Source: an uncultured Polaribacter sp. | Lineage (GTDB): Bacteria; Bacteroidota; Bacteroidia; Flavobacteriales; Flavobacteriaceae | Reading direction: 5' to 3' | Length of the DNA stretch: 64,000 nt | Assembly: GCF_947497125.1 (NCBI RefSeq) | Contig: NZ_CANMFI010000007.1 | Coordinates: 1 to 64,000, forward strand | Shown here: one piece after another, positions 1 to 64,000 of the stretch | Layout: every line of letters starts with the position of its first letter | How positions within the stretch are numbered: the first letter of the stretch is position 1 | Notes under the pieces: generated by a model | Told to the model about the DNA's origin: nothing | The model's database searches: none | The model's input: the letters and a program-made list of their open reading frames with translations, nothing else | Position numbers and translations under genes: made by a program

Positions 1-180
1 TCCTATTGTCGAAGTGACAGGGTATGTATTTCAGTTAGTTCTGTCATTTCGAGTGTTAACGAGAAATCTCATAAAGCTGATTTTGTTTGTCTAGTTTCTA
101 GAGTCTAGACTCTAATCTCTATCATCTAGTCCCTTTTCTGTTTCTCACTGTTATGAGACTTCTTCTGAAATTACAATTGA
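1..180. repeat. Degenerate dispersed intergenic repeat with inverted ends
   Basis: No gene is visible before 249. A motif at 41-76 (gtcatttcgag, then gagaaatctcataa at 61-74) recurs in inverted form at 149-178 (ttatgagacttcttc at 151-165, then gaaatta). Between them, 88-130 is a run of short TCTAG/TCTAA units. A third partial copy of the same end (gtcgaagtgacag) lies at 8-20. The layout resembles small non-coding repeats scattered between genes in Flavobacteriales; that link is from memory, not from a search. Confidence 0.55.
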
Positions 181-248
181 AATAAATGATAGAGGAGTAA
201 GTAAGATATCATATATTAGAAGCAAGAAATTAAACATCAAAAAATCAA

Positions 249-596
249 ATGAAATTAATTAATGATAAAATTAGTTGGAGCGACTTTGCTAAAATCGAAA
301 TGAGAGTAGGCACTATTATCTCTGCAGAGTTTTTTAAACAAGTAAAAAAGCCTGCTTATAAAATGATGGTAGATTTTGGCGAATATGGTATTCGAAAAAC
401 ATCTGCTCAAATAACTACATTATATACCCCAGAAATGCTAATAGGCAAACAAGTAATTGCTGTATTAAATTTTCCACCGAAGCAGATTGCTAATATTATG
501 AGCGAGTGTTTGGTGTTAGGAGCACTTGGCGATGATAAAGAAGTAACGCTTATACAACCCGAAAAAAGTATTAAAAACGGTTTAAAAATAGGGTAA
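249..596 (+). CDS. csaA: CsaA-type tRNA-binding domain protein
   Basis: Single-domain OB-fold protein of the CsaA family, dimeric in studied members, reported to bind tRNA and to act as an export-related chaperone. At 115 residues it is the usual family length. Visible hallmarks are RVGTI at residues 19-23, the KPAYK and VDFG segments, SAQIT near 53-57, NFPPKQI near 74-80 and the final NG turn (ILPD..NG in relatives). It is isolated: repeat DNA lies upstream and the convergent aldo/keto reductase gene ends 7 bp after it. The ATG at 249 gives exactly the family N-terminus. The family call is strong; its role here is inferred from relatives. Confidence 0.9.
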   Translation: MKLINDKISWSDFAKIEMRVGTIISAEFFKQVKKPAYKMMVDFGEYGIRKTSAQITTLYTPEMLIGKQVIAVLNFPPKQIANIMSECLVLGALGDDKEVTLIQPEKSIKNGLKIG

Positions 597-603
597 TTTA
601 ATT

Positions 604-1470
604 TTAGGCAACTTCATAACCATTACTTGCTTCTAAAAGTAGAAACCAATCTTTAGTTTCTAGATTGATCTCTAACGCTTTATTTGCATTTAAAATTCTT
701 TCTTTGTTAGTGGTTCCAATTACCGGAGATATTTTGGCAGGATGCTTTAAAATCCAACTTAATAATAGAACATCGCTACTAACTGCATATTTTTCAGACA
801 TTTCTTTTAAGACTTTTTTTATGCGCTTAGTCTGCTCATTTTCTTCTCTAAAAACACTTCCTAAAGGGCTCCAGCTCATTGGTTGTATGTTTTTTTGTAA
901 CATTAAATCTAAAGAGCCATTGTTCATTGCTACAGGGTTTGTTAAAGAAAACTCTACCTGATTTGCAGAAATATTAATCTTCTCTGAAAGTAAATTAACT
1001 TGAGTCGGTGTAAAGTTAGAAACTCCAAAATTAAGAATTTTACCACTATCTTTTAGTGTTGTAATTGCTTCGGCAATTTCATCTGGTTGTATTAACGGAC
1101 TTGGTCTGTGCAGTAAATAGGTGTCTATATACCCTGTTTTTAAATTTTTTAAAGATTGTTCTACACTATCAATTATATACTTTTTATCATATTGATAATG
1201 TTTTACAACATTTTTTCTGATGCCTGCATGTAACTGAATTCCGCATTTAGATATTAATTGAATATTTTTTCTTTGGATACCGCTTTCAGCCAAGCCTTTT
1301 CCAAAATCTGCTTCTGTGGTGTAATCGCCATAAATATCTGCATGATCAAAAATTGTGTTTCCATTATCAACACAAAACCGAATCATTTCTGCTTGTTCTT
1401 TTGTAGAAAATTGTTTTCCCCAACTTCCCCAAGACATACATCCGATAATTATTTTAGAAGCTATTTTCAT
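604..1470 (-). CDS. Aldo/keto reductase, YdhF-like
   Basis: NADPH-dependent carbonyl reductase with a TIM-barrel fold. The catalytic tetrad is visible: Asp42, Tyr47, Lys75 and His121, in the contexts FDHADIYG, SKCG and LLHRPSP. The C-terminal cofactor-binding signature ends in VIGTTNKERI. Length (288 aa) matches the YdhF group of soluble monomeric reductases. Its ATG directly abuts the stop codon of the upstream dehydrogenase gene (TAAATG), so the two oxidoreductases are almost certainly cotranscribed and translationally coupled. The substrate cannot be read from sequence. Confidence 0.9.
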   Translation of the reverse strand: MKIASKIIIGCMSWGSWGKQFSTKEQAEMIRFCVDNGNTIFDHADIYGDYTTEADFGKGLAESGIQRKNIQLISKCGIQLHAGIRKNVVKHYQYDKKYIIDSVEQSLKNLKTGYIDTYLLHRPSPLIQPDEIAEAITTLKDSGKILNFGVSNFTPTQVNLLSEKINISANQVEFSLTNPVAMNNGSLDLMLQKNIQPMSWSPLGSVFREENEQTKRIKKVLKEMSEKYAVSSDVLLLSWILKHPAKISPVIGTTNKERILNANKALEINLETKDWFLLLEASNGYEVA

Positions 1471-2238
1471 TTATTTTCTATTTAAAATTGTTGGTGTTGC
1501 TTGTGCTGTTGGATACACTACTAAATCTTCAATATTTACATGATAAGGTCTGGTAATTACAAAATGAATAATATCTGCAATATCTGCAGCTTGCAAAGCT
1601 TTATAACCAGCATAAACTGATTTTGCTTTTTCTGTATCACCTTTAAAACGTATATCAGAAAAAGCTGTTTCTACAGCACCAGGATGAATGGCAGAAACAC
1701 GAATGTTATACTTGTTTAAGTCGATTCGCATGGCTTTGTTTAGCGCGTTTACGGCGTGTTTAGAAGCGCAATAAACATTGCCGTTTGCATAGACATCTTT
1801 TGCCGCTATAGAGCCAATATTTACTATAAAACCATGGTTTTTTTCTGTCATTTTTGGTATGATTGCTTTAGAAACGTATAAGAGCCCTTTTACATTAATA
1901 TCAATCATAGCATCCCAATCATCTATGCTACCATTTTGTATGGTAGAAAATCCGTGAGCATTACCAGCATTATTTATTAAGATATCGATATTGCTAAAAT
2001 TTTCTGGCAGAGAATTGATTGCTGTAAAAACAGCTTCTTTGTTGCTTACATCGAATTGTAGGGTAGTTACTTCTGTAAATTGCCCTAATTCTTTTTGAAG
2101 TTCTTGCAAACGTTCTTTTCTTCGGCCACAAAGAATTAAACGAATATTATTTTTTGCAAATATTTCTGCAGTTGCTTTTCCAATTCCAGAGGTTGCGCCG
2201 GTTATAAATGCTGTTTGTTTCATGGTTTTGATAGACAA
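1471..2238 (-). CDS. Short-chain dehydrogenase/reductase (YdfG-like)
   Basis: Classical SDR with a Rossmann fold. It shows the TGATSGIG nucleotide-binding motif near residues 14-21, the NNAG motif, and the catalytic Ser plus YCASK (YxxxK). The segment CGRRKERL after strand 2 suggests NADP preference. The sequence type (LINNAG, INVKGLL, HPGAVETAFS) is that of YdfG-like hydroxy-acid dehydrogenases. Two starts are possible, ATG 2238 or ATG 2223; the latter begins right at the Rossmann strand (MKQTAFITG) and may be the real one. It is first in a two-gene operon with the aldo/keto reductase. Confidence 0.9.
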   Translation of the reverse strand: MSIKTMKQTAFITGATSGIGKATAEIFAKNNIRLILCGRRKERLQELQKELGQFTEVTTLQFDVSNKEAVFTAINSLPENFSNIDILINNAGNAHGFSTIQNGSIDDWDAMIDINVKGLLYVSKAIIPKMTEKNHGFIVNIGSIAAKDVYANGNVYCASKHAVNALNKAMRIDLNKYNIRVSAIHPGAVETAFSDIRFKGDTEKAKSVYAGYKALQAADIADIIHFVITRPYHVNIEDLVVYPTAQATPTILNRK

Positions 2239-2340
2239 ATTTTACTCTTATTTTGTTTTTTGTTCACTTCTATAAATGTATAAAAACAAGATGGTAAGCC
2301 CTTTTAAAAGTATCTTATTTATTTATAAATTATCAACAAC

Positions 2341-2375
2341 AAAAAACCGCTCGATTAAGAGCGGTTTTCTTTTCA
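2341..2375 (-). terminator. Rho-independent terminator after the lipoprotein gene
   Basis: A perfect 10-bp stem (AAAACCGCTC 2343-2352 with GAGCGGTTTT 2359-2368) has a 6-nt loop and T-runs on both sides, so it can work in either direction. It lies 40 bp past the minus-strand stop at 2415. Confidence 0.85.
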
Positions 2376-2414
2376 ATTGAGTTTCTCTCAACTGAACAAT
2401 CAACTAACCAAACT

Positions 2415-3356
2415 TTATTTTAAATTTCTTCTATTTTTAATCTTTCTTTCTACTTTAGTTCGTTTTCTTCCTTCATTCCTTACAATATCTTTTGCTTCTT
2501 TTTTTATTTCTGCTCCTTTTAAATATTGAATAAATCCTTTGCCTTCAAAAACATAGATCGTTTCAGAATTTAGGCTAAATAATTCTATGGTTTGATCGTT
2601 TAAAATACTCAACTCAAACTCTTCAATGTAACCATTATCGTAACTTAAAGATAAAATTTTAAGGTCTTCATAGCCAGTTACATCAAACACTTCATAACCA
2701 CCAATATAGTTCCAGTCAATTAAATCTATAGGGGTGTTAAATGCGTTTTCAGAGCTGTAAAATGTAGTTATATTTTCTGGTGTAAAAGCTAAGTAATTTT
2801 CCGCATCAAATATATTTGGCACACCACCATTTGTGGTTGTTTTTTCCCAAGCTTCATATTCTTGTAAAAAATATTCTATGTTTTCGTAAAATAGTTTATC
2901 GTAATCAAACTCGTTTATTTGATATCCAATTAAGTAATAATTTACATTTTCTCTGTAGTTATACAACCTAATTTCGTTATTCGAAAGAACGGTAACTTCA
3001 AAATCATTTGCGCCATCTAAATCGTGGTTAGTTTCTAGTATGCCGTTAAATGTATTGTAAGTACCAACATCAATACCAAAACCATTACCTGTTCTGCCAA
3101 TATCTGCAATATTATTGTTTGCATATAAAGTTCCGTTTAAAAAAGAGATTGTAAAAGCTCTAGATAGGTAAGGAATATCTCCGTTACCAGTAGTTCTGTG
3201 ATAGTCTACATACCATACATCGAAATCAGTTACCAAATTATTTAAGGCAACTTCTTGTTCATATTCATCTTGAAAATTAACATCGTAAACGGTAGTACAA
3301 GCATTAAATACTACCACTGTAAATAATATTGATAAAAGTAGTTTTGTAAGTTTCAT
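2415..3356 (-). CDS. Putative lipoprotein with two related halves
   Basis: No function recognised. Residues 1-20 form a lipoprotein signal with lipobox FNAC (Cys20), so the protein should be anchored to the cell envelope. The mature part looks like two related units: one from about residue 45 (DVWYVDYHRTTGNGDIP, then ISFLNGTLY) and one from about 165 (EYEAWEKTTTNGGVP, then LAFTPENITTFY), each ending in a short hydrophobic strand. The C-terminus is very basic. I recall relatives labelled nicotinic acid mononucleotide adenyltransferase; no HxGH nucleotidyltransferase motif is present, so I reject that name. Terminators bracket it, so it is probably monocistronic. Confidence 0.75.
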   Translation of the reverse strand: MKLTKLLLSILFTVVVFNACTTVYDVNFQDEYEQEVALNNLVTDFDVWYVDYHRTTGNGDIPYLSRAFTISFLNGTLYANNNIADIGRTGNGFGIDVGTYNTFNGILETNHDLDGANDFEVTVLSNNEIRLYNYRENVNYYLIGYQINEFDYDKLFYENIEYFLQEYEAWEKTTTNGGVPNIFDAENYLAFTPENITTFYSSENAFNTPIDLIDWNYIGGYEVFDVTGYEDLKILSLSYDNGYIEEFELSILNDQTIELFSLNSETIYVFEGKGFIQYLKGAEIKKEAKDIVRNEGRKRTKVERKIKNRRNLK

Positions 3357-3410
3357 AAGCTTGTGTTTTATGGTGTTGCTTATGTAATTTCAAAATGCGT
3401 GCCAAACTTA

Positions 3411-3438
3411 AAAAACCACTCATTTTAGCGTGGTTTTT
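3411..3438 (-). terminator. Terminator after the 159-aa lipoprotein gene
   Basis: AAAAACCAC (3411-3419) pairs with GTGGTTTTT (3430-3438), loop 10 nt, followed on the minus strand by a T-rich tract. It sits 18 bp past the stop at 3456. Confidence 0.8.
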
Positions 3439-3455
3439 AAATTTATATTTTCTGA

Positions 3456-3935
3456 TTATTTTATTTTAGGATACGTTTCTCCGTTTTGTTTTTGAAGGTC
3501 TTTAATCTTAAAATAATTTATTTTTTTACCAACGTAATAACTAATTACAGCTTGGTTTTCTTTTAATTGAAAAGGGAATTCTTTTATTTCTGGTATGCTA
3601 TTCTTTATTTCTTTTGTTGAATTTGAATGTAAAATTAGTTCTTTTTTATTTGTTGATGTATTAAAATAACCAACTATCACTTTGCTATCAAGTGTTTTTT
3701 TAACTTCTAGTGTTACTATTTTATTTGCATAGTAAATTTGATCAAATTTAATTTCTGTGTTAGATGAATAGTAAATTTTTACGTTAGTACCAGAAACACC
3801 AGGCACACCACCAGTCCAATTTTCATAGGTTGCATTGGTAATTTTAAATGGTGGATTTTTGCTGAACTTTATACTTTTACACTGTATAAAACTAGTAAGG
3901 ATTAATAGGATTGATAAAGTTTTTATGGTTTTCAT
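3456..3935 (-). CDS. Small hypothetical lipoprotein
   Basis: 159 residues with a lipoprotein signal peptide ending in lipobox FIQC (Cys19). The mature protein has a Gly-rich patch WTGGVPGVSG near residues 40-50, then alternating beta-type segments, and lies beside another lipoprotein on the same strand with a terminator between. The WTGGVPG stretch recalls a small flavobacterial lipoprotein family of unknown function, but I cannot name it. No cysteines beyond the lipobox and no catalytic motif are visible. Confidence 0.7.
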   Translation of the reverse strand: MKTIKTLSILLILTSFIQCKSIKFSKNPPFKITNATYENWTGGVPGVSGTNVKIYYSSNTEIKFDQIYYANKIVTLEVKKTLDSKVIVGYFNTSTNKKELILHSNSTKEIKNSIPEIKEFPFQLKENQAVISYYVGKKINYFKIKDLQKQNGETYPKIK

Positions 3936-3973
3936 TTTTCATAAATTAAGTCAAACAATATGCCAATATATAA

Positions 3974-4008
3974 AAAAAGCGAACCTAATTGGTTCGCTTT
4001 ATATTTTT
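3974..4008 (-). terminator. ATP synthase operon terminator
   Basis: AAAGCGAACC (3977-3986) pairs with GGTTCGCTTT (3991-4000) with a 5-nt loop; T-runs follow on both strands. It lies about 80 bp beyond the atpG stop (4080), past a partial copy of the atpG end, and can also stop transcription coming from the left. Confidence 0.85.
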
Positions 4009-4015
4009 ATAATTT

Positions 4016-4103
4016 AACTCCGTTTAATTATTAAGTGCTTCCGCACCTTTTAACAATCTAACTTCGTAAAAAACTCCGTTTAATTATTTAGTGCTTCCGC
4101 ACC
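4016..4103 (-). repeat. Partial duplication of the atpG 3' end
   Basis: A 32-bp segment covering the last codons and stop of atpG (4072-4103) is repeated at 4016-4047 with one mismatch, at a period of 56 bp. Read on the minus strand, the downstream copy still encodes GAEALNN and a stop in its own frame, like the true atpG C-terminus (GGAEALNN). Similarity continues weakly for about 20 bp further into each copy. It looks like a remnant tandem duplication of the gene tail. Confidence 0.8.
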
Positions 4104-4952
4104 ACCAACAATTTCTAAAATTTCGTTGGTAATAGCTGCTTGTCTTGCTTTGTTATATGTTAATAACAACTCGTCTCTTAACTCTGTTGCATTGTCGGTT
4201 GCTTTGTGCATTGCCGTCATACGCGCACCATGTTCTGATGCAAAACTATCTCTAATAGATTTATACAATTGAGTCTTTAAAGATTTAGGTATCAAAGCCT
4301 CTATAATTTCTAATTTCGAAGGTTCAAAAATATAATCAGAATTTACTGCAGCATCCGTTGTATTTTCTATCGGTTTAATTGGTAAAAATTGCTCTACTTG
4401 TGTAATTTGCGTAGCAGCGTTTTTAAACTGATTGTAAATAACTTCTATTTTATCATACGTTCCGTCTGCATACATTGCCATTAAGCTTTCTGCAATTTCA
4501 GAAACATTATCAAACGTTAAATTGTCAAATAGTTCATTTTTGGTAGCAATAACGTTGTATTTCTTCGATAAAATATCGTTCCCTTTTTTACCAATTGCAT
4601 AGATATCAACGTCTACGTTGCTATATTTTTCTTGTACAGTTTGTATTACTTTTTTAGTAATCGATGAATTAAAACCACCACACAAACCTCTGTTAGAAGT
4701 TATAGCAACTATAAGCACTTTAGAGACTTCTCTTTGTTCAGAGTAGTTACCACCAGCATTACTATCACTATCTAAGGTTGCACTTAAATTCTGCAATAAC
4801 TCAGTTAGTTTAGAAGAATACGGTCTCATTGCCGTAATTGCATCTTGCGCTTTTTTTAACTTTGCAGCAGATACCATTTTCATGGCAGATGTAATCTGCA
4901 TTGTCGATTTAATAGAGGTTATTCTATTACGTATTTCTTTTAAGTTTGCCAT
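4080..4952 (-). CDS. atpG: ATP synthase F1 subunit gamma
   Basis: Central rotor shaft of F1, coupling c-ring rotation to catalysis in the alpha/beta hexamer. The N-terminal helix opens MANLKEIRNRITSIKST and runs into MKMVSAAKL, both family hallmarks. The Rossmann-like middle contains ITSNRGLCGGFN, and the C-terminal helix contains GARMTAMHKATDNA. Length (290 aa) is normal. It is the last gene of the minus-strand atp cluster; 65 bp of palindromic spacer separate it from atpA. No epsilon or beta gene follows: in Bacteroidota these are usually encoded elsewhere. Confidence 0.98.
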   Translation of the reverse strand: MANLKEIRNRITSIKSTMQITSAMKMVSAAKLKKAQDAITAMRPYSSKLTELLQNLSATLDSDSNAGGNYSEQREVSKVLIVAITSNRGLCGGFNSSITKKVIQTVQEKYSNVDVDIYAIGKKGNDILSKKYNVIATKNELFDNLTFDNVSEIAESLMAMYADGTYDKIEVIYNQFKNAATQITQVEQFLPIKPIENTTDAAVNSDYIFEPSKLEIIEALIPKSLKTQLYKSIRDSFASEHGARMTAMHKATDNATELRDELLLTYNKARQAAITNEILEIVGGAEALNN

Positions 4953-4974
4953 ATTTATTAGTTATTAGTTGATA

Positions 4975-5023
4975 GTAATTAGTAGTTAAGCGATGCCTAA
5001 CTACTAAAACTTAACTACTAATT
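4975..5023 (-). repeat. Hairpin spacer between atpA and atpG
   Basis: TTAGTAGTTA (4979-4988) and TAACTACTAA (4998-5007) form a perfect 10-bp stem with a 9-nt loop. A further TTAACTACTAATT at 5011-5023 runs into the atpA stop and could compete for pairing. The spacer is built of repeated TTAGT/TTAGTAGTT units. Confidence 0.7.
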
Positions 5024-6595
5024 AAAATGAGTAGAAATCTTTTTAGCAGCCGCTTCTAAAACAGCAATAGCCTCGTCGGTTAATTTACCAGACTTTAATA
5101 CATCTAAAGTATCTCTATGTTTTGCGTTTAAGAAATCGATATAATCTCTTTCGAATTTTTTAACTTGCTCTACAGGCACATCTTTTAACAAGTTTTTAGA
5201 ACCTGCATAAATAATTGCTACTTGGTCTTCTACAGAATAAGGATCGTTTTGTGCTTGTTTTAAAATTTCAACATTACGTTGTCCTTTAGAAATTACACTC
5301 ATTGTTGCTGCATCTAAATCAGATCCAAACTTAGCAAATGCCTCTAATTCTCTATATTGTGCTTGATCTAGTTTTAAAGTACCAGATACTTTTTTCATTG
5401 CTTTTATCTGTGCATTACCACCAACACGAGATACAGAAATACCTACGTTAATTGCTGGACGAACACCAGAGTTAAATAAATCTCCATCTAAGAAAATTTG
5501 TCCATCAGTAATAGATATTACGTTTGTTGGTATGTATGCAGATACATCTCCTGCTTGTGTTTCAATAATTGGCAATGCAGTTAAAGAACCTCCACCTTTT
5601 ACAATTCCTTTTAAAGAATCTGGTAAATCGTTCATTTCACTAGCAATCTTGTCATCATTAATAACTTTTGCAGCTCTTTCTAATAATCTTGAGTGTAAAT
5701 AAAATACATCACCAGGATATGCCTCACGTCCTGGAGGTCTTCTTAATAATAAAGAAATTTCACGGTAAGCAACTGCTTGCTTTGATAAATCATCATAAAT
5801 AATTAAAGCAGGTCTTCCAGAATCTCTAAAGTATTCTCCAATTGCTGCTCCAGCAAATGGTGCATATACTTGCATTGCTGCAGGGTCTGATGCATTTGCT
5901 GCTACAATTGTAGTGTATGCTAAAGCACCTTTTTCTTCTAACATGTTTGCAATTGCTGCAACGGTAGAAGCTTTTTGTCCGATAGCTACATAAATACAAT
6001 ATACTGGCTCGCCAGCATCAAAAAATTCTTTCTGATTTAAAATAGTATCAATAGCAACGGTAGACTTTCCTGTTTGACGGTCTCCAATAATCAACTCACG
6101 TTGACCTCTACCTACAGGAATCATAGCATCAATAGATTTAATACCTGTCTGTAATGGTTCTGTTACAGGCTCACGATAAATAACTCCAGGAGCTCTACGC
6201 TCTAAAGGCATTTCGTAAGTTGTACCTTCAATAGGTCCTTTACCATCGATTGGGCTTCCTAAAGTATCTACAACACGTCCTACAATTCCTTCACCAGCTC
6301 TTAAAGAAGCAATACGTTCTGTACGTTTTACGGTAGAACCTTCTTTAATTGATGTAGAAGCACCTAACAATACAACACCTGCATTGTCTTCTTCTAAGTT
6401 TAATACGATACCTTCTAATCCGTTTTCGAATTCTACTAGTTCTCCGTATTGAACATTAGACAGACCGTAAACACGTGCGATACCATCACCTACTTGTAAA
6501 ACAGTTCCTACTTCGTTTAAAGTAGCTTTTGCCTCAAAATTTGTTAACTGTTGCTTTAAAATTGCTGATACTTCAGCTGGTTTAATACTTGCCAT
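5018..6595 (-). CDS. atpA: ATP synthase F1 subunit alpha
   Basis: Non-catalytic nucleotide-binding subunit of the F1 hexamer. The N-terminal delta-contact helix ([17 protein letters not shown]) is followed by a beta-barrel, a Walker A motif GDRQTGKST near residue 170, the Walker B region [16 protein letters not shown] and the arginine-finger segment ISVSRVGG. Length 525 is typical of Bacteroidota. It lies between atpH (69 bp spacer of repeats) and atpG (65 bp hairpin spacer). All core motifs are intact. Confidence 0.99.
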
Positions 6596-6602
6596 TTTTA
6601 AT

Positions 6603-6662
6603 TGCTTTAGACTTTAGGCTTTAGACTATATACTTGGGCATATAGCTTCGAGCTTATAGCTT
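6603..6662 (-). repeat. Repetitive spacer between atpH and atpA
   Basis: The start of the 69-bp spacer contains tandem near-repeats of CTTTAGAC/CTTTAGGC (6606-6629). A short self-complementary AGCTTCGAGCT follows near 6646-6656, and TATA-type half palindromes lie between. No promoter of the TAnnTTTG class was found here. Function unknown; it resembles the low-complexity spacers elsewhere in this operon. Confidence 0.5.
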
Positions 6663-6664
6663 TT

Positions 6665-7222
6665 TTATATTTTTGGAATGTAATGACTGTTGTCAAATTC
6701 CTTTTTCAATTCGTTTAAATAGTTAGAAATACTAGCATCATACTGTACATCTCCAACTCGTAAAATAAAACCACCTAAAATAGCTGGATTTATTTCGTTT
6801 TCTAGATTGGCTTTTTCACCGGTTAAAGCTACTATTTTAGCCAATACTTGTGCTTCTATTTCTTCTGATAAAGGAACGGCAGTAGTTACTTTGGCTACTT
6901 GAGTACGTTTATCAAAATCATAAATAATTGCAAACTGCTTTGCAATAGCTTGCAACATTGCTATTCTCTTATTGTCTTGTAATAAATGAAACAAGCCAAG
7001 CGTAATGTTGTTTATTTTATCGCTAAAGATAGCGTTTAAAACTTTTATTTTGTCAGACGATTTTACAATCGGACTTCTTAACATTACTTCAAACTCATCA
7101 TTTTCAGAAATTGTATTTGCTATTAATAACATATCGTTATTTACCAAATCTTCTTCTTTAGAGTCTTTCGCAAGGTTTAAGATTGCCTTTGCATAACGTA
7201 TTGCTGCTCTTGCGTCTTTCAT
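6665..7222 (-). CDS. atpH: ATP synthase F1 subunit delta
   Basis: Peripheral-stalk subunit (OSCP type) joining the b dimer to the top of the alpha/beta hexamer. The N-terminal six-helix domain carries AAIRYAKAILNLA. The C-terminal domain has the family signature GGFILRVGDVQYDASISNYLNEL. Length 185 is normal. It begins 7 bp after atpF and precedes atpA, the usual gene order. Confidence 0.97.
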   Translation of the reverse strand: MKDARAAIRYAKAILNLAKDSKEEDLVNNDMLLIANTISENDEFEVMLRSPIVKSSDKIKVLNAIFSDKINNITLGLFHLLQDNKRIAMLQAIAKQFAIIYDFDKRTQVAKVTTAVPLSEEIEAQVLAKIVALTGEKANLENEINPAILGGFILRVGDVQYDASISNYLNELKKEFDNSHYIPKI

Positions 7223-7229
7223 GCCTGAC

Positions 7230-7730
7230 TTAGTTTAAAGTAACATCTTTTAAGATACCTTCAACCAATTCTAGCTGATCTTTCTTATTAGATAATTCTT
7301 TTTTAATTACAGATTCTGCAATACCTATAGATAGTTCTGCAACATTCTTTTTAATTTCTGCTAAAGCGGCTTGCTTTTCTTGGTTAATAGAGGCTTGTGC
7401 TTTTTCTATTAATGCAGCTGTTACTTCTTTTGCATCTTCTTTTGCTTCTGCAATCATAGCATCTCTAACATCTCTAGCTTCTTTCATCATTGCCTCTCGC
7501 TCTGCTCTCGCTTCTTTTACCAACTTAGCATTGTCTGCTTGTAGGTTTTGCATTTCTTTACGTGCATTTTCTGCAGCAGATAATGCATCTTCGATACCAG
7601 ATTCTCTTTCATCTAAAGAGGTTAAAATAGGTTTCCAAGCAAATTTAGCTAATAATACAATTAGTATTACTAGAATTAATAGTTGCATAAAGAACAACCC
7701 TGGCGAAAAATCGTTTAATAAAGTTTCCAT
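7230..7730 (-). CDS. atpF: ATP synthase Fo subunit b
   Basis: Peripheral stalk of Fo. One N-terminal membrane helix (residues about 10-30, FFMQLLILVILIVLLAKFAW) is followed by a charged, Ala/Glu/Lys-rich right-handed coiled coil to the C-terminus, as expected for a b dimer. 166 residues is typical, and no second b-type gene is seen. A strong hairpin (7766-7807) separates it from atpE upstream, while atpH follows after 7 bp. Confidence 0.97.
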   Translation of the reverse strand: METLLNDFSPGLFFMQLLILVILIVLLAKFAWKPILTSLDERESGIEDALSAAENARKEMQNLQADNAKLVKEARAEREAMMKEARDVRDAMIAEAKEDAKEVTAALIEKAQASINQEKQAALAEIKKNVAELSIGIAESVIKKELSNKKDQLELVEGILKDVTLN

Positions 7731-7765
7731 TTTTATATGGCTTTTATATTGTTTTTGTTTAATTT

Positions 7766-7807
7766 AAAAACACTTTCTGTAACCAACCGTTACAGAAAAG
7801 TGTTTTT
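7766..7807 (-). promoter_or_regulatory. Long intercistronic hairpin between atpE and atpF
   Basis: An arm of 18 nt (7766-7783, aaaaacactttctgtaac) pairs with 7789-7807 across a 5-nt loop, with one extra A in the right arm. On the minus-strand transcript it falls 14 nt after the atpE stop and about 35 nt before the atpF start, and is followed by UUUUU then mixed bases. It looks like a partial terminator or an RNase-processing/stabilising stem inside the operon. Confidence 0.75.
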
Positions 7808-7821
7808 GTCTTTTTTGGGAA

Positions 7822-8034
<213 letters not shown>

Positions 8035-8063
8035 TTAAACAAACTCTAATTCTCTTTTATTTG

Positions 8064-8199
8064 CTTCCCTTCGGAAGACTTTCTAACTTTTGTTAGATTC
8101 CGATTTTCATCGGAGATATCAAAAACAACTTTTTACTTTTGATAATATTCCGATTTTCATCGGAATTAGTTCAACTTACAAAATCATAGATTTTGAGTT
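8064..8199 (-). repeat. Array of six consecutive hairpins between atpB and atpE
   Basis: Nearly every base of the 190-bp atpB-atpE spacer falls in a stem-loop: 8064-8077 (CTTCC/GGAAG), 8082-8097 (TCTAAC/GTTAGA), 8099-8114 (TCCGAT/ATCGGA), 8117-8144 (TATCAAAA/TTTTGATA), 8147-8166 (ATTCCGAT/ATCGGAAT) and 8173-8199 (CAAAATC/GATTTTG inside AACT/AGTT). Hairpins 3 and 5 are copies sharing ccgattttcatcgg. All stems are perfect. Confidence 0.85.
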
Positions 8200-8202
8200 T
8201 CA

Positions 8203-9336
8203 CTAATGATGCTCGTGCTCTTCTACTGCCATCCCTATAAATAAAGAAGACAACATTGTAAATATAAATGCTTGTAAAAAAGCTACTAAAATTTCAATAA
8301 CCATAATAAACAATGCAAGTACTAAAGACATTCCTGTAGAGGCTACTGGGCCAAAAGCTTCTTTCATTGTAATCATTAATGCAATTAAACTCATTACCAC
8401 AAAATGGCCTGCAGTTATGTTTGCAAACAAACGAACTAGTAAAGAGAATGGCTTAATTACAATAAATCCAACCAATTCTATTACGGCTAAAACTGGTCTT
8501 AAAATGTAAGGAACACCTGGCATCCACAAGGTGTGTGCCCAAAAATCTTTAGATCCGTTTGTAATGTAGATAATCATTGTTAACAAAGCCAAACAAACTG
8601 TTACAGCAATTTGCCCTGTTACGTTGAATCCTAACGGAGTTAATCCTAAAAGATTTAAAAGCCATATAAAAAAGAATACCGTTAATAAAAAAGGCATAAA
8701 TTTTTTGTGCTTTTTCTCACCAATATTTGGTCTTGCTATTTCATCTCTAACATAAATTACTAAAGGCTCTAAAACACGTCCAAATCCTTTAGGAATTTCT
8801 CTTTTTTTGTATTGTTTCGCTAGCTTAGTAAAAGCGAAAAAGATTAACAAACTAGCTAATAAAATACCTACAACAGATTTTGTTATAGAAAAGTCTAATA
8901 TTTTTTTAGCATTTGTTGCATGGTGAGTTTCATCAAAAGAAACTGTTGCAGCACTACTGTCTAATTCGTAAATTTTAGAATGTATTTTTGCGAATTTTAA
9001 GCCATTTTTTTCTACAAGAACATGGCCATCATCATTGTGATGAAATTCTGAAGACATAAAAGTCACAATTCCTTTGCTTGTCCATAAAACCACTGGTAAT
9101 GGAAAACCAAAATGTTTTCTTTCTCCTTCTTCTGATGTATAAGAAAAGAAAGTAAAATCGTGCGAATCTTTAAGGTGATGTTGAATGTAAGCTTTTACTT
9201 CAGTCGGAGTATTTACTTCGCCACCATCTTTTTGTGAAGGGTTCTTTTTGTCTGCTTCTGATGCAAAAGTTGTCGTTGAAATAACGGCTATAACCGCTAT
9301 TATAAGAAACTTGATTGTTTTTTGTGCAATCTTCAT
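8203..9336 (-). CDS. atpB: ATP synthase Fo subunit a
   Basis: Stator channel subunit. The essential arginine is Arg302 in LLVRLFANITAGH. Unlike proteobacterial subunit a (about 270 aa), this one has 377 residues: a signal peptide (1-25, cut near TFA-SEA) and an extracytoplasmic region to about residue 150, rich in His and charged residues, before the first membrane helix. This long form is usual in Bacteroidota. The C-terminus is His-rich (EEHEHH). A full promoter lies 22-50 bp upstream, so the ATP synthase genes can be transcribed apart from sprE-bactofilin-atpZ. Confidence 0.98.
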   Translation of the reverse strand: MKIAQKTIKFLIIAVIAVISTTTFASEADKKNPSQKDGGEVNTPTEVKAYIQHHLKDSHDFTFFSYTSEEGERKHFGFPLPVVLWTSKGIVTFMSSEFHHNDDGHVLVEKNGLKFAKIHSKIYELDSSAATVSFDETHHATNAKKILDFSITKSVVGILLASLLIFFAFTKLAKQYKKREIPKGFGRVLEPLVIYVRDEIARPNIGEKKHKKFMPFLLTVFFFIWLLNLLGLTPLGFNVTGQIAVTVCLALLTMIIYITNGSKDFWAHTLWMPGVPYILRPVLAVIELVGFIVIKPFSLLVRLFANITAGHFVVMSLIALMITMKEAFGPVASTGMSLVLALFIMVIEILVAFLQAFIFTMLSSLFIGMAVEEHEHH

Positions 9337-9364
9337 TGTAAAAATACGCTTTCTAAATTCGGTG

Positions 9365-9394
9365 CAAATGTAAGCAATAAATCAAAAACACAAA
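9365..9394 (-). promoter_or_regulatory. Promoter of atpB (TTTG-N18-TACATTTG)
   Basis: On the minus strand a -33 TTTG (9394-9391), an 18-nt spacer and a -7 TACATTTG (9372-9365) match the Bacteroidota housekeeping consensus. The predicted start lies near 9358, leaving a leader of about 22 nt before the atpB ATG at 9336. Confidence 0.7.
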
Positions 9395-9413
9395 CTTTTT
9401 TTTTTGAAAAAAA

Positions 9414-9803
9414 TCACAGTTTTCTCTTTAGGAATTTTACAACAAAAAGTAGCTCTATCAATAAAAATAAAAATGTAGGTATTAAGATCGATAATTTAAT
9501 AATGAGACTGCTTTTTTCTTCGGAGGTTATAGTTGGATAAAAGGCGGCAATAAATAACATTATTTTTATAAATAAACTTCCTAAATAAATAAAGCCAATT
9601 TGCTCTAAAACTTTTTTTATTTTAGAAATTAAAATGATATTGATACCTACAAGAGTCGAAAACCCTGCGTGAAAGAGGTATAATTTTTTTAATGAAAAAG
9701 GCAGCGTTACTTCTATGTTGTTTAAAAGCATCAAATGACCTAAATAGCCAAAATAACCAATACTTAAAAAAACAAAAAGAACAATAATTATTTTTTTAGT
9801 CAT
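9414..9803 (-). CDS. Small four-helix membrane protein of the atp cluster
   Basis: 129 residues with four predicted membrane helices (about 5-27, 38-60, 68-92, 98-122) and a basic end. It overlaps atpZ by 8 bp and precedes atpB, the slot occupied by atpI (UncI) in other bacteria. It probably belongs to a flavobacterial membrane family (I believe DUF6168). A role as the AtpI-type assembly partner is inferred only from position, size and topology; no AtpI sequence motif is evident. Confidence 0.75.
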   Translation of the reverse strand: MTKKIIIVLFVFLSIGYFGYLGHLMLLNNIEVTLPFSLKKLYLFHAGFSTLVGINIILISKIKKVLEQIGFIYLGSLFIKIMLFIAAFYPTITSEEKSSLIIKLSILIPTFLFLLIELLFVVKFLKRKL

Positions 9804-10014
9804 TAATTTTATTCGCTTGTTTTATCAGTAAATACATAGATAAAAAAATAGCAATTAGCGTTATTGTTTCGGTTAAAAAACTAGTTAAAAACTTACTATC
9901 TAACCATTTTCCTAATAAAAATCCTGCATAAATAGTAACGCCCATTTGCAAACCTGCACCAGATAATGCAATTGCTTTATGAAGCGGTTTTTTCTGAGGC
10001 TTTTTTTGCTTCAT
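9796..10014 (-). CDS. atpZ: AtpZ/AtpI-family protein
   Basis: 72 residues, two membrane helices around residues 17-35 and 45-64, with a Lys-rich start. GAGLQMGVTIYAGFLLGKWLD is the typical AtpZ pattern, in which the Gly/Lys/Trp/Leu-Asp turn joins the helices. Family members are linked to ATP synthase assembly and Mg2+ or Ca2+ handling. Its start overlaps the bactofilin gene by 38 bp and its end overlaps the next gene by 8 bp. Confidence 0.85.
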   Translation of the reverse strand: MKQKKPQKKPLHKAIALSGAGLQMGVTIYAGFLLGKWLDSKFLTSFLTETITLIAIFLSMYLLIKQANKIND

Positions 10015-10393
10015 TTCCGGTATTTAATTCTTTTATGGTGCCTTTCATTGCACAAGTTGCATTAAAAGATGCGCCTGGTTCTACAGAAAGTTTTCCAATA
10101 ATAACATCGCCTGTAATGTTTGCACTTGCTTTTATTGTTAAAGTGTTATTTGCCAATAGTTCTCCAGAAAAAGTGCCTTCAATATCTGTGTTTGTACTAT
10201 CAATTTTACCTTTAACAACACCATCTGTCCCAATAATAACTCTTCCTTTTGTTATTAAAGATCCTTCTAGAGTTCCGTCTATTCTAAAATCTCCTTCAGA
10301 TTTAATGTCTCCAATTATTGTCGTATTTTTTGCAATCACGTTTCTTTCCATAACTTTATTTTTCTGTGTATTATTTTCTTTAGCACTAAACAT
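9977..10393 (-). CDS. Bactofilin (polymer-forming cytoskeletal protein)
   Basis: Bactofilins form filaments from a right-handed beta-helix. Here residues about 20-115 show the repeating pattern GDIKSEGDFRIDGTLEGSL, then GKIDSTNTDIEGTFSG and TITGDVIIGKLSVEPG-like turns, flanked by short polar tails, as in the family. Length 138 is typical. It lies 1 bp after sprE and its C-terminal codons overlap the atpZ start, so it links secretion and ATP synthase genes. A scaffolding role at the envelope is inferred. Confidence 0.93.
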   Translation of the reverse strand: MFSAKENNTQKNKVMERNVIAKNTTIIGDIKSEGDFRIDGTLEGSLITKGRVIIGTDGVVKGKIDSTNTDIEGTFSGELLANNTLTIKASANITGDVIIGKLSVEPGASFNATCAMKGTIKELNTGNEAKKASEKTAS

Positions 10394-10394
10394 A

Positions 10395-12632
10395 TTATTT
10401 TTTTAATTGTTTTTGTATTTCTTTTGCTTTTTTTCCTTCTTCTGTGCTGCCGTAATTTACAGCCACAAATTGTAATGCTGCTTCGTAACTTTCTTTATTC
10501 TGAAATTTACCAATAGCAAAAGCTTTTAAAAGCTCGAATTTAGGTAATAATTTAGAACCTTGTATAGAGGGCAGTAGTTTATTTATTGCGGCTACAGTTT
10601 CTTCAAACTTATACTCTTTAAAGAGGTAATAAATTTCTTTATAAGTTTCTTCTAATTGATTAACAGACGTTTCTTCTTTAAACGTTGTGTTAGGATTATT
10701 AATAATTTGAGCAAATTTTGTCTTTGGATACGTTGTTAAAATAAAGTTCTTATATTTTAATGCTTCTTCATTATTACTGTCATTGTTTAGGTAAAGGTTG
10801 TATAAATGCCAGTTGATAGGCAGTATTAAATCTTCTTTAGGATTTAAACTTGCTACTCTTTCTAATCTTTTTACAGCTAGTTTAGGGTCTTTAAACTGTT
10901 CTTTATAGATAATTCCGGCTTCATACAAAGCATTGTTTCTATCTAATTTTAAGGTATCAATAGCTCCTTTCCTCGTAGGTATTGTATTGATGTAAGTTTC
11001 TAAATTATATCGTAAATTAACCTTTTCGGTTTTTGCGGTATCGCTATTTGTATTATTAATAACTCTTTTAGAAGCCCATCTCCATCCATCTTCAAGAGCT
11101 CTGTTTCCCCATATTTTATTAAACTCTGTCTTTCCAAAATCTAATGATTGGCTGTTGTAGAAATACCATTTTCCTTTTTTGTTAGCTTTTAAGGAATTTG
11201 CCCCAAAACTTGCTCCAAAAGCTTGTTGATTAAGTTTTAATTGCGCAGCTTCTTCGTCTTTCTTTTTTAAATTCTCTATGTAGTCTTTAAAATAAGTTTC
11301 TTTATCAGCATCGGTTAAAGAGGCAATTTTAATAATACTATCATTTTTAATAACTATTTTTTCGAAGCTAATAAGAGATGCTAAATTTTTGTGCTTTCTT
11401 TTTATTCTTCTAATTCTAAGATTTAAAGTGTCTTTAGAGATCGATAAAATACTATCAAAATATGCACTTGCATTAATATAATTAGAATTCTTAAAGTTAA
11501 TGTTGGCTAATTTTTCGAAAGTATATGTTTTTTGTTTATCACTACCAGATAATGCTCTAAGCGATTTATTGTAGTAGTTTACAGCTAAATTTATACTGTC
11601 GGTATTTTCGTATAACGAACCAATTTGGTAATACAAAGCATCTAAATATGCCCTATTTTCTCTTTCTTTTGTTAGCTTTTGCAGTCTTTGTAATGTTATG
11701 TTAGCAACAGAATCTGAAGTAATATTTTTTGCCAAAGCTGCATAAGCATTCATTTTATACTTGTAGGGCGCTTTTTTAAAGTCGATTAATTTATTTAAAT
11801 ATAGCAATGCAGAATCCTTCTTATTTTCTTGATGATATAATTGCCCAAGAATGAATAAATTTCTGGCTCCTTGATTTTTATTTTGTAAGGTTTTTGTTGC
11901 TCTAATTAGGCTTTTTTTAGCCATATCTAAACTATCTGCTTTTACATAAGCCATTGCCAATGCAGTATAACCTTGTTCTTTTATGGCGTCTGGTAATAAA
12001 GTTTCTAGAGTATCTTTTACTTTTAATAGCAATTTCAAAGATTCTATTGCAAATTCTTCATTGTCTATTCTAATATTTGCCTTTGCTCTCCAAATTTTTG
12101 TTTCCTCTATTAAACTTGCGTTTGGGTAATTAGTAATTACATAATTAAATGCTTCGATTGCCGGTATAAAACGTTGATCGTAATACCTTGCTTTACCCAA
12201 TAAAAGATAAGCGTCATCAATTTGGCTATTTCGCTCGATACCATTAATATTCATACCATGTTTTTGAATGGCTTTTACAGCTTTTTCTTCTGCAATATCA
12301 AAAGGTGTTTTGTTTTCTTCTGCAGCGGTATCTGTATCACCAAAACCACTACCCATAGTAGTTGATGTGCTTTTGATAACAATTTTATCTTCATCAAATT
12401 TAATAGGCTCTATTGGTAATTGTGCAAACCAATCGTCTTTATAATCGTTGTTTATCTTTTCTACACCTTCATTAAAAGCTTCTTTACCATTAAATAACAC
12501 ATTAAACTTTGTGGTTAATGCATGGTAATTTCTACTAACTATTGTGTCTTTGTTTGTTTTACAGGCAAGTAAAAGCACAGAAACAGTAATAATAAATAGT
12601 ATTTTTGAGATGTATTTCGAGGAAATAAACAT
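10395..12632 (-). CDS. sprE: PorW/SprE-type tetratricopeptide lipoprotein, type IX secretion
   Basis: Large (745 aa) TPR lipoprotein: signal peptide with lipobox LLLAC (Cys24), an N-terminal segment VSRNYHALTTKFNVLFNGKEAF characteristic of PorW/SprE, then TPR-like repeats from about 120 to 400 (DDAYLLLGKARYYD, FILGQLYHQE, YYQIGSLYENTD) and again to the C-terminus. In studied members it is a periplasmic-side component needed for type IX secretion and gliding. It heads a minus-strand group with bactofilin, atpZ and the atp genes. The symbol rests on the N-terminal signature and gene neighbourhood. Confidence 0.82.
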   Translation of the reverse strand: MFISSKYISKILFIITVSVLLLACKTNKDTIVSRNYHALTTKFNVLFNGKEAFNEGVEKINNDYKDDWFAQLPIEPIKFDEDKIVIKSTSTTMGSGFGDTDTAAEENKTPFDIAEEKAVKAIQKHGMNINGIERNSQIDDAYLLLGKARYYDQRFIPAIEAFNYVITNYPNASLIEETKIWRAKANIRIDNEEFAIESLKLLLKVKDTLETLLPDAIKEQGYTALAMAYVKADSLDMAKKSLIRATKTLQNKNQGARNLFILGQLYHQENKKDSALLYLNKLIDFKKAPYKYKMNAYAALAKNITSDSVANITLQRLQKLTKERENRAYLDALYYQIGSLYENTDSINLAVNYYNKSLRALSGSDKQKTYTFEKLANINFKNSNYINASAYFDSILSISKDTLNLRIRRIKRKHKNLASLISFEKIVIKNDSIIKIASLTDADKETYFKDYIENLKKKDEEAAQLKLNQQAFGASFGANSLKANKKGKWYFYNSQSLDFGKTEFNKIWGNRALEDGWRWASKRVINNTNSDTAKTEKVNLRYNLETYINTIPTRKGAIDTLKLDRNNALYEAGIIYKEQFKDPKLAVKRLERVASLNPKEDLILPINWHLYNLYLNNDSNNEEALKYKNFILTTYPKTKFAQIINNPNTTFKEETSVNQLEETYKEIYYLFKEYKFEETVAAINKLLPSIQGSKLLPKFELLKAFAIGKFQNKESYEAALQFVAVNYGSTEEGKKAKEIQKQLKK

Positions 12633-12667
12633 TTGCTAGGTAACTTTTTTTAAAGGCTAATAAAATA

Positions 12668-12722
12668 AAAAACTCTTATTTAAAACTCTTTTTTGTGTAA
12701 AAAAGTATAAATAAGAATGTAA
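12668..12722 (-). terminator. Terminator of the ABC exporter operon
   Basis: Outer stem CTTATTTA (12675-12682) with TAAATAAG (12708-12715) encloses an inner TTTTTT/AAAAAA stem with a 4-nt loop. The minus-strand transcript then runs into a T-rich stretch. It lies 36 bp past the ATPase gene stop at 12751. Confidence 0.65.
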
Positions 12723-12750
12723 AAATAGTAATAAATTAAGAACCTAATAC

Positions 12751-13446
12751 TTATATAGAAAAATAGCTTTCTAATTCTTGTAAAGTTGCTGCAGATGTTT
12801 CAATATCTTTTACTACGTTTCCTTTATCTAACACTACTATTCGTTCGCAAACTTCGGTTACATGACTTAAATCGTGACTAGAAACCAACAGGGTAATTTC
12901 TTTGTTTTCTGTTAATTCTTTTAAAATCTTTTTTAAGCGAATTTGTGTTGTAGGATCTAGGTTGGCAAAAGGTTCATCTAAAATTACTACCTTAGGATTG
13001 CCAATCAGTGCTGCTATAATTCCTGCTTTTTTCTGATTTCCCTTACTTAAATCTCTTAAATATTTCTTTTTCCCGATAATTTCACCATTAAAAAACTCCT
13101 CAAATTTTGCTACAAAACTGGTTACATCTGCTTTATTCATCCCTCGTAAATCACCTATAAACTCAAAATATTCTTCGGGTGTTAAGTAACCTATCAAAAA
13201 AGATTCATCAATAAAAGAACCGGTAAAGTTTTTCCAAGCTTCGCTTTGGTTTACTTGAATTTCATGATTTATAACCGAGCCTGTTGTTGGTCTAATTAAG
13301 TCTAATAATAGGTTAAAATAGGTTGTTTTTCCGGCACCATTATTACCAACCAACCCAAAAGATTGCCCTTTCGGAATTTCTAATGCATCGATCTGTAAAA
13401 CAGCAGTTTGTCCGTATTTTTTTGAAAGTTGTGTTGTTTGTATCAT
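12751..13446 (-). CDS. ABC transporter ATP-binding protein
   Basis: ATPase subunit of an ABC-2-like exporter. Walker A GNNGAGKTT (residues 34-42), signature LSKGNQKK (an LSGGQ variant), Walker B VVILDEPFANLDP and switch His in SSHDLSH are all present. 231 residues is normal. It starts 11 bp after the DUF5687 membrane gene, which must be its permease. Substrate unknown. Confidence 0.95.
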   Translation of the reverse strand: MIQTTQLSKKYGQTAVLQIDALEIPKGQSFGLVGNNGAGKTTYFNLLLDLIRPTTGSVINHEIQVNQSEAWKNFTGSFIDESFLIGYLTPEEYFEFIGDLRGMNKADVTSFVAKFEEFFNGEIIGKKKYLRDLSKGNQKKAGIIAALIGNPKVVILDEPFANLDPTTQIRLKKILKELTENKEITLLVSSHDLSHVTEVCERIVVLDKGNVVKDIETSAATLQELESYFSI

Positions 13447-13457
13447 TCTATTTTTTC

Positions 13458-14924
13458 TTAGTTTTCTTGTTTAAATGCATGAATCATTACGTATTTATTT
13501 GCAATGTATTTTTTTGTAATTGTAGCCATTAATTTTTGATGAAAAGCAATGCCAATAAGCCCTAAAATACCCAAAGTAACGGTAGCAATTTCAAAACTTA
13601 CTAAATAATTAATTAATGCGAATAATCCCATTGGTAAAATCATTAGAGGCAACCCAATTAGCCATTGTACTGCACCAGTTCCCTGAAAATTAAAAGCCGC
13701 TTTTTCATCTAAATTTATTTTCTTTCTGTTAAAAGTACCTCCGTATAAAATTACATGCGTGTTTACACCAATGTTATAAATCATGGCAGCAAAGTGTACC
13801 GCTAAAATTTTCCATCCAAAGTAAACGTAAGGTATGCCTAGCACAAAAAGCAGTAAAACACTAATAGTCATAATTGTAAATTTCGATTTTAAATAACGTT
13901 CGTATTTAAAATTCTGACTCATTAACATGTTGTAATAACTGCTGTCCCAGGCAGGTATAAACTGACCAAAATTGATTAGAAAAGCACCTGTAGAAAAGAT
14001 ACCGACTAAAACAGGCATAAAATTCATTTTTGAATACATTGGGTTTGGATAGAAAAACAAACCATATAATAGGCCCATAGCTAACATCCAGATAGAAGAT
14101 TTTGTGCGTTTATTTCTCCACATTAAACGTAAATCGTTTTTAATAAATGGCGCTACATCGCCTAGTTTCTCTGTCCAAGATAAATCTGACGAGTTTGCTT
14201 CTTTTACTTTTGTAGCAATTGCTTCATCTAAATAAGCTTCGCTTTTTAATTTCTTAAAATTTAAAATGTACAGTATTACTAGTAAAATAACGCCTAATAC
14301 ACTATAGCTTGGGTTTTGGTATACAAAATTAAAACCTTGCCCAACAAACTGATGAATGTTGAATACATTGTAATATTGAATTAAAAATCCACCAATTATT
14401 ATGGTTAACAAAACACTAAATGCAATGTTACTTTTATTGATTAAAAAATTTAAAAAATTAGCAGATTGTATGAGTAAAAACATCAGGAATAACCAACCTA
14501 AGACACCATTTGTATGATACCCTTCTTTTATTAATACAAACGAAAAAGGCACATAAAAAAACAGGCTCATGATGTTAAAGAATGAGCAGGCCGATTTTGC
14601 CAATACAAAATGTACTATGTTGTTCTTTTTTATCGATAAAACTAATAGCGGTTTAATGTTTAATACCGGTAAATTTTGCATAAGGTATCTAAAAATTAAA
14701 TCTGCTGTTATTGCAAAAAGTAAAAAACTATTTACAAGAAATAACGGGTCTTTAGTTGGGTATTGTTTTTTTAGTAGATAAAATCCGCCAATGCCAAAAC
14801 CTGTAAACATTAAAACAAAGTAGAGTGCAAAAAAGGCTAAAAGTATTTTTACACCAATACTTTTACCAAATGCAGCAGAACGAAAAAATTGTTTCCATTC
14901 TAATTTTAAAAAATGTAAAACCAT
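13458..14924 (-). CDS. DUF5687 family membrane protein (ABC permease)
   Basis: 488 residues with about twelve hydrophobic segments and a cytoplasmic amphipathic start (LHFLKLEWKQFFRSAAFGKS), the hallmark of DUF5687 proteins in Bacteroidota. It lies directly upstream of an ABC ATPase gene on the same strand, so it is the membrane component of that transporter. The long loop near residues 230-270 is charged and probably cytoplasmic. Function is inferred from pairing. A PadR-led array of membrane proteins ends 202 bp upstream, so a physiological link is possible though not shown. Confidence 0.85.
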   Translation of the reverse strand: MVLHFLKLEWKQFFRSAAFGKSIGVKILLAFFALYFVLMFTGFGIGGFYLLKKQYPTKDPLFLVNSFLLFAITADLIFRYLMQNLPVLNIKPLLVLSIKKNNIVHFVLAKSACSFFNIMSLFFYVPFSFVLIKEGYHTNGVLGWLFLMFLLIQSANFLNFLINKSNIAFSVLLTIIIGGFLIQYYNVFNIHQFVGQGFNFVYQNPSYSVLGVILLVILYILNFKKLKSEAYLDEAIATKVKEANSSDLSWTEKLGDVAPFIKNDLRLMWRNKRTKSSIWMLAMGLLYGLFFYPNPMYSKMNFMPVLVGIFSTGAFLINFGQFIPAWDSSYYNMLMSQNFKYERYLKSKFTIMTISVLLLFVLGIPYVYFGWKILAVHFAAMIYNIGVNTHVILYGGTFNRKKINLDEKAAFNFQGTGAVQWLIGLPLMILPMGLFALINYLVSFEIATVTLGILGLIGIAFHQKLMATITKKYIANKYVMIHAFKQEN

Positions 14925-15126
14925 AAGTTTTGTATGTTAGTTTATTTGTTTAATAACGTATTCTTTTGATAAAACATTGAAAATGAATTTGTTTCTCTTT
15001 ATCCTATTTTTACAATTATTTTTTTGGGGGAAGTTTTATAAAATTACTAAATTTTATCTTCTCTACGGGTAAGAATTTATCTTAAAAAAGTAGAAAGTTA
15101 ATTTTAGGTTTTATTTAAACCCAAAT

Positions 15127-15834
15127 CTATAAGTTTTTTACCAACTTATATTCTGGGTAGGTTTCTAATAATAACTCTTCTGCTTTTTGTGGCATTAAAT
15201 AACTAGTAACATAAAATAGAATAACTACCATTGTTAATGATAAAGAAAGTAGTACTAACCAATGGGTTTCTAGATCGCTAAAAGAAACCTTAAAAGCATT
15301 TGCAGTGTTAAAAAAATTGATATACAAAAGACCAGAAAAACTGTTTTTGGTATCGCCAATCATTGCTTCTAATAAAAATATTTTTTCTTGCTCTTCTTTT
15401 TTCTTTTTTAATTTTTTTCTTGAAATAGTTTGTTTTGTTAAATCGAATACTGCCAGTATTAATAAAAGCCCAAAAAGAACATATTTAGAGTTCGGAATTT
15501 TTAAAACCCAGAAAAAAAGGAAAAAGATACCTAGTGTAGTTATAATTTTTGGCATAGTAAACCATTCTTTAAAAAAGCGCCACATTATATTTCTATAACG
15601 TTTGTTCATTTGTTTTTGTTTTGCTTCTACAACATCCATAAAACCGAAAACCCCAAACTTTTTAAATGATTTATCTCGTGCATCTTCAAATGATAAAAGT
15701 GGCTGTGCTTGCCAAATTTCTTCAATATCATTTGCTAAATGGTCTACCAATTCTGTCTGTACATCATAATGATACACAAAATGTTTTCTGGTGAATTTGT
15801 AAAGATTGTCTATTTGTAATGCTGTTAGTTTCAT
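15127..15834 (-). CDS. Membrane protein of the PadR-linked paralogue array (copy 4)
   Basis: Last and most diverged member (235 aa) of four tandem paralogues. The soluble N-terminal part carries Asp24, Glu28, Asp31, His32 and Glu38 at exactly the positions seen in the other three (TELVDH around 27-32). A basic stretch (MNKRYRNIMWRFFKEW) leads into four membrane segments from about residue 95. A second cytoplasmic Lys-rich loop (RKKLKKKKEEQEK) splits the helices. It overlaps copy 3 by 4 bp (ATGA), showing translational coupling. Function unknown; the layout resembles HAAS/DUF1700 proteins found beside PadR regulators. Confidence 0.85.
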   Translation of the reverse strand: MKLTALQIDNLYKFTRKHFVYHYDVQTELVDHLANDIEEIWQAQPLLSFEDARDKSFKKFGVFGFMDVVEAKQKQMNKRYRNIMWRFFKEWFTMPKIITTLGIFFLFFWVLKIPNSKYVLFGLLLILAVFDLTKQTISRKKLKKKKEEQEKIFLLEAMIGDTKNSFSGLLYINFFNTANAFKVSFSDLETHWLVLLSLSLTMVVILFYVTSYLMPQKAEELLLETYPEYKLVKNL

Positions 15835-16505
15835 ATGCTTTTCAATTTCAATTCCATATTTTTAATTTTTTCACTCGTATCTAAATGGACTAATATGCCT
15901 GCAAAAGAAAATATTGTATTTAAAACAGTAATTAAAAACCAAACAAATAAATGTGTGTCTTTTGATACAGGGATAAAACCATCTGGTTTTACAAACTGAA
16001 TAACCCCGTTTAAAATTAAGAAAGAGAAAAAAATATAAAAACTGCTATAGGTTAAGTGTCCTGATTTTCCTCTTTTTGAGAATTCTAATAAATACGAAAT
16101 AATACCAAAAATTATAGGTGTAAATAAAATTATTAGCGTAATTAATTTATAAACTTTTAAACTTGAGTACTTGTAAAAAATATAATAAGTTGTTACAAAT
16201 AGAATTATAAATACTAAAGATTTCAATTTTGTGAAAAGGTTTTTTATTTTTAAAAAATATAGTTTTTTCACAAAACTATTGATAGAGAATAGTCTTTGTT
16301 TTGTTAGTTGTTCAAAGTTACCATCCCAACCTAAAAATATAAATGAATTCATTACCGCATTTTTGAAATTTCCACCTAAATCAAGTCTTTTTTCTACATC
16401 TAAAACTACATGGTCTAACATTTCTAAACGAATGTCCCAATATTTTACCCCTTCGTTTTCTAAACGATGGTCTATGTATTGTATTTGCTCTTTTGTTAAT
16501 TCCAT
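15831..16505 (-). CDS. Membrane protein of the PadR-linked paralogue array (copy 3)
   Basis: 224 residues. The N-terminus MELTKEQ is shared with copies 1 and 2, followed by Asp24, Glu28, Asp31, His32 and Glu38 (LEMLDH at 27-32). A basic amphipathic region near 75-90 precedes four membrane segments (about 92-112, 118-138, 150-168, 182-203). It begins 2 bp after copy 2 and overlaps copy 4 by 4 bp. No known catalytic domain is evident. Confidence 0.85.
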   Translation of the reverse strand: MELTKEQIQYIDHRLENEGVKYWDIRLEMLDHVVLDVEKRLDLGGNFKNAVMNSFIFLGWDGNFEQLTKQRLFSINSFVKKLYFLKIKNLFTKLKSLVFIILFVTTYYIFYKYSSLKVYKLITLIILFTPIIFGIISYLLEFSKRGKSGHLTYSSFYIFFSFLILNGVIQFVKPDGFIPVSKDTHLFVWFLITVLNTIFSFAGILVHLDTSEKIKNMELKLKSI

Positions 16506-16507
16506 AC

Positions 16508-17173
16508 TTATAATGTAACTAAAGGATATAGCGTTCTTACTGTTTTTTTATTTTGATTATATACTGTATTTACAGACCATAATAAGAGTATAAGCATTAC
16601 ATAAATTGTTAACTGAATATTATTGTATAATGGGTTTGTGAAGCTTTCTTTATTTCTAAAAATAGTTAAAGTATTAAATAATATAATCATATTGTGTATA
16701 ATATGAAAAAGGGCATTGTTTAAGTTTAAAGCTAAAAATTTATTTTTCTTTTCCTTCCTTTTGATTAAAAAAGCGATCAGGTACAAAAACCCAATACCAG
16801 TTAGTACATAAAAGTAAAGTTCTTTATCATCAAATAGTTGCATTAATAGCTGTAAGCAATAAAATAAAGCTGCAGCAATAATTATTTTAGGCACTTTAAA
16901 AAAGGTAATAAAGTTCTTTAAAGATTGTTTGAAAAATCTTTTTTGTACCGATTTTGTTTTTTCTTTTAAAAGTCTGCTAAAACCTCTATCAGAAAAATTT
17001 CTGTGGATATTTTCTATTTCTTTTTTAAAATTTAAATCAGGGTTTTTATTTAATTTTTGTTCTAAAATATTTGCAAAATGATCTACTATTTCTGTTCTAA
17101 CATCATAGAATTTTATGCCACAAGCAAATATATAATTGTCTATCTGTAAATGTTGCTCTTTTGTTAATTCCAT
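16508..17173 (-). CDS. Membrane protein of the PadR-linked paralogue array (copy 2)
   Basis: 221 residues, same plan: MELTKEQ start, Asp24, Glu28, Asp31, His32, Glu38 (TEIVDH at 27-32), a basic stretch near residues 75-90 (KEKTKSVQKRFFKQ), then four membrane helices interrupted by a Lys/Arg-rich loop (IKRKEKKNK). It starts 3 bp after copy 1 and ends 2 bp before copy 3. Identity to its neighbours outside the N-terminus is low, so the duplications are old or quickly diverging. Confidence 0.85.
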   Translation of the reverse strand: MELTKEQHLQIDNYIFACGIKFYDVRTEIVDHFANILEQKLNKNPDLNFKKEIENIHRNFSDRGFSRLLKEKTKSVQKRFFKQSLKNFITFFKVPKIIIAAALFYCLQLLMQLFDDKELYFYVLTGIGFLYLIAFLIKRKEKKNKFLALNLNNALFHIIHNMIILFNTLTIFRNKESFTNPLYNNIQLTIYVMLILLLWSVNTVYNQNKKTVRTLYPLVTL

Positions 17174-17176
17174 AGT

Positions 17177-17830
17177 TTATGAAATTCTATTTTTTAATAT
17201 GGCTTCTTTATGTTTTTTGTAAAAGTGATTGCAGATTAATAAAGCACTAAACCCAGCACCTGTAAAGCTCGCAAACAAAGGGTTAACAAAACCATCCTTA
17301 TCATTAATACTATCTAAAAATGTGAGGATAACTAAAAAAATTACTCCTAAATATTGTGTTTTTAGAATAAACCTATAGGTAGATTTTACTTTAGTTTGTG
17401 TTGTTTTTAGAACCATATAAAGGATGTAGATTGTCGCTAAAACGGCAAGACTTCTAGTTAGAGTGCTAATTGCTTCTCCCATCTGATTTTCAACTTTAAA
17501 AGGTATTTTTTTAAATAAAATAAGAGGAAATATGTACGTAGCTAAATATATAAAGTAATATTTTTTAAATATTTTTTTAGCTTTTTTAACGACAATTTTT
17601 GATTCAGAAAACTGTAAACCAAAGTAAAAACTAGAAGTTTCTCTAAAGTGTTTTTCCCACCTAATTTTTACCATTATAAATGCCTCAGAAAAAGTATAAC
17701 CTTTTATTACAAGTGATTCAATATCAGAAATGATATGATCTAAAACTTCAATTTTTAAATCTATAAAATCGAATTTCTTTTCTTTTAGGTAGTTATCTAT
17801 TTGTAAGAGTTGCTCTTTTGTTAATTCCAT
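17177..17830 (-). CDS. Membrane protein of the PadR-linked paralogue array (copy 1)
   Basis: 217 residues: MELTKEQLLQIDNY start, then Asp24, Glu28, Asp31, His32 and Glu38 (IEVLDH at 27-32), a soluble region to about 85, and four membrane segments. It starts 1 bp after the padR stop, so regulator and target are expressed together. Proteins with a short helical prefix plus membrane helices beside PadR are known in Firmicutes as HAAS/DUF1700; whether this family is related needs a profile search. Confidence 0.85.
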   Translation of the reverse strand: MELTKEQLLQIDNYLKEKKFDFIDLKIEVLDHIISDIESLVIKGYTFSEAFIMVKIRWEKHFRETSSFYFGLQFSESKIVVKKAKKIFKKYYFIYLATYIFPLILFKKIPFKVENQMGEAISTLTRSLAVLATIYILYMVLKTTQTKVKSTYRFILKTQYLGVIFLVILTFLDSINDKDGFVNPLFASFTGAGFSALLICNHFYKKHKEAILKNRIS

Positions 17831-17831
17831 C

Positions 17832-18170
17832 TTATTCTAAACTAAATTTAGGATTCACCAATTGCTGCATGGTTCTTAAAAACTCTTGCATTTCTTCTAA
17901 CTTGTTGGCTGTTTCTTTGGTGCCATTTTCGGTTAGTTTGTAATATTTGCGTAATCTATTGCCCACTTTTGCAACCTCTACATCTAGCAACCCATCGGCT
18001 TCTAATTTGTGTAAAGCAGGGTATAAAGCTCCCTCTGTTATTTTAAGTTCACCTTTGGTTAATTCTTTTACGTGTTGTGTAATTTCGTAACCATACATTT
18101 TATCATTGCTTTCTAACAATTTTAAAATAATGGTTTGTAAAGACCCTTTGTATAATTTCTGATTTCCCAT
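17832..18170 (-). CDS. PadR family transcriptional regulator
   Basis: 112-residue winged-helix repressor of PadR subfamily 2. The sequence LYKGSLQTIILKLLE, then MYGYEI, then ITEGALYPALHKLEADGLL, then RKYYKLTENG is the standard PadR DNA-binding domain, followed by one C-terminal dimerisation helix. It is the first gene of a five-gene unit with the four membrane paralogues. Two palindromes 100-135 bp upstream are possible operators. Typical PadR proteins repress their own operon until a ligand or membrane stress signal releases them. Confidence 0.95.
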   Translation of the reverse strand: MGNQKLYKGSLQTIILKLLESNDKMYGYEITQHVKELTKGELKITEGALYPALHKLEADGLLDVEVAKVGNRLRKYYKLTENGTKETANKLEEMQEFLRTMQQLVNPKFSLE

Positions 18171-18270
18171 TTTTTTGGTGTGTAATCGTATAATTGTTTT
18201 TACTAGTAACTTACCTTATCTAAGCTTTTAGCTGAAGCAATCCATAATTTAAACGTATAGATTACTTCAT

Positions 18271-18327
18271 TTTAGACTGTCTAAAAAGACATTTTAAAAA
18301 TTGTCTATCCGACTCGCATCAAATATA
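18271..18327 (-). promoter_or_regulatory. Candidate promoter and operator of the padR operon
   Basis: A 15-bp perfect palindrome TTTAGAC-T-GTCTAAA lies at 18271-18285. A second, related inverted repeat AGACA/TGTCT lies at 18287-18306. Just upstream on the minus strand is a -7-like TATATTTG (18327-18320), which would start transcription near 18313, placing both palindromes right after the start as expected for a repressor. No good -33 element is seen, so the promoter part is tentative. Confidence 0.4.
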
Positions 18328-18374
18328 CATAATTTTTGTATGCATTGGTTTCTTATGTATTGTTTTTTAATAAA

Positions 18375-18408
18375 AAAAAGAGAAACCAATTTGGTTTCTC
18401 TTTTAATA
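18375..18408 (-). terminator. Terminator of nrdBA
   Basis: AAAAGAGAAACC (18376-18387) pairs with GGTTTCTCTTTT (18393-18404), with A/T-rich flanks on both sides. It lies about 20 bp past the nrdA stop at 18429. Confidence 0.85.
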
Positions 18409-18428
18409 TTTTATGATTAATTGTTGGT

Positions 18429-20822
18429 TTAAGAACCACACATTAAGCAATCATCATCTGGTGCAGCATTTTTAGAGGCATCTACCATTGCTTTAAATTC
18501 TGCAGGAGACATTGGTTTTTCTACCAATTCTTCTGTTTTATCAATATTTAAAGTAAATTGTTTTGCATTTACTGCAGATTTTGTTCTTAAGTAATACATT
18601 CCTGTTTTTAAACCAGATTTCCATCCGTAGAAATGCATAGAAGTAAGCTTACCATAATCTGGGTCTTTCATAAATAAGTTTAAAGACTGAGATTGATCTA
18701 TAAAATAACCTCTATGGCGTGCCATATCAATAATGTCTTTCATACTCATTTCCCAAACCGTTTTATAAAGCTCTCTTAATTCTGCAGGAATCTTTTCTAT
18801 ATGTTGTATAGATCCGTTTGCACGCATAATGTCTTCTTTCATTTCATTGTCCCACAAGCCTAATTCTACTAAGTCTTCTAGTAGGTGTTTGTTTACAACA
18901 ATAAATTCTCCAGAAAGTACTCTACGAGTGTAAATATTAGATGTATATGGTTCAAAAGCTTCATTGTTACCTAGTATTTGAGAGGTAGAAGCCGTTGGCA
19001 TTGGTGCAACTAATAAAGAGTTTCTTACACCGTGTTTTTTAACGTCTTTACGTAATTTAGCCCAGTCCCAGTTACCACTTAGTTCATCATCTTTAATGCC
19101 CCACATGTTAAACTGAAATTCTCCTTCAGACATTGGCGATCCTTTAAATGTAGAGTATGGTTCTTTTGCTTTTGCTAGCTCCATAGAAGAAGTTACCGCA
19201 CCAAAATACATGGTTTCAAAAATGTCTTTATTTAACTGTTTTGCTGCATCACTTGTAAAAGGCAAGCGCAAATTAATAAATGTATCTGCTAAACCTTGTA
19301 TACCTAACCCAACAGGTCTGTGTCTAAAGTTAGAGTTTTCTGCTTCTTTAACAGGATAGTAGTTCATGTCTATCACTGTGTCTAAGTTGCGAGTCACTTT
19401 TTTTGTTACATCGAATAATTTTTTGTGATTAAAAAACTTTTCTCCGTTATCTCTTTCAGAAACAAACATTGGCAAAGCAATAGAAGCAAGGTTACATACT
19501 GCTACTTCATCGTTTGCAGTGTATTCCATAATTTCTGTACACAAGTTAGAAGAACGAATAGTTCCTAAATTTTTGTGATTCGTTTTACGGTTTACAGCGT
19601 CTTTGTATAGCATGTAAGGTGTGCCTGTTTCTATTTGAGATTCTAGAATTTTTTCCCATAATTCTCTGGCCTTAATTGTTTTTCTTCCTTTACCGGCTGC
19701 TTCGTAGCTTGTGTATAGGCGCTCAAACTCATCACCATAAGTATCAAATAAATGTGGGCACTCATTTGGGCACATTAATGTCCATTCTGCATCTTGCTCT
19801 ACACGTTTCATAAATAAATCAGAAATCCACATTGCATAGAAAAGGTCTCTAGCACGCATTTCTTCTTTACCATGATTCTTTTTTAGGTCTAGAAAATCAA
19901 AGATATCTGCATGCCATGTTTCTAAGTACATTGCAAAAGAACCTTTACGTTTACCACCACCTTGATCTACATAACGAGCAGTATCATTAAATACTTTTAG
20001 CATTGGTACAATTCCGTTAGAGGTACCGTTTGTTCCTCTAATATAAGAACCTGTAGCTCTTACATTGTGTATAGATAATCCGATACCACCTGCAGATTGA
20101 GATATTTTTGCTGTTTGTTGTAGTGTGTCGTAAATACCCTCTATACTATCGTCTTGCATTTGTAATAAAAAACAAGATGACATTTGTGGTTTTGGGGTAC
20201 CTGCGTTAAATAATGTTGGTGTTGCATGGGTAAAGTATTTTTTACTCATTAGCTCATAAGTAGCAATTGCTTCATCAATATCATTTTTATGAATACCGAT
20301 AGAAACACGCATTAACATGTGCTGTGGTCTTTCGGCAATTTTACCATTTAATTTAAGTAAGTAAGAGCGTTCTAATGTTTTAAACCCAAAATAATCGTAA
20401 TTAAAATCTCTGTTGTAAATGATGGTAGAGTCTAGTTTTTCTGCGTTGTCTTTTATAATCTTATAAACATCGTCTGCTAGTAATGGAGCTTTTTTGTCTG
20501 TACGAGGATTTACATAGTAATACAAATCATCCATCGTTTCCGAAAATGATTTTTTGGTATTTTTATGTAAGTTAGAAACGGCAATTCTTGCAGCTAATTT
20601 AGCATAGTCTGGGTGAGCAGTTGTCATTGTTGCTGCAGTTTCTGCGGCAAGGTTGTCTAATTCTGGAGTGGTAACCCCATCATACAAGCCTTCTATTACT
20701 CGCATTGCAACTTTTACAGGATCTACAATTTTGTTTAATCCGTAACACATTTTTTTAACTCTCGCTGTAATCTTATCGAACATTACAGGCTCTTTTTTGC
20801 CGTCTCTTTTTAATACAAACAT
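18429..20822 (-). CDS. nrdA: Class Ia ribonucleoside-diphosphate reductase, alpha subunit
   Basis: Catalytic subunit that reduces ribonucleotides. One N-terminal ATP-cone (about residues 1-95) gives allosteric activity control. The active site shows SSCFLLQ (first redox Cys), NLCTEI (Asn, radical Cys, Glu) and the C-terminal swinging pair Cys792/Cys795 in CLMCGS. Length 797 is close to the usual size. The gene follows nrdB, 102 bp downstream, with a small hairpin (20859-20878) in the spacer. Thioredoxin or glutaredoxin would supply electrons. Confidence 0.98.
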
Positions 20823-20924
20823 TTTTATTTTTTTTGGGTTTATTAATTATTAGAGCCACCAAAAACTCCAATTTTTGGACACTCTTTTTACTGATTAGTT
20901 GTTTTTACGTTTTTTAAGTCGCGT

Positions 20925-21896
20925 TTAAAAGTCAGAATCGAAGCTAATGCTACCTGTACCACCAGATTTTACACCTGCTTTTTGGTATTCTGAAACTCTT
21001 TTTTCGAAGAAATTAGTTTTTCCTTCTAAGGAAATCATTTCCATAAAATCGAAAGGATTTGTAGATTCGTATACTTTATCGCATCCAAACTCTAACAATA
21101 ATCTATCGGTTACGTACTCTAAATATTGCGTCATTAGTTTTGCGTTCATTCCTATTAAACTAACAGGTAAAGACTCTGTAACAAACTCTCTTTCAATATT
21201 TAATGCGTCTACTATAATTTCTTTAATACGTTCTGGCGATACTCTATTTACAATATGGTTGTTGTGTAAGTGAACGGCAAAGTCACAGTGCATGCCTTCG
21301 TCACGAGAAATTAACTCATTAGAAAAAGTTAATCCTGGTAACAATCCTCTTTTCTTTAACCAGAAGATAGAACAAAATGCTCCTGAAAAGAAGATGCCTT
21401 CTACAGCTGCAAAAGCGATTAATCGCTCTGCAAAAGAGTCAGATTCAATCCATTTTAATGCCCAATCTGCTTTCTTTTTAATTGCAGGAAATACTTCTAT
21501 AGCTCTAAATAAGTTATCTTTTTCAACTTCATCTTTTACATAACTATCTATTAGTAGAGAATAGGTTTCAGAATGAATGTTTTCCATCATTATTTGAAAA
21601 CCATAGAAAAATTTAGCTTCAGAATATTGTACTTCATTTACAAAGTTTTCTGCTAAATTTTCGTTTACAATACCATCAGAAGCAGCAAAAAACGCTAAAA
21701 TGTGTTTTATAAAGTAACGTTCGTCGTTGGTAAGTTTTGTAGTCCAGTCTACAATGTCTGCAGTTAAATCAATTTCTTCGGCAGTCCAAAAACAAGCTTG
21801 TTGTTTTTTGTACCATTCCCACAAGTCGTCATGTTGTATGGGGAAAATAACAAATCGATTATCATTGTGTTGTAAAATTGGTTCTTGTTTAGACAT
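20925..21896 (-). CDS. nrdB: Class Ia ribonucleoside-diphosphate reductase, beta subunit
   Basis: Radical-generating ferritin-fold subunit. The motif MENIHSETY provides iron-binding Glu and His and the radical-bearing Tyr seven residues after the Glu, so this is a tyrosyl-radical (class Ia) enzyme. Further ligands appear in [10 protein letters not shown] and in RDEGMHCDF (Glu, His). 323 residues is normal. The C-terminal tail ([10 protein letters not shown]) is the acidic/aromatic peptide that docks onto NrdA. It is transcribed first, ahead of nrdA. A perfect TTATCCACA sequence lies 96-104 bp upstream. Confidence 0.98.
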
Positions 21897-22306
21897 TTCT
21901 CGTGGAGTTTTATGTGTTAATTTGTAAATATTGATCTCAAAATTGGACCCTTACAAAGATTGAATTTTTTGCTCCAAAATAAAAGGCATACTTATCCACA
22001 ATCCCTATAAGTTTTTAACAATTCATGTTTTTTTTACGCATATTTTTTGTTTTTATACTTTTTTTAATGAATTGATAGTTAGTTTTTTAAGTTGTTAAAA
22101 GCGCTGTAAGCACTATGCTTGTTGGTCTTCTTAAATCACTTTTTAATTTTGTTGTTTTTGATGAAAAAATATTTTTTAAAAAAGAATTTTTTGCTCTTAA
22201 TTAATACAAATTTGGTTGAACAAAATGGTAATAATTTTTGCTTTTGTAAAACCGACTACTATTCTTCTTATATTTGTAATATTATTAACATTTATATTAT
22301 ATTATA
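21897..22306. other. Divergent intergenic region nrdB / csp
   Basis: 410 bp without a supportable gene. It holds a perfect DnaA-box sequence TTATCCACA at 21992-22000, A/T-rich DNA to about 22240 and the csp promoter at 22243-22276. A 62-codon open frame (22119-22307) is Phe/Leu/Lys/Asn-rich and looks like AT-rich noise. No RNA gene or riboswitch fold was recognised. Confidence 0.5.
22243..22276 (+). promoter_or_regulatory. Candidate csp promoter
   Basis: -7 element TATATTTG at 22269-22276 with an upstream TTTG at 22243-22246 (spacing 22 nt, slightly long). The start would fall near 22283, giving a leader of only about 24 nt, much shorter than the long cold-sensing leader of cspA in Escherichia coli. 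Confidence 0.45.
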
Positions 22307-22498
22307 GTGAAAAAAGGAACCGTAAAATTCTTCAACGAATCTAAAGGATTTGGATTTGTAACTGAAGATGATTCAAACACAGAGTACTTTGTACATGTAT
22401 CAGGATTAATTGACGAAATTAGAGAAGGCGACGCCGTAGAGTTTGACCTTAAAGAAGGTAGAAAAGGTTTAAATGCTGTAGACGTTAGAGTTATCTAA
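22307..22498 (+). CDS. Cold-shock domain protein
   Basis: 63-residue CSD protein with a GTG start. RNP1 (KGFGFV) and RNP2 (YFVHVS) RNA-binding motifs are both complete; the start MKKGTVKFFNESKG is the family standard. Such proteins act as nucleic-acid chaperones melting RNA structure. The GTG is favoured because it gives the exact family N-terminus. A strong terminator follows after 26 bp, so it is monocistronic. Confidence 0.96.
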   Translation: MKKGTVKFFNESKGFGFVTEDDSNTEYFVHVSGLIDEIREGDAVEFDLKEGRKGLNAVDVRVI

Positions 22499-22524
22499 TA
22501 ACCACTCTTTTAAATTTTAAAAAC

Positions 22525-22558
22525 AAGTCGCTTAATTTTTTGAGCGACTTTTTTTTTG
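22525..22558 (+). terminator. Terminator of csp
   Basis: AGTCGCT (22526-22532) pairs with AGCGACT (22543-22549), 10-nt loop, then nine T residues. The -33 element of the next promoter (TTTG 22539-22542) lies inside its loop. Confidence 0.9.
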
Positions 22559-22569
22559 TCTTATTTTTG
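22539..22569 (+). promoter_or_regulatory. Candidate ctaA promoter
   Basis: TTTG (22539-22542), 19-nt spacer, TATTTTTG (22562-22569): a good Bacteroidota match, overlapping the csp terminator. The start would lie about 5-10 nt before the ATG codons at 22581-22587. Confidence 0.5.
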
Positions 22570-22580
22570 TATAAAGTTTT

Positions 22581-23603
22581 TTGATGATGAAAAATAGATT
22601 CCCTCAAATTGTTCAAGTAGCCATTATCTCGGTTTATTTAATATTTTTAGCAGGTGCTGTTGTTCGAATGACAGGTTCTGGAATGGGTTGCCCAGATTGG
22701 CCAAAATGCTTTGGCTATTACATACCGCCAACATCAGAATCTCAAATTACTTGGCAACCAAATGCCACTTTTAAAAAAGGAGTTATCATTATTAAAGATG
22801 AAGCTTTATTTGTTGCTCAAAAAACATTAAAAACAGGTGCTGCTTTTAATCTTGATAATTGGCAGCCTTATACCAAACACACTTATAATGTATTTAATAA
22901 ATACCATACCTGGACAGAGTATATCAATAGATTGGCCTCTGTTTTGTCTGGTTTTGTATTCTTATTTTTAGTTTTTGCAGCGTCTAAGTTTTGGTCTACC
23001 GATAAAAGAATACCAGTCTTAGCCTACATTGCTTTTGCTTTAATGTTGTTTGAAGCTTGGCTCGGTAAAACGGTGGTAGACACGAATTTAAAACCTACAA
23101 TTATTACCATTCATATGGTTGTAGGTCTAATTATCATTGGGTTGTTATTACGTTTACAATTTATAACATCTACAAAAAAGAAGGTTTATAAGTACAATGC
23201 TCTTTTCTCTAAATTATTAATTGTTTCTGTCTTATTTTCTTTGGTTCAGATAGCAATGGGAACACAGGTAAGGCAATTTATAGACGAGCAAGTAAAGTTA
23301 TTTGGTTTCGAAAACAAACAATACAGCTTACTTAACCCAAGTTTTAAGTTCTATTTTCATCGTTCTTTTACTATTTTGATAGTTTTAGTGAATTTTGGTC
23401 TGTTTTATTTAAATCAAATAAAAAACCTAGGCTATAAACTTGTTAATTGGATTTTACTTTTACTCTTTTTAGAAACCATTACAGGTATTTTAATGTATTA
23501 TGCATCTTTTCCTATAGGAACACAAGCAGTACATTTATTGTCTGGTGCTGTTTTATTCGGATTGCAATATTACTTACTGTTGCAAAGTCGTTCTGCAAAA
23601 TAA
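22581..23603 (+). CDS. ctaA: Heme A synthase (COX15/CtaA)
   Basis: Membrane monooxygenase converting heme O to heme A for cytochrome oxidase. About eight membrane helices are visible. The signature AGAVVRMTGSGMGCPDWPKCFG is at residues 20-41, and histidines in EYINRLASV (loop), IHMVVG, HRSFT and VHLLSG supply heme ligands. 340 residues is typical of Bacteroidota. The ATGs at 22581, 22584 and 22587 are all possible. It serves the oxidase genes at 44299-47194, which lie far away on the other strand. Confidence 0.96.
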   Translation: MMMKNRFPQIVQVAIISVYLIFLAGAVVRMTGSGMGCPDWPKCFGYYIPPTSESQITWQPNATFKKGVIIIKDEALFVAQKTLKTGAAFNLDNWQPYTKHTYNVFNKYHTWTEYINRLASVLSGFVFLFLVFAASKFWSTDKRIPVLAYIAFALMLFEAWLGKTVVDTNLKPTIITIHMVVGLIIIGLLLRLQFITSTKKKVYKYNALFSKLLIVSVLFSLVQIAMGTQVRQFIDEQVKLFGFENKQYSLLNPSFKFYFHRSFTILIVLVNFGLFYLNQIKNLGYKLVNWILLLLFLETITGILMYYASFPIGTQAVHLLSGAVLFGLQYYLLLQSRSAK

Positions 23604-23609
23604 TTGTTT

Positions 23610-24032
23610 TTATGGGTGTGCATTTACCCATACTTCTCCGTCAGAAAAATATTCTTTTTTCCAGATAGGTACGGTTTCTTTTAAAGTGTCAATCGCAAAC
23701 TGACAAGCGCTAAACGCTGCTTTTCTATGTTTAGATGAAACGGTTATAATAACAGGAATATCGCCTATTTTTAAAAGACCCTCGGCATGGTGAATGGCAA
23801 TTTTTTTTATATCAAAATCAGATAGCGCTTTTCTTGCAATTTTTTCTATCTCTTTAATTGCCATGGGTTTATAGGTAGAAAAATCTAACTTAGTTACCTC
23901 TTTACCATCAGTGTCGTTTCTAACAGTACCAATAAAAGCAGCAATTCCGCCACTAGAAGCATCTTCAACAAACTGGTAACATGTTTGTAAATCTAATTTA
24001 TCCGAAGTAATTTTAATAGAAATATTGCTCAT
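23610..24032 (-). CDS. moaE: Molybdopterin synthase catalytic subunit
   Basis: MoaE inserts dithiolene sulfur into precursor Z, taking it from MoaD thiocarboxylate. The hallmark C-terminal block HRKAAFSACQFAIDTLK, VPIWKKE holds the catalytic lysines. GGIAAFIGTVR near residue 30 is also standard. 140 residues is normal. moaD lies 375 bp upstream on the same strand but a DUF3817 gene on the opposite strand sits between them, which splits the usual moaDE pair. Confidence 0.96.
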   Translation of the reverse strand: MSNISIKITSDKLDLQTCYQFVEDASSGGIAAFIGTVRNDTDGKEVTKLDFSTYKPMAIKEIEKIARKALSDFDIKKIAIHHAEGLLKIGDIPVIITVSSKHRKAAFSACQFAIDTLKETVPIWKKEYFSDGEVWVNAHP

Positions 24033-24063
24033 TAAGTGTTTGTAAATCTAGTTGCTTATTAGG

Positions 24064-24093
24064 CAAAAATAGGAAAACAAATTTGTATTTTTG
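24064..24093. promoter_or_regulatory. Divergent -7 elements of moaE and the DUF3817 gene
   Basis: Plus strand: TATTTTTG at 24086-24093, 37 bp before the ATG at 24130. Minus strand: TATTTTTG (24071-24064), 32 bp before the moaE ATG. No clear -33 TTTG is seen at the normal spacing for either, so both calls are tentative. Confidence 0.35.
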
Positions 24094-24129
24094 TATTGCA
24101 AACATTACTGCTGATAAATAAGATAAGTT

Positions 24130-24405
24130 ATGAAAAACATTTTTAGAGTTGTTAGTTTTTTTGAAGGAGTTTCTTACCTATTACTACTCTTTGTAGCAGT
24201 ACCCATTAAGTATTTTAGTGCAGATGCTAGTTATGTAAAAATGTTAGGGATGCCTCATGGAATCCTTTTTATGCTTTATATTATTATAGCTTTTTTAATT
24301 AAAAAAGAAATGAAATGGAGTCTTAAAGACTTTTGCATTGTTTTGTTAGCATCAATACTTCCTTTTGGTACTTTTTATGTTGATAAAAAATATTTACAAG
24401 GCTAA
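24130..24405 (+). CDS. DUF3817 family membrane protein
   Basis: 91 residues, three membrane helices (about 7-27, 40-60, 66-85). The start FRVVSFFEGVSYLLLLFVAVPIKY and the middle GMPHGILFMLYI are characteristic of DUF3817 (YdzA-like) small membrane proteins. The family has no firm biochemical role. It lies opposite in orientation to moaD and moaE, ending 1 bp from the moaD stop. Confidence 0.9.
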   Translation: MKNIFRVVSFFEGVSYLLLLFVAVPIKYFSADASYVKMLGMPHGILFMLYIIIAFLIKKEMKWSLKDFCIVLLASILPFGTFYVDKKYLQG

Positions 24406-24406
24406 A

Positions 24407-24649
24407 TTATCCTCCGCTAACTGGTGGTATAATTGCAACAACATCTCCCTCTTTTATTACTTCGTTTTCTGTTGCGTAGCTTTCATTTACGGCTATTGCA
24501 AAAGAGCTGTTGTTTTGTAACTGCGGATATTTTTCAATAAGCAACACTTTAAAAAGGGCTACAGAACATGCTTCTGGTAGTGTAAATGCAGCTGAAGAGT
24601 TGCCTATTAAATCTGTTGTAATTCCGAAAAAAAGAAGTTGAATAGTCAT
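24407..24649 (-). CDS. moaD: Molybdopterin synthase sulfur-carrier subunit
   Basis: Ubiquitin-like sulfur carrier of 80 residues ending in the essential Gly-Gly (IPPVSGG), which is thiocarboxylated and delivers sulfur to MoaE. The preceding EGDVVAIIP is the standard tail. It begins 1 bp after the DUF5686 gene, so it may be read through from it. Other moa/moe genes are not in the window. Confidence 0.93.
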   Translation of the reverse strand: MTIQLLFFGITTDLIGNSSAAFTLPEACSVALFKVLLIEKYPQLQNNSSFAIAVNESYATENEVIKEGDVVAIIPPVSGG

Positions 24650-24650
24650 A

Positions 24651-27119
24651 TTAAAAAATATTTAATCGAAATAGGAAACCATTATTTGTAATGCCATTAT
24701 AATTAGATTGAACAAAGTCTATTCTTAAAAATCGCCATTTATCAAAACCAATGTTATCAATCCCTATCGAGTATTCTGTATATGGTTTTTGGTTTGCCAT
24801 TAATAATGTTTTAGCACCACCAACCAAATGAAGACTTAGTTTATTTAGCAACGGTATTTTGCCTAAAATAGCTCCTTTAAAACTATGCTCTAAATGTGCT
24901 TCTAAATATTTATCATTGGTGTAAAATTGATAATAGTTAAGCAAACCAAAACTGTTTAATTGATTGTCTGTTACAAATGTTAATTGATTGCCGTTGGGTT
25001 GCAGGTAATCCATAAAAGCAATGTCTTTCTTTTTAAGAAACATTCCAGCTCTAAGATGATAGGTTAAGTTTCCGTAATTACCAGCACTTATATATTGTCT
25101 TAAATTGGTGGTAATAAGGTCTGAATTTAATGCGTTGTTTTCAGCGCCAAAATTTTTTCTATAATTTACATCTAATGTTGGGTACTTGTTGTTGTCTACA
25201 CGAACTTTTCTATTCGGATATGACAAGTACTTTTGACCAAAAACAAACTCTGCACCAATATTTAAAGAAGCAATTTTATGAGAGGTAAAAGCAGCATCTG
25301 TATAATTTGTTTCATCTAACGGATTGTTAGAAGTGTATGGCGCATTGGTACTTTGTTTGGCAAAAGAATAATTACTGGTATTAAAAAGTGGTTTTCTGTT
25401 GGCGTACTCTAACGAGGTAGAAAGGTAAATGCCGTTTGTAATCTCTTCTGAATAGCTAATTTTAGCAAATTCTTTTTCGTATATTTTTAAATAATTATCT
25501 CGTAATAATAGAGATCTTATAGTGTTGTCTTTTCTAGAAATTGGGTTTCTTGGGTTAAATTGTGCCGTTGTAATACCTGCTGTTATGGCTAGAGTTGGTT
25601 TCGATAACGAGTTCCATTTTTTTGTAAAAAAGACAGTAGGTCTTATTTTTTTTTCAGAAAAACCATAGTCTAATTTGGCGCCTGTAGAAAACCATTTGCC
25701 GGTTTTATTTACTCTCTTAAAGTAGTTAAAACCTGTAGAGGTTGTAAATCCTTGTACGGTATTAAATCCAAAATCACTTAAAAAACCATTGTAAGAGGCA
25801 GACCATTTTTCGTAAGAATTTCGATACGTATACCCCATCAAAGGACTTAATATGTTAAATTTATTTTGCTTTCTGTTTACAGAGTCTAGGTATTTTTTTG
25901 ATACACGTATGCTTTTTAAGCTATCTTTAACTTTGTAGTCTTTTACTTCTTCTTTGGTAAGCGGTACGGGTCTTAAATTGTTCCAATAAGTATTGTCTTT
26001 CTCGGTCGCTTGTTTTTCGAAAGTTAATACCTCATTTGTAAAGGTATTTTTTAAAAAGGTAGGAGAAAAATTATAGTTAGAGTAAGCTGCAGAGAATCGT
26101 CCGTCTACCTTAAAACCCAAAACATTTACTTTAAAATCTATGCTTTGCCCAATCAATACCCAAGCATCATTTTGTGTAGCGTAATTGTAGTTTTGCTTTA
26201 ATAGAAGCACATCTACAACTGGTACATTTATTTGTGCGCCAGTAACCGACACATCAACACCGTAAAGTGCCCAATCATCTTCTACAATATAAATAGCACC
26301 ATTAAAAACATTATCGTTTTTTCGTTTTGGTAGCAGTTTTATTTTATTGATTAGTTTGCCGTTTTTGTCATAAAAAGAACCCTCTAGCTTATACTTGTAG
26401 TAGCTAAATGCATTGTTAGCAATTGGTGATATTAAATTATTACCAAACTCAACATTGTTGCTGTAAAAATTAATATTTGCATCTTCTGCTCTGTTAAAAC
26501 TAATACCGTTATCTGTACCACTTACTTTTGATGCAATAATAGTTTCTTTAAATCGACTCGGTTTTTTTTGAAATTTAATTTTAGAGACTGTTTCAGAAAG
26601 GTAAATAATACCACTTCTGGTAGAATCTAATCCGCCACCAAAATCGCCCATTGTTTGTCCTAAAAATTTTTCAGGAGCATCTTTTATTTTATACAATCCT
26701 CTTGAATAGAAATCGGCGGTGTAGGCTGCGTTTTTGTCGGTGTTTTTTTCTTTGTTAGCAATAACTTTTCTAATAATTGCATTTGCAGGGTTGTCTTTTG
26801 TAGAAATATAAATTTCGTTTAAAACAACCTGTTCTTCTTCTAGTTCGATATTTAAATTAAAAGGAAAAGAAGTAATAGTTACCTCTTTTTTTACAGTGGT
26901 AAAGCCTATAAATTGAAATACCACCGTATACGTTCCTTTTTTAGTGATGTCTAAAATATATTCTCCATTATCGTTAGAGGTTGTGCCTGTAACTGTTTTG
27001 TTAAGATAAACACTAACAAATGACAAAGGATTGTTGTTTTTATCTGTAATGGTACCTTGTATTTGTGCAAAAGCACTAGAAGTGATTAATAGCAATAAAA
27101 GGAAAGAAAACTTATTCAT
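24651..27119 (-). CDS. DUF5686 outer-membrane protein with carboxypeptidase-like N-terminal domain
   Basis: 822 residues. Signal peptide 1-18 (SSAFA-Q), a CarboxypepD_reg-like Ig-fold domain (about 19-95, GTITDKNNNPLSFVSVYL), then a DUF5686 region (ANAIIRKVIANKEKN) and a long beta-rich C-terminal barrel ending in an aromatic residue (LFRLNIF), as in outer-membrane proteins. No TonB plug domain is seen, so it is not a normal TonB-dependent receptor. Function unknown for the family. It is followed 1 bp later by moaD. A -7 element TATGTTTG (27139-27132) is 13 bp upstream. Confidence 0.88.
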   Translation of the reverse strand: MNKFSFLLLLLITSSAFAQIQGTITDKNNNPLSFVSVYLNKTVTGTTSNDNGEYILDITKKGTYTVVFQFIGFTTVKKEVTITSFPFNLNIELEEEQVVLNEIYISTKDNPANAIIRKVIANKEKNTDKNAAYTADFYSRGLYKIKDAPEKFLGQTMGDFGGGLDSTRSGIIYLSETVSKIKFQKKPSRFKETIIASKVSGTDNGISFNRAEDANINFYSNNVEFGNNLISPIANNAFSYYKYKLEGSFYDKNGKLINKIKLLPKRKNDNVFNGAIYIVEDDWALYGVDVSVTGAQINVPVVDVLLLKQNYNYATQNDAWVLIGQSIDFKVNVLGFKVDGRFSAAYSNYNFSPTFLKNTFTNEVLTFEKQATEKDNTYWNNLRPVPLTKEEVKDYKVKDSLKSIRVSKKYLDSVNRKQNKFNILSPLMGYTYRNSYEKWSASYNGFLSDFGFNTVQGFTTSTGFNYFKRVNKTGKWFSTGAKLDYGFSEKKIRPTVFFTKKWNSLSKPTLAITAGITTAQFNPRNPISRKDNTIRSLLLRDNYLKIYEKEFAKISYSEEITNGIYLSTSLEYANRKPLFNTSNYSFAKQSTNAPYTSNNPLDETNYTDAAFTSHKIASLNIGAEFVFGQKYLSYPNRKVRVDNNKYPTLDVNYRKNFGAENNALNSDLITTNLRQYISAGNYGNLTYHLRAGMFLKKKDIAFMDYLQPNGNQLTFVTDNQLNSFGLLNYYQFYTNDKYLEAHLEHSFKGAILGKIPLLNKLSLHLVGGAKTLLMANQKPYTEYSIGIDNIGFDKWRFLRIDFVQSNYNGITNNGFLFRLNIF

Positions 27120-27328
27120 CTTTTTTTATTACAAACATAAACTTTCTGTTGTAAATAGCGATAAAAACAATGTTAAACCATCAAAAAAAGATATGTTTAT
27201 TAAGATTTTTATTGCTGAAGGCAATCGTTTTTAAATATTAAAGCATGCTTTAAAGAATGCGAATTTTAACGTCTTTTTTCTGAATTTATATTCTTTTACT
27301 ATTTCATTTTCTCTTCCGTTGAAAATCA

Positions 27329-27336
27329 TATATTTG
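27329..27336 (+). promoter_or_regulatory. -7 element of the malic enzyme promoter
   Basis: TATATTTG, a full match to TAnnTTTG, 29 bp before the ATG at 27366. A clear -33 TTTG is absent at the normal spacing. Confidence 0.45.
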
Positions 27337-27365
27337 TAAGTCAAAAATAAGTAAACAAAAAATAT

Positions 27366-29645
27366 ATGAGCGATTCTAGAAAAAGACATGAAGCTTTACT
27401 TTACCACGCAAAACCAAAGCCAGGAAAAATAGAAGTTGTACCTACTAAAAAGTATGCTACACAACACGATTTAGCCTTAGCATATTCACCAGGTGTGGCA
27501 GAGCCTTGTTTAGAAATTGCAAAAGATAAAAATAACGCATATAAGTATACTGCCAAAGGAAATTTAGTTGCTGTAATTACAGATGGTTCTGCGGTTTTAG
27601 GCTTGGGAGATATTGGCCCAGATGCATCTAAACCGGTAATGGAAGGTAAAGGATTGCTTTTTAAGATATTTGCAGATATTGATGTTTTTGATATTGAAGT
27701 AGATTCTAAGAATGTAGAGCATTTTATAAGCACTGTAAAAGCAATAGCACCTACTTTTGGAGGTATTAATTTAGAAGATATTAAAGCGCCAGAAGCTTTT
27801 GAAATAGAAAGACGTTTAAAAGAAGAATTAGACATACCGGTCATGCATGATGACCAGCACGGAACTGCAATTATTTCTGCAGCTGCCTTAAAAAATGCTG
27901 TAGATATTACCGAAAAAGACATTCGTGAAATTAAAATTGTAGTAAACGGAGCAGGTGCTGCGGCCATTTCTTGTACTCGCCTATATTTAAAATTAGGGGT
28001 AAAAAGAGAGAACGTAATTATGTGTGATAGTAAGGGTGTTATCAGAAAAGATAGAGACAATCTTACTTCTCAGAAAGCAGAATTTGCTACCGACAGAGAT
28101 TTACAAACTTTAGAAGAAGCAATGCATCATGCAGATGTTTTTATAGGCTTGTCTAAAGGAAATATAGTTTCGCCAGAGATGCTTTTATCAATGGCAAAAA
28201 ACCCAATTGTGTTTGCTATGGCAAACCCAGAGCCAGAAATAGAATATGATATTGCTGTTGCTACCAGAGACGATATTATTATGGCAACAGGTAGATCTGA
28301 TCATCCTAATCAAGTAAATAATGTATTAGGTTTTCCGTTTATTTTTAGAGGCGCTTTAGATGTAAGAGCTACTAAAATTAATGAAGAGATGAAAATGGCA
28401 GCGGTACACGCCTTGGCAGATTTAGCAAAAAAATCGGTGCCAGAACAAGTAAATATTGTGTACGATGAGGTAAGCTTAACGTACGGTAAAGAATACATTA
28501 TTCCAAAACCATTCGATCCAAGATTAATTTATGAAATACCACCAGCAATTGCCAAAGCAGCTATGGATTCTGGTGTAGCTTTAGAGCCAATTGAAGATTG
28601 GGAAAAATATAGAGAAGCTTTAATGGAGCGTTCTGGTTCTGGTAATAAAGAAATAAGACTGTTACATAACAGAGCAAAGAGCAATAAAAAAAGTATTGTT
28701 TTTGCAGAGGCAGACCATTTAGATGTTTTAAAAGCAGCACAAAGAGTTTATGATGAAAAAATTGGAAACCCTATTTTATTGGGTAGAAAAGACGTTATTT
28801 TAGACTTGATGGAAGAAATAGGTTTTACAGCAGATGTGCCTATTATAGACCCAAAAACAGATGAAGAATCGGAGAGAAGAGAGCGATTTGGACAAGCTTA
28901 CTGGAAAAATAGACAACGTAAAGGACGTACCTTTACAGAGGCAAAAAAATTAATGCGAGAGCGTAATTACTTTGCAGCGATGATGGTTAACGAAGGAGAA
29001 GCAGATGCTTTAGTTACCGGATATTCTAGACCTTATCCTACCGTATTAAAGCCAATTTTAGAACTTATTGAAAAAGATAAAGGAATTACAAGAATAGCTG
29101 CGAGTAATTTAATGCTTACCAAGCAAGGTCCTTTGTTTTTAGCAGATACCACAATCAATATAAACCCTACAGCAAAAGACCTAGTTAAAATTGCACAAAT
29201 GACGGGCAACTTTGCAAAAATGTTTGGGATGAAACCAAATATGGCAATGCTCTCTTTTTCTAATTTTGGGGCATCGAGTTCAGAAACTTCTAAGAAAATT
29301 AATGAAGCAGTTTCTTATTTGCATCGTCATTTTCCGGAAACAATAGTAGACGGAGAGTTACAAGCAGATTTTGCACTTAACCCAGAAATGCTAGCAAAAG
29401 AGTTTCCTTTTTCTAAATTAAATGGTAAAAAAGTAAATGTGTTAATTTTTCCGAACTTAGAGTCGGCAAACATTACATATAAACTTTTAAAGGAAGTAAA
29501 TAAGGCAGAATCTATAGGCCCTGTAATTTTAGGTTTAAGCAAACCAGTTCATATTTTACAGTTAGGTGCAAGTGTAGATGAAATGGTAAATATGGCTGCT
29601 TTAGCTGCTGTAGATGCACAAGAAAAAGAGAAAAGAAACAAATAA
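27366..29645 (+). CDS. maeB: NADP-dependent malic enzyme, MaeB type (with phosphotransacetylase-like domain)
   Basis: Two-part protein of 759 residues: malic enzyme domain (1 to about 430) with the catalytic KGNLVAVITDG and HDDQHGTAII motifs and a Rossmann site VVNGAGAAAISC, then a phosphotransacetylase-like domain (about 430-759) that in MaeB proteins is regulatory, binding acetyl-CoA, rather than clearly catalytic. It converts malate to pyruvate and supplies NADPH. Full length, no defects. The order maeB-ruvA-sprA is common in Flavobacteriaceae. Confidence 0.97.
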   Translation: MSDSRKRHEALLYHAKPKPGKIEVVPTKKYATQHDLALAYSPGVAEPCLEIAKDKNNAYKYTAKGNLVAVITDGSAVLGLGDIGPDASKPVMEGKGLLFKIFADIDVFDIEVDSKNVEHFISTVKAIAPTFGGINLEDIKAPEAFEIERRLKEELDIPVMHDDQHGTAIISAAALKNAVDITEKDIREIKIVVNGAGAAAISCTRLYLKLGVKRENVIMCDSKGVIRKDRDNLTSQKAEFATDRDLQTLEEAMHHADVFIGLSKGNIVSPEMLLSMAKNPIVFAMANPEPEIEYDIAVATRDDIIMATGRSDHPNQVNNVLGFPFIFRGALDVRATKINEEMKMAAVHALADLAKKSVPEQVNIVYDEVSLTYGKEYIIPKPFDPRLIYEIPPAIAKAAMDSGVALEPIEDWEKYREALMERSGSGNKEIRLLHNRAKSNKKSIVFAEADHLDVLKAAQRVYDEKIGNPILLGRKDVILDLMEEIGFTADVPIIDPKTDEESERRERFGQAYWKNRQRKGRTFTEAKKLMRERNYFAAMMVNEGEADALVTGYSRPYPTVLKPILELIEKDKGITRIAASNLMLTKQGPLFLADTTININPTAKDLVKIAQMTGNFAKMFGMKPNMAMLSFSNFGASSSETSKKINEAVSYLHRHFPETIVDGELQADFALNPEMLAKEFPFSKLNGKKVNVLIFPNLESANITYKLLKEVNKAESIGPVILGLSKPVHILQLGASVDEMVNMAALAAVDAQEKEKRNK

Positions 29646-29665
29646 TAGCGACCTTAAAAAAAGCG

Positions 29666-30247
29666 ATGATTACACAAATTAGAGGAAGACTAGTAGAAAA
29701 AAATCCGACAGAAGTTGTTGTAGATTGTAATGGCGTAGGGTATTTGTTACACATATCATTAAATACATTTTCTAGCTTACCAGAAGGAGAAGCGGTTGTT
29801 TTGTACACGCATTTGTCTATAAGAGAAGATGCACACACGTTATTTGGTTTTATATCAAAAACAGAAAGAGCCGTTTTTAAGTTCTTAATCTCTGTTTCTG
29901 GTGTGGGGCCAAGCATTGCCAGAACGATGTTGTCTTCTATGACATCCGAAGAAATACAGCAAGCAATAGCGTCAGAGAATGTAGCTTTAATTCAGTCTGT
30001 AAAAGGTATTGGGGCTAAAACAGCCCAAAGAGTTATTGTAGATTTAAAAGATAAAATACTTAAAACCTTCGAATTAGATGAAGTTTCTATCTCTAATAAC
30101 AATACAAACAAAGAAGAAGCGTTATCTGCTTTAGAAGTTTTAGGTTTTCATAAGAAACAATCAGAAAAAGTGGTTGCTTCAATTTTAAAAGAAAATCCCG
30201 ATGCTACTGTAGAGAACTTAATAAAATTAGCTTTAAAGAATTTATAA
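29666..30247 (+). CDS. ruvA: Holliday junction DNA helicase subunit RuvA
   Basis: RuvA tetramer binds four-way junctions and loads RuvB. Domain I (OB fold) opens MITQIRGRLVEKNPTEVVVDCNGVGY. Two helix-hairpin-helix motifs are visible: SGVGPSIARTML and KGIGAKTAQRVIVDLK. The C-terminal RuvB-contact domain (about 145-193) is present (EALSALEVLGF). 193 residues is standard. It begins 20 bp after maeB and ends 4 bp before sprA, so they form one transcript. Confidence 0.98.
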   Translation: MITQIRGRLVEKNPTEVVVDCNGVGYLLHISLNTFSSLPEGEAVVLYTHLSIREDAHTLFGFISKTERAVFKFLISVSGVGPSIARTMLSSMTSEEIQQAIASENVALIQSVKGIGAKTAQRVIVDLKDKILKTFELDEVSISNNNTNKEEALSALEVLGFHKKQSEKVVASILKENPDATVENLIKLALKNL

Positions 30248-30251
30248 TAAA

Positions 30252-33200
30252 TTGACTACTTTTCTAAAACACGTATTTTTAATTATTGCCTTTGTTTTTG
30301 TAGCAAACAATATTGCTTACGCACAAACTGAACAAAAGCAAGACTCTAGCCTTGTAAAAAATGATAGCTTAAGGTATAATTTTAAAAAAGAACAAACAGG
30401 TGGTTTGTTTTTAGATTATTTGGCTGAAAAAGAAATTGTTTTTGACAAAGAATTAAACAAGTACGTAATTATAGAAAAAATTGGTGATTATGAAACAAGA
30501 ACACCTGTTTTTCTTACCCCAAAAGAGTATGCTAATTATCGATTAAAGAGAGATATGTTGCAGTACTTTAAAGAAAAGGTAAGCGCAACAAATAGTAAAA
30601 AGAAAGGATCTAAAGAAACACAAAAAAACTTACTGCCAACTTATTATGTAAATTCTAAATTTTTTGAAACAATTTTTGGCGGAAATACGGTTGAGGTTAC
30701 ACCAACCGGGAATTTAAACTTAAAGCTGGGTTTTATTTATCAGAATACAGAAAACCCACAATTATCCGAAGAAAATAGAAGTAGTTTTACGTTTGATTTT
30801 GATCAGCAAATAAATGCAAGTATACAAGCAAAAGTAGGTAACCGACTAAAATTTACTGCAAATTATGATACCCAATCTACTTTCGATTTTCAGAATTTAG
30901 TAAGAGTAGAATTTATACCACCTTCTTTGTCGGATATTAAATATGGCGAAGACGGAATTATACAAGGCATCGAGGCGGGTAATATTGCCATGCCAATTAA
31001 AAACTCTTTAATTAACGGTGCGCAAAGTTTATTTGGTTTAAAAACAGACCTTCAGTTTGGTAATACAAGAGTAACTGCTGTTTTTTCTCAGCAAAACTCA
31101 GAAAGTAAAACAGTAGTTGCAGAAGGCGGCGCATCTATTCAAGAATTTGAATTAAGAGCCACCGATTATGATAACGACAGACACTTTTTTTTAGGACAGT
31201 ATTTTGTTGATAATTATGCAAATTCACTTAAAAATTACCCGTTAATTAACAGTCAGGTTAACGTAACAAGAATAGAAGTTTGGATTACCAATAGAAATTC
31301 TAGCACCGAAGATTTTAGAAGCATAGTTGCCTTGGCAGATATTGGTGAGTCTGATGCAGATGTTTTAGTGAACCAAACCGGAGATGTACAACCTACAAAC
31401 CCACCATTTACTAGTGGCGGAAAGATACCTACAAATAAATCTAACAATATTGCTAGTTTGTTAACACCCAACAGTGGTCTTAGAAGTATTGCTACTATAA
31501 ATAGTACTTTGCGAACTTTTGGAAATGGTAACATGAACGAAGGTACTGATTATTCGGTGCTAGAAAATGCCAGAAAATTAGAGCCGAATGAGTTTAAATT
31601 AAACAGTCAGTTAGGTTTTATTTCTTTAAATAGAAGATTAAATGATGGCGAAGTTTTAGCGGTTTCTTATGAATATACAGTGGCTGGTGGTGTAAGTGGT
31701 AGCACAGAAACTTCATTTAAGGTAGGAGAATTTTCTAATGATGGTATTCAATCGCCAGAAGTGTTGGCTGTAAAGTTATTACGTAGCGAAATTTTAACAA
31801 CGAAGAGAGATAAAATTGTAAATGGGCAAACTATAGAGACTTCTTTTCCTACTTGGCGTTTGATGATGAAAAACGTGTATGCATTAGGTGCTTATCCGTT
31901 AACCCAAGACGGTTTTCGATTCGAAATTCAATATAGAGATGATCAAACGGGGATTCCTTCTAATGTATTGCAAAATGCTACTACTGCGGGTATTTCTAAC
32001 TTACCATTAATACAGGTTTTAAAACTAGATCAGTTAGACCAAAGTCAGTTTAGAGCTTCTGATGGTTTTTTTGATTATGTAGAAGGAATTACTGTAAACT
32101 CTGAAAACGGATTTATATTTTTTCCGGAGCCAGAGCCTTTTGGTAATGATTTAGTAGCACAAAATACCAACGATATTGGTTTAGATGAAACTTTAGATGC
32201 TGCTTTTTTGTTTAAAGAACTGTATTTAAATACAAAGATTAACATCAAAAACAACTTTCAGAATAAAGATAAATACCTTTTAAAAGGGTATTTTAAGTCA
32301 GAAAATTCTGGCGGAATTTCAATAGGCGCTTTCAACGTGCCTAGAGGTTCTGTAAAAGTAACAACTGGCGGAAGGCAATTGGTAGAAGGGGTAGATTATG
32401 TAGTTGATTATCAATTAGGACGAGTGCAAATTATAGACCCTGGTTTACAGGCATCCGGATCGCCAATAAACGTATCAACAGAAAACAATGCTATTTTTAA
32501 TCAACAAAGAAAAACCTTTATGGGTGTTGATGTAGAGCATACTTTTTCTGATAAATTTACACTTGGTGCTACTATTTTAAATGTAAACGAACGCCCAATA
32601 ACACCTAAAGTAAATTTTGGATCAGACCCGATAAACAATACGATGTTTGGGGTAAATTTAGACTATGCCACAGAAGTACCTTATTTTACAAAACTTGCCA
32701 ATAAATTGCCTTTTGTAGATACAGATGTGCCTTCTAATTTATCGGTAAGAGCAGATATGGCGTATTTATTACCAGGCACACCAAGCGGAATAGATGTAAC
32801 CGGAGCAGCAACTACTTATATAGATGATTTTGAAGCCTCGCAAATACCAATTAGTATTTTATCGCCATTAGATTGGTACGAAGCAAGTACACCTAGGTAT
32901 TTTAATGGATTTAATGGTGCACAAGACGACTTAACCTATAACTATAAAAGAGCCAAGTTGGCTTGGTATAATATTGATCAAATTTTTTATGGTGCTGGTG
33001 ATACGCCTTCTAATATTGATGCAGATCAACTTTCTAGAGCAGAAACAAGGCAAGTGAATTACACAGAACTCTTTCCGAATGTTCAGTTAGATGTTACTCA
33101 AAACTCTTTGGTTAGAACCTTAGATTTAGCCTATTTCCCTTCAGAAAGAGGTTCTTATAATTTAGATACAGGTAATAATGTAGCTACAAATGGTACTTTT

Positions 33201-36200
33201 TTAGACCCTCAGAATCGTTGGGCCGGTATCATGAGAGCTTTAACGACCAACAATTTCGATCAGGCAAATGTAGAGTATCTTCAGTTTTGGATTATGGATC
33301 CATACGAAAATTACTCAATTACCACAGAAGAAGGGTTGCCTGCAGAATTAAATCCGATGAGTGTTGTAAATCAAGTGGGAGATTTATACATTAACCTAGG
33401 AAACGTTTCAGAAGATATTTTAAAAGATAGTAGAAAAATGTTTGAAAACGGCTTGCCTGCAGACGGTAGTAGTTTACAAACAGATGCTACAAGTTGGGGT
33501 AAAGTACCTACAAACCCATCAATTATATATGCTTTTAACGAGCAAGATGATGCTAGAGCCAATCAAGATCTTGGTTTAGATGGTTTAAAGAATGAAGACG
33601 AATTGGCTTTTTACTCGACCAATTATCCATCATTAAATGTAAGTAAGTTAAATCCTGAAGATCCTGCATCAGACAATTTTCAATTTTTTAGAGGTGCCGA
33701 ACTAGATAATAGAGATGCTTCTATACTAACAAGATATAAAGATTACAATAATACCGAAGGCAACTCGCCAACTCTAAATCAATCTCCGGCCTCTTATCCT
33801 ACTTCATCTACCACTTATCCAGATGTAGAAGATATTAATAGAGATCAGACAATGAATACTGTAGAGAGCTATTATGAGTATAAAATTTCTTTAGACAAAA
33901 ACAACTTACAAGTAGGGCAAAATTTTATTGTAGATAAAAAAACTACAGATGTACGTTTAGAAAACGGTAACAATCAAACTACAACTTGGTATCAATTTAG
34001 AGTACCGGTTAGAAGTGGTACTCCAATAAATGGTATTTCAGATTTTAATAGCATTCGTTTTATGAGAATGTTTTTAACCAATTTTAAGATGCCTGTTGTA
34101 CTTCGTTTTGGTGAAATAGATTTAGTTCGTGGAGATTGGAGACGCTATTTAAGAACGTTAGATGAAACCATTACCACACCTGTAGATTTAGACGTAACCG
34201 AATTAAAAGATTTTGAAGTAGGTGTAGTAAGTATTGAACAAAACGAGGGTAGTTACATACAACCACCAGGTATAGAAAGAGAAAGATTACAAGGTACTAC
34301 CACTGTTCAATTACAAAACGAACAATCTGTTACCTTAAAAGTAAACAATTTAGCACCTTTAAAAACTAGGGCTATTTATAAAAATATTAGCATCGATTTA
34401 AGGCGTTTTAAAAATTTAAAAATGTTTATGCATCTTCAAAAAAATGAAGGAGCATTAGCTATTAATGATGATGATTTTGCAGCAGTAATTAGGTTAGGTA
34501 CAGATTTAGATGACAACTATTATCAAATAGAATTGCCATTAAAGGTATCTACAACCGGTACTTCTGCGATTGATATTTGGCCAGAAGCAAACAACTTAAA
34601 TGCTTTTTTAGAAAACTTTGGTTTGGTAAAGTTAGAGCGAGATTCTCAAAATTTTGCCATTACAGAATTGTTTACTTCTACCAAACAAAATGGAGATATA
34701 CCTTATAAAATTTCTGTAAAGGGTAACCCTACATTGGCACAATTACAAACCATTGTTTTAGGATTAAAAAATAATACCACCGCTCCTATTAGTGGAGAGG
34801 TTTGGTTTAATGAATTACGTGCTGCAGGTTTTGATAACAAAGGCGGTTGGGCGGCAGTTGTAAATGCCGATGTAAATTTTGCAGATGTAGCCAATGTATC
34901 TTTGGCAGGTAGTATGTCTACAATAGGTTTTGGTAATGTAGAACAGAGAGTAAACCAACGTAGTTTAGATGAAACAAAACAGTATGATGTTGCTACTACT
35001 GTTAATTTAGGCAAAGTATTTACACCAAAAAAATGGGGCATTCAATTGCCAATGAGCTATAGCATTGGCGAAAAATTTATAGACCCTAAGTTCGATCCGC
35101 AGTACCAAGATGTTAAGTTAGAAGATGCTTTGGGTGTTAATGAAAATAGCGAGTTTTCTAGAGATTATACCAAAAGAACGAGCATTAGTTTTATCAATGT
35201 TAAAAAGAATAGAAACCCTAATTCTACTAAAAAACCTGCTTTTTATGATGTAGAAAACCTTGCGGTTTCTTATGCGCATAACAAAGAGTTTCAAAGAAAT
35301 TATAACATTAAGAAAAGAATTAACGAAAGCGTAAAAGCAAGTGCTTCGTATAACTTTAGTTTCGATTCTAAGCCAATTGTTCCTTTTAAAAGCGATTCTA
35401 TTTTAAAGCACAAGTACTGGAAACTAATAAAAGACATCAATTTTAATCCGATACCAAAAACATTGGCCGTTAATTCTACCATACTTAGAAATTACAACGA
35501 GCAACAATCTCGAAATTTAGTTGCAGGTTTAGCGCCACAACCAGAATTAAAACAACGAAGATTTTTGTTTGATTGGGATTATACTATAGGTTTCGATTTA
35601 ACAAAATCGTTACAGTTAAACTTTAACGCGACCAATAGTTATATTTATGATACGTTTAATAGTACAGAAGATATACAAGTTTTTGATGACTTTTTTAATA
35701 CCGGTAGGGCTAACCATTATCATCAAAAGTTAAACGCAACGTATAATTTACCGATAGATAAAATACCTTTCTTAAAGTTTATAAAAGCAGATTATGCTTA
35801 TACAGCAGATTTTGATTGGCAAGCGGCACCTCAAAACACGATAAATGTAAACGGAGTAGATGTGTCTTCGGTAGATTTAATTGGTAATGTAATTCAGAAT
35901 GCAAATACCCACAACCTTAATACTACCTTAAATTTTGAAAGTTTTTATAAAACCTTAGGGTTTGAGAAACTACTACTAACCAAAAGCAAGCGTAAAAGTT
36001 TAAAAAGTAAAAAAGGACCTAGTTTACCAAGGATGCCAAAAAATGTTACCTTAAAGAAAACCGCTCCGTTATCAAAAAAGATATTAAAAGGCGTTTATGA
36101 TGTTTTAACATCTGTAAAACAAGGTAAGCTTAGTTATTCTGAAAATAATGGGCAATTGTTACCTGGTTACAATCAAGATATTGGCTTTTTAGGTGGCGCG

Positions 36201-37400
36201 CCTACTTCTTTTGCATTTGGTAGTCAAGTAGATATTAGAAATAAAGCATTAGAAAATGGTTGGTTTGTTACCAGAGGTGCAACAGATGAGTATTACAGTA
36301 AAACTTTTAGTAAAACACATTACAATAAATTAGATTACACTTTTACTGTAAAACCTGTAAAAGATTTAAATATTGATGTTAGAGGAAATAAAATTCAAAC
36401 CAGAGATTTATCGCAGCAATTAGATTTAGTAAACGGTGAAACTACTTTTGAAGAAACTCCGTTTTTCGAAAACGGAAACTTTAGCACTAGTTATTCTATG
36501 TTATCTACTGTATTTACAGATTCTGATGTGTTGTTTCAAAATTTAAGAGATTACAGAAGTCAAATATCCAATAGATTGGCAAGAGAAAATGGTGTTCCTG
36601 CAGATGGTTTTGGTGCAAATAGCCAGCAAGTATTATTGCCGGCATTTATGGCAGCTTACTCAGGTTTAAATCCAGAGAAAGTAAATACAGGTTTGTTTAG
36701 AAATGTACCTATTCCTAATTGGACACTTCGTTACAACGGTTTAATGAAAAAGAAATTTTTTAAGAAACACTTTAGCAATTTTGTAATTTCTCACGGATAC
36801 AGATCTTCTTACACAGTATCTAGTTACACCAATAATTTGCAGTTTGATAGTAGCAATCCGTTTGCAAATAGAAATGTTGCCGACAATTATGAGCCTTCAT
36901 TATTAGTATCTGCAGTAACTTTGGTTGATGAGTTTTCTCCTTTAATAAAGTTAGATATGAAAATGAGAAACTCTTTTTCTTTACGAGGAGAAGTAAAAAG
37001 TGATAGAACCCTAACCATGAACTTTAATAATAGCACATTAACCGATATTAAAGGTACAGAATACATACTTGGTATGGGGTATGTTATTAAAGACGTAAAG
37101 TTTAACACCCGTTTTACAGGTAAAAAGCAAACGCTAAAAGGCGATGTTAATATACGAGCAGATGTGTCTTTAAGAGACAATTTAACACAAATAAGAGCCG
37201 TAGATGAAGATAATGATCAAATAAGTGGTGGTCAGAAACTTTTTTCTATTAAATTTACAGCCGATTATAGATTAAGTAGTAGTTTAACTGCCTCTTTTTA
37301 TTACAATCATCAAACATCTAAATATGCTATTTCTACCACATTTCCTAGACAGGCAATTAATGGCGGATTTAATATTATTTACAACTTAGGAGGAAACTAA
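30252..37400 (+). CDS. sprA: SprA (Sov), outer-membrane translocon of the type IX secretion system
   Basis: Giant 2382-residue beta-barrel that carries proteins across the outer membrane in type IX secretion and is needed for gliding and chitinase release in studied flavobacteria. Signal peptide 1-24 (AYA-Q). The protein contains the family's mixed Asn/Asp-rich loops and several long SprA N-terminal-type repeats. It ends [12 protein letters not shown]. The start is TTG at 30252: the in-frame stop at 30234 leaves no upstream ATG, and the signal peptide requires it. It is coupled to ruvA (4-bp gap) and followed by gcvH after 17 bp. Confidence 0.97.
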
Positions 37401-37417
37401 CTTATAAAATTATAAAA

Positions 37418-37798
37418 ATGAATTTACCAGTAGAATTAAAATACACCAAAGACCACGAGTGGATTAAAATTGAAGGAAATATAGCAACTGTTGGAATTAC
37501 AGATTTTGCGCAAGGAGAATTAGGTGACATTGTTTATGTAGATGTAGATACTTTAGATGATACCGTAGAAGAAGGAGAAGTATTTGGCTCTGTAGAAGCA
37601 GTAAAAACAGTTTCTGATTTATTTATGCCTTTAACAGGAGAAGTTGTTGCTTTTAATGAAGAATTAGAAGAAGACCCAGAATTAGTAAATACTGACCCTT
37701 ACGGAAAAGGTTGGATGATTAAGTTAGAACTTTCAGACAGTTCTCAAATAGCAAACCTATTAGATGCAGCATCGTATAAAACGCTTATTGAAGGGTAA
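37418..37798 (+). CDS. gcvH: Glycine cleavage system H protein
   Basis: Lipoyl carrier of the glycine cleavage complex. The lipoylated lysine is Lys63 in [10 protein letters not shown]. 126 residues, complete, with the standard start ([10 protein letters not shown]) and end. Other gcv genes are not here. The last 35 bp overlap the start of the VanZ-like gene. Confidence 0.98.
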
Positions 37799-38141
37799 TT
37801 TTATTATCATAGCTTTTTTTGTTACGCTAGCAGTAGCTTATTTAAGTTTGATAAAAATTACTAAAGTAAGTGTAAAAATTGGTCATATAGATAAGGTGTA
37901 CCATTTTATTTCTTACTTTACAATTACAATATGCTGGTTATTATCTTTTTATAAGAAGCCAAACCTAAAATACATTATTGTTTTTTGCTGTATTTTATTT
38001 GGCATTATTATTGAGTTGTTACAACAAGCAACTACCAGTTATAGAACAGCAGATTATAAAGACGTAATTGCAAATACGATTGGTATATTCTTAGGATTGA
38101 TAGTATTTAACTATTTTTTTAAAAAAATAGACATTAAATAA
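37764..38141 (+). CDS. VanZ-like family membrane protein
   Basis: 125 residues, four membrane helices, with the family motifs KVYHFISYF (equivalent of the VanZ DKxxHF) and [21 protein letters not shown]. VanZ-like proteins in this position (after gcvH) are widespread in Bacteroidota and have no link to glycopeptide resistance. The start ATG at 37764 lies 35 bp inside gcvH; no later in-frame ATG fits before the first helix. Confidence 0.85.
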
Positions 38142-38206
38142 GACTAAGAATTGTAAATAAACCAATAATTTATTTAAATTAGCGAACTATTAAAAACTCT
38201 TATACA

Positions 38207-38926
38207 ATGGAAATTAAGAAAAACCCAAAGTCTAACTTAGAAAACTACAGTAAAATATTTATGCAAATAGGTTTAGTTTTAGCCCTTTTTGTAACATATG
38301 CCGCTATAGAAAAGAAGACTTACGATAGAAATATTGGTGATTTAGGTACTGTAAATATGAACGCAGAAATGGAAGAAGATATTCCAATTACTGAAAGAAT
38401 TGAGCCGGTACAGCCAAAAACACCACCACCACCAGCACCAGAAAAAATTGAAATCGTAGAAGATGAAAAAGAAGTAGAAGAAACTGTTATAGAATCTACA
38501 GAAACAGATGAAACTGAAGCGATTGAAGTAGAAGAAATTGTTGAAGTAGAAGAAGCAGAAGAGGTTATAGAAGATGTAAGTTTTATGATTATCGAAGATG
38601 TGCCTGTTTTTCCTGGTTGTAAAGGAAACAAAAATGAGTTAAAAGCTTGTTTTAGTAAAATGGTTCAAAAGCATTTTTCAAGAAAATTTGATGCTGATTT
38701 ACCTAACGAGTTAGGATTATCTGCAGGAAGAAAAAGAGTGTTTATCGGTTTTAAAATTGATAAAAACGGAAACATTGTAAATGTAAATGCACGTGCACCT
38801 CACCCAAAAATTAAGAGTGAAGTTATTAAAGTAATGAAACAATTACCTAAAATGACGCCAGGTAGACAAAGAGGTAAGCCAGTAGGTGTAAAATATAGTA
38901 TTCCTTTTACATTAATTGTAGAGTAA
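38207..38926 (+). CDS. Energy transducer TonB (paralogue 1)
   Basis: 239 residues: cytoplasmic start, one membrane anchor (about 23-41), a periplasmic linker that begins with a PPPPAPEK run and becomes Glu/Val-rich rather than Pro/Lys-rich, and a TonB C-terminal domain (about 125-239) ending in SIPFTLIVE. It couples the proton gradient to TonB-dependent transporters. A paralogue of the same architecture is at 50851-51579. A terminator follows immediately. Confidence 0.92.
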   Translation: MEIKKNPKSNLENYSKIFMQIGLVLALFVTYAAIEKKTYDRNIGDLGTVNMNAEMEEDIPITERIEPVQPKTPPPPAPEKIEIVEDEKEVEETVIESTETDETEAIEVEEIVEVEEAEEVIEDVSFMIIEDVPVFPGCKGNKNELKACFSKMVQKHFSRKFDADLPNELGLSAGRKRVFIGFKIDKNGNIVNVNARAPHPKIKSEVIKVMKQLPKMTPGRQRGKPVGVKYSIPFTLIVE

Positions 38927-38945
38927 AAGAAATTATTTAATTTAT

Positions 38946-38986
38946 AAAAAACGTTTAAGGTTAAAACTTTAAACGTTTTTTTTTTG
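38946..38986 (+). terminator. Terminator of the ruvA-tonB unit
   Basis: AAAACGTTTAA (38948-38958) pairs with TTAAACGTTTT (38969-38979), then a T-run. It closes the group that begins at ruvA or maeB. Confidence 0.85.
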
Positions 38987-39040
38987 ATTAAAACACAACT
39001 TGTTTTACAATAGACTTTTTAAAATAAGGGAGTTTTCTAA

Positions 39041-39070
39041 TTTGTTTTCATCAAAGAATTTTTACTTTTG
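39041..39070 (+). promoter_or_regulatory. Promoter of mscS (TTTG-N18-TACTTTTG)
   Basis: TTTG 39041-39044, 18-nt spacer, TACTTTTG 39063-39070: a complete Bacteroidota promoter with the same spacing as the atpB promoter. The start falls near 39077, 16 nt before the ATG. Confidence 0.7.
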
Positions 39071-39092
39071 CTAAAAATCAAAATAAAAAAAT

Positions 39093-39893
39093 ATGGAAAA
39101 GTATATTGAAAATTTAAAAAATTTAATTGTAGAATTTACTCCTAAAATTATAGTAGCACTTGCTATTTTAATTATTGGGCTTTTTGTAATTAAAATAGTT
39201 GTTAATAGTAGCAAGAAATTAATGAAAACTAGAGGTGTAGATGTTACACTTCAGAATTTTCTAGGAAACTTAGTAGGAGTTTCTTTAAAGGTATTATTAC
39301 TAATAACTGTTATTGCAAAGTTAGGGATAGAAACTGCTTCTTTTGCTGCTATTATTGCAGCTGCAGGTTTGGCTGTAGGTTTGGCATTACAAGGTTCTTT
39401 AGGGAATTTTGCAGGAGGTGTTTTAATAATGCTTTTTAAGCCTTTTAAAATTGGAGATTTAATTGAAGCTCAAGGAGAAACAGGTGTTGTAAAAGAAATA
39501 GAAATTTTTACAACCAAGTTAACAGGTCTTTCAAATAGAGAAATTATTATACCAAACGGTACCCTTTCTAACGGAACAATTATAAATTTTTCTACAGAAG
39601 GCACTAGAAGAGTAGATTTGGTAATTGGCGTTTCTTATGATGCAGATATTAAGCAGACAAAAGAGGTAATTACAGCTGTTTTAACAGCACATACAAAAGT
39701 TTTAAAGGCTCCATTGCCAACTGTTTCTGTATTAGAATTAGCAGACAGTTCTGTTAATTTTGCAGTAAGACCATGGTGTAATACCGCCGATTATTGGGAC
39801 GTATATTTTGAAGTTACAGAAAACATAAAATTAGCGTTAGACAAGGCAGGTATAGAAATACCTTATCCACATCAAGTAAACGTTAAAAAGTAG
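39093..39893 (+). CDS. mscS: Small-conductance mechanosensitive channel
   Basis: 266 residues, three membrane helices; the third (about 85-115) holds the pore pattern AAAGLAVGLALQGSLGNFAGGVLIM. The cytoplasmic beta domain follows with IIIPNGTLSN (a family hallmark). It releases solutes on hypo-osmotic shock. Stand-alone gene with its own promoter; its end overlaps tsaB (opposite strand) by 11 bp. Confidence 0.96.
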   Translation: MEKYIENLKNLIVEFTPKIIVALAILIIGLFVIKIVVNSSKKLMKTRGVDVTLQNFLGNLVGVSLKVLLLITVIAKLGIETASFAAIIAAAGLAVGLALQGSLGNFAGGVLIMLFKPFKIGDLIEAQGETGVVKEIEIFTTKLTGLSNREIIIPNGTLSNGTIINFSTEGTRRVDLVIGVSYDADIKQTKEVITAVLTAHTKVLKAPLPTVSVLELADSSVNFAVRPWCNTADYWDVYFEVTENIKLALDKAGIEIPYPHQVNVKK

Positions 39894-40569
39894 GTTTTTT
39901 CTTTTTTTCAGGAATTACAACAAAATCTTTTAAGTAAAAAGGTTCAAAATAAGCGACATCTTCGATGTCGTTTTTTTTGTATTTATCAAAAGACAATTTT
40001 GCCATTTCTATTGCTGATGGAAATTTATCATCTATAAAATTAGCATTCTTGTGTAAAATTGTTTGTTTGCATTTGTGAGCACCATCACCTAAAAAATATA
40101 CTTGCGAATTCTCTAAATACTCACTAAAAGAATTTTCGGAGATTATTTCTGCTTTTATGTCTCTAATTTGTTGATACTTGGCATTGTATACCGATGCATA
40201 AACTTCCATTCTTCTTGCGTCTAATAGAGGTATTATTATGCCTTCTTTTATACTTACACTATGTGCTAAAGAATGTAGTGTATGTATAGAAATTAATGGC
40301 TTATTAAGCGCAAAACAAAGCCCTTTTGCCGCAGATACACCTATTCTTAAACCTGTGTAAGAGCCAGGGCCTTTACTAATGGCTACAGCATCTATTTGAT
40401 TGGTATTTATGTTTGCTTCTTTTAATACTTCTAAAATAAAAGGATGCAATACTTCTGCATGCGAGTAATTGCCGTTATTTAATTCTTTTACGGCTAAAAC
40501 AATCCCTTCTTTTGCAATACTAACCGAACAGTTTTTAGTTGCTGTTTCTATATTTATTATAATTGCCAA
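39883..40569 (-). CDS. tsaB: tRNA threonylcarbamoyladenosine biosynthesis protein TsaB
   Basis: TsaB stabilises TsaD in t6A37 synthesis. The N-terminal IINIETATKNCSVS and KGPGSYTGLRIGVSAAKG motifs are diagnostic. The reading frame is open to a TTG at 40599, but I choose the TTG at 40567-40569 (protein start M-A-I-I-I-N) because it matches the family N-terminus and because a -7 element TATCTTTG at 40590-40583 lies between the two, putting the transcript start near 40576. The choice gives 228-229 residues, normal length. Confidence 0.9.
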   Translation of the reverse strand: MAIIINIETATKNCSVSIAKEGIVLAVKELNNGNYSHAEVLHPFILEVLKEANINTNQIDAVAISKGPGSYTGLRIGVSAAKGLCFALNKPLISIHTLHSLAHSVSIKEGIIIPLLDARRMEVYASVYNAKYQQIRDIKAEIISENSFSEYLENSQVYFLGDGAHKCKQTILHKNANFIDDKFPSAIEMAKLSFDKYKKNDIEDVAYFEPFYLKDFVVIPEKKKKPTF

Positions 40570-40582
40570 TTTATTTTTTTTA

Positions 40583-40590
40583 CAAAGATA
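40583..40590 (-). promoter_or_regulatory. -7 element of the tsaB promoter
   Basis: TATCTTTG on the minus strand. It leaves a leader of only about 7 nt before the chosen TTG start, and it excludes the upstream TTG at 40599. No -33 TTTG was found at normal spacing. Confidence 0.45.
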
Positions 40591-40606
40591 GTATTTCAAA
40601 AAAAGA

Positions 40607-40637
40607 AAACCTCACTGAAATAAAATCAGTGAGGTTT
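40607..40637 (-). terminator. Terminator of the TolC-like gene
   Basis: A perfect 12-bp stem (AAACCTCACTGA 40607-40618 with TCAGTGAGGTTT 40626-40637), then a T-rich run on the minus strand. It lies 24 bp past the stop. Confidence 0.88.
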
Positions 40638-40660
40638 GTAATTAAATTTTTTTAATTAGT

Positions 40661-41983
40661 CTATTCTAAAACTAGTTCGCCGGTATAAAATTGCAATACT
40701 TTTGTTTTAAAAATGGCATCGTATTTAGAGCGAATCATTGTTGCTTGTGCGTTTACCAATCTAGTTCTTACTTGATCAAAATCAAATAGGGTAACAGCAC
40801 CAAAATTATATCTTTCTTGTGCGTTTTTAAAAGCTTCTTGCTGTGCTTGTAAAGATATTTCTGCAGCTTCATATGTTTTTAATGCTGTTTTAACATCTAA
40901 AAAAGCCTGCTCTATTGTTTGTTTTAAAGCTAGTTTTTCGCTTTCTAATCTTGTTTCAAAAATATTTTTATTGATTTTAGATTTGGCTACATTGTTTTTA
41001 GTTTGAAAACGGTTAAAAATAGGGATGCTAATATTAAATCCAACGCCATAACCCAAGTTATCATCTAATTGATTAAAAAATGGCGTATCAGGTCCAGATT
41101 TTAGGTTGTAACCGTAATTTGTAGACAAACCAGCAGAGGCAGAAATTGAAGGCATATAGAAACTCTCAGAAATTTTTATATCTAAATCTGCATTTTCTAT
41201 CGCTAGTTTTGCTCTGGTTATTTCTGGCATTATTTCTAATGATTTTTCATAAACACTAGATGAGTTTGCGTAAATTAAACTGGTTGTTGGTTTTTTAACA
41301 TCTAACGGAGCAATGTCAAAATTTTCTACTGATACTTGAAGCAATTGTGCTAAATTTAAAAGAGCGATGTCTAATGCATTTTCTTGTGTAATTACATTTT
41401 GCAAATTTGTAGCTGCAGTAGATTGTGTGTTTAATAGCTCTCCTTTAGCAATAACACCAGATTTAAATCTACTATCTGCTGCTTCAATCTGTTTTTTACT
41501 TATTTCATACTGAATTTTAACTGCCGATAAATTTTCTTTAGCAAATAGTACATTTAAATAGCCATTTACTACAAAAAGAGAAATATCATTTTCTATTTTT
41601 TGTAAGTCAAGTAAACTAGATTCGATGCCTAATTCTGCTTGCTTATAAGTGTTGGTGTTTCTAAAACCATTAAAAACAGTGTAGCCAGCACTTAAAGCTA
41701 CAGAGCCTCCAAAAATACTTGTTGTTACCCTGTTTTGCGATACTGGATCAAAACCAGAACCAAAGTTTAGATTACCACCTGTAGATGCATTTAAGTTTGG
41801 TAAAAAGTTACCCTCTGCAATTGCAACGTCTTTTTTAGCTAATTCTAAACTAAGTTTATTTTGTTGAATAGAAATATTTTTTTCTAATGCTTGATCTACA
41901 CACTCTCTTAGTGTCCATTTTTTCTGAGAAAAAGTATTTAAAGCTGAAAAAAAAGCAGCAAATAATATGATTTTGGTTTTCAA
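40661..41983 (-). CDS. TolC family outer-membrane protein
   Basis: 440 residues: signal peptide 1-19, then two internally similar halves of long amphipathic helices and strands typical of TolC efflux channels (LRECVDQALEKNISIQQNKLSLELAKKDVAIAEG; second half NADLDIKISESFYMPSISASAGLS). It ends in beta/helix repeat RYNFGAVTLFDFDQVRTRL. No matching membrane-fusion or pump gene is adjacent, so the partner is unknown. Confidence 0.92.
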   Translation of the reverse strand: MKTKIILFAAFFSALNTFSQKKWTLRECVDQALEKNISIQQNKLSLELAKKDVAIAEGNFLPNLNASTGGNLNFGSGFDPVSQNRVTTSIFGGSVALSAGYTVFNGFRNTNTYKQAELGIESSLLDLQKIENDISLFVVNGYLNVLFAKENLSAVKIQYEISKKQIEAADSRFKSGVIAKGELLNTQSTAATNLQNVITQENALDIALLNLAQLLQVSVENFDIAPLDVKKPTTSLIYANSSSVYEKSLEIMPEITRAKLAIENADLDIKISESFYMPSISASAGLSTNYGYNLKSGPDTPFFNQLDDNLGYGVGFNISIPIFNRFQTKNNVAKSKINKNIFETRLESEKLALKQTIEQAFLDVKTALKTYEAAEISLQAQQEAFKNAQERYNFGAVTLFDFDQVRTRLVNAQATMIRSKYDAIFKTKVLQFYTGELVLE

Positions 41984-42109
41984 AATATTGTTTTTTGGTT
42001 GATGTATAAATTACAGATGTCTATTACAGACAAGTAGTAATTATTTTAACTCTTCTTATACGACGACTAAATGTAAAATTTGTTACACGATAGAGGTCTT
42101 ATAGTTATG

Positions 42110-42331
42110 TTAAATTTTAGATTTTTTATTATATCGATAAATTATATAAAATAAAAAACCAATTAATAAGTAGGGGAAAACCATTAAGTATGTAATACCA
42201 TCATTAATACCTTCTGCCATAGAAGAATCTCCATTTTCAACAACAGCCTTGCACATTGCGCATTGACTGTAGCTTTTTTCTGAGATAGAAATTAGCATTA
42301 AAAAAGTAAGAAGTAATAGTCTTTTATACAT
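42110..42331 (-). CDS. Small membrane protein with a periplasmic CxxC
   Basis: 73 residues: signal peptide to about residue 22, then QCAMCKAV (Cys24 and Cys27), then one membrane helix (about 47-66) and a basic tail. The CxxC would lie on the periplasmic side. It overlaps the DUF420 gene by 8 bp at the end of a cluster of cytochrome oxidase helper genes, so a redox or copper-handling role is plausible. No family name recognised. Confidence 0.75.
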   Translation of the reverse strand: MYKRLLLLTFLMLISISEKSYSQCAMCKAVVENGDSSMAEGINDGITYLMVFPYLLIGFLFYIIYRYNKKSKI

Positions 42332-42863
42332 AGTACGGAGAAATCATTAAGTAAACAATTACACCAGTAACAGCAACATATAACCAAATAGGAAAAGTAA
42401 TTTTTGCTATTTTTTTATGCTGATCAAAATTGCCCAATTTAGCCCTCATATATGTTAAAAGAACCAACGGAATTATTATAATAGACAGTATAATATGAGT
42501 AAATAGAATAGTATAATAAACATACTTTATAACACCTTCTCCGCCAAAAGCTGTAGAGTTAGATGTCATATGGTAAGCAATATACATAACTAAAAAGGCC
42601 AAAGAACAAGCGATAGCTGTAGTGTTTAATTGCTCATGTAGTTTTTTGTTCCCTTTTTTAATAGCAATTACTGCCCCAATTAACAATAGTGCAGTTAGTC
42701 CGTTTATTGTAGCATAAATTGGCGGTAAAAAAGTTAACGGAGCTACATTAAAACCGAGTTCTTTTAAGTTGATACCAAATAAAGCTGCAACAGCTAAAGG
42801 AATGATAACTGATAATGCTGTAATTATTTTTTTATATTTTTTTTCTTTTGCTAAATTACTCAT
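42324..42863 (-). CDS. DUF420 family membrane protein
   Basis: 179 residues with five membrane helices and conserved histidines (HEQLNT, YHMT, HIILS, DQHKKIAK), as in DUF420 (YozB-like) proteins that accompany cytochrome oxidase genes. It overlaps the SCO gene by 8 bp and the CxxC gene by 8 bp. A part in heme or copper assembly is inferred from context only. Confidence 0.88.
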   Translation of the reverse strand: MSNLAKEKKYKKIITALSVIIPLAVAALFGINLKELGFNVAPLTFLPPIYATINGLTALLLIGAVIAIKKGNKKLHEQLNTTAIACSLAFLVMYIAYHMTSNSTAFGGEGVIKYVYYTILFTHIILSIIIIPLVLLTYMRAKLGNFDQHKKIAKITFPIWLYVAVTGVIVYLMISPYYV

Positions 42864-43557
42864 CTAATAAAATTTTAATGTCCTCTTTTAATTCTTCTAT
42901 TTGATCTGGAAATGTTTGTTCTTTTAAAGCCCTGTAATACATAATTGGATTGCCATAAGTATCTTTTCTAGATCTAATAACTCCTTTTTTATCTACCAAT
43001 GCAAATAAGCCAGAATGCTCAAAACCAGCATGCTGCTCATCTCCTTTTCCTGCAAAAAGTTTAAATCCGTTGTTTGATAAATCGTATACTATTTCTTCGG
43101 ATTTACCGGTTAGCAAATGCCAATTGTTATGAGTTATATTATTGTTTTCTGCATAAGACTTCATCACCTCTTGTGTATCAATTTCTGGAGTTATAGAAAT
43201 TGATGCGATACCAAAAGAGTCATTGCCTTTAAATTCTTTTTGAATAGATAACATTTTAGCATTCATTAACGGGCATATTGTTGGGCATGTTGTAAAAAAG
43301 AATTCAACAACATACACTTTACCTTTATAGCTTTCATTGTTAATTACAGCGCCATTTTGATTGATAAACTCAAAGTCGGGCACTTTATTAAATGCATATA
43401 AGTCGTTTTTAGTACTTTTTTTAGAAGTAACTTTATTCAAACGATCTCCTTGAACAAGATCGTTGTCATTTATTCTTCTATCTACGTTTCTAACCACATA
43501 AATACCAAACAAAAGAATGATAAAAGAAATACCTATGTAAGAATTTTTTTTGCTCAT
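42856..43557 (-). CDS. SCO family copper chaperone
   Basis: Membrane-anchored thioredoxin-fold protein delivering copper to the CuA site of cytochrome oxidase. One N-terminal helix (about 8-22) precedes the domain. The copper site is complete: Cys91 and Cys95 in CPTIC, plus His181 in FEHSGLF. 233 residues is typical. It overlaps the upstream SCO-like gene by 4 bp (ATGA). Confidence 0.95.
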   Translation of the reverse strand: MSKKNSYIGISFIILLFGIYVVRNVDRRINDNDLVQGDRLNKVTSKKSTKNDLYAFNKVPDFEFINQNGAVINNESYKGKVYVVEFFFTTCPTICPLMNAKMLSIQKEFKGNDSFGIASISITPEIDTQEVMKSYAENNNITHNNWHLLTGKSEEIVYDLSNNGFKLFAGKGDEQHAGFEHSGLFALVDKKGVIRSRKDTYGNPIMYYRALKEQTFPDQIEELKEDIKILLDE

Positions 43558-44216
43558 AAACCAACTTCTTTTCTATCTGCCTTGTTTTTGTTTTTTTGTT
43601 TAAAAGCCGCATAATACTCATAATACAAAACCAATACATCGTCTTTCATTATTTTATTAAGATCGGCCACAGAATTCATATTATAACCAACTATTTTTCT
43701 GTTTACATTATTTAGATCATCTGCTCTTCCTCTAATTTCTGCATTTTTATCAATTAAAAAAGCATTGTTAGTGTATAGTTGGTTTAGCGTATCGTTTATT
43801 TTAAAACTTGTATAAAGTTCTGTAATATTATTTTTAGTACCCTTTACAAAATTCCATTTTACCATATCGGTAAACGCGCTAATTTCTTTTTTTAATACTG
43901 CTACTTCTTCCTCTTTATTTTCTGGGTAAATAGCTATTATCTGAAAGTTATTATAATCTATAAATTTCTTGTAAATTTTTTCGTTTAGATTAAAGAAACC
44001 TCCTTTATTTTTAGAAATTTCATTTCCTAAGAAGCAAACAATAGAAATATTGTTTTTAAAGGTTTTGGTGCTATCTAAAATAGCGATGTCTTTTATGTTT
44101 TTATTTACTATTGGTAACTTTGTAAAGTTGTTACTACCTGTAGATAACAATAAAAAACAGATTAAAGGAAAGATAAACAGTAAAAATAATACAACTCTTT
44201 TTTTAGTAAGTTTCAT
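43554..44216 (-). CDS. SCO-like membrane protein lacking the copper-binding cysteines
   Basis: 220 residues: one N-terminal membrane helix, then a thioredoxin-like domain whose layout parallels the SCO gene next to it (IVCFLGN where SCO has FFFTTCPTIC, later NAFLIDKNAEIRGRADD where SCO has LFALVDKKGVIRSRKD). Only one cysteine (Cys61) lies at the active-site position; the CxxxC and partner His are missing. It is thus a degenerate SCO paralogue or a related redox-inactive partner. It is tightly coupled to SCO (4-bp overlap). Confidence 0.75.
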   Translation of the reverse strand: MKLTKKRVVLFLLFIFPLICFLLLSTGSNNFTKLPIVNKNIKDIAILDSTKTFKNNISIVCFLGNEISKNKGGFFNLNEKIYKKFIDYNNFQIIAIYPENKEEEVAVLKKEISAFTDMVKWNFVKGTKNNITELYTSFKINDTLNQLYTNNAFLIDKNAEIRGRADDLNNVNRKIVGYNMNSVADLNKIMKDDVLVLYYEYYAAFKQKNKNKADRKEVGL

Positions 44217-44260
44217 TTTCTATTATTTGCAATAACGTTTATATCTTATGATTTTTGCAA

Positions 44261-44290
44261 AAAAAAGGTGGTTTAAAAACCACCTTTTTT
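44261..44290 (-). terminator. Terminator inside the oxidase cluster
   Basis: AAAAAAGGTGGTTT (44261-44274) pairs with AAACCACCTTTTTT (44277-44290). It ends the ctaB-coxIII-coxIV unit and separates it from the SCO-like group. Confidence 0.88.
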
Positions 44291-44298
44291 TTAATAAA

Positions 44299-44640
44299 TT
44301 ACCATTTTACTAGTGGTGCTAATGTACTGTGTAAATAGTCACCTTCTATTAATATTAGGGTAAGTAAATAGCAGATTAGAAATACCGCTGTCCATACAAC
44401 TGAACGTCTTAGCCATTTTTTTTCACCTTCCATGTGCATAAATGCCCAGGTAATATAGTAAGCTTTTACAAGTGTTAGAATAATGAATATCCAGTTTAAA
44501 GGGCTAGTTCCTAAAACACTAGTAAGGTGCAAAGATGCTGGTTTAATAATACCTAATAAAACCTCTACGGTAGTTATTAACGTTAACATTATTAGAACTA
44601 TCCAAATTCTTTTTTTACTTGATTCGTGTGCGTGTGCCAT
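44299..44640 (-). CDS. Cytochrome c oxidase subunit IV (prokaryotic type)
   Basis: 113 residues with three membrane helices (about 13-30, 47-65, 78-98). AYYITWAFMHMEGEKKWLRRSV is the COX4_pro family hallmark. A small accessory subunit of heme-copper oxidases. It starts 18 bp after the subunit III gene and is followed by a terminator. Subunits I and II are not in the window. Confidence 0.93.
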   Translation of the reverse strand: MAHAHESSKKRIWIVLIMLTLITTVEVLLGIIKPASLHLTSVLGTSPLNWIFIILTLVKAYYITWAFMHMEGEKKWLRRSVVWTAVFLICYLLTLILIEGDYLHSTLAPLVKW

Positions 44641-44658
44641 TTTAATTTCTTTTATAAA

Positions 44659-45642
44659 TTATACTAAGTAGAAGAATGTAAATACAAATACCCAAACTAG
44701 ATCGACAAAGTGCCAATATAATCCTACTTTTTCTACCATTTCATAATGGCCTCTTTTTTCATAAGTACCAAGAATAACATTAAAGAAAATAATAATGTTT
44801 ATTAAAATACCAGAAATTACGTGAAACCCATGAAAACCAGTGATAAAGAAAAAGAAATCTGCAAATATGGTATTTCCATATTCATTTACTTTTAAGTTAG
44901 CACCTTCTACAACAAGTTTTGTTTTTGCTAGTTGTGCTAATCCTTCTTCTCTAGAAAGAATTACTTTTTGTTTTGTTTCTGGGTTAATCAATTCAGACCT
45001 AATCTGAATGTCTGTATTAGCTTGGTATGCATTTTTTATTTGTGCAATAGAGTAGGTTGCTATAGTAGCTTCTTCTTCAAACCAAAGACCATTTTTTCTT
45101 GTGTGTTGTACACGGTGGTCTGCTCTTTCTTCTACAACAAAATCAGACAACGCAATTTGATGCCCATCTTTTACAAATTGTAAAATTTTACCATCGGTAG
45201 TTTTAACAGCTCCATAAGAACCTTTGATAAAGTTTTTCCATTCCCAAGCTTGAGATCCAACAAATATAATTCCGAAAATGATGGTTGCAAACATATACCA
45301 AGCCACCTTTTTTTGTTTCATTTGATGACCTGCATCTACTGCTAATACCATTGTTACCGAAGAGATAATCAGTATAAATGTCATTAAAGCCACATAGTAC
45401 ATAGGTGCATGCACACCATGTAAACCAGGAAAATGGGTAAATACTTCATCGGCAATTGGCCAAGAGTCTATAAACTTAAAACGAGTTAAACCGTAAGCTG
45501 CTAAAAACCCAGAAAAGGTTAATGCATCAGAAACGATAAAAAACCACATCATCATTTTACCATAACTTGCTCCAAATGGCTTTACGCCACCACCGCTCCA
45601 AGTTTCTTTACTGTCAGTAGGTATAGCAATATTTGCTTCCAT
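44659..45642 (-). CDS. Cytochrome c oxidase subunit III with large internal soluble insertion
   Basis: 327 residues, seven-helix COX3 fold. The N-terminal half (to about residue 141) ends in QAWEWKNFI and the C-terminal half resumes at about 256 with ITGFHGFHVISG (the family His/Gly motif) and ends HFVDLVWVFVFTFFYL. Between them about 113 residues (143-255) are polar and repeatedly charged, longer than any COX3 loop I know from other phyla; I believe it is common in Flavobacteriaceae. A second COX3 gene lies just upstream. Confidence 0.93.
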   Translation of the reverse strand: MEANIAIPTDSKETWSGGGVKPFGASYGKMMMWFFIVSDALTFSGFLAAYGLTRFKFIDSWPIADEVFTHFPGLHGVHAPMYYVALMTFILIISSVTMVLAVDAGHQMKQKKVAWYMFATIIFGIIFVGSQAWEWKNFIKGSYGAVKTTDGKILQFVKDGHQIALSDFVVEERADHRVQHTRKNGLWFEEEATIATYSIAQIKNAYQANTDIQIRSELINPETKQKVILSREEGLAQLAKTKLVVEGANLKVNEYGNTIFADFFFFITGFHGFHVISGILINIIIFFNVILGTYEKRGHYEMVEKVGLYWHFVDLVWVFVFTFFYLV

Positions 45643-45699
45643 ATTTATTTCTGTTAATTTAATTTTCTTAATTTATTTGTCAAAAATAACTATTTTTCA

Positions 45700-46287
45700 T
45701 CACCTAATAAAATAGAAAAAGAAAAATAGATAAATCCATAGCACATCTACAAAATGCCAAAAGATTGCACCAAGTTCAAAACCAAGCATATTGTCTGATT
45801 TGTATTTGTATTTAAAATGATTATAAATAACAACAAATAGCACTATTAACCCAGCAATTAGGTGTAAAACGTGCATAAAAGTAATGCCAATTATAAACGA
45901 TGTAGATACGGTACTTTCTGGTCCTGTAAAAAATAAGCCTGCATTTTTAAGTTGATTAAAGCCTACATATTGTTGCCAAACAAAACCAACTCCTAATACA
46001 AAGGTTAGTACAACTAAAACTAAAGAAAGTTGTCTTTTATCTTCTTTTAAGAATTTTTGCGATAGCAAAAGAGTAATACTACTAGCTACTATAAATGCGG
46101 TACTTGTGTAAAACGCTAAGGGCAAATCGAAAGTAACCCAATCGTCTCTGTTCATACTAATTACATAGGCACTTGTTAAACCAGCAAAAAACATTACCAT
46201 ACTTATCATTGAAACCCATAACATCGGTTTTAAAGATTTTTTCTTTGCTAAGCTTAACTCTTCTTGTAATGTTTGTTCTTTTATCAT
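45700..46287 (-). CDS. Cytochrome c oxidase subunit III (short form)
   Basis: Short COX3/CyoC-type protein, 195 residues with five membrane helices. The family motifs are FMHVLHLIAGLIVL and the C-terminal GAIFWHFVDVLWIYLFFFFY. The ORF is open to ATG 46311, but ATG 46287 (MIKEQTLQ) starts 5 bp after the ctaB stop and fits relatives better. It lies beside the longer subunit III gene, so two paralogues are present in tandem. Confidence 0.92.
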   Translation of the reverse strand: MIKEQTLQEELSLAKKKSLKPMLWVSMISMVMFFAGLTSAYVISMNRDDWVTFDLPLAFYTSTAFIVASSITLLLSQKFLKEDKRQLSLVLVVLTFVLGVGFVWQQYVGFNQLKNAGLFFTGPESTVSTSFIIGITFMHVLHLIAGLIVLFVVIYNHFKYKYKSDNMLGFELGAIFWHFVDVLWIYLFFFFYFIR

Positions 46288-46291
46288 AAGG

Positions 46292-47194
46292 TTAGTGTGA
46301 AAATTTATCAATTACGTAAACTATTTGAACAATAGTAATATATAATACACTAGACAACATAAGTTTTCTAGCATCTGTATTTTCTTCAGATTTATAAAGT
46401 TTAATAGCATAATACAACATAAAAACACCTAAAAGAGCTACTATTACAGCTGTTAAAGGGTGTATGTAAAAACTACCCGATACTTTTAAAACTGGTGCAA
46501 TTGAGACCAATATCATTACAATCGTGTAAAAAATAATTTGTTTTACAGCACCTTTGTCTTTCGTGTTCATTGGTAACATATAAAAACCTGCTTTTTTATA
46601 TTCTTCATATTGCAACCAACCAATAGACCAAAAATGTGGAAATTGCCAAAAGAACTGAATCATAAATAAAAAACCGGCTTCAATACCAAATTGATCTGTT
46701 GCAGCTACCCAACCTAACATAAAAGGAATAGCACCAGGGATAGCACCTACAAATACGGCTAAGGGTGTTACTGGTTTTAAAGGTGTGTAAACACTAGTAT
46801 ATAAAAAAATAGAAATGGCGCCAAATAAAGCAGTTTTAGGGTTGATGCTGTATAGAACTGCAATACCACTTATGGTTAAAATAATGGCAATTGTTAGCGC
46901 AACATTTACAGACATTCTACCGGTTGGTAAGGGTCTGTTTTGTGTGCGTTTCATTAACTTATCGGTTTCTTTTTCTATAATTTGATTGAAAGCATTAGAG
47001 GCACCTACCATAAAAAAACCACCAATTGCAAGTAAAATTAATGTTGTATAGTTAATACTTTTTACTGCTAAAAGATATCCGGCAACAGAAGAGAAAACCA
47101 CACTTAAAGACAAGCCAACTTTTGTAAGTTGCTTTAAGTCTGAAATGATTGCTTTCATAGTTGTTTTTTGATATGTAATTACTGATGAGTTCAT
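46292..47194 (-). CDS. ctaB: Heme O synthase (protoheme IX farnesyltransferase)
   Basis: UbiA-type prenyltransferase that adds farnesyl to heme B. About nine membrane helices. The first substrate motif is in NAFNQIIEKETDKLMKRTQNRPLPTGRM (Asn, Glu, Asp and Arg residues of the active loop, a flavobacterial variant of NDxxDxxxD); the second is the LPMNTKDKG loop. It leads the oxidase gene group and feeds CtaA. Two ATGs are possible, 47194 and 47158; a -7 TATCTTTG (47219-47212) upstream fits the longer form. Confidence 0.95.
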   Translation of the reverse strand: MNSSVITYQKTTMKAIISDLKQLTKVGLSLSVVFSSVAGYLLAVKSINYTTLILLAIGGFFMVGASNAFNQIIEKETDKLMKRTQNRPLPTGRMSVNVALTIAIILTISGIAVLYSINPKTALFGAISIFLYTSVYTPLKPVTPLAVFVGAIPGAIPFMLGWVAATDQFGIEAGFLFMIQFFWQFPHFWSIGWLQYEEYKKAGFYMLPMNTKDKGAVKQIIFYTIVMILVSIAPVLKVSGSFYIHPLTAVIVALLGVFMLYYAIKLYKSEENTDARKLMLSSVLYITIVQIVYVIDKFSH

Positions 47195-47269
47195 AGTACA
47201 AAACTAGTTTGCAAAGATATTTGATAATTATGACTTTACCATAGTTTTTTACTAGCTTTTATATCAAAA

Positions 47270-47341
47270 AAAACCCACTCAATAAATTGAGTGGGAAAAT
47301 TGCTATGAAAAAGAAAAAGTGCGATTTACTTAAAAATCGCA
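47270..47341 (-). terminator. Tandem terminators of the remB unit
   Basis: Two hairpins in series: TGCGATTT/AAATCGCA (47320-47341) and CCCACTCAA/TTGAGTGGG (47274-47295), the second followed by eight T residues on the minus strand. They lie 50-120 bp past the stop at 47393. Confidence 0.85.
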
Positions 47342-47392
47342 TCCAAATATAGTTAATTATTTTTATTTTTTCAAAATATCTTTTCAAAAAAA

Positions 47393-49459
47393 TTAAAAAT
47401 CAAAATACCAATTAAATAAGTCTGCCCTAATACCAACTGTAAACCAAACATTTGTGCCAGATGGATAACTTGTTAAATTTGTTTCTGATGAAAAATTTCG
47501 ATACGACAAGTTGGCGAAAAGATTGGTATTGTTGGCTGGGTTTATCAAATAATTAGCTTGTAAGTCTGTTAAAAATACGTTTGCAGTGTTACCTTGTGCC
47601 AATTCGATACCACTATCTCCTAAACGATCATTATAAGATTGATAAATATCGCCACCATAACTAACTGTTTGATCTTCTAAATCGAATCCTTTTTTACCGA
47701 TAATTATTTTTGCACTTCCGCTCCAACGGTCTTTTTTATACCTTAAAATACCAATTGCTTCCCAAAAATTTGCACCCCATAAATGCCCTAAAGGTTGACT
47801 GTAGTTTCCGTAATTTAAAATAGGTGATTTATGAGCAAAAGTATAAGGGCGAGCTCTGTTATATTCTACTTGTAAAAATAAGTTGTCTACTTTAAAAGCG
47901 TTAAAATATTTAGCTCCTATTTGATAGGCAAATTTATGACGCCAATCGCTTAAGTCAGAAAAATTGCCCACAGAAAATTCATCGACCATTAATTGGGCAT
48001 ATAAAGATACTTTATTGTTTAATTTGTATTTACTGGTAAGCCCTACGATTGCATTTCCGGCATCTTCGCCTCTATTAAACTCTAAAGATCTATAAAATAA
48101 AATAGGATTAAAAAAACCAGCATCCATTCCGTTTTCTCCTGCAGAAATTGCTGTTTCAAAAAGACCAATATTCAGTTTTTTAGAAACATTAATACTTAAA
48201 TAGTGAGCCGCAACGTACTTTCTTGCATGTTCATTTGGGTTGCTTATTGCGCTTAAAGAAGGCTCTGTGTTCCACATCCAGATATTGGTATATTGTATTT
48301 TCCAAAAATCTACCTTCATTTTTAGATGAGTAGTTGGTGCAGAAACATCAGACAATATAAAAGAACGGTATCCATCACCAATAAAGTTTTTACCAGTACC
48401 AAACTGAAATTGCATGTGTTTGTTTGGTGTGTATGCAATGTAGGCTTCAGCTACAGGATAATCATGACTGTCTGTTTTAAACCCTTTTGTTTTGCCTCTA
48501 CCAGGTACTAATCCTTCAGAGTTTTTTGGTCTTACATTGGCCGCTCTATTGGTTATAAAACGATTTATATAATCTGCAAAACGACCCTGACTTTCATAAT
48601 AGCTTGTAGAAAATGAAATATTATTACCAATTTCTCCATTAATATTTATAATTCGAGAGTTGTTGTAAGTGTAGGCAACGTCAGAATTATCTTTACCCAA
48701 CTGAACATCAAACAAGGCATCAACAGTAAACCAATAATCTTTATTTTTTACTTGTATAAGGTGTTCGTTCCATATTTTTTTGCCTAACCAAGATTTTTTT
48801 TCAGGTTTTAAGAGTTTCTTTTTTTCTTCACTAAGGTTATAATATGGGCTAATTTCGTTAAAAGTATAAGGTTTAGAAGCGGAATGAGTACCATCTGCTT
48901 GGTGAAGTGCAAACTCATAGTCTACATAATTTCTGTGATTAAACGGAATGTTTAAATTGCTATTATGTTCTAAAAAAGTAGCGTCTGCAAGCTTTTTTTT
49001 AGCCACAGTTTCTATCAAACTTTCTTTTTTAATTTTTTTTGTTGATGTGGTATTTTCTGATATAAAATTGTCTGTTATTGGAAATTGAATTGGCAATTCG
49101 AATTTCATTTCAATAGCATGATTGTTGTAGGTTGCCGGTGCTACATCAGGAAATTTATCGAAAGCATTTTTAACAGCTGTTTTAATTTCATTGTAAGGGG
49201 TATTTATGTAGATTAATTTAAACGCTCCTTCTTTTGTAACAGTAAAAATAGCATTGGTAGTGGCTGTATAATTTTCTTTTTCTATAATAGCAGGTGTTTC
49301 AAAGTTCTCGAAAAATATTTTTTTTGTGTTAGTATAAAAACATTTTTCTATAGAGGCAACATCATTGTTTTTGCAATCACTAAAAGTGGGGTATTTCTCT
49401 GTTTGAGAAAAGAGACTTAAAGGAAACAATAGAGCTAAAAACAGGTATTTCTTTTTCAT
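47393..49459 (-). CDS. remB: Gliding motility protein RemB-like outer-membrane protein
   Basis: 688 residues from ATG 49459. Signal peptide (MKKKYLFLALLFPLSLFSQ), an N-terminal TonB-C-like region (about 45-115, TVTKEGAFKLIYINTPYNEIKTAV), then a capsule-assembly Wzi-like beta barrel (FTVDALFDVQLG to the end, VGIRADLFNWYFDF). That architecture is the RemB type linked to gliding in Flavobacterium johnsoniae. An earlier ATG at 49477 overlaps the previous gene; the chosen one starts 1 bp after its stop. The remB symbol rests on remembered architecture. Confidence 0.7.
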   Translation of the reverse strand: MKKKYLFLALLFPLSLFSQTEKYPTFSDCKNNDVASIEKCFYTNTKKIFFENFETPAIIEKENYTATTNAIFTVTKEGAFKLIYINTPYNEIKTAVKNAFDKFPDVAPATYNNHAIEMKFELPIQFPITDNFISENTTSTKKIKKESLIETVAKKKLADATFLEHNSNLNIPFNHRNYVDYEFALHQADGTHSASKPYTFNEISPYYNLSEEKKKLLKPEKKSWLGKKIWNEHLIQVKNKDYWFTVDALFDVQLGKDNSDVAYTYNNSRIININGEIGNNISFSTSYYESQGRFADYINRFITNRAANVRPKNSEGLVPGRGKTKGFKTDSHDYPVAEAYIAYTPNKHMQFQFGTGKNFIGDGYRSFILSDVSAPTTHLKMKVDFWKIQYTNIWMWNTEPSLSAISNPNEHARKYVAAHYLSINVSKKLNIGLFETAISAGENGMDAGFFNPILFYRSLEFNRGEDAGNAIVGLTSKYKLNNKVSLYAQLMVDEFSVGNFSDLSDWRHKFAYQIGAKYFNAFKVDNLFLQVEYNRARPYTFAHKSPILNYGNYSQPLGHLWGANFWEAIGILRYKKDRWSGSAKIIIGKKGFDLEDQTVSYGGDIYQSYNDRLGDSGIELAQGNTANVFLTDLQANYLINPANNTNLFANLSYRNFSSETNLTSYPSGTNVWFTVGIRADLFNWYFDF

Positions 49460-49460
49460 T

Positions 49461-50033
49461 TTATAATTTTGTAACAAGGTTGTTTTTTAATTGATACTTT
49501 TGGTTACTTTCTTTACAAGTTGCTATGTTGTTAGCATCAAAAGACAAGCGATGCCCATATTCGCTTACCCAACCTATTTGTTTAGATGGGTTTCCTACAA
49601 CCAATGCATAGGGTAAAATTTCTTTAGTAACAACACTACCAGCGCCAATAAAAGCAAACTCTCCAATAGTATTGCCACAAACAATAGTAGCATTTGCACC
49701 TATAGTTGCACCTTTTTTTACGAGGGTTTTTTGATATTCATTTTTTCTTTTAATGGCACTTCTTGGGTTAATTACATTTGTAAAAACCATAGATGGCCCT
49801 AAAAAAACATCATCTTCACAAATAACGCCGGTATAAATAGATACGTTATTTTGAACTTTTACATTTTTTCCTAAAATAACATTCGGAGAAACTACTACAT
49901 TCTGCCCAATATTACAAGCCTCACCAATGATGCAATTTGGCATTATATGGCTAAAATGCCAAATTTTAGTTTCTTTACCTATGCTACAATTGTCATCAAT
50001 AATAGCGGTATTATGTGCAAAGTATTCTTTCAA
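49461..50033 (-). CDS. Hexapeptide-repeat N-acetyltransferase (WbpD/WlbB-like)
   Basis: 190 residues of left-handed beta-helix with the hexapeptide pattern (IIGEACNIGQNVVVSPNVILG, KVQNNVSIYTGVICEDDVFLG). The FTNVINPRSAIKRKNEYQKTLVKKGATIGANATI stretch is typical of UDP-2-acetamido-3-amino-2,3-dideoxyglucuronate N-acetyltransferases. It should act in surface polysaccharide or glycan synthesis. The next gene, a Wzi-like barrel protein, fits an envelope setting; no other sugar genes are nearby. Confidence 0.88.
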   Translation of the reverse strand: MKEYFAHNTAIIDDNCSIGKETKIWHFSHIMPNCIIGEACNIGQNVVVSPNVILGKNVKVQNNVSIYTGVICEDDVFLGPSMVFTNVINPRSAIKRKNEYQKTLVKKGATIGANATIVCGNTIGEFAFIGAGSVVTKEILPYALVVGNPSKQIGWVSEYGHRLSFDANNIATCKESNQKYQLKNNLVTKL

Positions 50034-50034
50034 T

Positions 50035-50781
50035 TTAATAAGTGCTATTTATGTTTTTTTCTTTATTTAATATTTCTTTAGCGCTAGAAGTTCCTATTCT
50101 ATCGACTCCTAAATGAATCATTTTTGCAGCCATCTTGTAATCTTTTACACCACCTGCTGCTTTTACTTTTAATGGTTTTGCATTTTCAATAATTAATTTC
50201 ATTGCTTTTATTGAAGCTCCATTTGGTTTGTTGTTTTGTGTTTTATAAAACCCTGTTGACGATTTAACAAAAACCCGATCTGCACTTATTTCGCCAAAGG
50301 CATTCATTACAGTCTCTTTTATTAGTTGCGAAATTACAATTATTTCTTTATCTGATAATGCAGCAATTTCAATGATCCATTTTATGGTCTTGTTATTTTT
50401 TAGACAAAAACTTGTGCCTTTAGTCACTTCTTCTTTTACTAAAGAGTAGTTTTTTTGTTTAAAAGCATTGTAATTTATTACAAAATCTAATTCGTCTACG
50501 CCTAAATCAATTGCTTTCTTAGCTTCTTTTAACTTTTCATCAATTGTTAAGTTTCCTTCAGGAAAATCAATAACTGTTCCTATTAATGTTCTAGATTTTG
50601 CGGTGTCTAAAAGTTCTTTTACAAGTCTAATATATTCAGCCCGAATCATAATTAGTTTGTAATTGTATGCAATTGCTTCTTTGGTAAGTGTTTTAATTCT
50701 TAAAACAGTCTCTTGCTCAGAAATATCAGCTTGTTTTGCTGTTTTTAAATAAGTGGCATCTAAAAACGGATGTATTTTCAT
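50035..50781 (-). CDS. deoC: Deoxyribose-phosphate aldolase
   Basis: Class I aldolase cleaving 2-deoxyribose-5-phosphate to glyceraldehyde-3-phosphate and acetaldehyde. The Schiff-base lysine is in RVFVKSSTGFY, the proton-relay lysine in LKVKAAGGVKDY, and DFPEGN near residue 90 contributes the phosphate site region. 248 residues, complete. It is 1 bp from the acetyltransferase gene. Confidence 0.96.
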   Translation of the reverse strand: MKIHPFLDATYLKTAKQADISEQETVLRIKTLTKEAIAYNYKLIMIRAEYIRLVKELLDTAKSRTLIGTVIDFPEGNLTIDEKLKEAKKAIDLGVDELDFVINYNAFKQKNYSLVKEEVTKGTSFCLKNNKTIKWIIEIAALSDKEIIVISQLIKETVMNAFGEISADRVFVKSSTGFYKTQNNKPNGASIKAMKLIIENAKPLKVKAAGGVKDYKMAAKMIHLGVDRIGTSSAKEILNKEKNINSTY

Positions 50782-50822
50782 ATTACAAAAGTAACAAAAT
50801 CATACTTACAGAAAACAAAATA

Positions 50823-50840
50823 CCCAACCATTTGGTTGGG
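50823..50840 (-). terminator. Terminator of the second tonB gene
   Basis: CCCAACC/GGTTGGG stem with a 4-nt ATTT loop, then a T-rich tract on the minus strand. It lies 10 bp past the stop at 50851. Confidence 0.85.
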
Positions 50841-50850
50841 CATTAGGTGG

Positions 50851-51579
50851 TTAGTCTACTCTAAAAATAATGGGCAGTGTATATCGCACTCTTACAGGTT
50901 TATTTCTTTGTTTGCCAGGTGTAAAATTGGGTAGCTTGTTTAGTAGTTTAGTTGTTTCTTTTTTCAATTCTTTATGTGGAGCTCTAATTTTAATGTCTAT
51001 AACAGTTCCGTTTTGGTCAATTATAAACTGAGTTTGTATTTTATGAATTCCGCTATGCAAACCTAAATCATTTGCTAGGTTTGCGTTAAAATTACGAAGA
51101 ACAAATGCTTTCATTTTTCTATCAAAACATTTTTTATTTTCTTCTTTTGATAAGTTTTCACATCCTTTAAAAACGGGTGCTTCTTCAATATTTATAAAAG
51201 GCACATCTTCTATAATAGGCTCAAAATCATTAACTTCAACAATCTTATTCGCGTCAAATTTTAGCGAGGTAGGTTGCTCAATAACAGTTTCTATAACTGT
51301 ATTGTTACCTTTTTCAATGTTATCGATTATAATTTTTTTTACCTTATGAACTGTTGTTTTCGGAACTATTTTTGTTTCTTTTACAAAAACATAAGTTTCA
51401 TTTTGAGGAATATAGGCTTGCTCATTAAAATCATTTTTTAAAATAGCGACAGTTTGTTTTTCTGTTTGATATTCTAAAGAGATAAATACAATAAAGAGCA
51501 CTAGTACAAGGCCTAATTGAGTAAAAATGTTCGAAAATTTTTCTAGCTGTTTGTTGGGCACTTTTTTTACATTTTTCAT
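50851..51579 (-). CDS. Energy transducer TonB (paralogue 2)
   Basis: 242 residues from ATG 51579: cytoplasmic N-terminus aligned with paralogue 1 (KFSNIFTQLGLVLVLF versus NYSKIFMQIGLVLALF), a membrane anchor, a linker without Pro-rich repeats, then a TonB-C-like domain ending YTLPIIFRVD. The frame is open to 51630, but that start would lie inside the terminator hairpin of the upstream gene. Likely a diverged copy of the gene at 38207. Confidence 0.9.
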   Translation of the reverse strand: MKNVKKVPNKQLEKFSNIFTQLGLVLVLFIVFISLEYQTEKQTVAILKNDFNEQAYIPQNETYVFVKETKIVPKTTVHKVKKIIIDNIEKGNNTVIETVIEQPTSLKFDANKIVEVNDFEPIIEDVPFINIEEAPVFKGCENLSKEENKKCFDRKMKAFVLRNFNANLANDLGLHSGIHKIQTQFIIDQNGTVIDIKIRAPHKELKKETTKLLNKLPNFTPGKQRNKPVRVRYTLPIIFRVD

Positions 51580-51633
51580 AATAAGAGTGTTTTTAAGATT
51601 ATAACTACTTAAAAACAAAGAATGTGCCATAAA

Positions 51634-51661
51634 AAAAGCACCAAATTATTTTGGTGCTTTT
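51634..51661 (-). terminator. Terminator of the DUF3109 gene
   Basis: AAAAGCACCAAA (51634-51645) pairs with TTTGGTGCTTTT (51650-51661), 4-nt loop, T-run on the minus strand. It also excludes translation starts upstream of 51579 for the next gene. Confidence 0.88.
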
Positions 51662-51683
51662 TGTTTTTAGTTGATAAACTACA

Positions 51684-52259
51684 TTAATTTTTATTCAAAT
51701 GTTTTTGTGCTACTTTTTCTAGTTCTGCGTACCAATCTTCGCCAAATTTTCTTACTAGAGCCTGCTTTACAAATTTATAAACGGGCACTTGTAATTCTTT
51801 TCCTAGCGTGCAAGCGTCATCACAAATTTCCCATTTATGGTAATTTACCGCCGCAAACTCACTATAATCTTTAACCCTTACAGGATATAAATGGCAAGAA
51901 ATAGGTTTTTTCCAAGCTATTTCTCCAGAATTATAGGCTTCTTCAATACCACAAAGCGCTGTTTTTTTTTCATCAAAAATAACATAAGCACAATCGGCAT
52001 CATTAATTAAAGGGGTCTCTAACTCTCCCCATTCATTTTTTATCGAAGTACCTTGTTTTTCAATTTCTACAATTCCTTCTTTACGCAAAAAAGGTTTTAC
52101 TTTCGGATAAATCTCTTCTAGTATTTTAGCTTCCTCTAAATCTAATGGTGCACCAGCATCTCCATCTACACAACAAGCTCCTTTGCATGCAGATAAATTA
52201 CACACAAAATCTTTTTCTATAATATCTTCTGATACGATTGTTTTTCCTAGTTGAAACAT
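51684..52259 (-). CDS. DUF3109 family cysteine-rich protein
   Basis: 191 residues with many cysteines: Cys20, Cys25, Cys29, Cys30 in CNLSACKGACC, then CAYV, CGIEE, ISCHLYPVRV and CDDACTLG. The pattern resembles YkgJ-type metal-binding (Zn or Fe-S cluster) proteins. DUF3109 proteins are common in Bacteroidota, with no assigned function. A -7 element TATTTTTG lies upstream (52271-52264). Monocistronic. Confidence 0.9.
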   Translation of the reverse strand: MFQLGKTIVSEDIIEKDFVCNLSACKGACCVDGDAGAPLDLEEAKILEEIYPKVKPFLRKEGIVEIEKQGTSIKNEWGELETPLINDADCAYVIFDEKKTALCGIEEAYNSGEIAWKKPISCHLYPVRVKDYSEFAAVNYHKWEICDDACTLGKELQVPVYKFVKQALVRKFGEDWYAELEKVAQKHLNKN

Positions 52260-52342
52260 ACTGCAAAAATAGGCTATTTTTTTTCTTTAATTTTATGAAA
52301 AGTTGAATTTAGTTGCCTAATTTTGCACAAAAATAAAAAATT

Positions 52343-52924
52343 ATGAAATTTAATTTTCAAGAAATAATTACTGCATTTATGGTTTTGTTTGCAGTAATAG
52401 ACATCATTGGTAACATTCCAATTATTATCGATTTAAGAAAAAAAGTTGGGCATATTCAATCTGAAAAAGCTTCTATAATTGCGGGAATAATAATGATATT
52501 TTTTCTGTTTTTAGGAAAAAGTTTATTAAGCTTAATTGGTATAGACGTAAATTCTTTTGCGGTTGCAGGTGCTTTTATATTGTTTTTTATTGCATTAGAA
52601 ATGATTTTAGGAATTACACTTTATAAAGACGATTCTAGTTCTGGAACAATTACAGCTACTGTTTTTCCGCTGGCTTTTCCTTTAATTGCGGGTCCTGGTA
52701 GTTTAACAACGTTACTTTCTTTACGAGCAGAATTTTCTATAGAAAACATTATTGTTGCAGTACTTTTAAATGTAATTGTAATTTATGTTGTTTTAAAAAC
52801 TTCTGCAAAAATAGAGCGTATCATTGGTGCAACAGGTATTCAAATAATTAGAAAAGTATTTGGAGTCGTTTTATTAGCCATAGCCGTAAAATTATTTGCA
52901 GCCAATATTAAAATGTTATTCTAA
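52343..52924 (+). CDS. MarC family membrane protein
   Basis: 193 residues, six membrane helices with the internal duplication typical of MarC/YchE proteins. VFPLAFPLIAGPGSLTTLL is the family hallmark; the start MVLFAVIDIIGNIPI is standard. The former multiple-antibiotic-resistance label is not supported by work on MarC, so the function stays open. It begins after a -7-like TAATTTTG (52318-52325), and the next gene starts 2 bp after its stop. Confidence 0.93.
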   Translation: MKFNFQEIITAFMVLFAVIDIIGNIPIIIDLRKKVGHIQSEKASIIAGIIMIFFLFLGKSLLSLIGIDVNSFAVAGAFILFFIALEMILGITLYKDDSSSGTITATVFPLAFPLIAGPGSLTTLLSLRAEFSIENIIVAVLLNVIVIYVVLKTSAKIERIIGATGIQIIRKVFGVVLLAIAVKLFAANIKMLF

Positions 52925-52926
52925 AA

Positions 52927-53532
52927 ATGATTTTTGATGCTTTAATCATTGGTGGCGGTGTTTCTGGTTTGCAATGTGCTTTAGTTTTAGGTTCTGCAAA
53001 TAAAAAACCTTTTGCTTCTTTTAAAAAAGTAGGCATAATAATGCATCAAAAAACATCACACTTACAAAATGCGCTATTCAATAATGTTTTAGGACTTTCT
53101 CCTAAAAAATTAGGAAGCGATATTTTGATTGAAGGTAAAGAGCATTTGTCAAGTTTGTACCCATCTGTTTCACAAATAGACAATGAAAAAGTACTTGAGA
53201 TAGAAGATTTAAAAACCTCGTTTAAAATTATTACTAATAAAGAAACCTATGTTTCTAAAATTGTGGTGTTAGCTTTAAATTATGCAAAACCACTTTTAAT
53301 TAAAGGCTTAGAAAATTATATAGAACCACACAAGAAAGCCAATAAGGCCAAAGATAGAATTCAATTAAAAAACACAGATTATCTTATCAAACATAATTTG
53401 TATTGTTGCGGCACTATTGCAGGTGTTAGAAGTCAGTTTGCCATTGCTGCTGGTTCTGGAGCTAGTGTTGCTACCGATATTTTAACACTCTGGAATGACG
53501 GTAACCACACTAAAATTCATGATAAAATTTAA
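52927..53532 (+). CDS. Minimal FAD-binding pyridine-nucleotide-disulfide-like protein
   Basis: 201 residues, starting with a classical FAD-binding GxGxxG (LIIGGGVSGLQCA). The C-terminal half has the second FAD-contact segment (YCCGTIAGVRSQFAIAAGSGASVA), as in thioredoxin-reductase-like proteins, but the intervening NAD(P)H domain and the CxxC are missing. It is therefore a short flavoprotein with no obvious reductant-binding module. It starts 2 bp after marC. It is complete, not a frameshifted fragment: neither flank shows a continuing homologous frame. Confidence 0.8.
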   Translation: MIFDALIIGGGVSGLQCALVLGSANKKPFASFKKVGIIMHQKTSHLQNALFNNVLGLSPKKLGSDILIEGKEHLSSLYPSVSQIDNEKVLEIEDLKTSFKIITNKETYVSKIVVLALNYAKPLLIKGLENYIEPHKKANKAKDRIQLKNTDYLIKHNLYCCGTIAGVRSQFAIAAGSGASVATDILTLWNDGNHTKIHDKI

Positions 53533-53542
53533 GTTTCTATCA

Positions 53543-53573
53543 AAAAAAATCTAGCCAAAAGCTAGATTTTTTT
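53543..53573. terminator. Bidirectional terminator between the flavoprotein gene and glmS
   Basis: ATCTAGC/GCTAGAT stem (extended by A/T pairs) with CAAAA loop, A-run on the left and T-run on the right. It serves both converging genes. Confidence 0.88.
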
Positions 53574-53597
53574 ATTTTAAATTGTCAAATAACAACT

Positions 53598-55454
53598 TTA
53601 CTCCACCGTAACCGATTTTGCTAAGTTTCTTGGCTGATCTACATTTTTGCCAAGTAAAACCGCAATATGATACGATAATAGCTGAAAAGGAATCGTTGTT
53701 AATAGAGGTGTTAAAGCCTCTTCTATTTCTGGTATTTCTATTACATGATCTGCAATTTCTTTAACCTGTGTATCTCCTTCTGTTACAATAGCAATTATTT
53801 TACCAGATCTCGATTTTATTTCTTGAATGTTACTCACTACTTTTTCATAATGTCCTTTGCTAGTAGCAATCACAAAAATTGGCATGTTTTCATCAATCAA
53901 TGCAATTGGGCCATGCTTCATTTCTGCTGCAGGATATCCTTCTGCATGTATGTATGAGATTTCTTTTAACTTTAATGCACCTTCTAAAGCAACAGGAAAG
54001 TTAAAGCCTCTACCTAAGTACAAACAATTAGGTGCGTCTTTATAAACCTTGGCAATTTCTTCAATCTTAGCATCAATCTTTAAAAGTGCTTCAATTTTTT
54101 GAGGTACCAATTGTAATTCTTGTAAATACATTCTGTATTTAGAATTAGATAAAGTGCCTTTTGCACTCGCTAATTTTAAAGAAATTAATGTAAGTACGGT
54201 AATTTGTGTTGTAAATGCTTTTGTAGATGCTACACCAATTTCTGGTCCTGCATGCGTATAAGCACCTGCATGTGTTTCTCTTGCAATAGAAGAGCCAACA
54301 ACATTACAAATACCAAAAACAAATGCGCCTTTTTCTTTTGCCAATTTAATTGCGGCTAAAGTATCTGCAGTTTCACCAGATTGAGAAATAGCAATAACAA
54401 CGTCATTAGAATTTATAATCGGATTTCTATATCTAAATTCTGATGCATATTCTACTTCTACAGGAATACGCGTCATGTCTTCTAACAAATATTCGCCAAC
54501 CAAACCAGCGTGCCAAGAAGTACCGCAAGCAATAATAATTATTCTATTAGCGGTTAAAAATTTGTTTAAATGATCGTCTATACCGGCCATTTTTATAATA
54601 CCCTCGTTCGGTAACATTCTACCTCTATAAGTGTCTATAATTGCCTTTGGCTGTTCGTGTATTTCTTTTAGCATAAAGTGGTCGTAACCCCCTTTTTCTA
54701 TTTGATCTAAGCTTAGTTTAAGCTTTTGAATGTTAGCGACTACTAAAGAATCGTCATTAATTTTACGAACCTTTATACTTTTACCTAACTTAATAATCGC
54801 TAATTCTTCATCTTCTAAATAGATGGCATTTTTTGTATACTCTATAAAAGGAGATGCATCAGAAGCAATAAAAAACTCTTTATTGTCTGTGCCAACACCA
54901 ATTGCAATTGGGCTTCCTAAACGTGCAACTACTAATTCGTTTGGTTTTGTTTTATCAAAAACAGCAATAGCATAAGCGCCTACTACATTTGTTAAAGCTA
55001 ACTGTACGGCTTTACCTAGCTTGCATTTTTCATTCTTTTTTACCTCTTCTATAAGATTTACCAATACTTCTGTATCGGTATCACTTTTAAAAACATAGCC
55101 TCTAGTAATTAACTCTTTTTTAATGGTATCGTAATTTTCGATAATACCGTTATGCACCATTACCAAATCACCAGACTGCGAAACATGCGGATGAGAGTTT
55201 ACATCATTAGGTATACCATGTGTAGCCCAACGTGTATGTCCAATTCCTATATTTCCTTTTTTTCGTTTTTCGTCGTTATTTGTAATTTCTTCTAGGTCAG
55301 ATACTTTTCCTTTGGTTTTAGAAAGTTGAATTTCTTTACCATCAAACATCATTATTCCAGAGCTATCGTAACCTCTGTATTCTAGTCTTTTAAGACCATT
55401 AATAACAATAGGATAAGCATCTCTTGTACCTATGTAACCTGTTATTCCACACAT
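53598..55454 (-). CDS. glmS: Glutamine-fructose-6-phosphate aminotransferase
   Basis: Makes glucosamine-6-phosphate for peptidoglycan and LPS. N-terminal glutaminase: catalytic Cys2 (MCGITGYIG), RLEYRGYDS and HTRWATHG motifs. C-terminal part: two SIS isomerase domains with SQSGETADTLAA and the final PRNLAKSVTVE. 618 residues, complete. No glmS-type ribozyme was recognised upstream; the DUF4270 gene lies 13 bp upstream on the same strand. Confidence 0.98.
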   Translation of the reverse strand: MCGITGYIGTRDAYPIVINGLKRLEYRGYDSSGIMMFDGKEIQLSKTKGKVSDLEEITNNDEKRKKGNIGIGHTRWATHGIPNDVNSHPHVSQSGDLVMVHNGIIENYDTIKKELITRGYVFKSDTDTEVLVNLIEEVKKNEKCKLGKAVQLALTNVVGAYAIAVFDKTKPNELVVARLGSPIAIGVGTDNKEFFIASDASPFIEYTKNAIYLEDEELAIIKLGKSIKVRKINDDSLVVANIQKLKLSLDQIEKGGYDHFMLKEIHEQPKAIIDTYRGRMLPNEGIIKMAGIDDHLNKFLTANRIIIIACGTSWHAGLVGEYLLEDMTRIPVEVEYASEFRYRNPIINSNDVVIAISQSGETADTLAAIKLAKEKGAFVFGICNVVGSSIARETHAGAYTHAGPEIGVASTKAFTTQITVLTLISLKLASAKGTLSNSKYRMYLQELQLVPQKIEALLKIDAKIEEIAKVYKDAPNCLYLGRGFNFPVALEGALKLKEISYIHAEGYPAAEMKHGPIALIDENMPIFVIATSKGHYEKVVSNIQEIKSRSGKIIAIVTEGDTQVKEIADHVIEIPEIEEALTPLLTTIPFQLLSYHIAVLLGKNVDQPRNLAKSVTVE

Positions 55455-55467
55455 ATTTTTTCTTTTC

Positions 55468-57048
55468 TTATTTTTCTTCTGAGTAGGAAATTTTTAGTTC
55501 CACCTTTTTATCACCATTTATAGCAGAATGGTTTAAAAGTGTAACTGCTTTGGGGTTCCAACTATAATTTTTAAAGATTGTATCTGTTACCGTTTGTAAA
55601 TCTGTTGTATTTACGACTTTTAATCTAAGTGTTGGCGAGTAGTTAGTGTTGCCGTTTAAAAGATCTGAGATGTAGTCGGTAATTCTAAAGGTATATTTTT
55701 CAAACTGATCATCAGTACCTCTTTCTAACAATCCGCCAAAAGAAGCAATATTTTCAGAATACACGTCTTTTATAATGCTGTAAGTAGGTGTTGGTGCTTC
55801 ATCAGATTTATATAAATACAATCGATATGGGATTGCCGTTGTATCTGCAGATTGCTTTACATACATTGTTAATAAAGCATCGTTTACCAGTAAATTTTGG
55901 GCTCTTAACTCTTCTATTTTATCTGCCAATCCATTTCCATCTGCATCTGCGCCAAAAAGTGTTAAAACACCTTCGCTACCCGCTGCACCTTGTATAATAA
56001 CTTCTTCGTTAGTTGGGTAAACTTTGTCTTCCATTTTATAGGTTGCTGCTCTAATACCCGCTAAAGGAAAACTGTGGTTTTTAGAAATTGTATCTATAGC
56101 AACCCCATTTGCAATAACAGTATTGGTGTAGTATATTTCTATAGATGGGTTGTTTGTACCATTAAAATTAAGAGAAATTAAAGAACCTTCATTTCCTGTA
56201 GCTTCTAAAATAACTCCTCTAAAATGATTGTTAAATGCGTCTTGAGTTTCAAATTCTGCACTTTCATATTTGTCTAAAAAAAGCGATTTAATAACATCTT
56301 CTTTTAAAGGAATGGCTGCAAAAGGAAGCGGAACAGTTACTGCAGTAGAATTAGTATAAGTAACAGTGTCTTTGTTATATAACGCACCGTTATTTAACCA
56401 CCTTTTTACTACAATGGCAGTATCCGTAGCTTTTGGTATAAGTTTAAAATTGTTTGTGGTGTTTAATGCAGCACCTGCTTTTTCAAAAACATCATTCGAG
56501 TAATAGCTATTTACTTTTGATGGGTCTGCAGGGTTTAACCTACTTAAATAAGTGTTTAATTGAAAAATATTTAGGTCAAACGCTTTTGTTTTATCGCCAA
56601 TAATAGAATCTAATTCATAACCAGTGCTAGTATCGTTTAGGCTAACTTGGTAAGGTAGTTTTACAAATGCAGTATCTATTGTAGTTATTACAGTAGTATC
56701 TGAAACGTACGTATTTTCTGCATCTAAAAGAGTTAAACCCGATGGAACAGCTATTTGAGAAACTATTGAAGCCTCAATTTTCTCATAATCTGCACTTGCA
56801 TGTACACCTAATAAGTAGGTTCCGGGCTCAAAAGTTAAATTGTCTGAACGTAAATTTGTTACGGGTGCATTTTCTAACGTTACATCTACTAAAATAGAAT
56901 TTGTAGAAAATTTAGTATTGCTAATAATACTAGCCCCAATATCTGCAAAGTCTTTTTCACAAGAGATAACAGTTGTAAATACCAAAACTAAAGCTGCAAT
57001 TTTTGCGCTTACTTTTAAATTTCTTTTCACTTTATAACAATTAATCAA
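55468..57048 (-). CDS. DUF4270 family lipoprotein
   Basis: 526 residues, lipobox VISC (Cys30), then the DUF4270 start EKDFADIGASII. The rest is beta-rich with many Thr/Asn/Asp residues. The family is Bacteroidota-specific and surface-related, function unknown. It overlaps the starch-synthase-like gene by 8 bp and precedes glmS, the same neighbourhood seen in many Flavobacteriaceae. Confidence 0.9.
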   Translation of the reverse strand: MINCYKVKRNLKVSAKIAALVLVFTTVISCEKDFADIGASIISNTKFSTNSILVDVTLENAPVTNLRSDNLTFEPGTYLLGVHASADYEKIEASIVSQIAVPSGLTLLDAENTYVSDTTVITTIDTAFVKLPYQVSLNDTSTGYELDSIIGDKTKAFDLNIFQLNTYLSRLNPADPSKVNSYYSNDVFEKAGAALNTTNNFKLIPKATDTAIVVKRWLNNGALYNKDTVTYTNSTAVTVPLPFAAIPLKEDVIKSLFLDKYESAEFETQDAFNNHFRGVILEATGNEGSLISLNFNGTNNPSIEIYYTNTVIANGVAIDTISKNHSFPLAGIRAATYKMEDKVYPTNEEVIIQGAAGSEGVLTLFGADADGNGLADKIEELRAQNLLVNDALLTMYVKQSADTTAIPYRLYLYKSDEAPTPTYSIIKDVYSENIASFGGLLERGTDDQFEKYTFRITDYISDLLNGNTNYSPTLRLKVVNTTDLQTVTDTIFKNYSWNPKAVTLLNHSAINGDKKVELKISYSEEK

Positions 57049-57850
57049 CTGAAATTAAATCAGCATAAAAATTTAAATAATTTTCTTTTAAGTCTTCTGT
57101 TTGATACTCTAAAACAGGGATATCTTTCTCGTCTAAAAAGCTTGTTAGCTCTTCAGAGATTGTTTCGCTACCATGAATAATTGCATCAGAATTTTCAATA
57201 GCACTTTTTAAAATATTAATAAAACTAGGTGTTTTAATAATTTCAATTTTTTGATCACTAATATTATCAAACTTTACTTTTTCTGATAAGGTTTCGTTTA
57301 AAGTACCTTCAAAAGGGTTGTTGTATAAAGAAGTAACAATTTTACTTTCTGTAAACAAAGGTTCTTCTTTGTAAAACTCTTTTAGGTAAAGAGGTAAAAG
57401 AGAAGCCATCCAACCGTGAACATGAATAATATCTGGCGCCCAATTTAATTTTTTTACAGTTTCGATAACACCTTTTGCAAAGAAAATAGCACGCTCGTCA
57501 TTATCTTCGAACAACTGGTCATCTTCATCTGTAAATACCGCTTTTCTCTTAAAATATTCTTCATTATCAATAAAGTAAACTTGCATTCTTTCTTTCGGAA
57601 TAGAGGCTACTTTTATAATAAGTGGCATGTCCATGTCGTTCACAACTAGGTTCATACCAGACAAGCGAATTACTTCATGTAATTGATGTCTACGCTCGTT
57701 AATTACACCATACCTTGGCATAAATATTCTTGTTTGTACTCCCTTAGAATGTGCGTTTTTTGCAACATTAAAGGCTGTTGATGCTAGTTCTGTTTCCGGC
57801 AAATAGGGTACTACTTCCGATGAAACAAATAATATTCTCTTGTCCTTCAT
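57041..57850 (-). CDS. Glycogen/starch synthase N-terminal domain protein (GT5-like, half-length)
   Basis: 270 residues from ATG 57850 (MKDKRILFVSSEVVPYLP, the GT5 opening). Only the N-terminal Rossmann-like domain of GT5 synthases is present; the C-terminal half with the second active-site motifs (full-length enzymes are about 480 aa) is missing and not in an adjacent frame. The ADP-glucose loop KxGG is replaced by ETELAS. Hence glycogen synthase activity is doubtful; a regulatory or altered transfer role is possible. Such short forms next to panC recur in Bacteroidota. Confidence 0.8.
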   Translation of the reverse strand: MKDKRILFVSSEVVPYLPETELASTAFNVAKNAHSKGVQTRIFMPRYGVINERRHQLHEVIRLSGMNLVVNDMDMPLIIKVASIPKERMQVYFIDNEEYFKRKAVFTDEDDQLFEDNDERAIFFAKGVIETVKKLNWAPDIIHVHGWMASLLPLYLKEFYKEEPLFTESKIVTSLYNNPFEGTLNETLSEKVKFDNISDQKIEIIKTPSFINILKSAIENSDAIIHGSETISEELTSFLDEKDIPVLEYQTEDLKENYLNFYADLISVD

Positions 57851-57917
57851 TAAATCAAACTCTTTTTGTGAGATTGGCAAAAGTACAAATTAATATGCTA
57901 ATATCGTGTTAAAATGG

Positions 57918-57925
57918 TAAGTTTG
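57918..57925 (+). promoter_or_regulatory. -7 element of the panC promoter
   Basis: TAAGTTTG, 23 bp before the ATG at 57949; divergent from the starch-synthase-like gene. No clear -33 TTTG. Confidence 0.4.
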
Positions 57926-57948
57926 CACACTTTACATAGCTACAAAGA

Positions 57949-58800
57949 ATGAAAATATTTACTACAAAAAAGGACTTAAAAGACTGTTTGTCAGTATTAA
58001 AGTTAAAAAAAGAAACCATCGGTTTTGTACCGACAATGGGTGCTTTGCACGAAGGGCATTTGTCTTTAATAAAAAAAGCAAAACAAAAAACAACAGTAGT
58101 TGTTGTTAGTATTTTTGTAAATCCAACTCAGTTTGATAAAAAAGAAGACCTTTTAAAATATCCAAAAACATTTGATAACGATACCAAATTACTAGAAAGT
58201 GTTGGGTGCGATGTGCTGTTTTTTCCTTCGGTAGATGAAATTTATTCTGGTAATGTTGTTTCAGAAAAATTTAATTTTGATGGCTTAGAGCATCAAATGG
58301 AAGGGAAGTTTAGAGCAGGTCATTTCGATGGTGTTGGTACAGTTGTTAAAGCACTTTTTAACATTGTAGCACCAGACAAAGCCTTTTTTGGTCAAAAAGA
58401 TTTTCAGCAATTGCAGATCATTAAAAAATTGGTTAAAAAACAACGTTTAAATGTAAAAATTAAAGGGTGTGCTATTTACAGAGATCAAGATGGTTTGGCA
58501 ATGAGCTCTAGAAATACGCGTTTAAACGATACTCAAAGAATTGCGGCGCCATTTATTTATAAAACACTTAAAAAAGTTCGTAAAAAATTTGGCACAGAAA
58601 GTGCTGTTAAAATTACTGCATGGGTAGAAAATCAATTTAAAAACCACCCTTCTTTAAAGTTAGAATATTTTACGATTGCAGATGAAAAATCATTAAAAAC
58701 GATAGAAACAAAAGAATCTGACAAAAAATACCGTGCTTTTATTGCTGTATTTGCAGGAGATATAAGACTGATAGATAATATTCGTTTAAAACATAATTAA
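57949..58800 (+). CDS. panC: Pantoate-beta-alanine ligase (pantothenate synthetase)
   Basis: Joins pantoate and beta-alanine with ATP. The HIGH-type motif is His34-Glu-Gly-His37 in PTMGALHEGHLSL. GQKDFQQLQI is the nucleotide/substrate-binding pattern, and MSSRNTRL replaces KMSKS. 283 residues, complete. It is followed by panD after 24 bp. panB is not in the window. Confidence 0.97.
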   Translation: MKIFTTKKDLKDCLSVLKLKKETIGFVPTMGALHEGHLSLIKKAKQKTTVVVVSIFVNPTQFDKKEDLLKYPKTFDNDTKLLESVGCDVLFFPSVDEIYSGNVVSEKFNFDGLEHQMEGKFRAGHFDGVGTVVKALFNIVAPDKAFFGQKDFQQLQIIKKLVKKQRLNVKIKGCAIYRDQDGLAMSSRNTRLNDTQRIAAPFIYKTLKKVRKKFGTESAVKITAWVENQFKNHPSLKLEYFTIADEKSLKTIETKESDKKYRAFIAVFAGDIRLIDNIRLKHN

Positions 58801-58824
58801 TTTTAAAAAACCTATTTTTGTAAG

Positions 58825-59175
58825 ATGTTAGTACAAGTTGTAAAATCAAAAATCCATCGTGTAAGAGTTACAGGTGCAGATTTAAATTATATAGGAAGCA
58901 TTACCATAGATGAAGATTTAATGGATGCCGCCAATATTATTGAAGGCGAACGCGTTCAAATCGTTAATAATAACAATGGCGAACGTTTAGAAACGTATGC
59001 AATTCCTGGACCAAGAGGAAGTGGAGAAATTACTTTAAATGGCGCTGCAGCAAGAAAAGTAGCTGTAAACGATGTTTTAATCTTAATTGTATATGGTTTT
59101 TTAGAGCTAGAAGAAGCAAAGAAATTTAAACCAGCATTGGTGTTTCCGAACGAAAAAGACAATACACTTACCTAG
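58825..59175 (+). CDS. panD: Aspartate 1-decarboxylase precursor
   Basis: Pyruvoyl enzyme making beta-alanine for PanC. Self-cleavage occurs between Gly24 and Ser25 in [12 protein letters not shown], with Ser25 becoming the pyruvoyl group. 116 residues, usual length. A TATTTTTG at 58813-58820 lies so close to the ATG that, if used, it would give a nearly leaderless mRNA; it may be chance. Confidence 0.97.
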
Positions 59176-59177
59176 TT

Positions 59178-60122
59178 TTGAACATCAAAAAAATAATAAA
59201 AACAATATTACCACTCATTTTGGGGGGTGTTTTAGTATGGTATTCTATCTCTAATATTTCTATCGATGTTTTAATAGGATACTTTAAAGAAGCCAAATAT
59301 GGTTGGATTTTTCTTGGCCTGTTTTTCGGTATTTTAAGTCATTTATCAAGAGCTTACCGTTGGCAATTTATGTTAGCTCCTCTGGGTTTTAAACCGAAAT
59401 TAACAAACAGTATTTTAGCGGTTTTAGTCGGTTATTTAGTAAACTTAGCTTTGCCAAGAGCCGGAGAAATTTCTAGAGCAACTGTAATGGCTAACTACGA
59501 AAAAATACCTTTCGAAAAAGGCTTCGGTACCATTGTTGCAGAACGCATTGCAGATCTAATTATGATGTTGCTAATTGTAGCAATTACCCTTTTTGTTCAA
59601 TTCGATTTTATTTACCAACTTTTAACTAAGAATTTTAATCCCATTAAAATTGCAGTCTTTTTAGCTGTATTAATTATCGGTTTTTATACGTTAACGGCGT
59701 TAATAAAAAAGGCAAAATCGGGTATTTTACTTAAAATTAAAAACTTTATTGCCGGTTTGGTAGAAGGGGTTACAAGTATTTTTAAGATGAAAAATAAATG
59801 GGCATTTATTTTTCATACCGTTTTTATTTGGGCGATGTATGTAGCCATGTTTTGGGCAACAATACCGGCAATAGAAGGTTTAAACGTGCCTTTTGGAGGG
59901 GTGTTAATAGGTTTTATTGCTGGCGGATTTTCTATTGCCGCAACTAATGGTGGCATTGGTTTGTATCCAATAGCGGTAGCTGGTGCACTGGCTTTATTTA
60001 ATGTTCCTACAGAACCCGCAACCGCTTTTGGTTGGATTATGTGGACTGCCCAAACCGCTATGATTATCGTTTTTGGTGGACTAGCATTCTTACTTTTACC
60101 GGTTTATAATAAGAGTAAATAA
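59178..60122 (+). CDS. Lysylphosphatidylglycerol synthase TM-region (flippase-like) family protein
   Basis: 314 residues with about eight membrane helices of the UPF0104/YbhN family (PF03706). Motifs: HLSRAYRWQFML, PRAGEISRATVMANYEKIPFEKGFGTIVAERIADLI and GGIGLYPIAVAG. The catalytic GNAT-like LPG synthase domain is absent. The start is TTG at 59178, 2 bp after the panD stop, giving the normal basic N-terminus (NIKKIIKTI). Likely moves lipids or lipid-linked sugars. Confidence 0.9.
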   Translation: MNIKKIIKTILPLILGGVLVWYSISNISIDVLIGYFKEAKYGWIFLGLFFGILSHLSRAYRWQFMLAPLGFKPKLTNSILAVLVGYLVNLALPRAGEISRATVMANYEKIPFEKGFGTIVAERIADLIMMLLIVAITLFVQFDFIYQLLTKNFNPIKIAVFLAVLIIGFYTLTALIKKAKSGILLKIKNFIAGLVEGVTSIFKMKNKWAFIFHTVFIWAMYVAMFWATIPAIEGLNVPFGGVLIGFIAGGFSIAATNGGIGLYPIAVAGALALFNVPTEPATAFGWIMWTAQTAMIIVFGGLAFLLLPVYNKSK

Positions 60123-60126
60123 TTTT

Positions 60127-60234
60127 TGGGCGTTTCTTTTTGCTGAAAACATTCAGCACCAAGTCGCGCTTTCATTACTCGCTTCACGCTAAAAAAAGCG
60201 TGAGAGCTTAAACAGGCCATTCAATCGCTAACGC
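60127..60234. repeat. Structured dispersed intergenic element
   Basis: Non-coding, unlike the surrounding DNA in base use. It opens with gggcgttt (60128-60135), has hairpins GCTGAA/TTCAGC (60142-60157) and TCACGCT/AGCGTGA with AAAAAA loop (60184-60203), and closes with caatcgctaacgc (60222-60234). That order (GGGCGTT, GTCG-GCTTTC, hairpin, CAATC-CTAACGC) matches a repeat I recognise from intergenic DNA of many Flavobacteriales, here strongly degenerate. Confidence 0.55.
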
Positions 60235-60289
60235 AAATTTTTAAGGGCATTTAAAGAAATAAAAGACCATAAGTATTTTAAAAACTTTG

Positions 60290-60297
60290 TAACTTTG
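60290..60297 (+). promoter_or_regulatory. -7 element of the radA promoter
   Basis: TAACTTTG, 30 bp before the ATG at 60328. No TTTG at the standard -33 spacing. Confidence 0.35.
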
Positions 60298-60327
60298 AAT
60301 CGCTAAAACTTTGCAACTTATTTAAAA

Positions 60328-61689
60328 ATGGCTAAAATTAAAACAACTTTTTTCTGTCAGAACTGTGGTACACAACATGCAAAATGGGTAGGCCAGTGTG
60401 GTGCTTGTAAAGAATGGAATACCATTGTAGAAGAAGTAATACAAAAAGAAGAAAAACGCGTTTGGAAACAATCTACAACAGCAAAACAAACAGTAAATAA
60501 GCCGTTAAAAATTGCCGATATTCAGTTAAATCCCGAAGAAAGAGTAGTAACTAATAATGCCGAGCTAGATACTGTTTTGGGTGGCGGATTGGTAAAAGGA
60601 TCTGTTACACTTTTAGGCGGAGAGCCAGGTATTGGTAAGTCTACCTTATTATTGCAAGTAGCTTTAAATATTAGCCAAAAAGTATTGTACGTTTCAGGAG
60701 AAGAAAGCCAATCTCAAATAAAAATGAGAGCCGAAAGGTTGGCAGCCAACAATTCTAATTGTTTGATACTTACCGAAACCAACACACAAAACATTTTTAA
60801 AAATATAGAAGAAACACAACCAGAAGTTTTAGTGATAGATTCTATACAAACGCTGCATACAAGTTCTATAGAAGCTTCTCCTGGTAGCATTTCTCAAATT
60901 AGAGAAACTGCTGCAGAATTAATAAAATATGCCAAAGAAACCGCAACGCCTGTTTTATTAATTGGTCATATTAATAAGGATGGAAACATTGCAGGACCAA
61001 AAATTTTAGAGCACATGGTAGATGTTGTTTTACAGTTTGAAGGTGATAGAAACCATACGTATAGAATTTTAAGAAGTCAGAAAAATAGATTTGGCTCTAC
61101 TTCAGAATTAGGTATTTACGAAATGCTTTCAAACGGATTAAGAGAAATATCAAATCCGTCAGAAATTTTAATCTCTAAAAAAGATGCCGATTTAAGCGGT
61201 ACTGCAATTGCATCAACTCTAGAAGGCATAAGACCCTTAATGATAGAAATACAAGCTTTAGTTTCTACGGCAGTTTATGGTACACCACAACGTTCTACAA
61301 CTGGTTATAACTTAAAAAGGCTACACATGATTTTAGCGGTTTTAGAAAAAAGAGCAGGCTTTAAATTAGGTGCCAAAGATGTTTTTTTAAATATTACTGG
61401 TGGTATCAATGTAGACGATCCAGCGATAGATTTGGCGGTTGTTGCAGCTATTTTATCATCTAACCAAGACATTGCTATTAACCCAAATGTTTGTTTTGCC
61501 GCAGAGGTTGGATTGGCAGGAGAAATAAGGCCAGTTTCTAAAATAGACCAACGAATTACAGAGGCAGAAAAATTAGGTTACAAAACTTTAGTAGCTTCTA
61601 AATACAATAAAATTGCCTCTAAAAATCATGGAATTAAATTGGTTTTAGTTGGTAAAATTGAAGAAGCTTTTGCTACTTTATTTGCATAA
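60328..61689 (+). CDS. radA: DNA repair protein RadA
   Basis: Hexameric helicase acting in recombination branch migration. Zinc finger Cys10, Cys13, Cys24, Cys27; Walker A GEPGIGKST at 98-106; the RadA-specific KNRFG motif (SQKNRFGST); C-terminal Lon-like domain (GINVDDPAIDLAVVAAILSS). 453 residues, complete and intact. Confidence 0.98.
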   Translation: MAKIKTTFFCQNCGTQHAKWVGQCGACKEWNTIVEEVIQKEEKRVWKQSTTAKQTVNKPLKIADIQLNPEERVVTNNAELDTVLGGGLVKGSVTLLGGEPGIGKSTLLLQVALNISQKVLYVSGEESQSQIKMRAERLAANNSNCLILTETNTQNIFKNIEETQPEVLVIDSIQTLHTSSIEASPGSISQIRETAAELIKYAKETATPVLLIGHINKDGNIAGPKILEHMVDVVLQFEGDRNHTYRILRSQKNRFGSTSELGIYEMLSNGLREISNPSEILISKKDADLSGTAIASTLEGIRPLMIEIQALVSTAVYGTPQRSTTGYNLKRLHMILAVLEKRAGFKLGAKDVFLNITGGINVDDPAIDLAVVAAILSSNQDIAINPNVCFAAEVGLAGEIRPVSKIDQRITEAEKLGYKTLVASKYNKIASKNHGIKLVLVGKIEEAFATLFA

Positions 61690-61699
61690 GTAATAGGCT

Positions 61700-61737
61700 G
61701 TCTAGTAGACTCTTTAGGTTTTAAAAACCTAAAGAGT
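61700..61737. repeat. Palindromes between radA and the DUF2892 gene
   Basis: GTCTAGTAGAC (61700-61710) is a perfect palindrome, followed by a 13-bp stem ACTCTTTAGGTTT/AAACCTAAAGAGT (61709-61737). Neither strand has a clear T-run after the stem, so a simple rho-independent terminator is doubtful for these convergent genes. Confidence 0.6.
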
Positions 61738-61753
61738 GCTAACTTATTTAAAA

Positions 61754-61966
61754 TTACTTTTTACCTTTTAAAGAACAAGTATTAATTTTAAAAGGCGCGT
61801 ATAAAGGACAGAAACCTATAAAGCTAGTTAAAACAAAGATTGCTGCAAGTATTAAAATAATGATACCAAAAACGCCTGAAATAACTCCAGCGTAATAAAG
61901 AGTTGCAAAAATTAATGCCAATATTATTCTGATAGATTTATCTATACGACCCATATTTTTTTTCAT
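61754..61966 (-). CDS. DUF2892 family small membrane protein
   Basis: 70 residues, two membrane helices, with GRIDKSIRI at the start and the family tail SFIGFCPLYAPFKINTC. DUF2892 domains are often linked to rhodanese or sulfur metabolism (YgaP-type), but no rhodanese is here. ATG at 61966 or 61954. The gene has a -7 TAATTTTG (62010-62003) and a perfect GTGA-N6-TCAC site upstream, so the Crp/Fnr protein encoded next door is a strong candidate regulator. Confidence 0.88.
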   Translation of the reverse strand: MKKNMGRIDKSIRIILALIFATLYYAGVISGVFGIIILILAAIFVLTSFIGFCPLYAPFKINTCSLKGKK

Positions 61967-62002
61967 TTTGTAAAAATTAAAAGTTATTGCATAATTGCAT
62001 CA

Positions 62003-62046
62003 CAAAATTAAGTTGTATTTTATAATCTTGCAGTGACTATAGTCAC
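62003..62046 (-). promoter_or_regulatory. Promoter with Crp-type operator for the DUF2892 gene
   Basis: The -7 TAATTTTG is at 62010-62003. The palindrome GTGACTATAGTCAC (62033-62046) is a perfect GTGA-N6-TCAC. With a start near 61997 its centre (62039.5) lies at about -42.5, the class II activator position. It takes the place of the missing -33 element. It overlaps the last codons and TGA stop of the crp-like gene. Confidence 0.6.
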
Positions 62047-62669
62047 CACTCATTAATAATTTTAATTCCATTTTTATTTTGAACAATCTTTTTTTCAATT
62101 TCTAGTTTTTTTAAAACTCTAGTCACAACCTCTCTAGCAGTACCTAATTCGTTCGCTATTTTATTATGACTCATTTTAACAGAATCTCCATTTGTTAAAC
62201 TTGATTTCTTTTTAATATGTTCGTAAAGTCTCTTGTCCATTTTATTGATTAGTAAATGGCCAATTGTATCTAAAAGTTCAGAGTAACGTAAATTAAACTG
62301 ATTGTAAAATAACTCATTAAAATCAGGATGTTCTTTAAGTAGGTTTGGTAAATATTGCACCGGAATTAACAGAATTGTAGATTGCTCTTCTGTAGTTGCA
62401 AAAACTTTACTTGTGGTGTTTTTTAGAGCAGCATAAAAAGTCATTATGCAACTTTGAGCAGGCTCTATATAATAAAGTAGTAATTCTTTTTCTTCAAATC
62501 TCGAATAAACTTTAACAAGTCCGTTTATAACGATCGGTATTGCTTTTATATATTGTTCTTCTCTTATTATTTGAGTGTCTTTTGCAAACTCTTTTAAAGT
62601 AGATTCTTTTATTAATTTCTCTAGTAGTTTCGGGTTTAAAAACGACAGTATTTTTTTGTCAAAGTACAT
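62043..62669 (-). CDS. Crp/Fnr family transcriptional regulator
   Basis: 208 residues: cyclic-nucleotide-binding-like beta barrel (about 20-120), dimer helix, winged helix (about 145-200). Recognition helix TAREVVTRVLKKLE has Arg179, Glu180 and Arg184, aligning with Arg180, Glu181 and Arg185 of E. coli CRP, which read GTGA half-sites. The effector domain has a single Cys, so no Fe-S cluster of the FNR type is likely. Effector unknown. Its stop lies inside the operator of the next gene. Confidence 0.94.
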   Translation of the reverse strand: MYFDKKILSFLNPKLLEKLIKESTLKEFAKDTQIIREEQYIKAIPIVINGLVKVYSRFEEKELLLYYIEPAQSCIMTFYAALKNTTSKVFATTEEQSTILLIPVQYLPNLLKEHPDFNELFYNQFNLRYSELLDTIGHLLINKMDKRLYEHIKKKSSLTNGDSVKMSHNKIANELGTAREVVTRVLKKLEIEKKIVQNKNGIKIINEW

Positions 62670-62792
62670 TTTAAATTATTTATCAAAGGTTATATTAACA
62701 ATTACCTCTAAGACATAAAGTTAGTAAAAATTGATTAAAATATAGGTAATAACACTCATAGAGTTAAGACCTAATTTTAAATTTAATCAACT

Positions 62793-62824
62793 AAAAAAAC
62801 CAAGTATCAATACTTGGTTTTTTT
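62793..62824 (-). terminator. Terminator of hemD
   Basis: AACCAAGTA (62798-62806) pairs with TACTTGGTT (62811-62819), TCAA loop, with long A- and T-runs. It works on both strands and lies 40 bp past the hemD stop. Confidence 0.88.
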
Positions 62825-62863
62825 ATACTTTATAAGGAGCCTGAAAATAAATTCAGCAAAAAA

Positions 62864-63610
62864 TTATTTCTTATTTGCAGCTTTAATATATTTTTCTAAA
62901 GCCATTGTCATAGAAGGTGTTTCTGGAGACGGAGCAACAATGTCACATTTAAAGCCAGCATCTGTAACAGCGTTTACGGTAGAGTTTCCAAAAGCGGCAA
63001 TTCTAGTATCGTTTTGTTTAAAATTCGGAAAGTTTTTTAGTAAAGATTCTATTCCAGAAGGGCTAAAGAATACTAATACATCATAAAAAACATTTTCTAA
63101 ATCAGATAGATCACTAATAACCGTTCTGTACAAGTCTAAGCGCGTCCATTTTACCTCTAATTTATCTAGTTCTTCAGGAATTAAAGGTTTTAATTTGTCT
63201 GAACTAGGTAGTAAAAAGGTTTCTGTTTTGTGCTTTTTAATTAGTTTTGTTAAATCAGGAAATGTTCTTGCACCTACATAAATTTTACGTTTTCTGTATA
63301 CAACATATTTTTGTAAGTAATAAGCTACTGCTTCAGACTGACAAAAATACTTCATAGCATCTGGCACTTTAAAGCGCATTTCTTCTGCAATTCTAAAAAA
63401 ATGATCTACTGCATTTCTGCTCGTTAATATAATTGCGGTAAAATTATTTAAGTCAACTTTTTGCCCTCTAACTTCTTTAACAGGAATGCCTTCTACATGA
63501 ATAAAAGACCTAAAATCTATTTTTACTTTTTGTTTAGTAGACAAGTCAAAATATGGGGATGTTTCTGTCTTTGGCTCTGGTTGCGATACTAGTATCGTTT
63601 TCACTTTCAT
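62864..63610 (-). CDS. hemD: Uroporphyrinogen-III synthase
   Basis: Heme pathway enzyme closing hydroxymethylbilane to uroporphyrinogen III. The two-domain HemD fold shows as ILTSRNAVDHFFRI in the first half and DVLVFFSPSGIESLLKNFP plus IAAFGNSTVNAVTDAG in the second. 248 residues, complete. HemD proteins vary greatly, so the call rests on these motifs and on the DUF4271 neighbour, which precedes hemD in many Flavobacteriaceae. It starts 17 bp after that gene. Confidence 0.9.
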   Translation of the reverse strand: MKVKTILVSQPEPKTETSPYFDLSTKQKVKIDFRSFIHVEGIPVKEVRGQKVDLNNFTAIILTSRNAVDHFFRIAEEMRFKVPDAMKYFCQSEAVAYYLQKYVVYRKRKIYVGARTFPDLTKLIKKHKTETFLLPSSDKLKPLIPEELDKLEVKWTRLDLYRTVISDLSDLENVFYDVLVFFSPSGIESLLKNFPNFKQNDTRIAAFGNSTVNAVTDAGFKCDIVAPSPETPSMTMALEKYIKAANKK

Positions 63611-63627
63611 ACGCTTTCTTTTTGTAG

Positions 63628-64000
63628 TTAAAACATCAATTTAAACAGTATAAATAGCGGTGCTATTTCGAAGGCGCAAAGGTACAAAATAAAATAAAAC
63701 AACTTACTAAAAATCAGGTTTTTATTAATTGATATAATAAGAACAAACCGAAAGAGAAATAAAATTGCAGAAAAATAAAATAAGAAACTACTTGATATTC
63801 CAGAAAACTCAACAATAATAAGGCTTATTAGTAGTAAAAAAGCAATAGCATTTAAATAACTAAATTTAGAGGTTACAAAAAAATGGAGTTCTTTTTCTAT
63901 CTTAAAAGTAAAGGTTAGCAACTGTTCTAGATTTCTTTTTAGGATAAAAAACGAAAAAACAACACTAAATATTTTAAAAAAAGTAAAAAAACCTTCTTTC
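63628..64000 (-). CDS. DUF4271 family membrane protein (partial, cut by the window end)
   Basis: The frame is open from the stop at 63628 to the window edge (upstream codons read KEGFFTFFKIFSVVSFFI), so the N-terminus lies outside. At least four hydrophobic segments are visible, and the end LYLCAFEIAPLFILFKLMF is the DUF4271 signature. The family is known by position next to hemD; function unassigned. The apparent start at 63921 is internal. Confidence 0.85.
   Translation of the reverse strand, partial: KEGFFTFFKIFSVVFSFFILKRNLEQLLTFTFKIEKELHFFVTSKFSYLNAIAFLLLISLIIVEFSGISSSFLFYFSAILFLFRFVLIISINKNLIFSKLFYFILYLCAFEIAPLFILFKLMF

Follow-up and report, generated by a model that had tools for sequence, protein, structure and literature searches.

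The window (the whole stretch of DNA analysed, 64,000 nucleotides from an uncultured Polaribacter sp.) carries a padR gene followed on the same strand by four genes for membrane proteins, here called HX copies A to D. We consider it fairly probable, from comparative sequence analysis, that these genes constitute a self-contained PadR-HX regulatory loop in which the N-terminal prefix of the HX proteins would contact PadR. The gene order recurs in Flavobacteriaceae, an operator-like palindrome precedes padR, and in one genus the regulator, the palindrome and a five-residue face of the prefix are absent together.

Organization and recurrence of the padR-HX locus

As shown in Table 1, padR and copies A, B, C and D follow each other with gaps of 1, 3, 2 and -4 bp, as an earlier note on this DNA had described, and the ABC exporter that it placed downstream on the same strand begins 202 bp behind the end of the array. 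Rfam models at gathering score and a plasmid DNA search gave no match.

Table 1. Features of the padR-HX locus in window coordinates.
Feature	Position	Strand	Basis
PadR family regulator, 112 aa	17832..18170	-	Pfam PF03551, 75.4 bits (above curated cut-off of 27), E 3.6e-21
HX copy A, 217 aa	17177..17830	-	prefix helices 5-17, 23-42, 47-62, then four long helices
HX copy B, 221 aa	16508..17173	-	ORF, motif, tree
HX copy C, 224 aa	15831..16505	-	ORF, motif, tree
HX copy D, conserved "anchor" type closing the array, 235 aa	15127..15834	-	motif on helix 23-43
DUF5687 family protein, probable ABC-type permease	13458..14924	-	Pfam PF18940 (DUF5687), 602.6 bits (above curated cut-off of 33)
ABC ATPase, permease partner	12751..13446	-	ORF; Walker A GNNGAGKTT by eye; neighbour in homologous loci
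Predicted double PadR operator, overlapping 23-bp sites 15 bp apart	18324..18361	-	palindrome, as upstream of most related padR genes
TATATTTG, fits -7 element TANNTTTG, overlaps operator end	18320..18327	-	element at the site end also upstream of many related padR genes

Arrays of padR followed by one to seven HX genes are recurrent in Flavobacteriaceae, and HX matches at E 1e-9 or better were found in 25 of the 100 genera sampled, with two more giving weak matches. In a set of 80 loci, which leans to Polaribacter and its kin because it comprises the 80 best among 490 confirmed relatives, PadR lies upstream of HX in 77, and the three exceptions start at the end of a contig; one locus (L156) has a short ORF between both genes, and a few split genes (in L149, L150, L174) are counted among the copies of their loci. 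A second set of 99 stretches overlaps the first and includes second places of some genomes. There, 93 stretches contain a PadR gene on the same strand at no more than 300 bp from an HX gene and one more contains it at 488 bp, three of the others end at a contig edge, and two, both of one genus, have no PadR. The PadR-linked membrane module that the note had recognized is thus strongly supported by 77/80 loci and 93/99 stretches. Apart from HAAS itself and a Zobellia study, the papers listed in our literature search included none on this PadR-HX family, and the search returned nothing on DUF5687, the permease prefix domain or PadR autoregulation with an ABC transporter in Flavobacteriaceae.

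In a tree of 85 rows from 20 loci, picked mostly for having several copies, the four window copies sit in four old groups common to other species, and the last gene of the array belongs to the conserved type in every locus. The expansion by duplication suggested before consequently holds in deep time, and not as a recent event, since the four copies represent old subfamilies.

The five-residue motif and a genus without a cognate PadR

D24, E28, D31, H32 and E38 occupy identical residue numbers in the four window copies, the remainder of which is strongly diverged (pairwise identity 20.0-30.4%). A basic segment follows the prefix (net charge of +4 to +8 over residues 66-95), and then the membrane part, where hydropathy shows three peaks in D and four in each of the other copies; copies D and A, predicted as single proteins with AlphaFold2, both have four long helices behind the prefix. 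The prefix itself was modelled as three helices in copy D (5-17, 23-43 and 49-58; mean pLDDT 93.3) and in copy A (mean pLDDT 93.5). These observations agree with the description in the earlier note. No Pfam or NCBIfam model exists for the HX prefix, and weak Pfam matches of HX (STING_TM, MARVEL, CPP1-like and others), which lay below cut-off and were not common to the copies, were taken as membrane-helix composition. A profile search of the PDB yielded nothing meaningful (best E 0.034), Foldseek with the full-length model of the anchor copy D gave 23 matches (best E 3.6), and a VIA fold comparison of the same model reached Z values of at most 7.0, on the membrane helices.

Conservation of the motif was determined in 209 of the 211 HX copies from the 80 loci (best 80 of 490 relatives). 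In last (n=79) and upstream (n=129) copies, respectively, it was.99 and.97 for D24, 1.0 and 1.0 for E28, 1.0 and.99 for D31, 1.0 and 1.0 for H32, and 1.0 and.97 for E38, which is beyond chance. In the second set, which is more remote and overlaps the first in part, the complete D-E-D-H-E was read by script in 139 of 172 HX ORFs. The other ORFs have one residue exchanged (most often D24 or E38, and in remote ORFs E28, to D or N), are truncated or were misread, or, in three cases (L103, L290 and L108), represent true losses. The last copy of L108 has H32 replaced by L despite a PadR nearby, and its three sister copies retain E28, D31, H32 and E38. The motif is intact in L055, and L057, which ends at a contig edge, was left out of one motif count. 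Free variation at the five positions is thus not seen, other than at four of them in the genus that lacks PadR.

This genus is represented by two species (G152 and G535), whose HX prefixes are identical at 48 of 65 positions. A search with the window-type PadR retrieved from each one PadR of 38-40% identity, which in G152 adjoins a HAAS-bearing gene, and the counts of the palindrome described below stayed at background level (3 vs 2 and 0 vs 0). Their HX proteins carry the changes E28L, D31K/R, H32D and E38A/V, and D24, F49, G61, G64 and F65, among them residues of the fold, are retained. DUF5687 is present in both species, whereas four other genomes (G060, G116, G163, G256) have no DUF5687 at E 1e-5, yet possess PadR and an intact motif. 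The motif therefore follows PadR and not the exporter, in what is a single evolutionary event. Because the acidic-His patch was lost where the regulator is missing, these data suggest that it is the PadR contact site of HX.

The same event bears on other roles for the motif. LmrR-type PadRs sense small molecules themselves, and HX proteins could be effectors, for instance envelope protectors, whose amount PadR sets in response to a small molecule and whose motif serves HX-HX assembly. A membrane coat would be a fitting role for tandem heteromers; overproduction of the DUF1700 protein Lmo0600, encoded behind LltR in Listeria, harms growth in the cold according to the available part of that study (PMC6624303); and in the available part of the Zobellia study padR (ZGAL_1768) and the next gene (ZGAL_1769), a candidate HX gene by synteny with a divergent paaE-like gene, rise together on six polysaccharides. 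An assembly motif, however, should not vanish with the cognate PadR while the HX prefix stays conserved, as it did in this one event, and we regard an effector role as unlikely. Less likely still is that the DUF5687-ABC exporter contains HX proteins as accessory subunits, whose acidic face docks on the ATPase or permease. DUF5687 comes next in 65 of the 80 loci (best 80 of 490), and HX-type prefixes are fused to MacB/FtsX permeases directly behind padR in L092 and L093; nevertheless, no DUF5687 lies behind HX in the other 15 loci, though possibly elsewhere in the genome (it was present in 9 of 13 searched genomes), and the motif persists in the four genomes devoid of DUF5687 and is lost in G152 and G535 despite its presence. 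Of the charged interface or metal site that the note had offered, the former fits better because the motif was lost where PadR was lost; a metal sensor is very improbable, for although Asp, Glu and His are spaced along one helix (23-43), a single helix stripe with one His would make a weak site, and eight prefixes of permease prefix domain 1 (perm_prefix_1, NF038403) share, by eye, E at the E28 position (8/8) and H at that of H32 (7/8) but D at that of D31 in only 1/8.

The palindrome upstream of padR

The Bacteroidota -7 promoter element has the consensus TANNTTTG. Upstream of padR we found the palindrome TATRCATAA-N5-TTATGYATA, often as two overlapping sites 15 bp apart that abut TANNTTTG. 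With up to 3 mismatches it was present in 156 of 171 upstream regions (74/76 in the best-80-of-490 set and 82/95 others) compared to about 1.1 of 171 after shuffling, pairs with the 15-bp offset in 63/76 and 55/95, and TANNTTTG at the site end in 63/76 and 51/95, counts that are not independent, because these regions also served to derive the palindrome. The sole independent test is the scan of the rest of the genome. In 20 HX genomes, sites with at most 1 mismatch occurred at 26 places, of which 25 adjoin padR-HX according to their coordinates, and the reversed pattern at 4; at least one such site was found in 18 of the 20, with none in the window's own genome or in G014, and three HX-less genomes contained zero. 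These results point to a specific, operator-like palindrome and a predicted binding site.

In the window, the sites have 3 (18339-18361) and 2 (18324-18346) mismatches, and their distance from the padR start is about 150 bp, against 20-60 bp in most relatives; by themselves they are not significant, as 13 of 100 shuffles also reach 2 matches. At up to 3 mismatches, the own genome contains 23 places against 19 for the reversed pattern, and two relatives 13 against 19 and 35 against 32, so there is no evidence for further PadR targets in these three genomes. A perfect palindrome nearer to padR (TTACTAGTAA, 18200-18209) was dropped as operator candidate, since it occurs in 1 of 171 regions. Taken together, the padR-HX cluster is probably self-repressing.

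Proposed mechanism and relation to known systems

Judging from the palindrome and its position, PadR would bind the predicted double operator, which would cover the promoter, and repress its own operon. The products would be HX proteins with a three-helix prefix, taken as cytosolic, bearing the acidic/His face on its helix 2, and four membrane helices that differ between copies. Through this face, as its loss together with PadR suggests, the prefix may touch PadR, and a signal perceived in the membrane region would change the amount of PadR free to repress, HX either capturing PadR (induction) or assisting it (silencing). Several different membrane parts would thereby provide several inputs onto one repressor, and the output would consist of HX itself and, in most loci, of the DUF5687-ABC exporter. 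More tentatively, the five residues might form a surface dedicated to docking PadR, nearly identical in all copies, and the array might be a multi-input device in which up to seven sensors with different membrane parts compete for a one-target repressor, an extension that we consider possible but rather doubtful. With one regulator, one palindrome, one operon and an almost invariant face, this HAAS-like case is so compact that the contact could be examined with two proteins and one DNA fragment. If true, a single operon would do in Bacteroidota what otherwise takes a set of two-component systems.

The kinship with HAAS/DUF1700 proposed in the earlier note failed in direct profile tests and was supported via an intermediate, perm_prefix_1; the profile searches placed the prefix in no unrelated family. 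Direct membership was not supported by Pfam (no HAAS match at E 10 in the four window proteins), by the 25 of 88 families listed for 50 HX members, which include neither HAAS (PF22564) nor DUF1700, and by hhalign (0.3-0.5% against five DUF1700 prefixes, 0.4-1.5% against PspC-type HAAS). Among those 25 families, DUF1129, counted to HAAS in the available part of Ravi et al. 2024 (PMC11237479), was matched by three members (best 0.019). The DUF1048 structure 2O3L was absent among the fold matches listed, which derive from full-length models and are dominated by membrane helices. Against perm_prefix_1, in contrast, hhalign gave 91.4% with 12 remote HX and 59.9% with all HX; 54 windows of other gene families reached at most 1.1%, and 200 column shuffles at most 1.9% for all HX and, for remote HX, 44.0% once and then 2.2%. 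perm_prefix_1 in turn gave 78.6% with DUF1700 and 10.4% with PspC-type HAAS.

Like HX, perm_prefix_1 has E28 and H32 in register, a similar tail and, in 6 of the 8 loci used, PadR in the 1.5-kb flanks. Its prefix sits on a permease, whereas that of the window HX sits on separate small membrane proteins, which gave no match at the curated NF038403 score (30 bits). Of the two permease fusions, L092 reached 12.6 of these 30 bits over residues 23-64, below cut-off, and L093 had no match. Both resemble ADOP (TIGR03434; 306.8 and 299.9 bits over residues 87-898 and 92-903, below the cut-off of 622.3 bits) with an HX prefix behind padR, a fusion that the window does not have. A DUF1700 membrane protein directly behind padR is also found in Bacillus and Kozakia plasmid loci (L300, L302) and in Listeria LltR-Lmo0600, where lltR and the genes behind it go up together in an lltR mutant, as given in the available part of that work (PMC6624303); in direct profile comparison these DUF1700 types do not resemble HX (0.3-0.5%).

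In 2024, HAAS-PadR systems were put forward, on the strength of genome neighbourhoods and structure, as a signalling alternative to two-component systems, and the available part of the proposal reports no measured contact between prefix and PadR (PMC11237479). HX differs from HAAS by lacking GxP (columns 60-63 read F-G-[IV]-F in last copies and vary in upstream copies, P not being among the commonest residues listed), a Pfam HAAS match and a direct profile match, and by having its own motif, D-x3-E-x2-D-H-x5-E, and diverged copies in tandem, up to seven per array. As far as that part of the proposal goes, both have a standalone PadR nearby, in both a three-helix prefix stands at the N-terminus of membrane parts of diverse kinds, FtsX/MacB permeases and 4-TM domains among them, and the signal transfer from prefix to PadR proposed for HAAS is the same idea as that put forward here, so that HX-PadR is best read as a HAAS-like PadR-membrane signalling module.

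Organization and distribution of the padR-HX array

The HX genes, encoding membrane proteins of ~220 aa behind padR (copies A to D in the window), form with it the five-gene run described in the earlier note, with gaps of 1, 3, 2 and −4 bp in the order padR-A-B-C-D. D24, E28, D31, H32 and E38 were confirmed at equal residue numbers in all four copies, as was the strong divergence of the remainder (pairwise identity 20-30%), and no copy matched any Pfam or NCBIfam model above its cut-off. The ABC exporter noted behind the array was also found on the same minus strand, where a DUF5687 gene begins 202 bp after the HX genes and an ABC ATPase gene comes next.

The PadR-linked membrane module is real and widespread. 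Among 80 named loci (the best 80 of 490 confirmed relatives, including Polaribacter, Tenacibaculum, Winogradskyella, Cellulophaga, Lacinutrix, Lutibacter and Olleya), 77 have PadR ahead of the HX genes, which number between one and seven, and the remaining three start at contig ends. These 80 loci hold one (15 loci), two (25), three (25), four (8), five (4), six (2) or seven (1) HX ORFs, counts that take in a few split genes, and DUF5687 lies behind HX in 65. The four-copy HX profile was matched by 27 of 100 sampled Flavobacteriaceae genera at E 0.01 (25 of these at 1e-9 or better) and by 22 of 198 genomes of a phylum-wide sample at E 0.001; loci fetched from outside the family are mainly single PadR-HX pairs. 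No description of the module was found in the literature searched.

A short ORF separates the PadR gene from HX in L156. Tenacibaculum arrays (e.g. L157, L160, L177) have no DUF5687 behind them; the array end is separated by between 1 and about 100 bp from an rsmI-like gene (by eye) of convergent orientation, and in G187 a DUF5687 gene lies ~15 kb away. In L131, L150 and L191 the DUF5687 gene is broken into two frames, as is HX in L150; these are decaying or mis-assembled copies.

Twenty loci contributed 85 copies to a tree (midpoint root, for drawing only), in which all 20 last copies and seven next-to-last copies fell on one side of a 100/100 branch, and window copies A, B and C in three other sets with copies from other species (support 100/100, 99/80 and 98/87). 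Because the four window copies belong to separate groups common to other species, the suggested expansion by duplication holds as an old, ordered set and not as a recent expansion.

A palindrome upstream of padR

The palindrome CATAA-N5-TTATG (extended form TATRCATAA-N5-TTATGYATA) is common to 97 of 171 padR-upstream regions. At up to 3 mismatches it was present in 74 of the 76 named regions and in 82 of the 95 others, while shuffled sequences gave about 1.1 of 171; site pairs with an exact 15-bp offset occur in 63 and 55 of these regions, respectively, and a TANNTTTG box at the site end in 63 and 51. The window sites are too imperfect to count among the 97, and two such matches in the window alone are unremarkable, being reached by 13 of 100 shuffles; its agreement with relatives lies in the place of the pair and the 15-bp offset. 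The predicted operator stands just past a hairpin-plus-T run behind an upstream ribonucleotide-reductase-like gene (both by eye). The leader between the promoter-like box and padR (18170-18320) is ~140 bp long and gave no Rfam match; in relatives, mostly 20-60 bp separate the operator-like site from the padR start codon.

Genome scans at up to 1 mismatch found 26 places in the 20 HX genomes tested, 18 of which hold such a place (exceptions: G000, the window's own genome, and G014), and 25 of the 26 adjoin padR-HX by coordinates (exception: G001:C12). The reversed control pattern gave 4 places, and three HX-less genomes gave none for the palindrome. The PadR operator described earlier, in the excerpt of PMC3506622, is ATGT-N8-10-ACAT, whereas the halves at HX loci face the reverse way, ACAT-N9-ATGT.

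Features of the window and of related loci
Feature	Position	Strand	Remark
padR	18170-17832	minus	heads genes A-D
Predicted operator pair	18339-18361; 18324-18346		before padR; 3 and 2 mismatches
TATATTTG	18327-18320		after predicted operator pair
HX prefix on ADOP-like MacB_PCD/FtsX permease	L092:6802-9498; L093:6700-9411		after PadR gene; other Bacteroidota family
HX-type prefix with GldL_N and GldM_1st matches	L094:6110-7360	minus	behind padR
HX-type prefix with GldL_N/GldM_1st	L109:6081-6689		weaker case
Anchor (last) copy, H32 to L	L108:8024-8725
Separate HAAS on PspC-domain protein	L111:4219-5871 (G000, contig 3)	minus	PF22564, 34.4 bits, above cut-off

Constraint on the motif and its loss

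Conservation at the five positions is 97-100% across 209 aligned copies from the best 80 of 490 relatives, in last (n=79) and upstream (n=129) copies alike; the residues do not vary freely, apart from four of them in the genus of L103 and L290. F49 comes next (1.0 in last,.92 in upstream copies), and much of the prefix (e.g. Y23, Q26, N35, FKKFG) is conserved in last but not in upstream copies. In a second, more remote set the full D-E-D-H-E was read in 139 of 172 HX ORFs; the others carry substitutions, are truncated or, in three cases, have truly lost the motif. In AlphaFold2 models (mean pLDDT 93) the prefix consists of three helices, the motif lying on helix 23-43, and four long helices follow; by their spacing, residues 24, 28, 31 and 38 would share one helix stripe. 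In L108, PadR and three copies keeping E28, D31, H32 and E38 stand ahead of the H32-changed copy. Behind padR in loci from outside the family, the prefix also heads 898- and 903-aa MacB_PCD-FtsX permeases (L092, L093) and a GldL/GldM-like protein (L094); GldL and GldM are type IX secretion motor families.

PadR was absent from a locus inside its contig in two of 99 stretches examined, L103 and L290 (G152 and G535, one genus). Searching these genomes with this PadR gave one match each (38 and 40% identical); that of G152 lies 137 bp from a HAAS match and so belongs to another system. Genome scans found the palindrome at background level only in both. Their HX proteins (more alike between the two species in the prefix, 48 of 65, than elsewhere, 100 of 170) carry E28 to L, D31 to K/R, H32 to D and E38 to A/V, and keep D24, F49, G61, G64 and F65. 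DUF5687 is retained in both, away from HX; G060, G116, G163 and G256 have PadR and the motif, with DUF5687 absent at E 1e-5. Since the motif is lost without PadR despite DUF5687 and intact with PadR without DUF5687, it follows PadR and not the exporter; this is a single evolutionary event.

Beyond the established padR-HX linkage, palindrome, motif constraint and joint absence, PadR would repress its own operon and dock on the motif face of HX, whose membrane part may sense a signal; the effect of HX on PadR would be either capture (induction) or assistance (silencing). A possible expression clue comes from Zobellia (excerpt of PMC5613140): on six polysaccharides padR ZGAL_1768 rises >8-fold together with the gene behind it, and neighbouring paaE falls; ZGAL_1769 is a candidate HX. 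A divergent gene, FAD/[2Fe-2S] reductase-like by eye, precedes padR in all three loci inspected (L168, L162, L044), and many other loci have a divergent gene of similar length there.

Relation to HAAS-PadR systems

The HAAS/DUF1700 kinship suggested in the earlier note failed in direct comparison, HX against five DUF1700 prefixes giving hhalign probabilities of 0.3-0.5%, and held through perm_prefix_1 (NF038403). Against eight perm_prefix_1 prefixes, 12 remote HX reached 91.4% and all HX 59.9%, with E28 and H32 in register; 54 windows of other gene families gave at most 1.1%, and 200 column shuffles at most 1.9% for all HX and, for remote HX, 44.0% once, then 2.2%. In turn, perm_prefix_1 matched the DUF1700 prefixes at 78.6% (shuffles at most 4.4%) and PspC-type HAAS at 10.4%; PspC-type HAAS matched DUF1700 at 97.7%. 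HX thus joins HAAS only via perm_prefix_1 and, unlike HAAS, lacks GxP. The HX module probably works like a HAAS-PadR system; we refrain from classing HX within HAAS. The HAAS/PspC-domain gene of G000 has its own PadR gene just upstream, so two PadR-membrane systems coexist in this genome.
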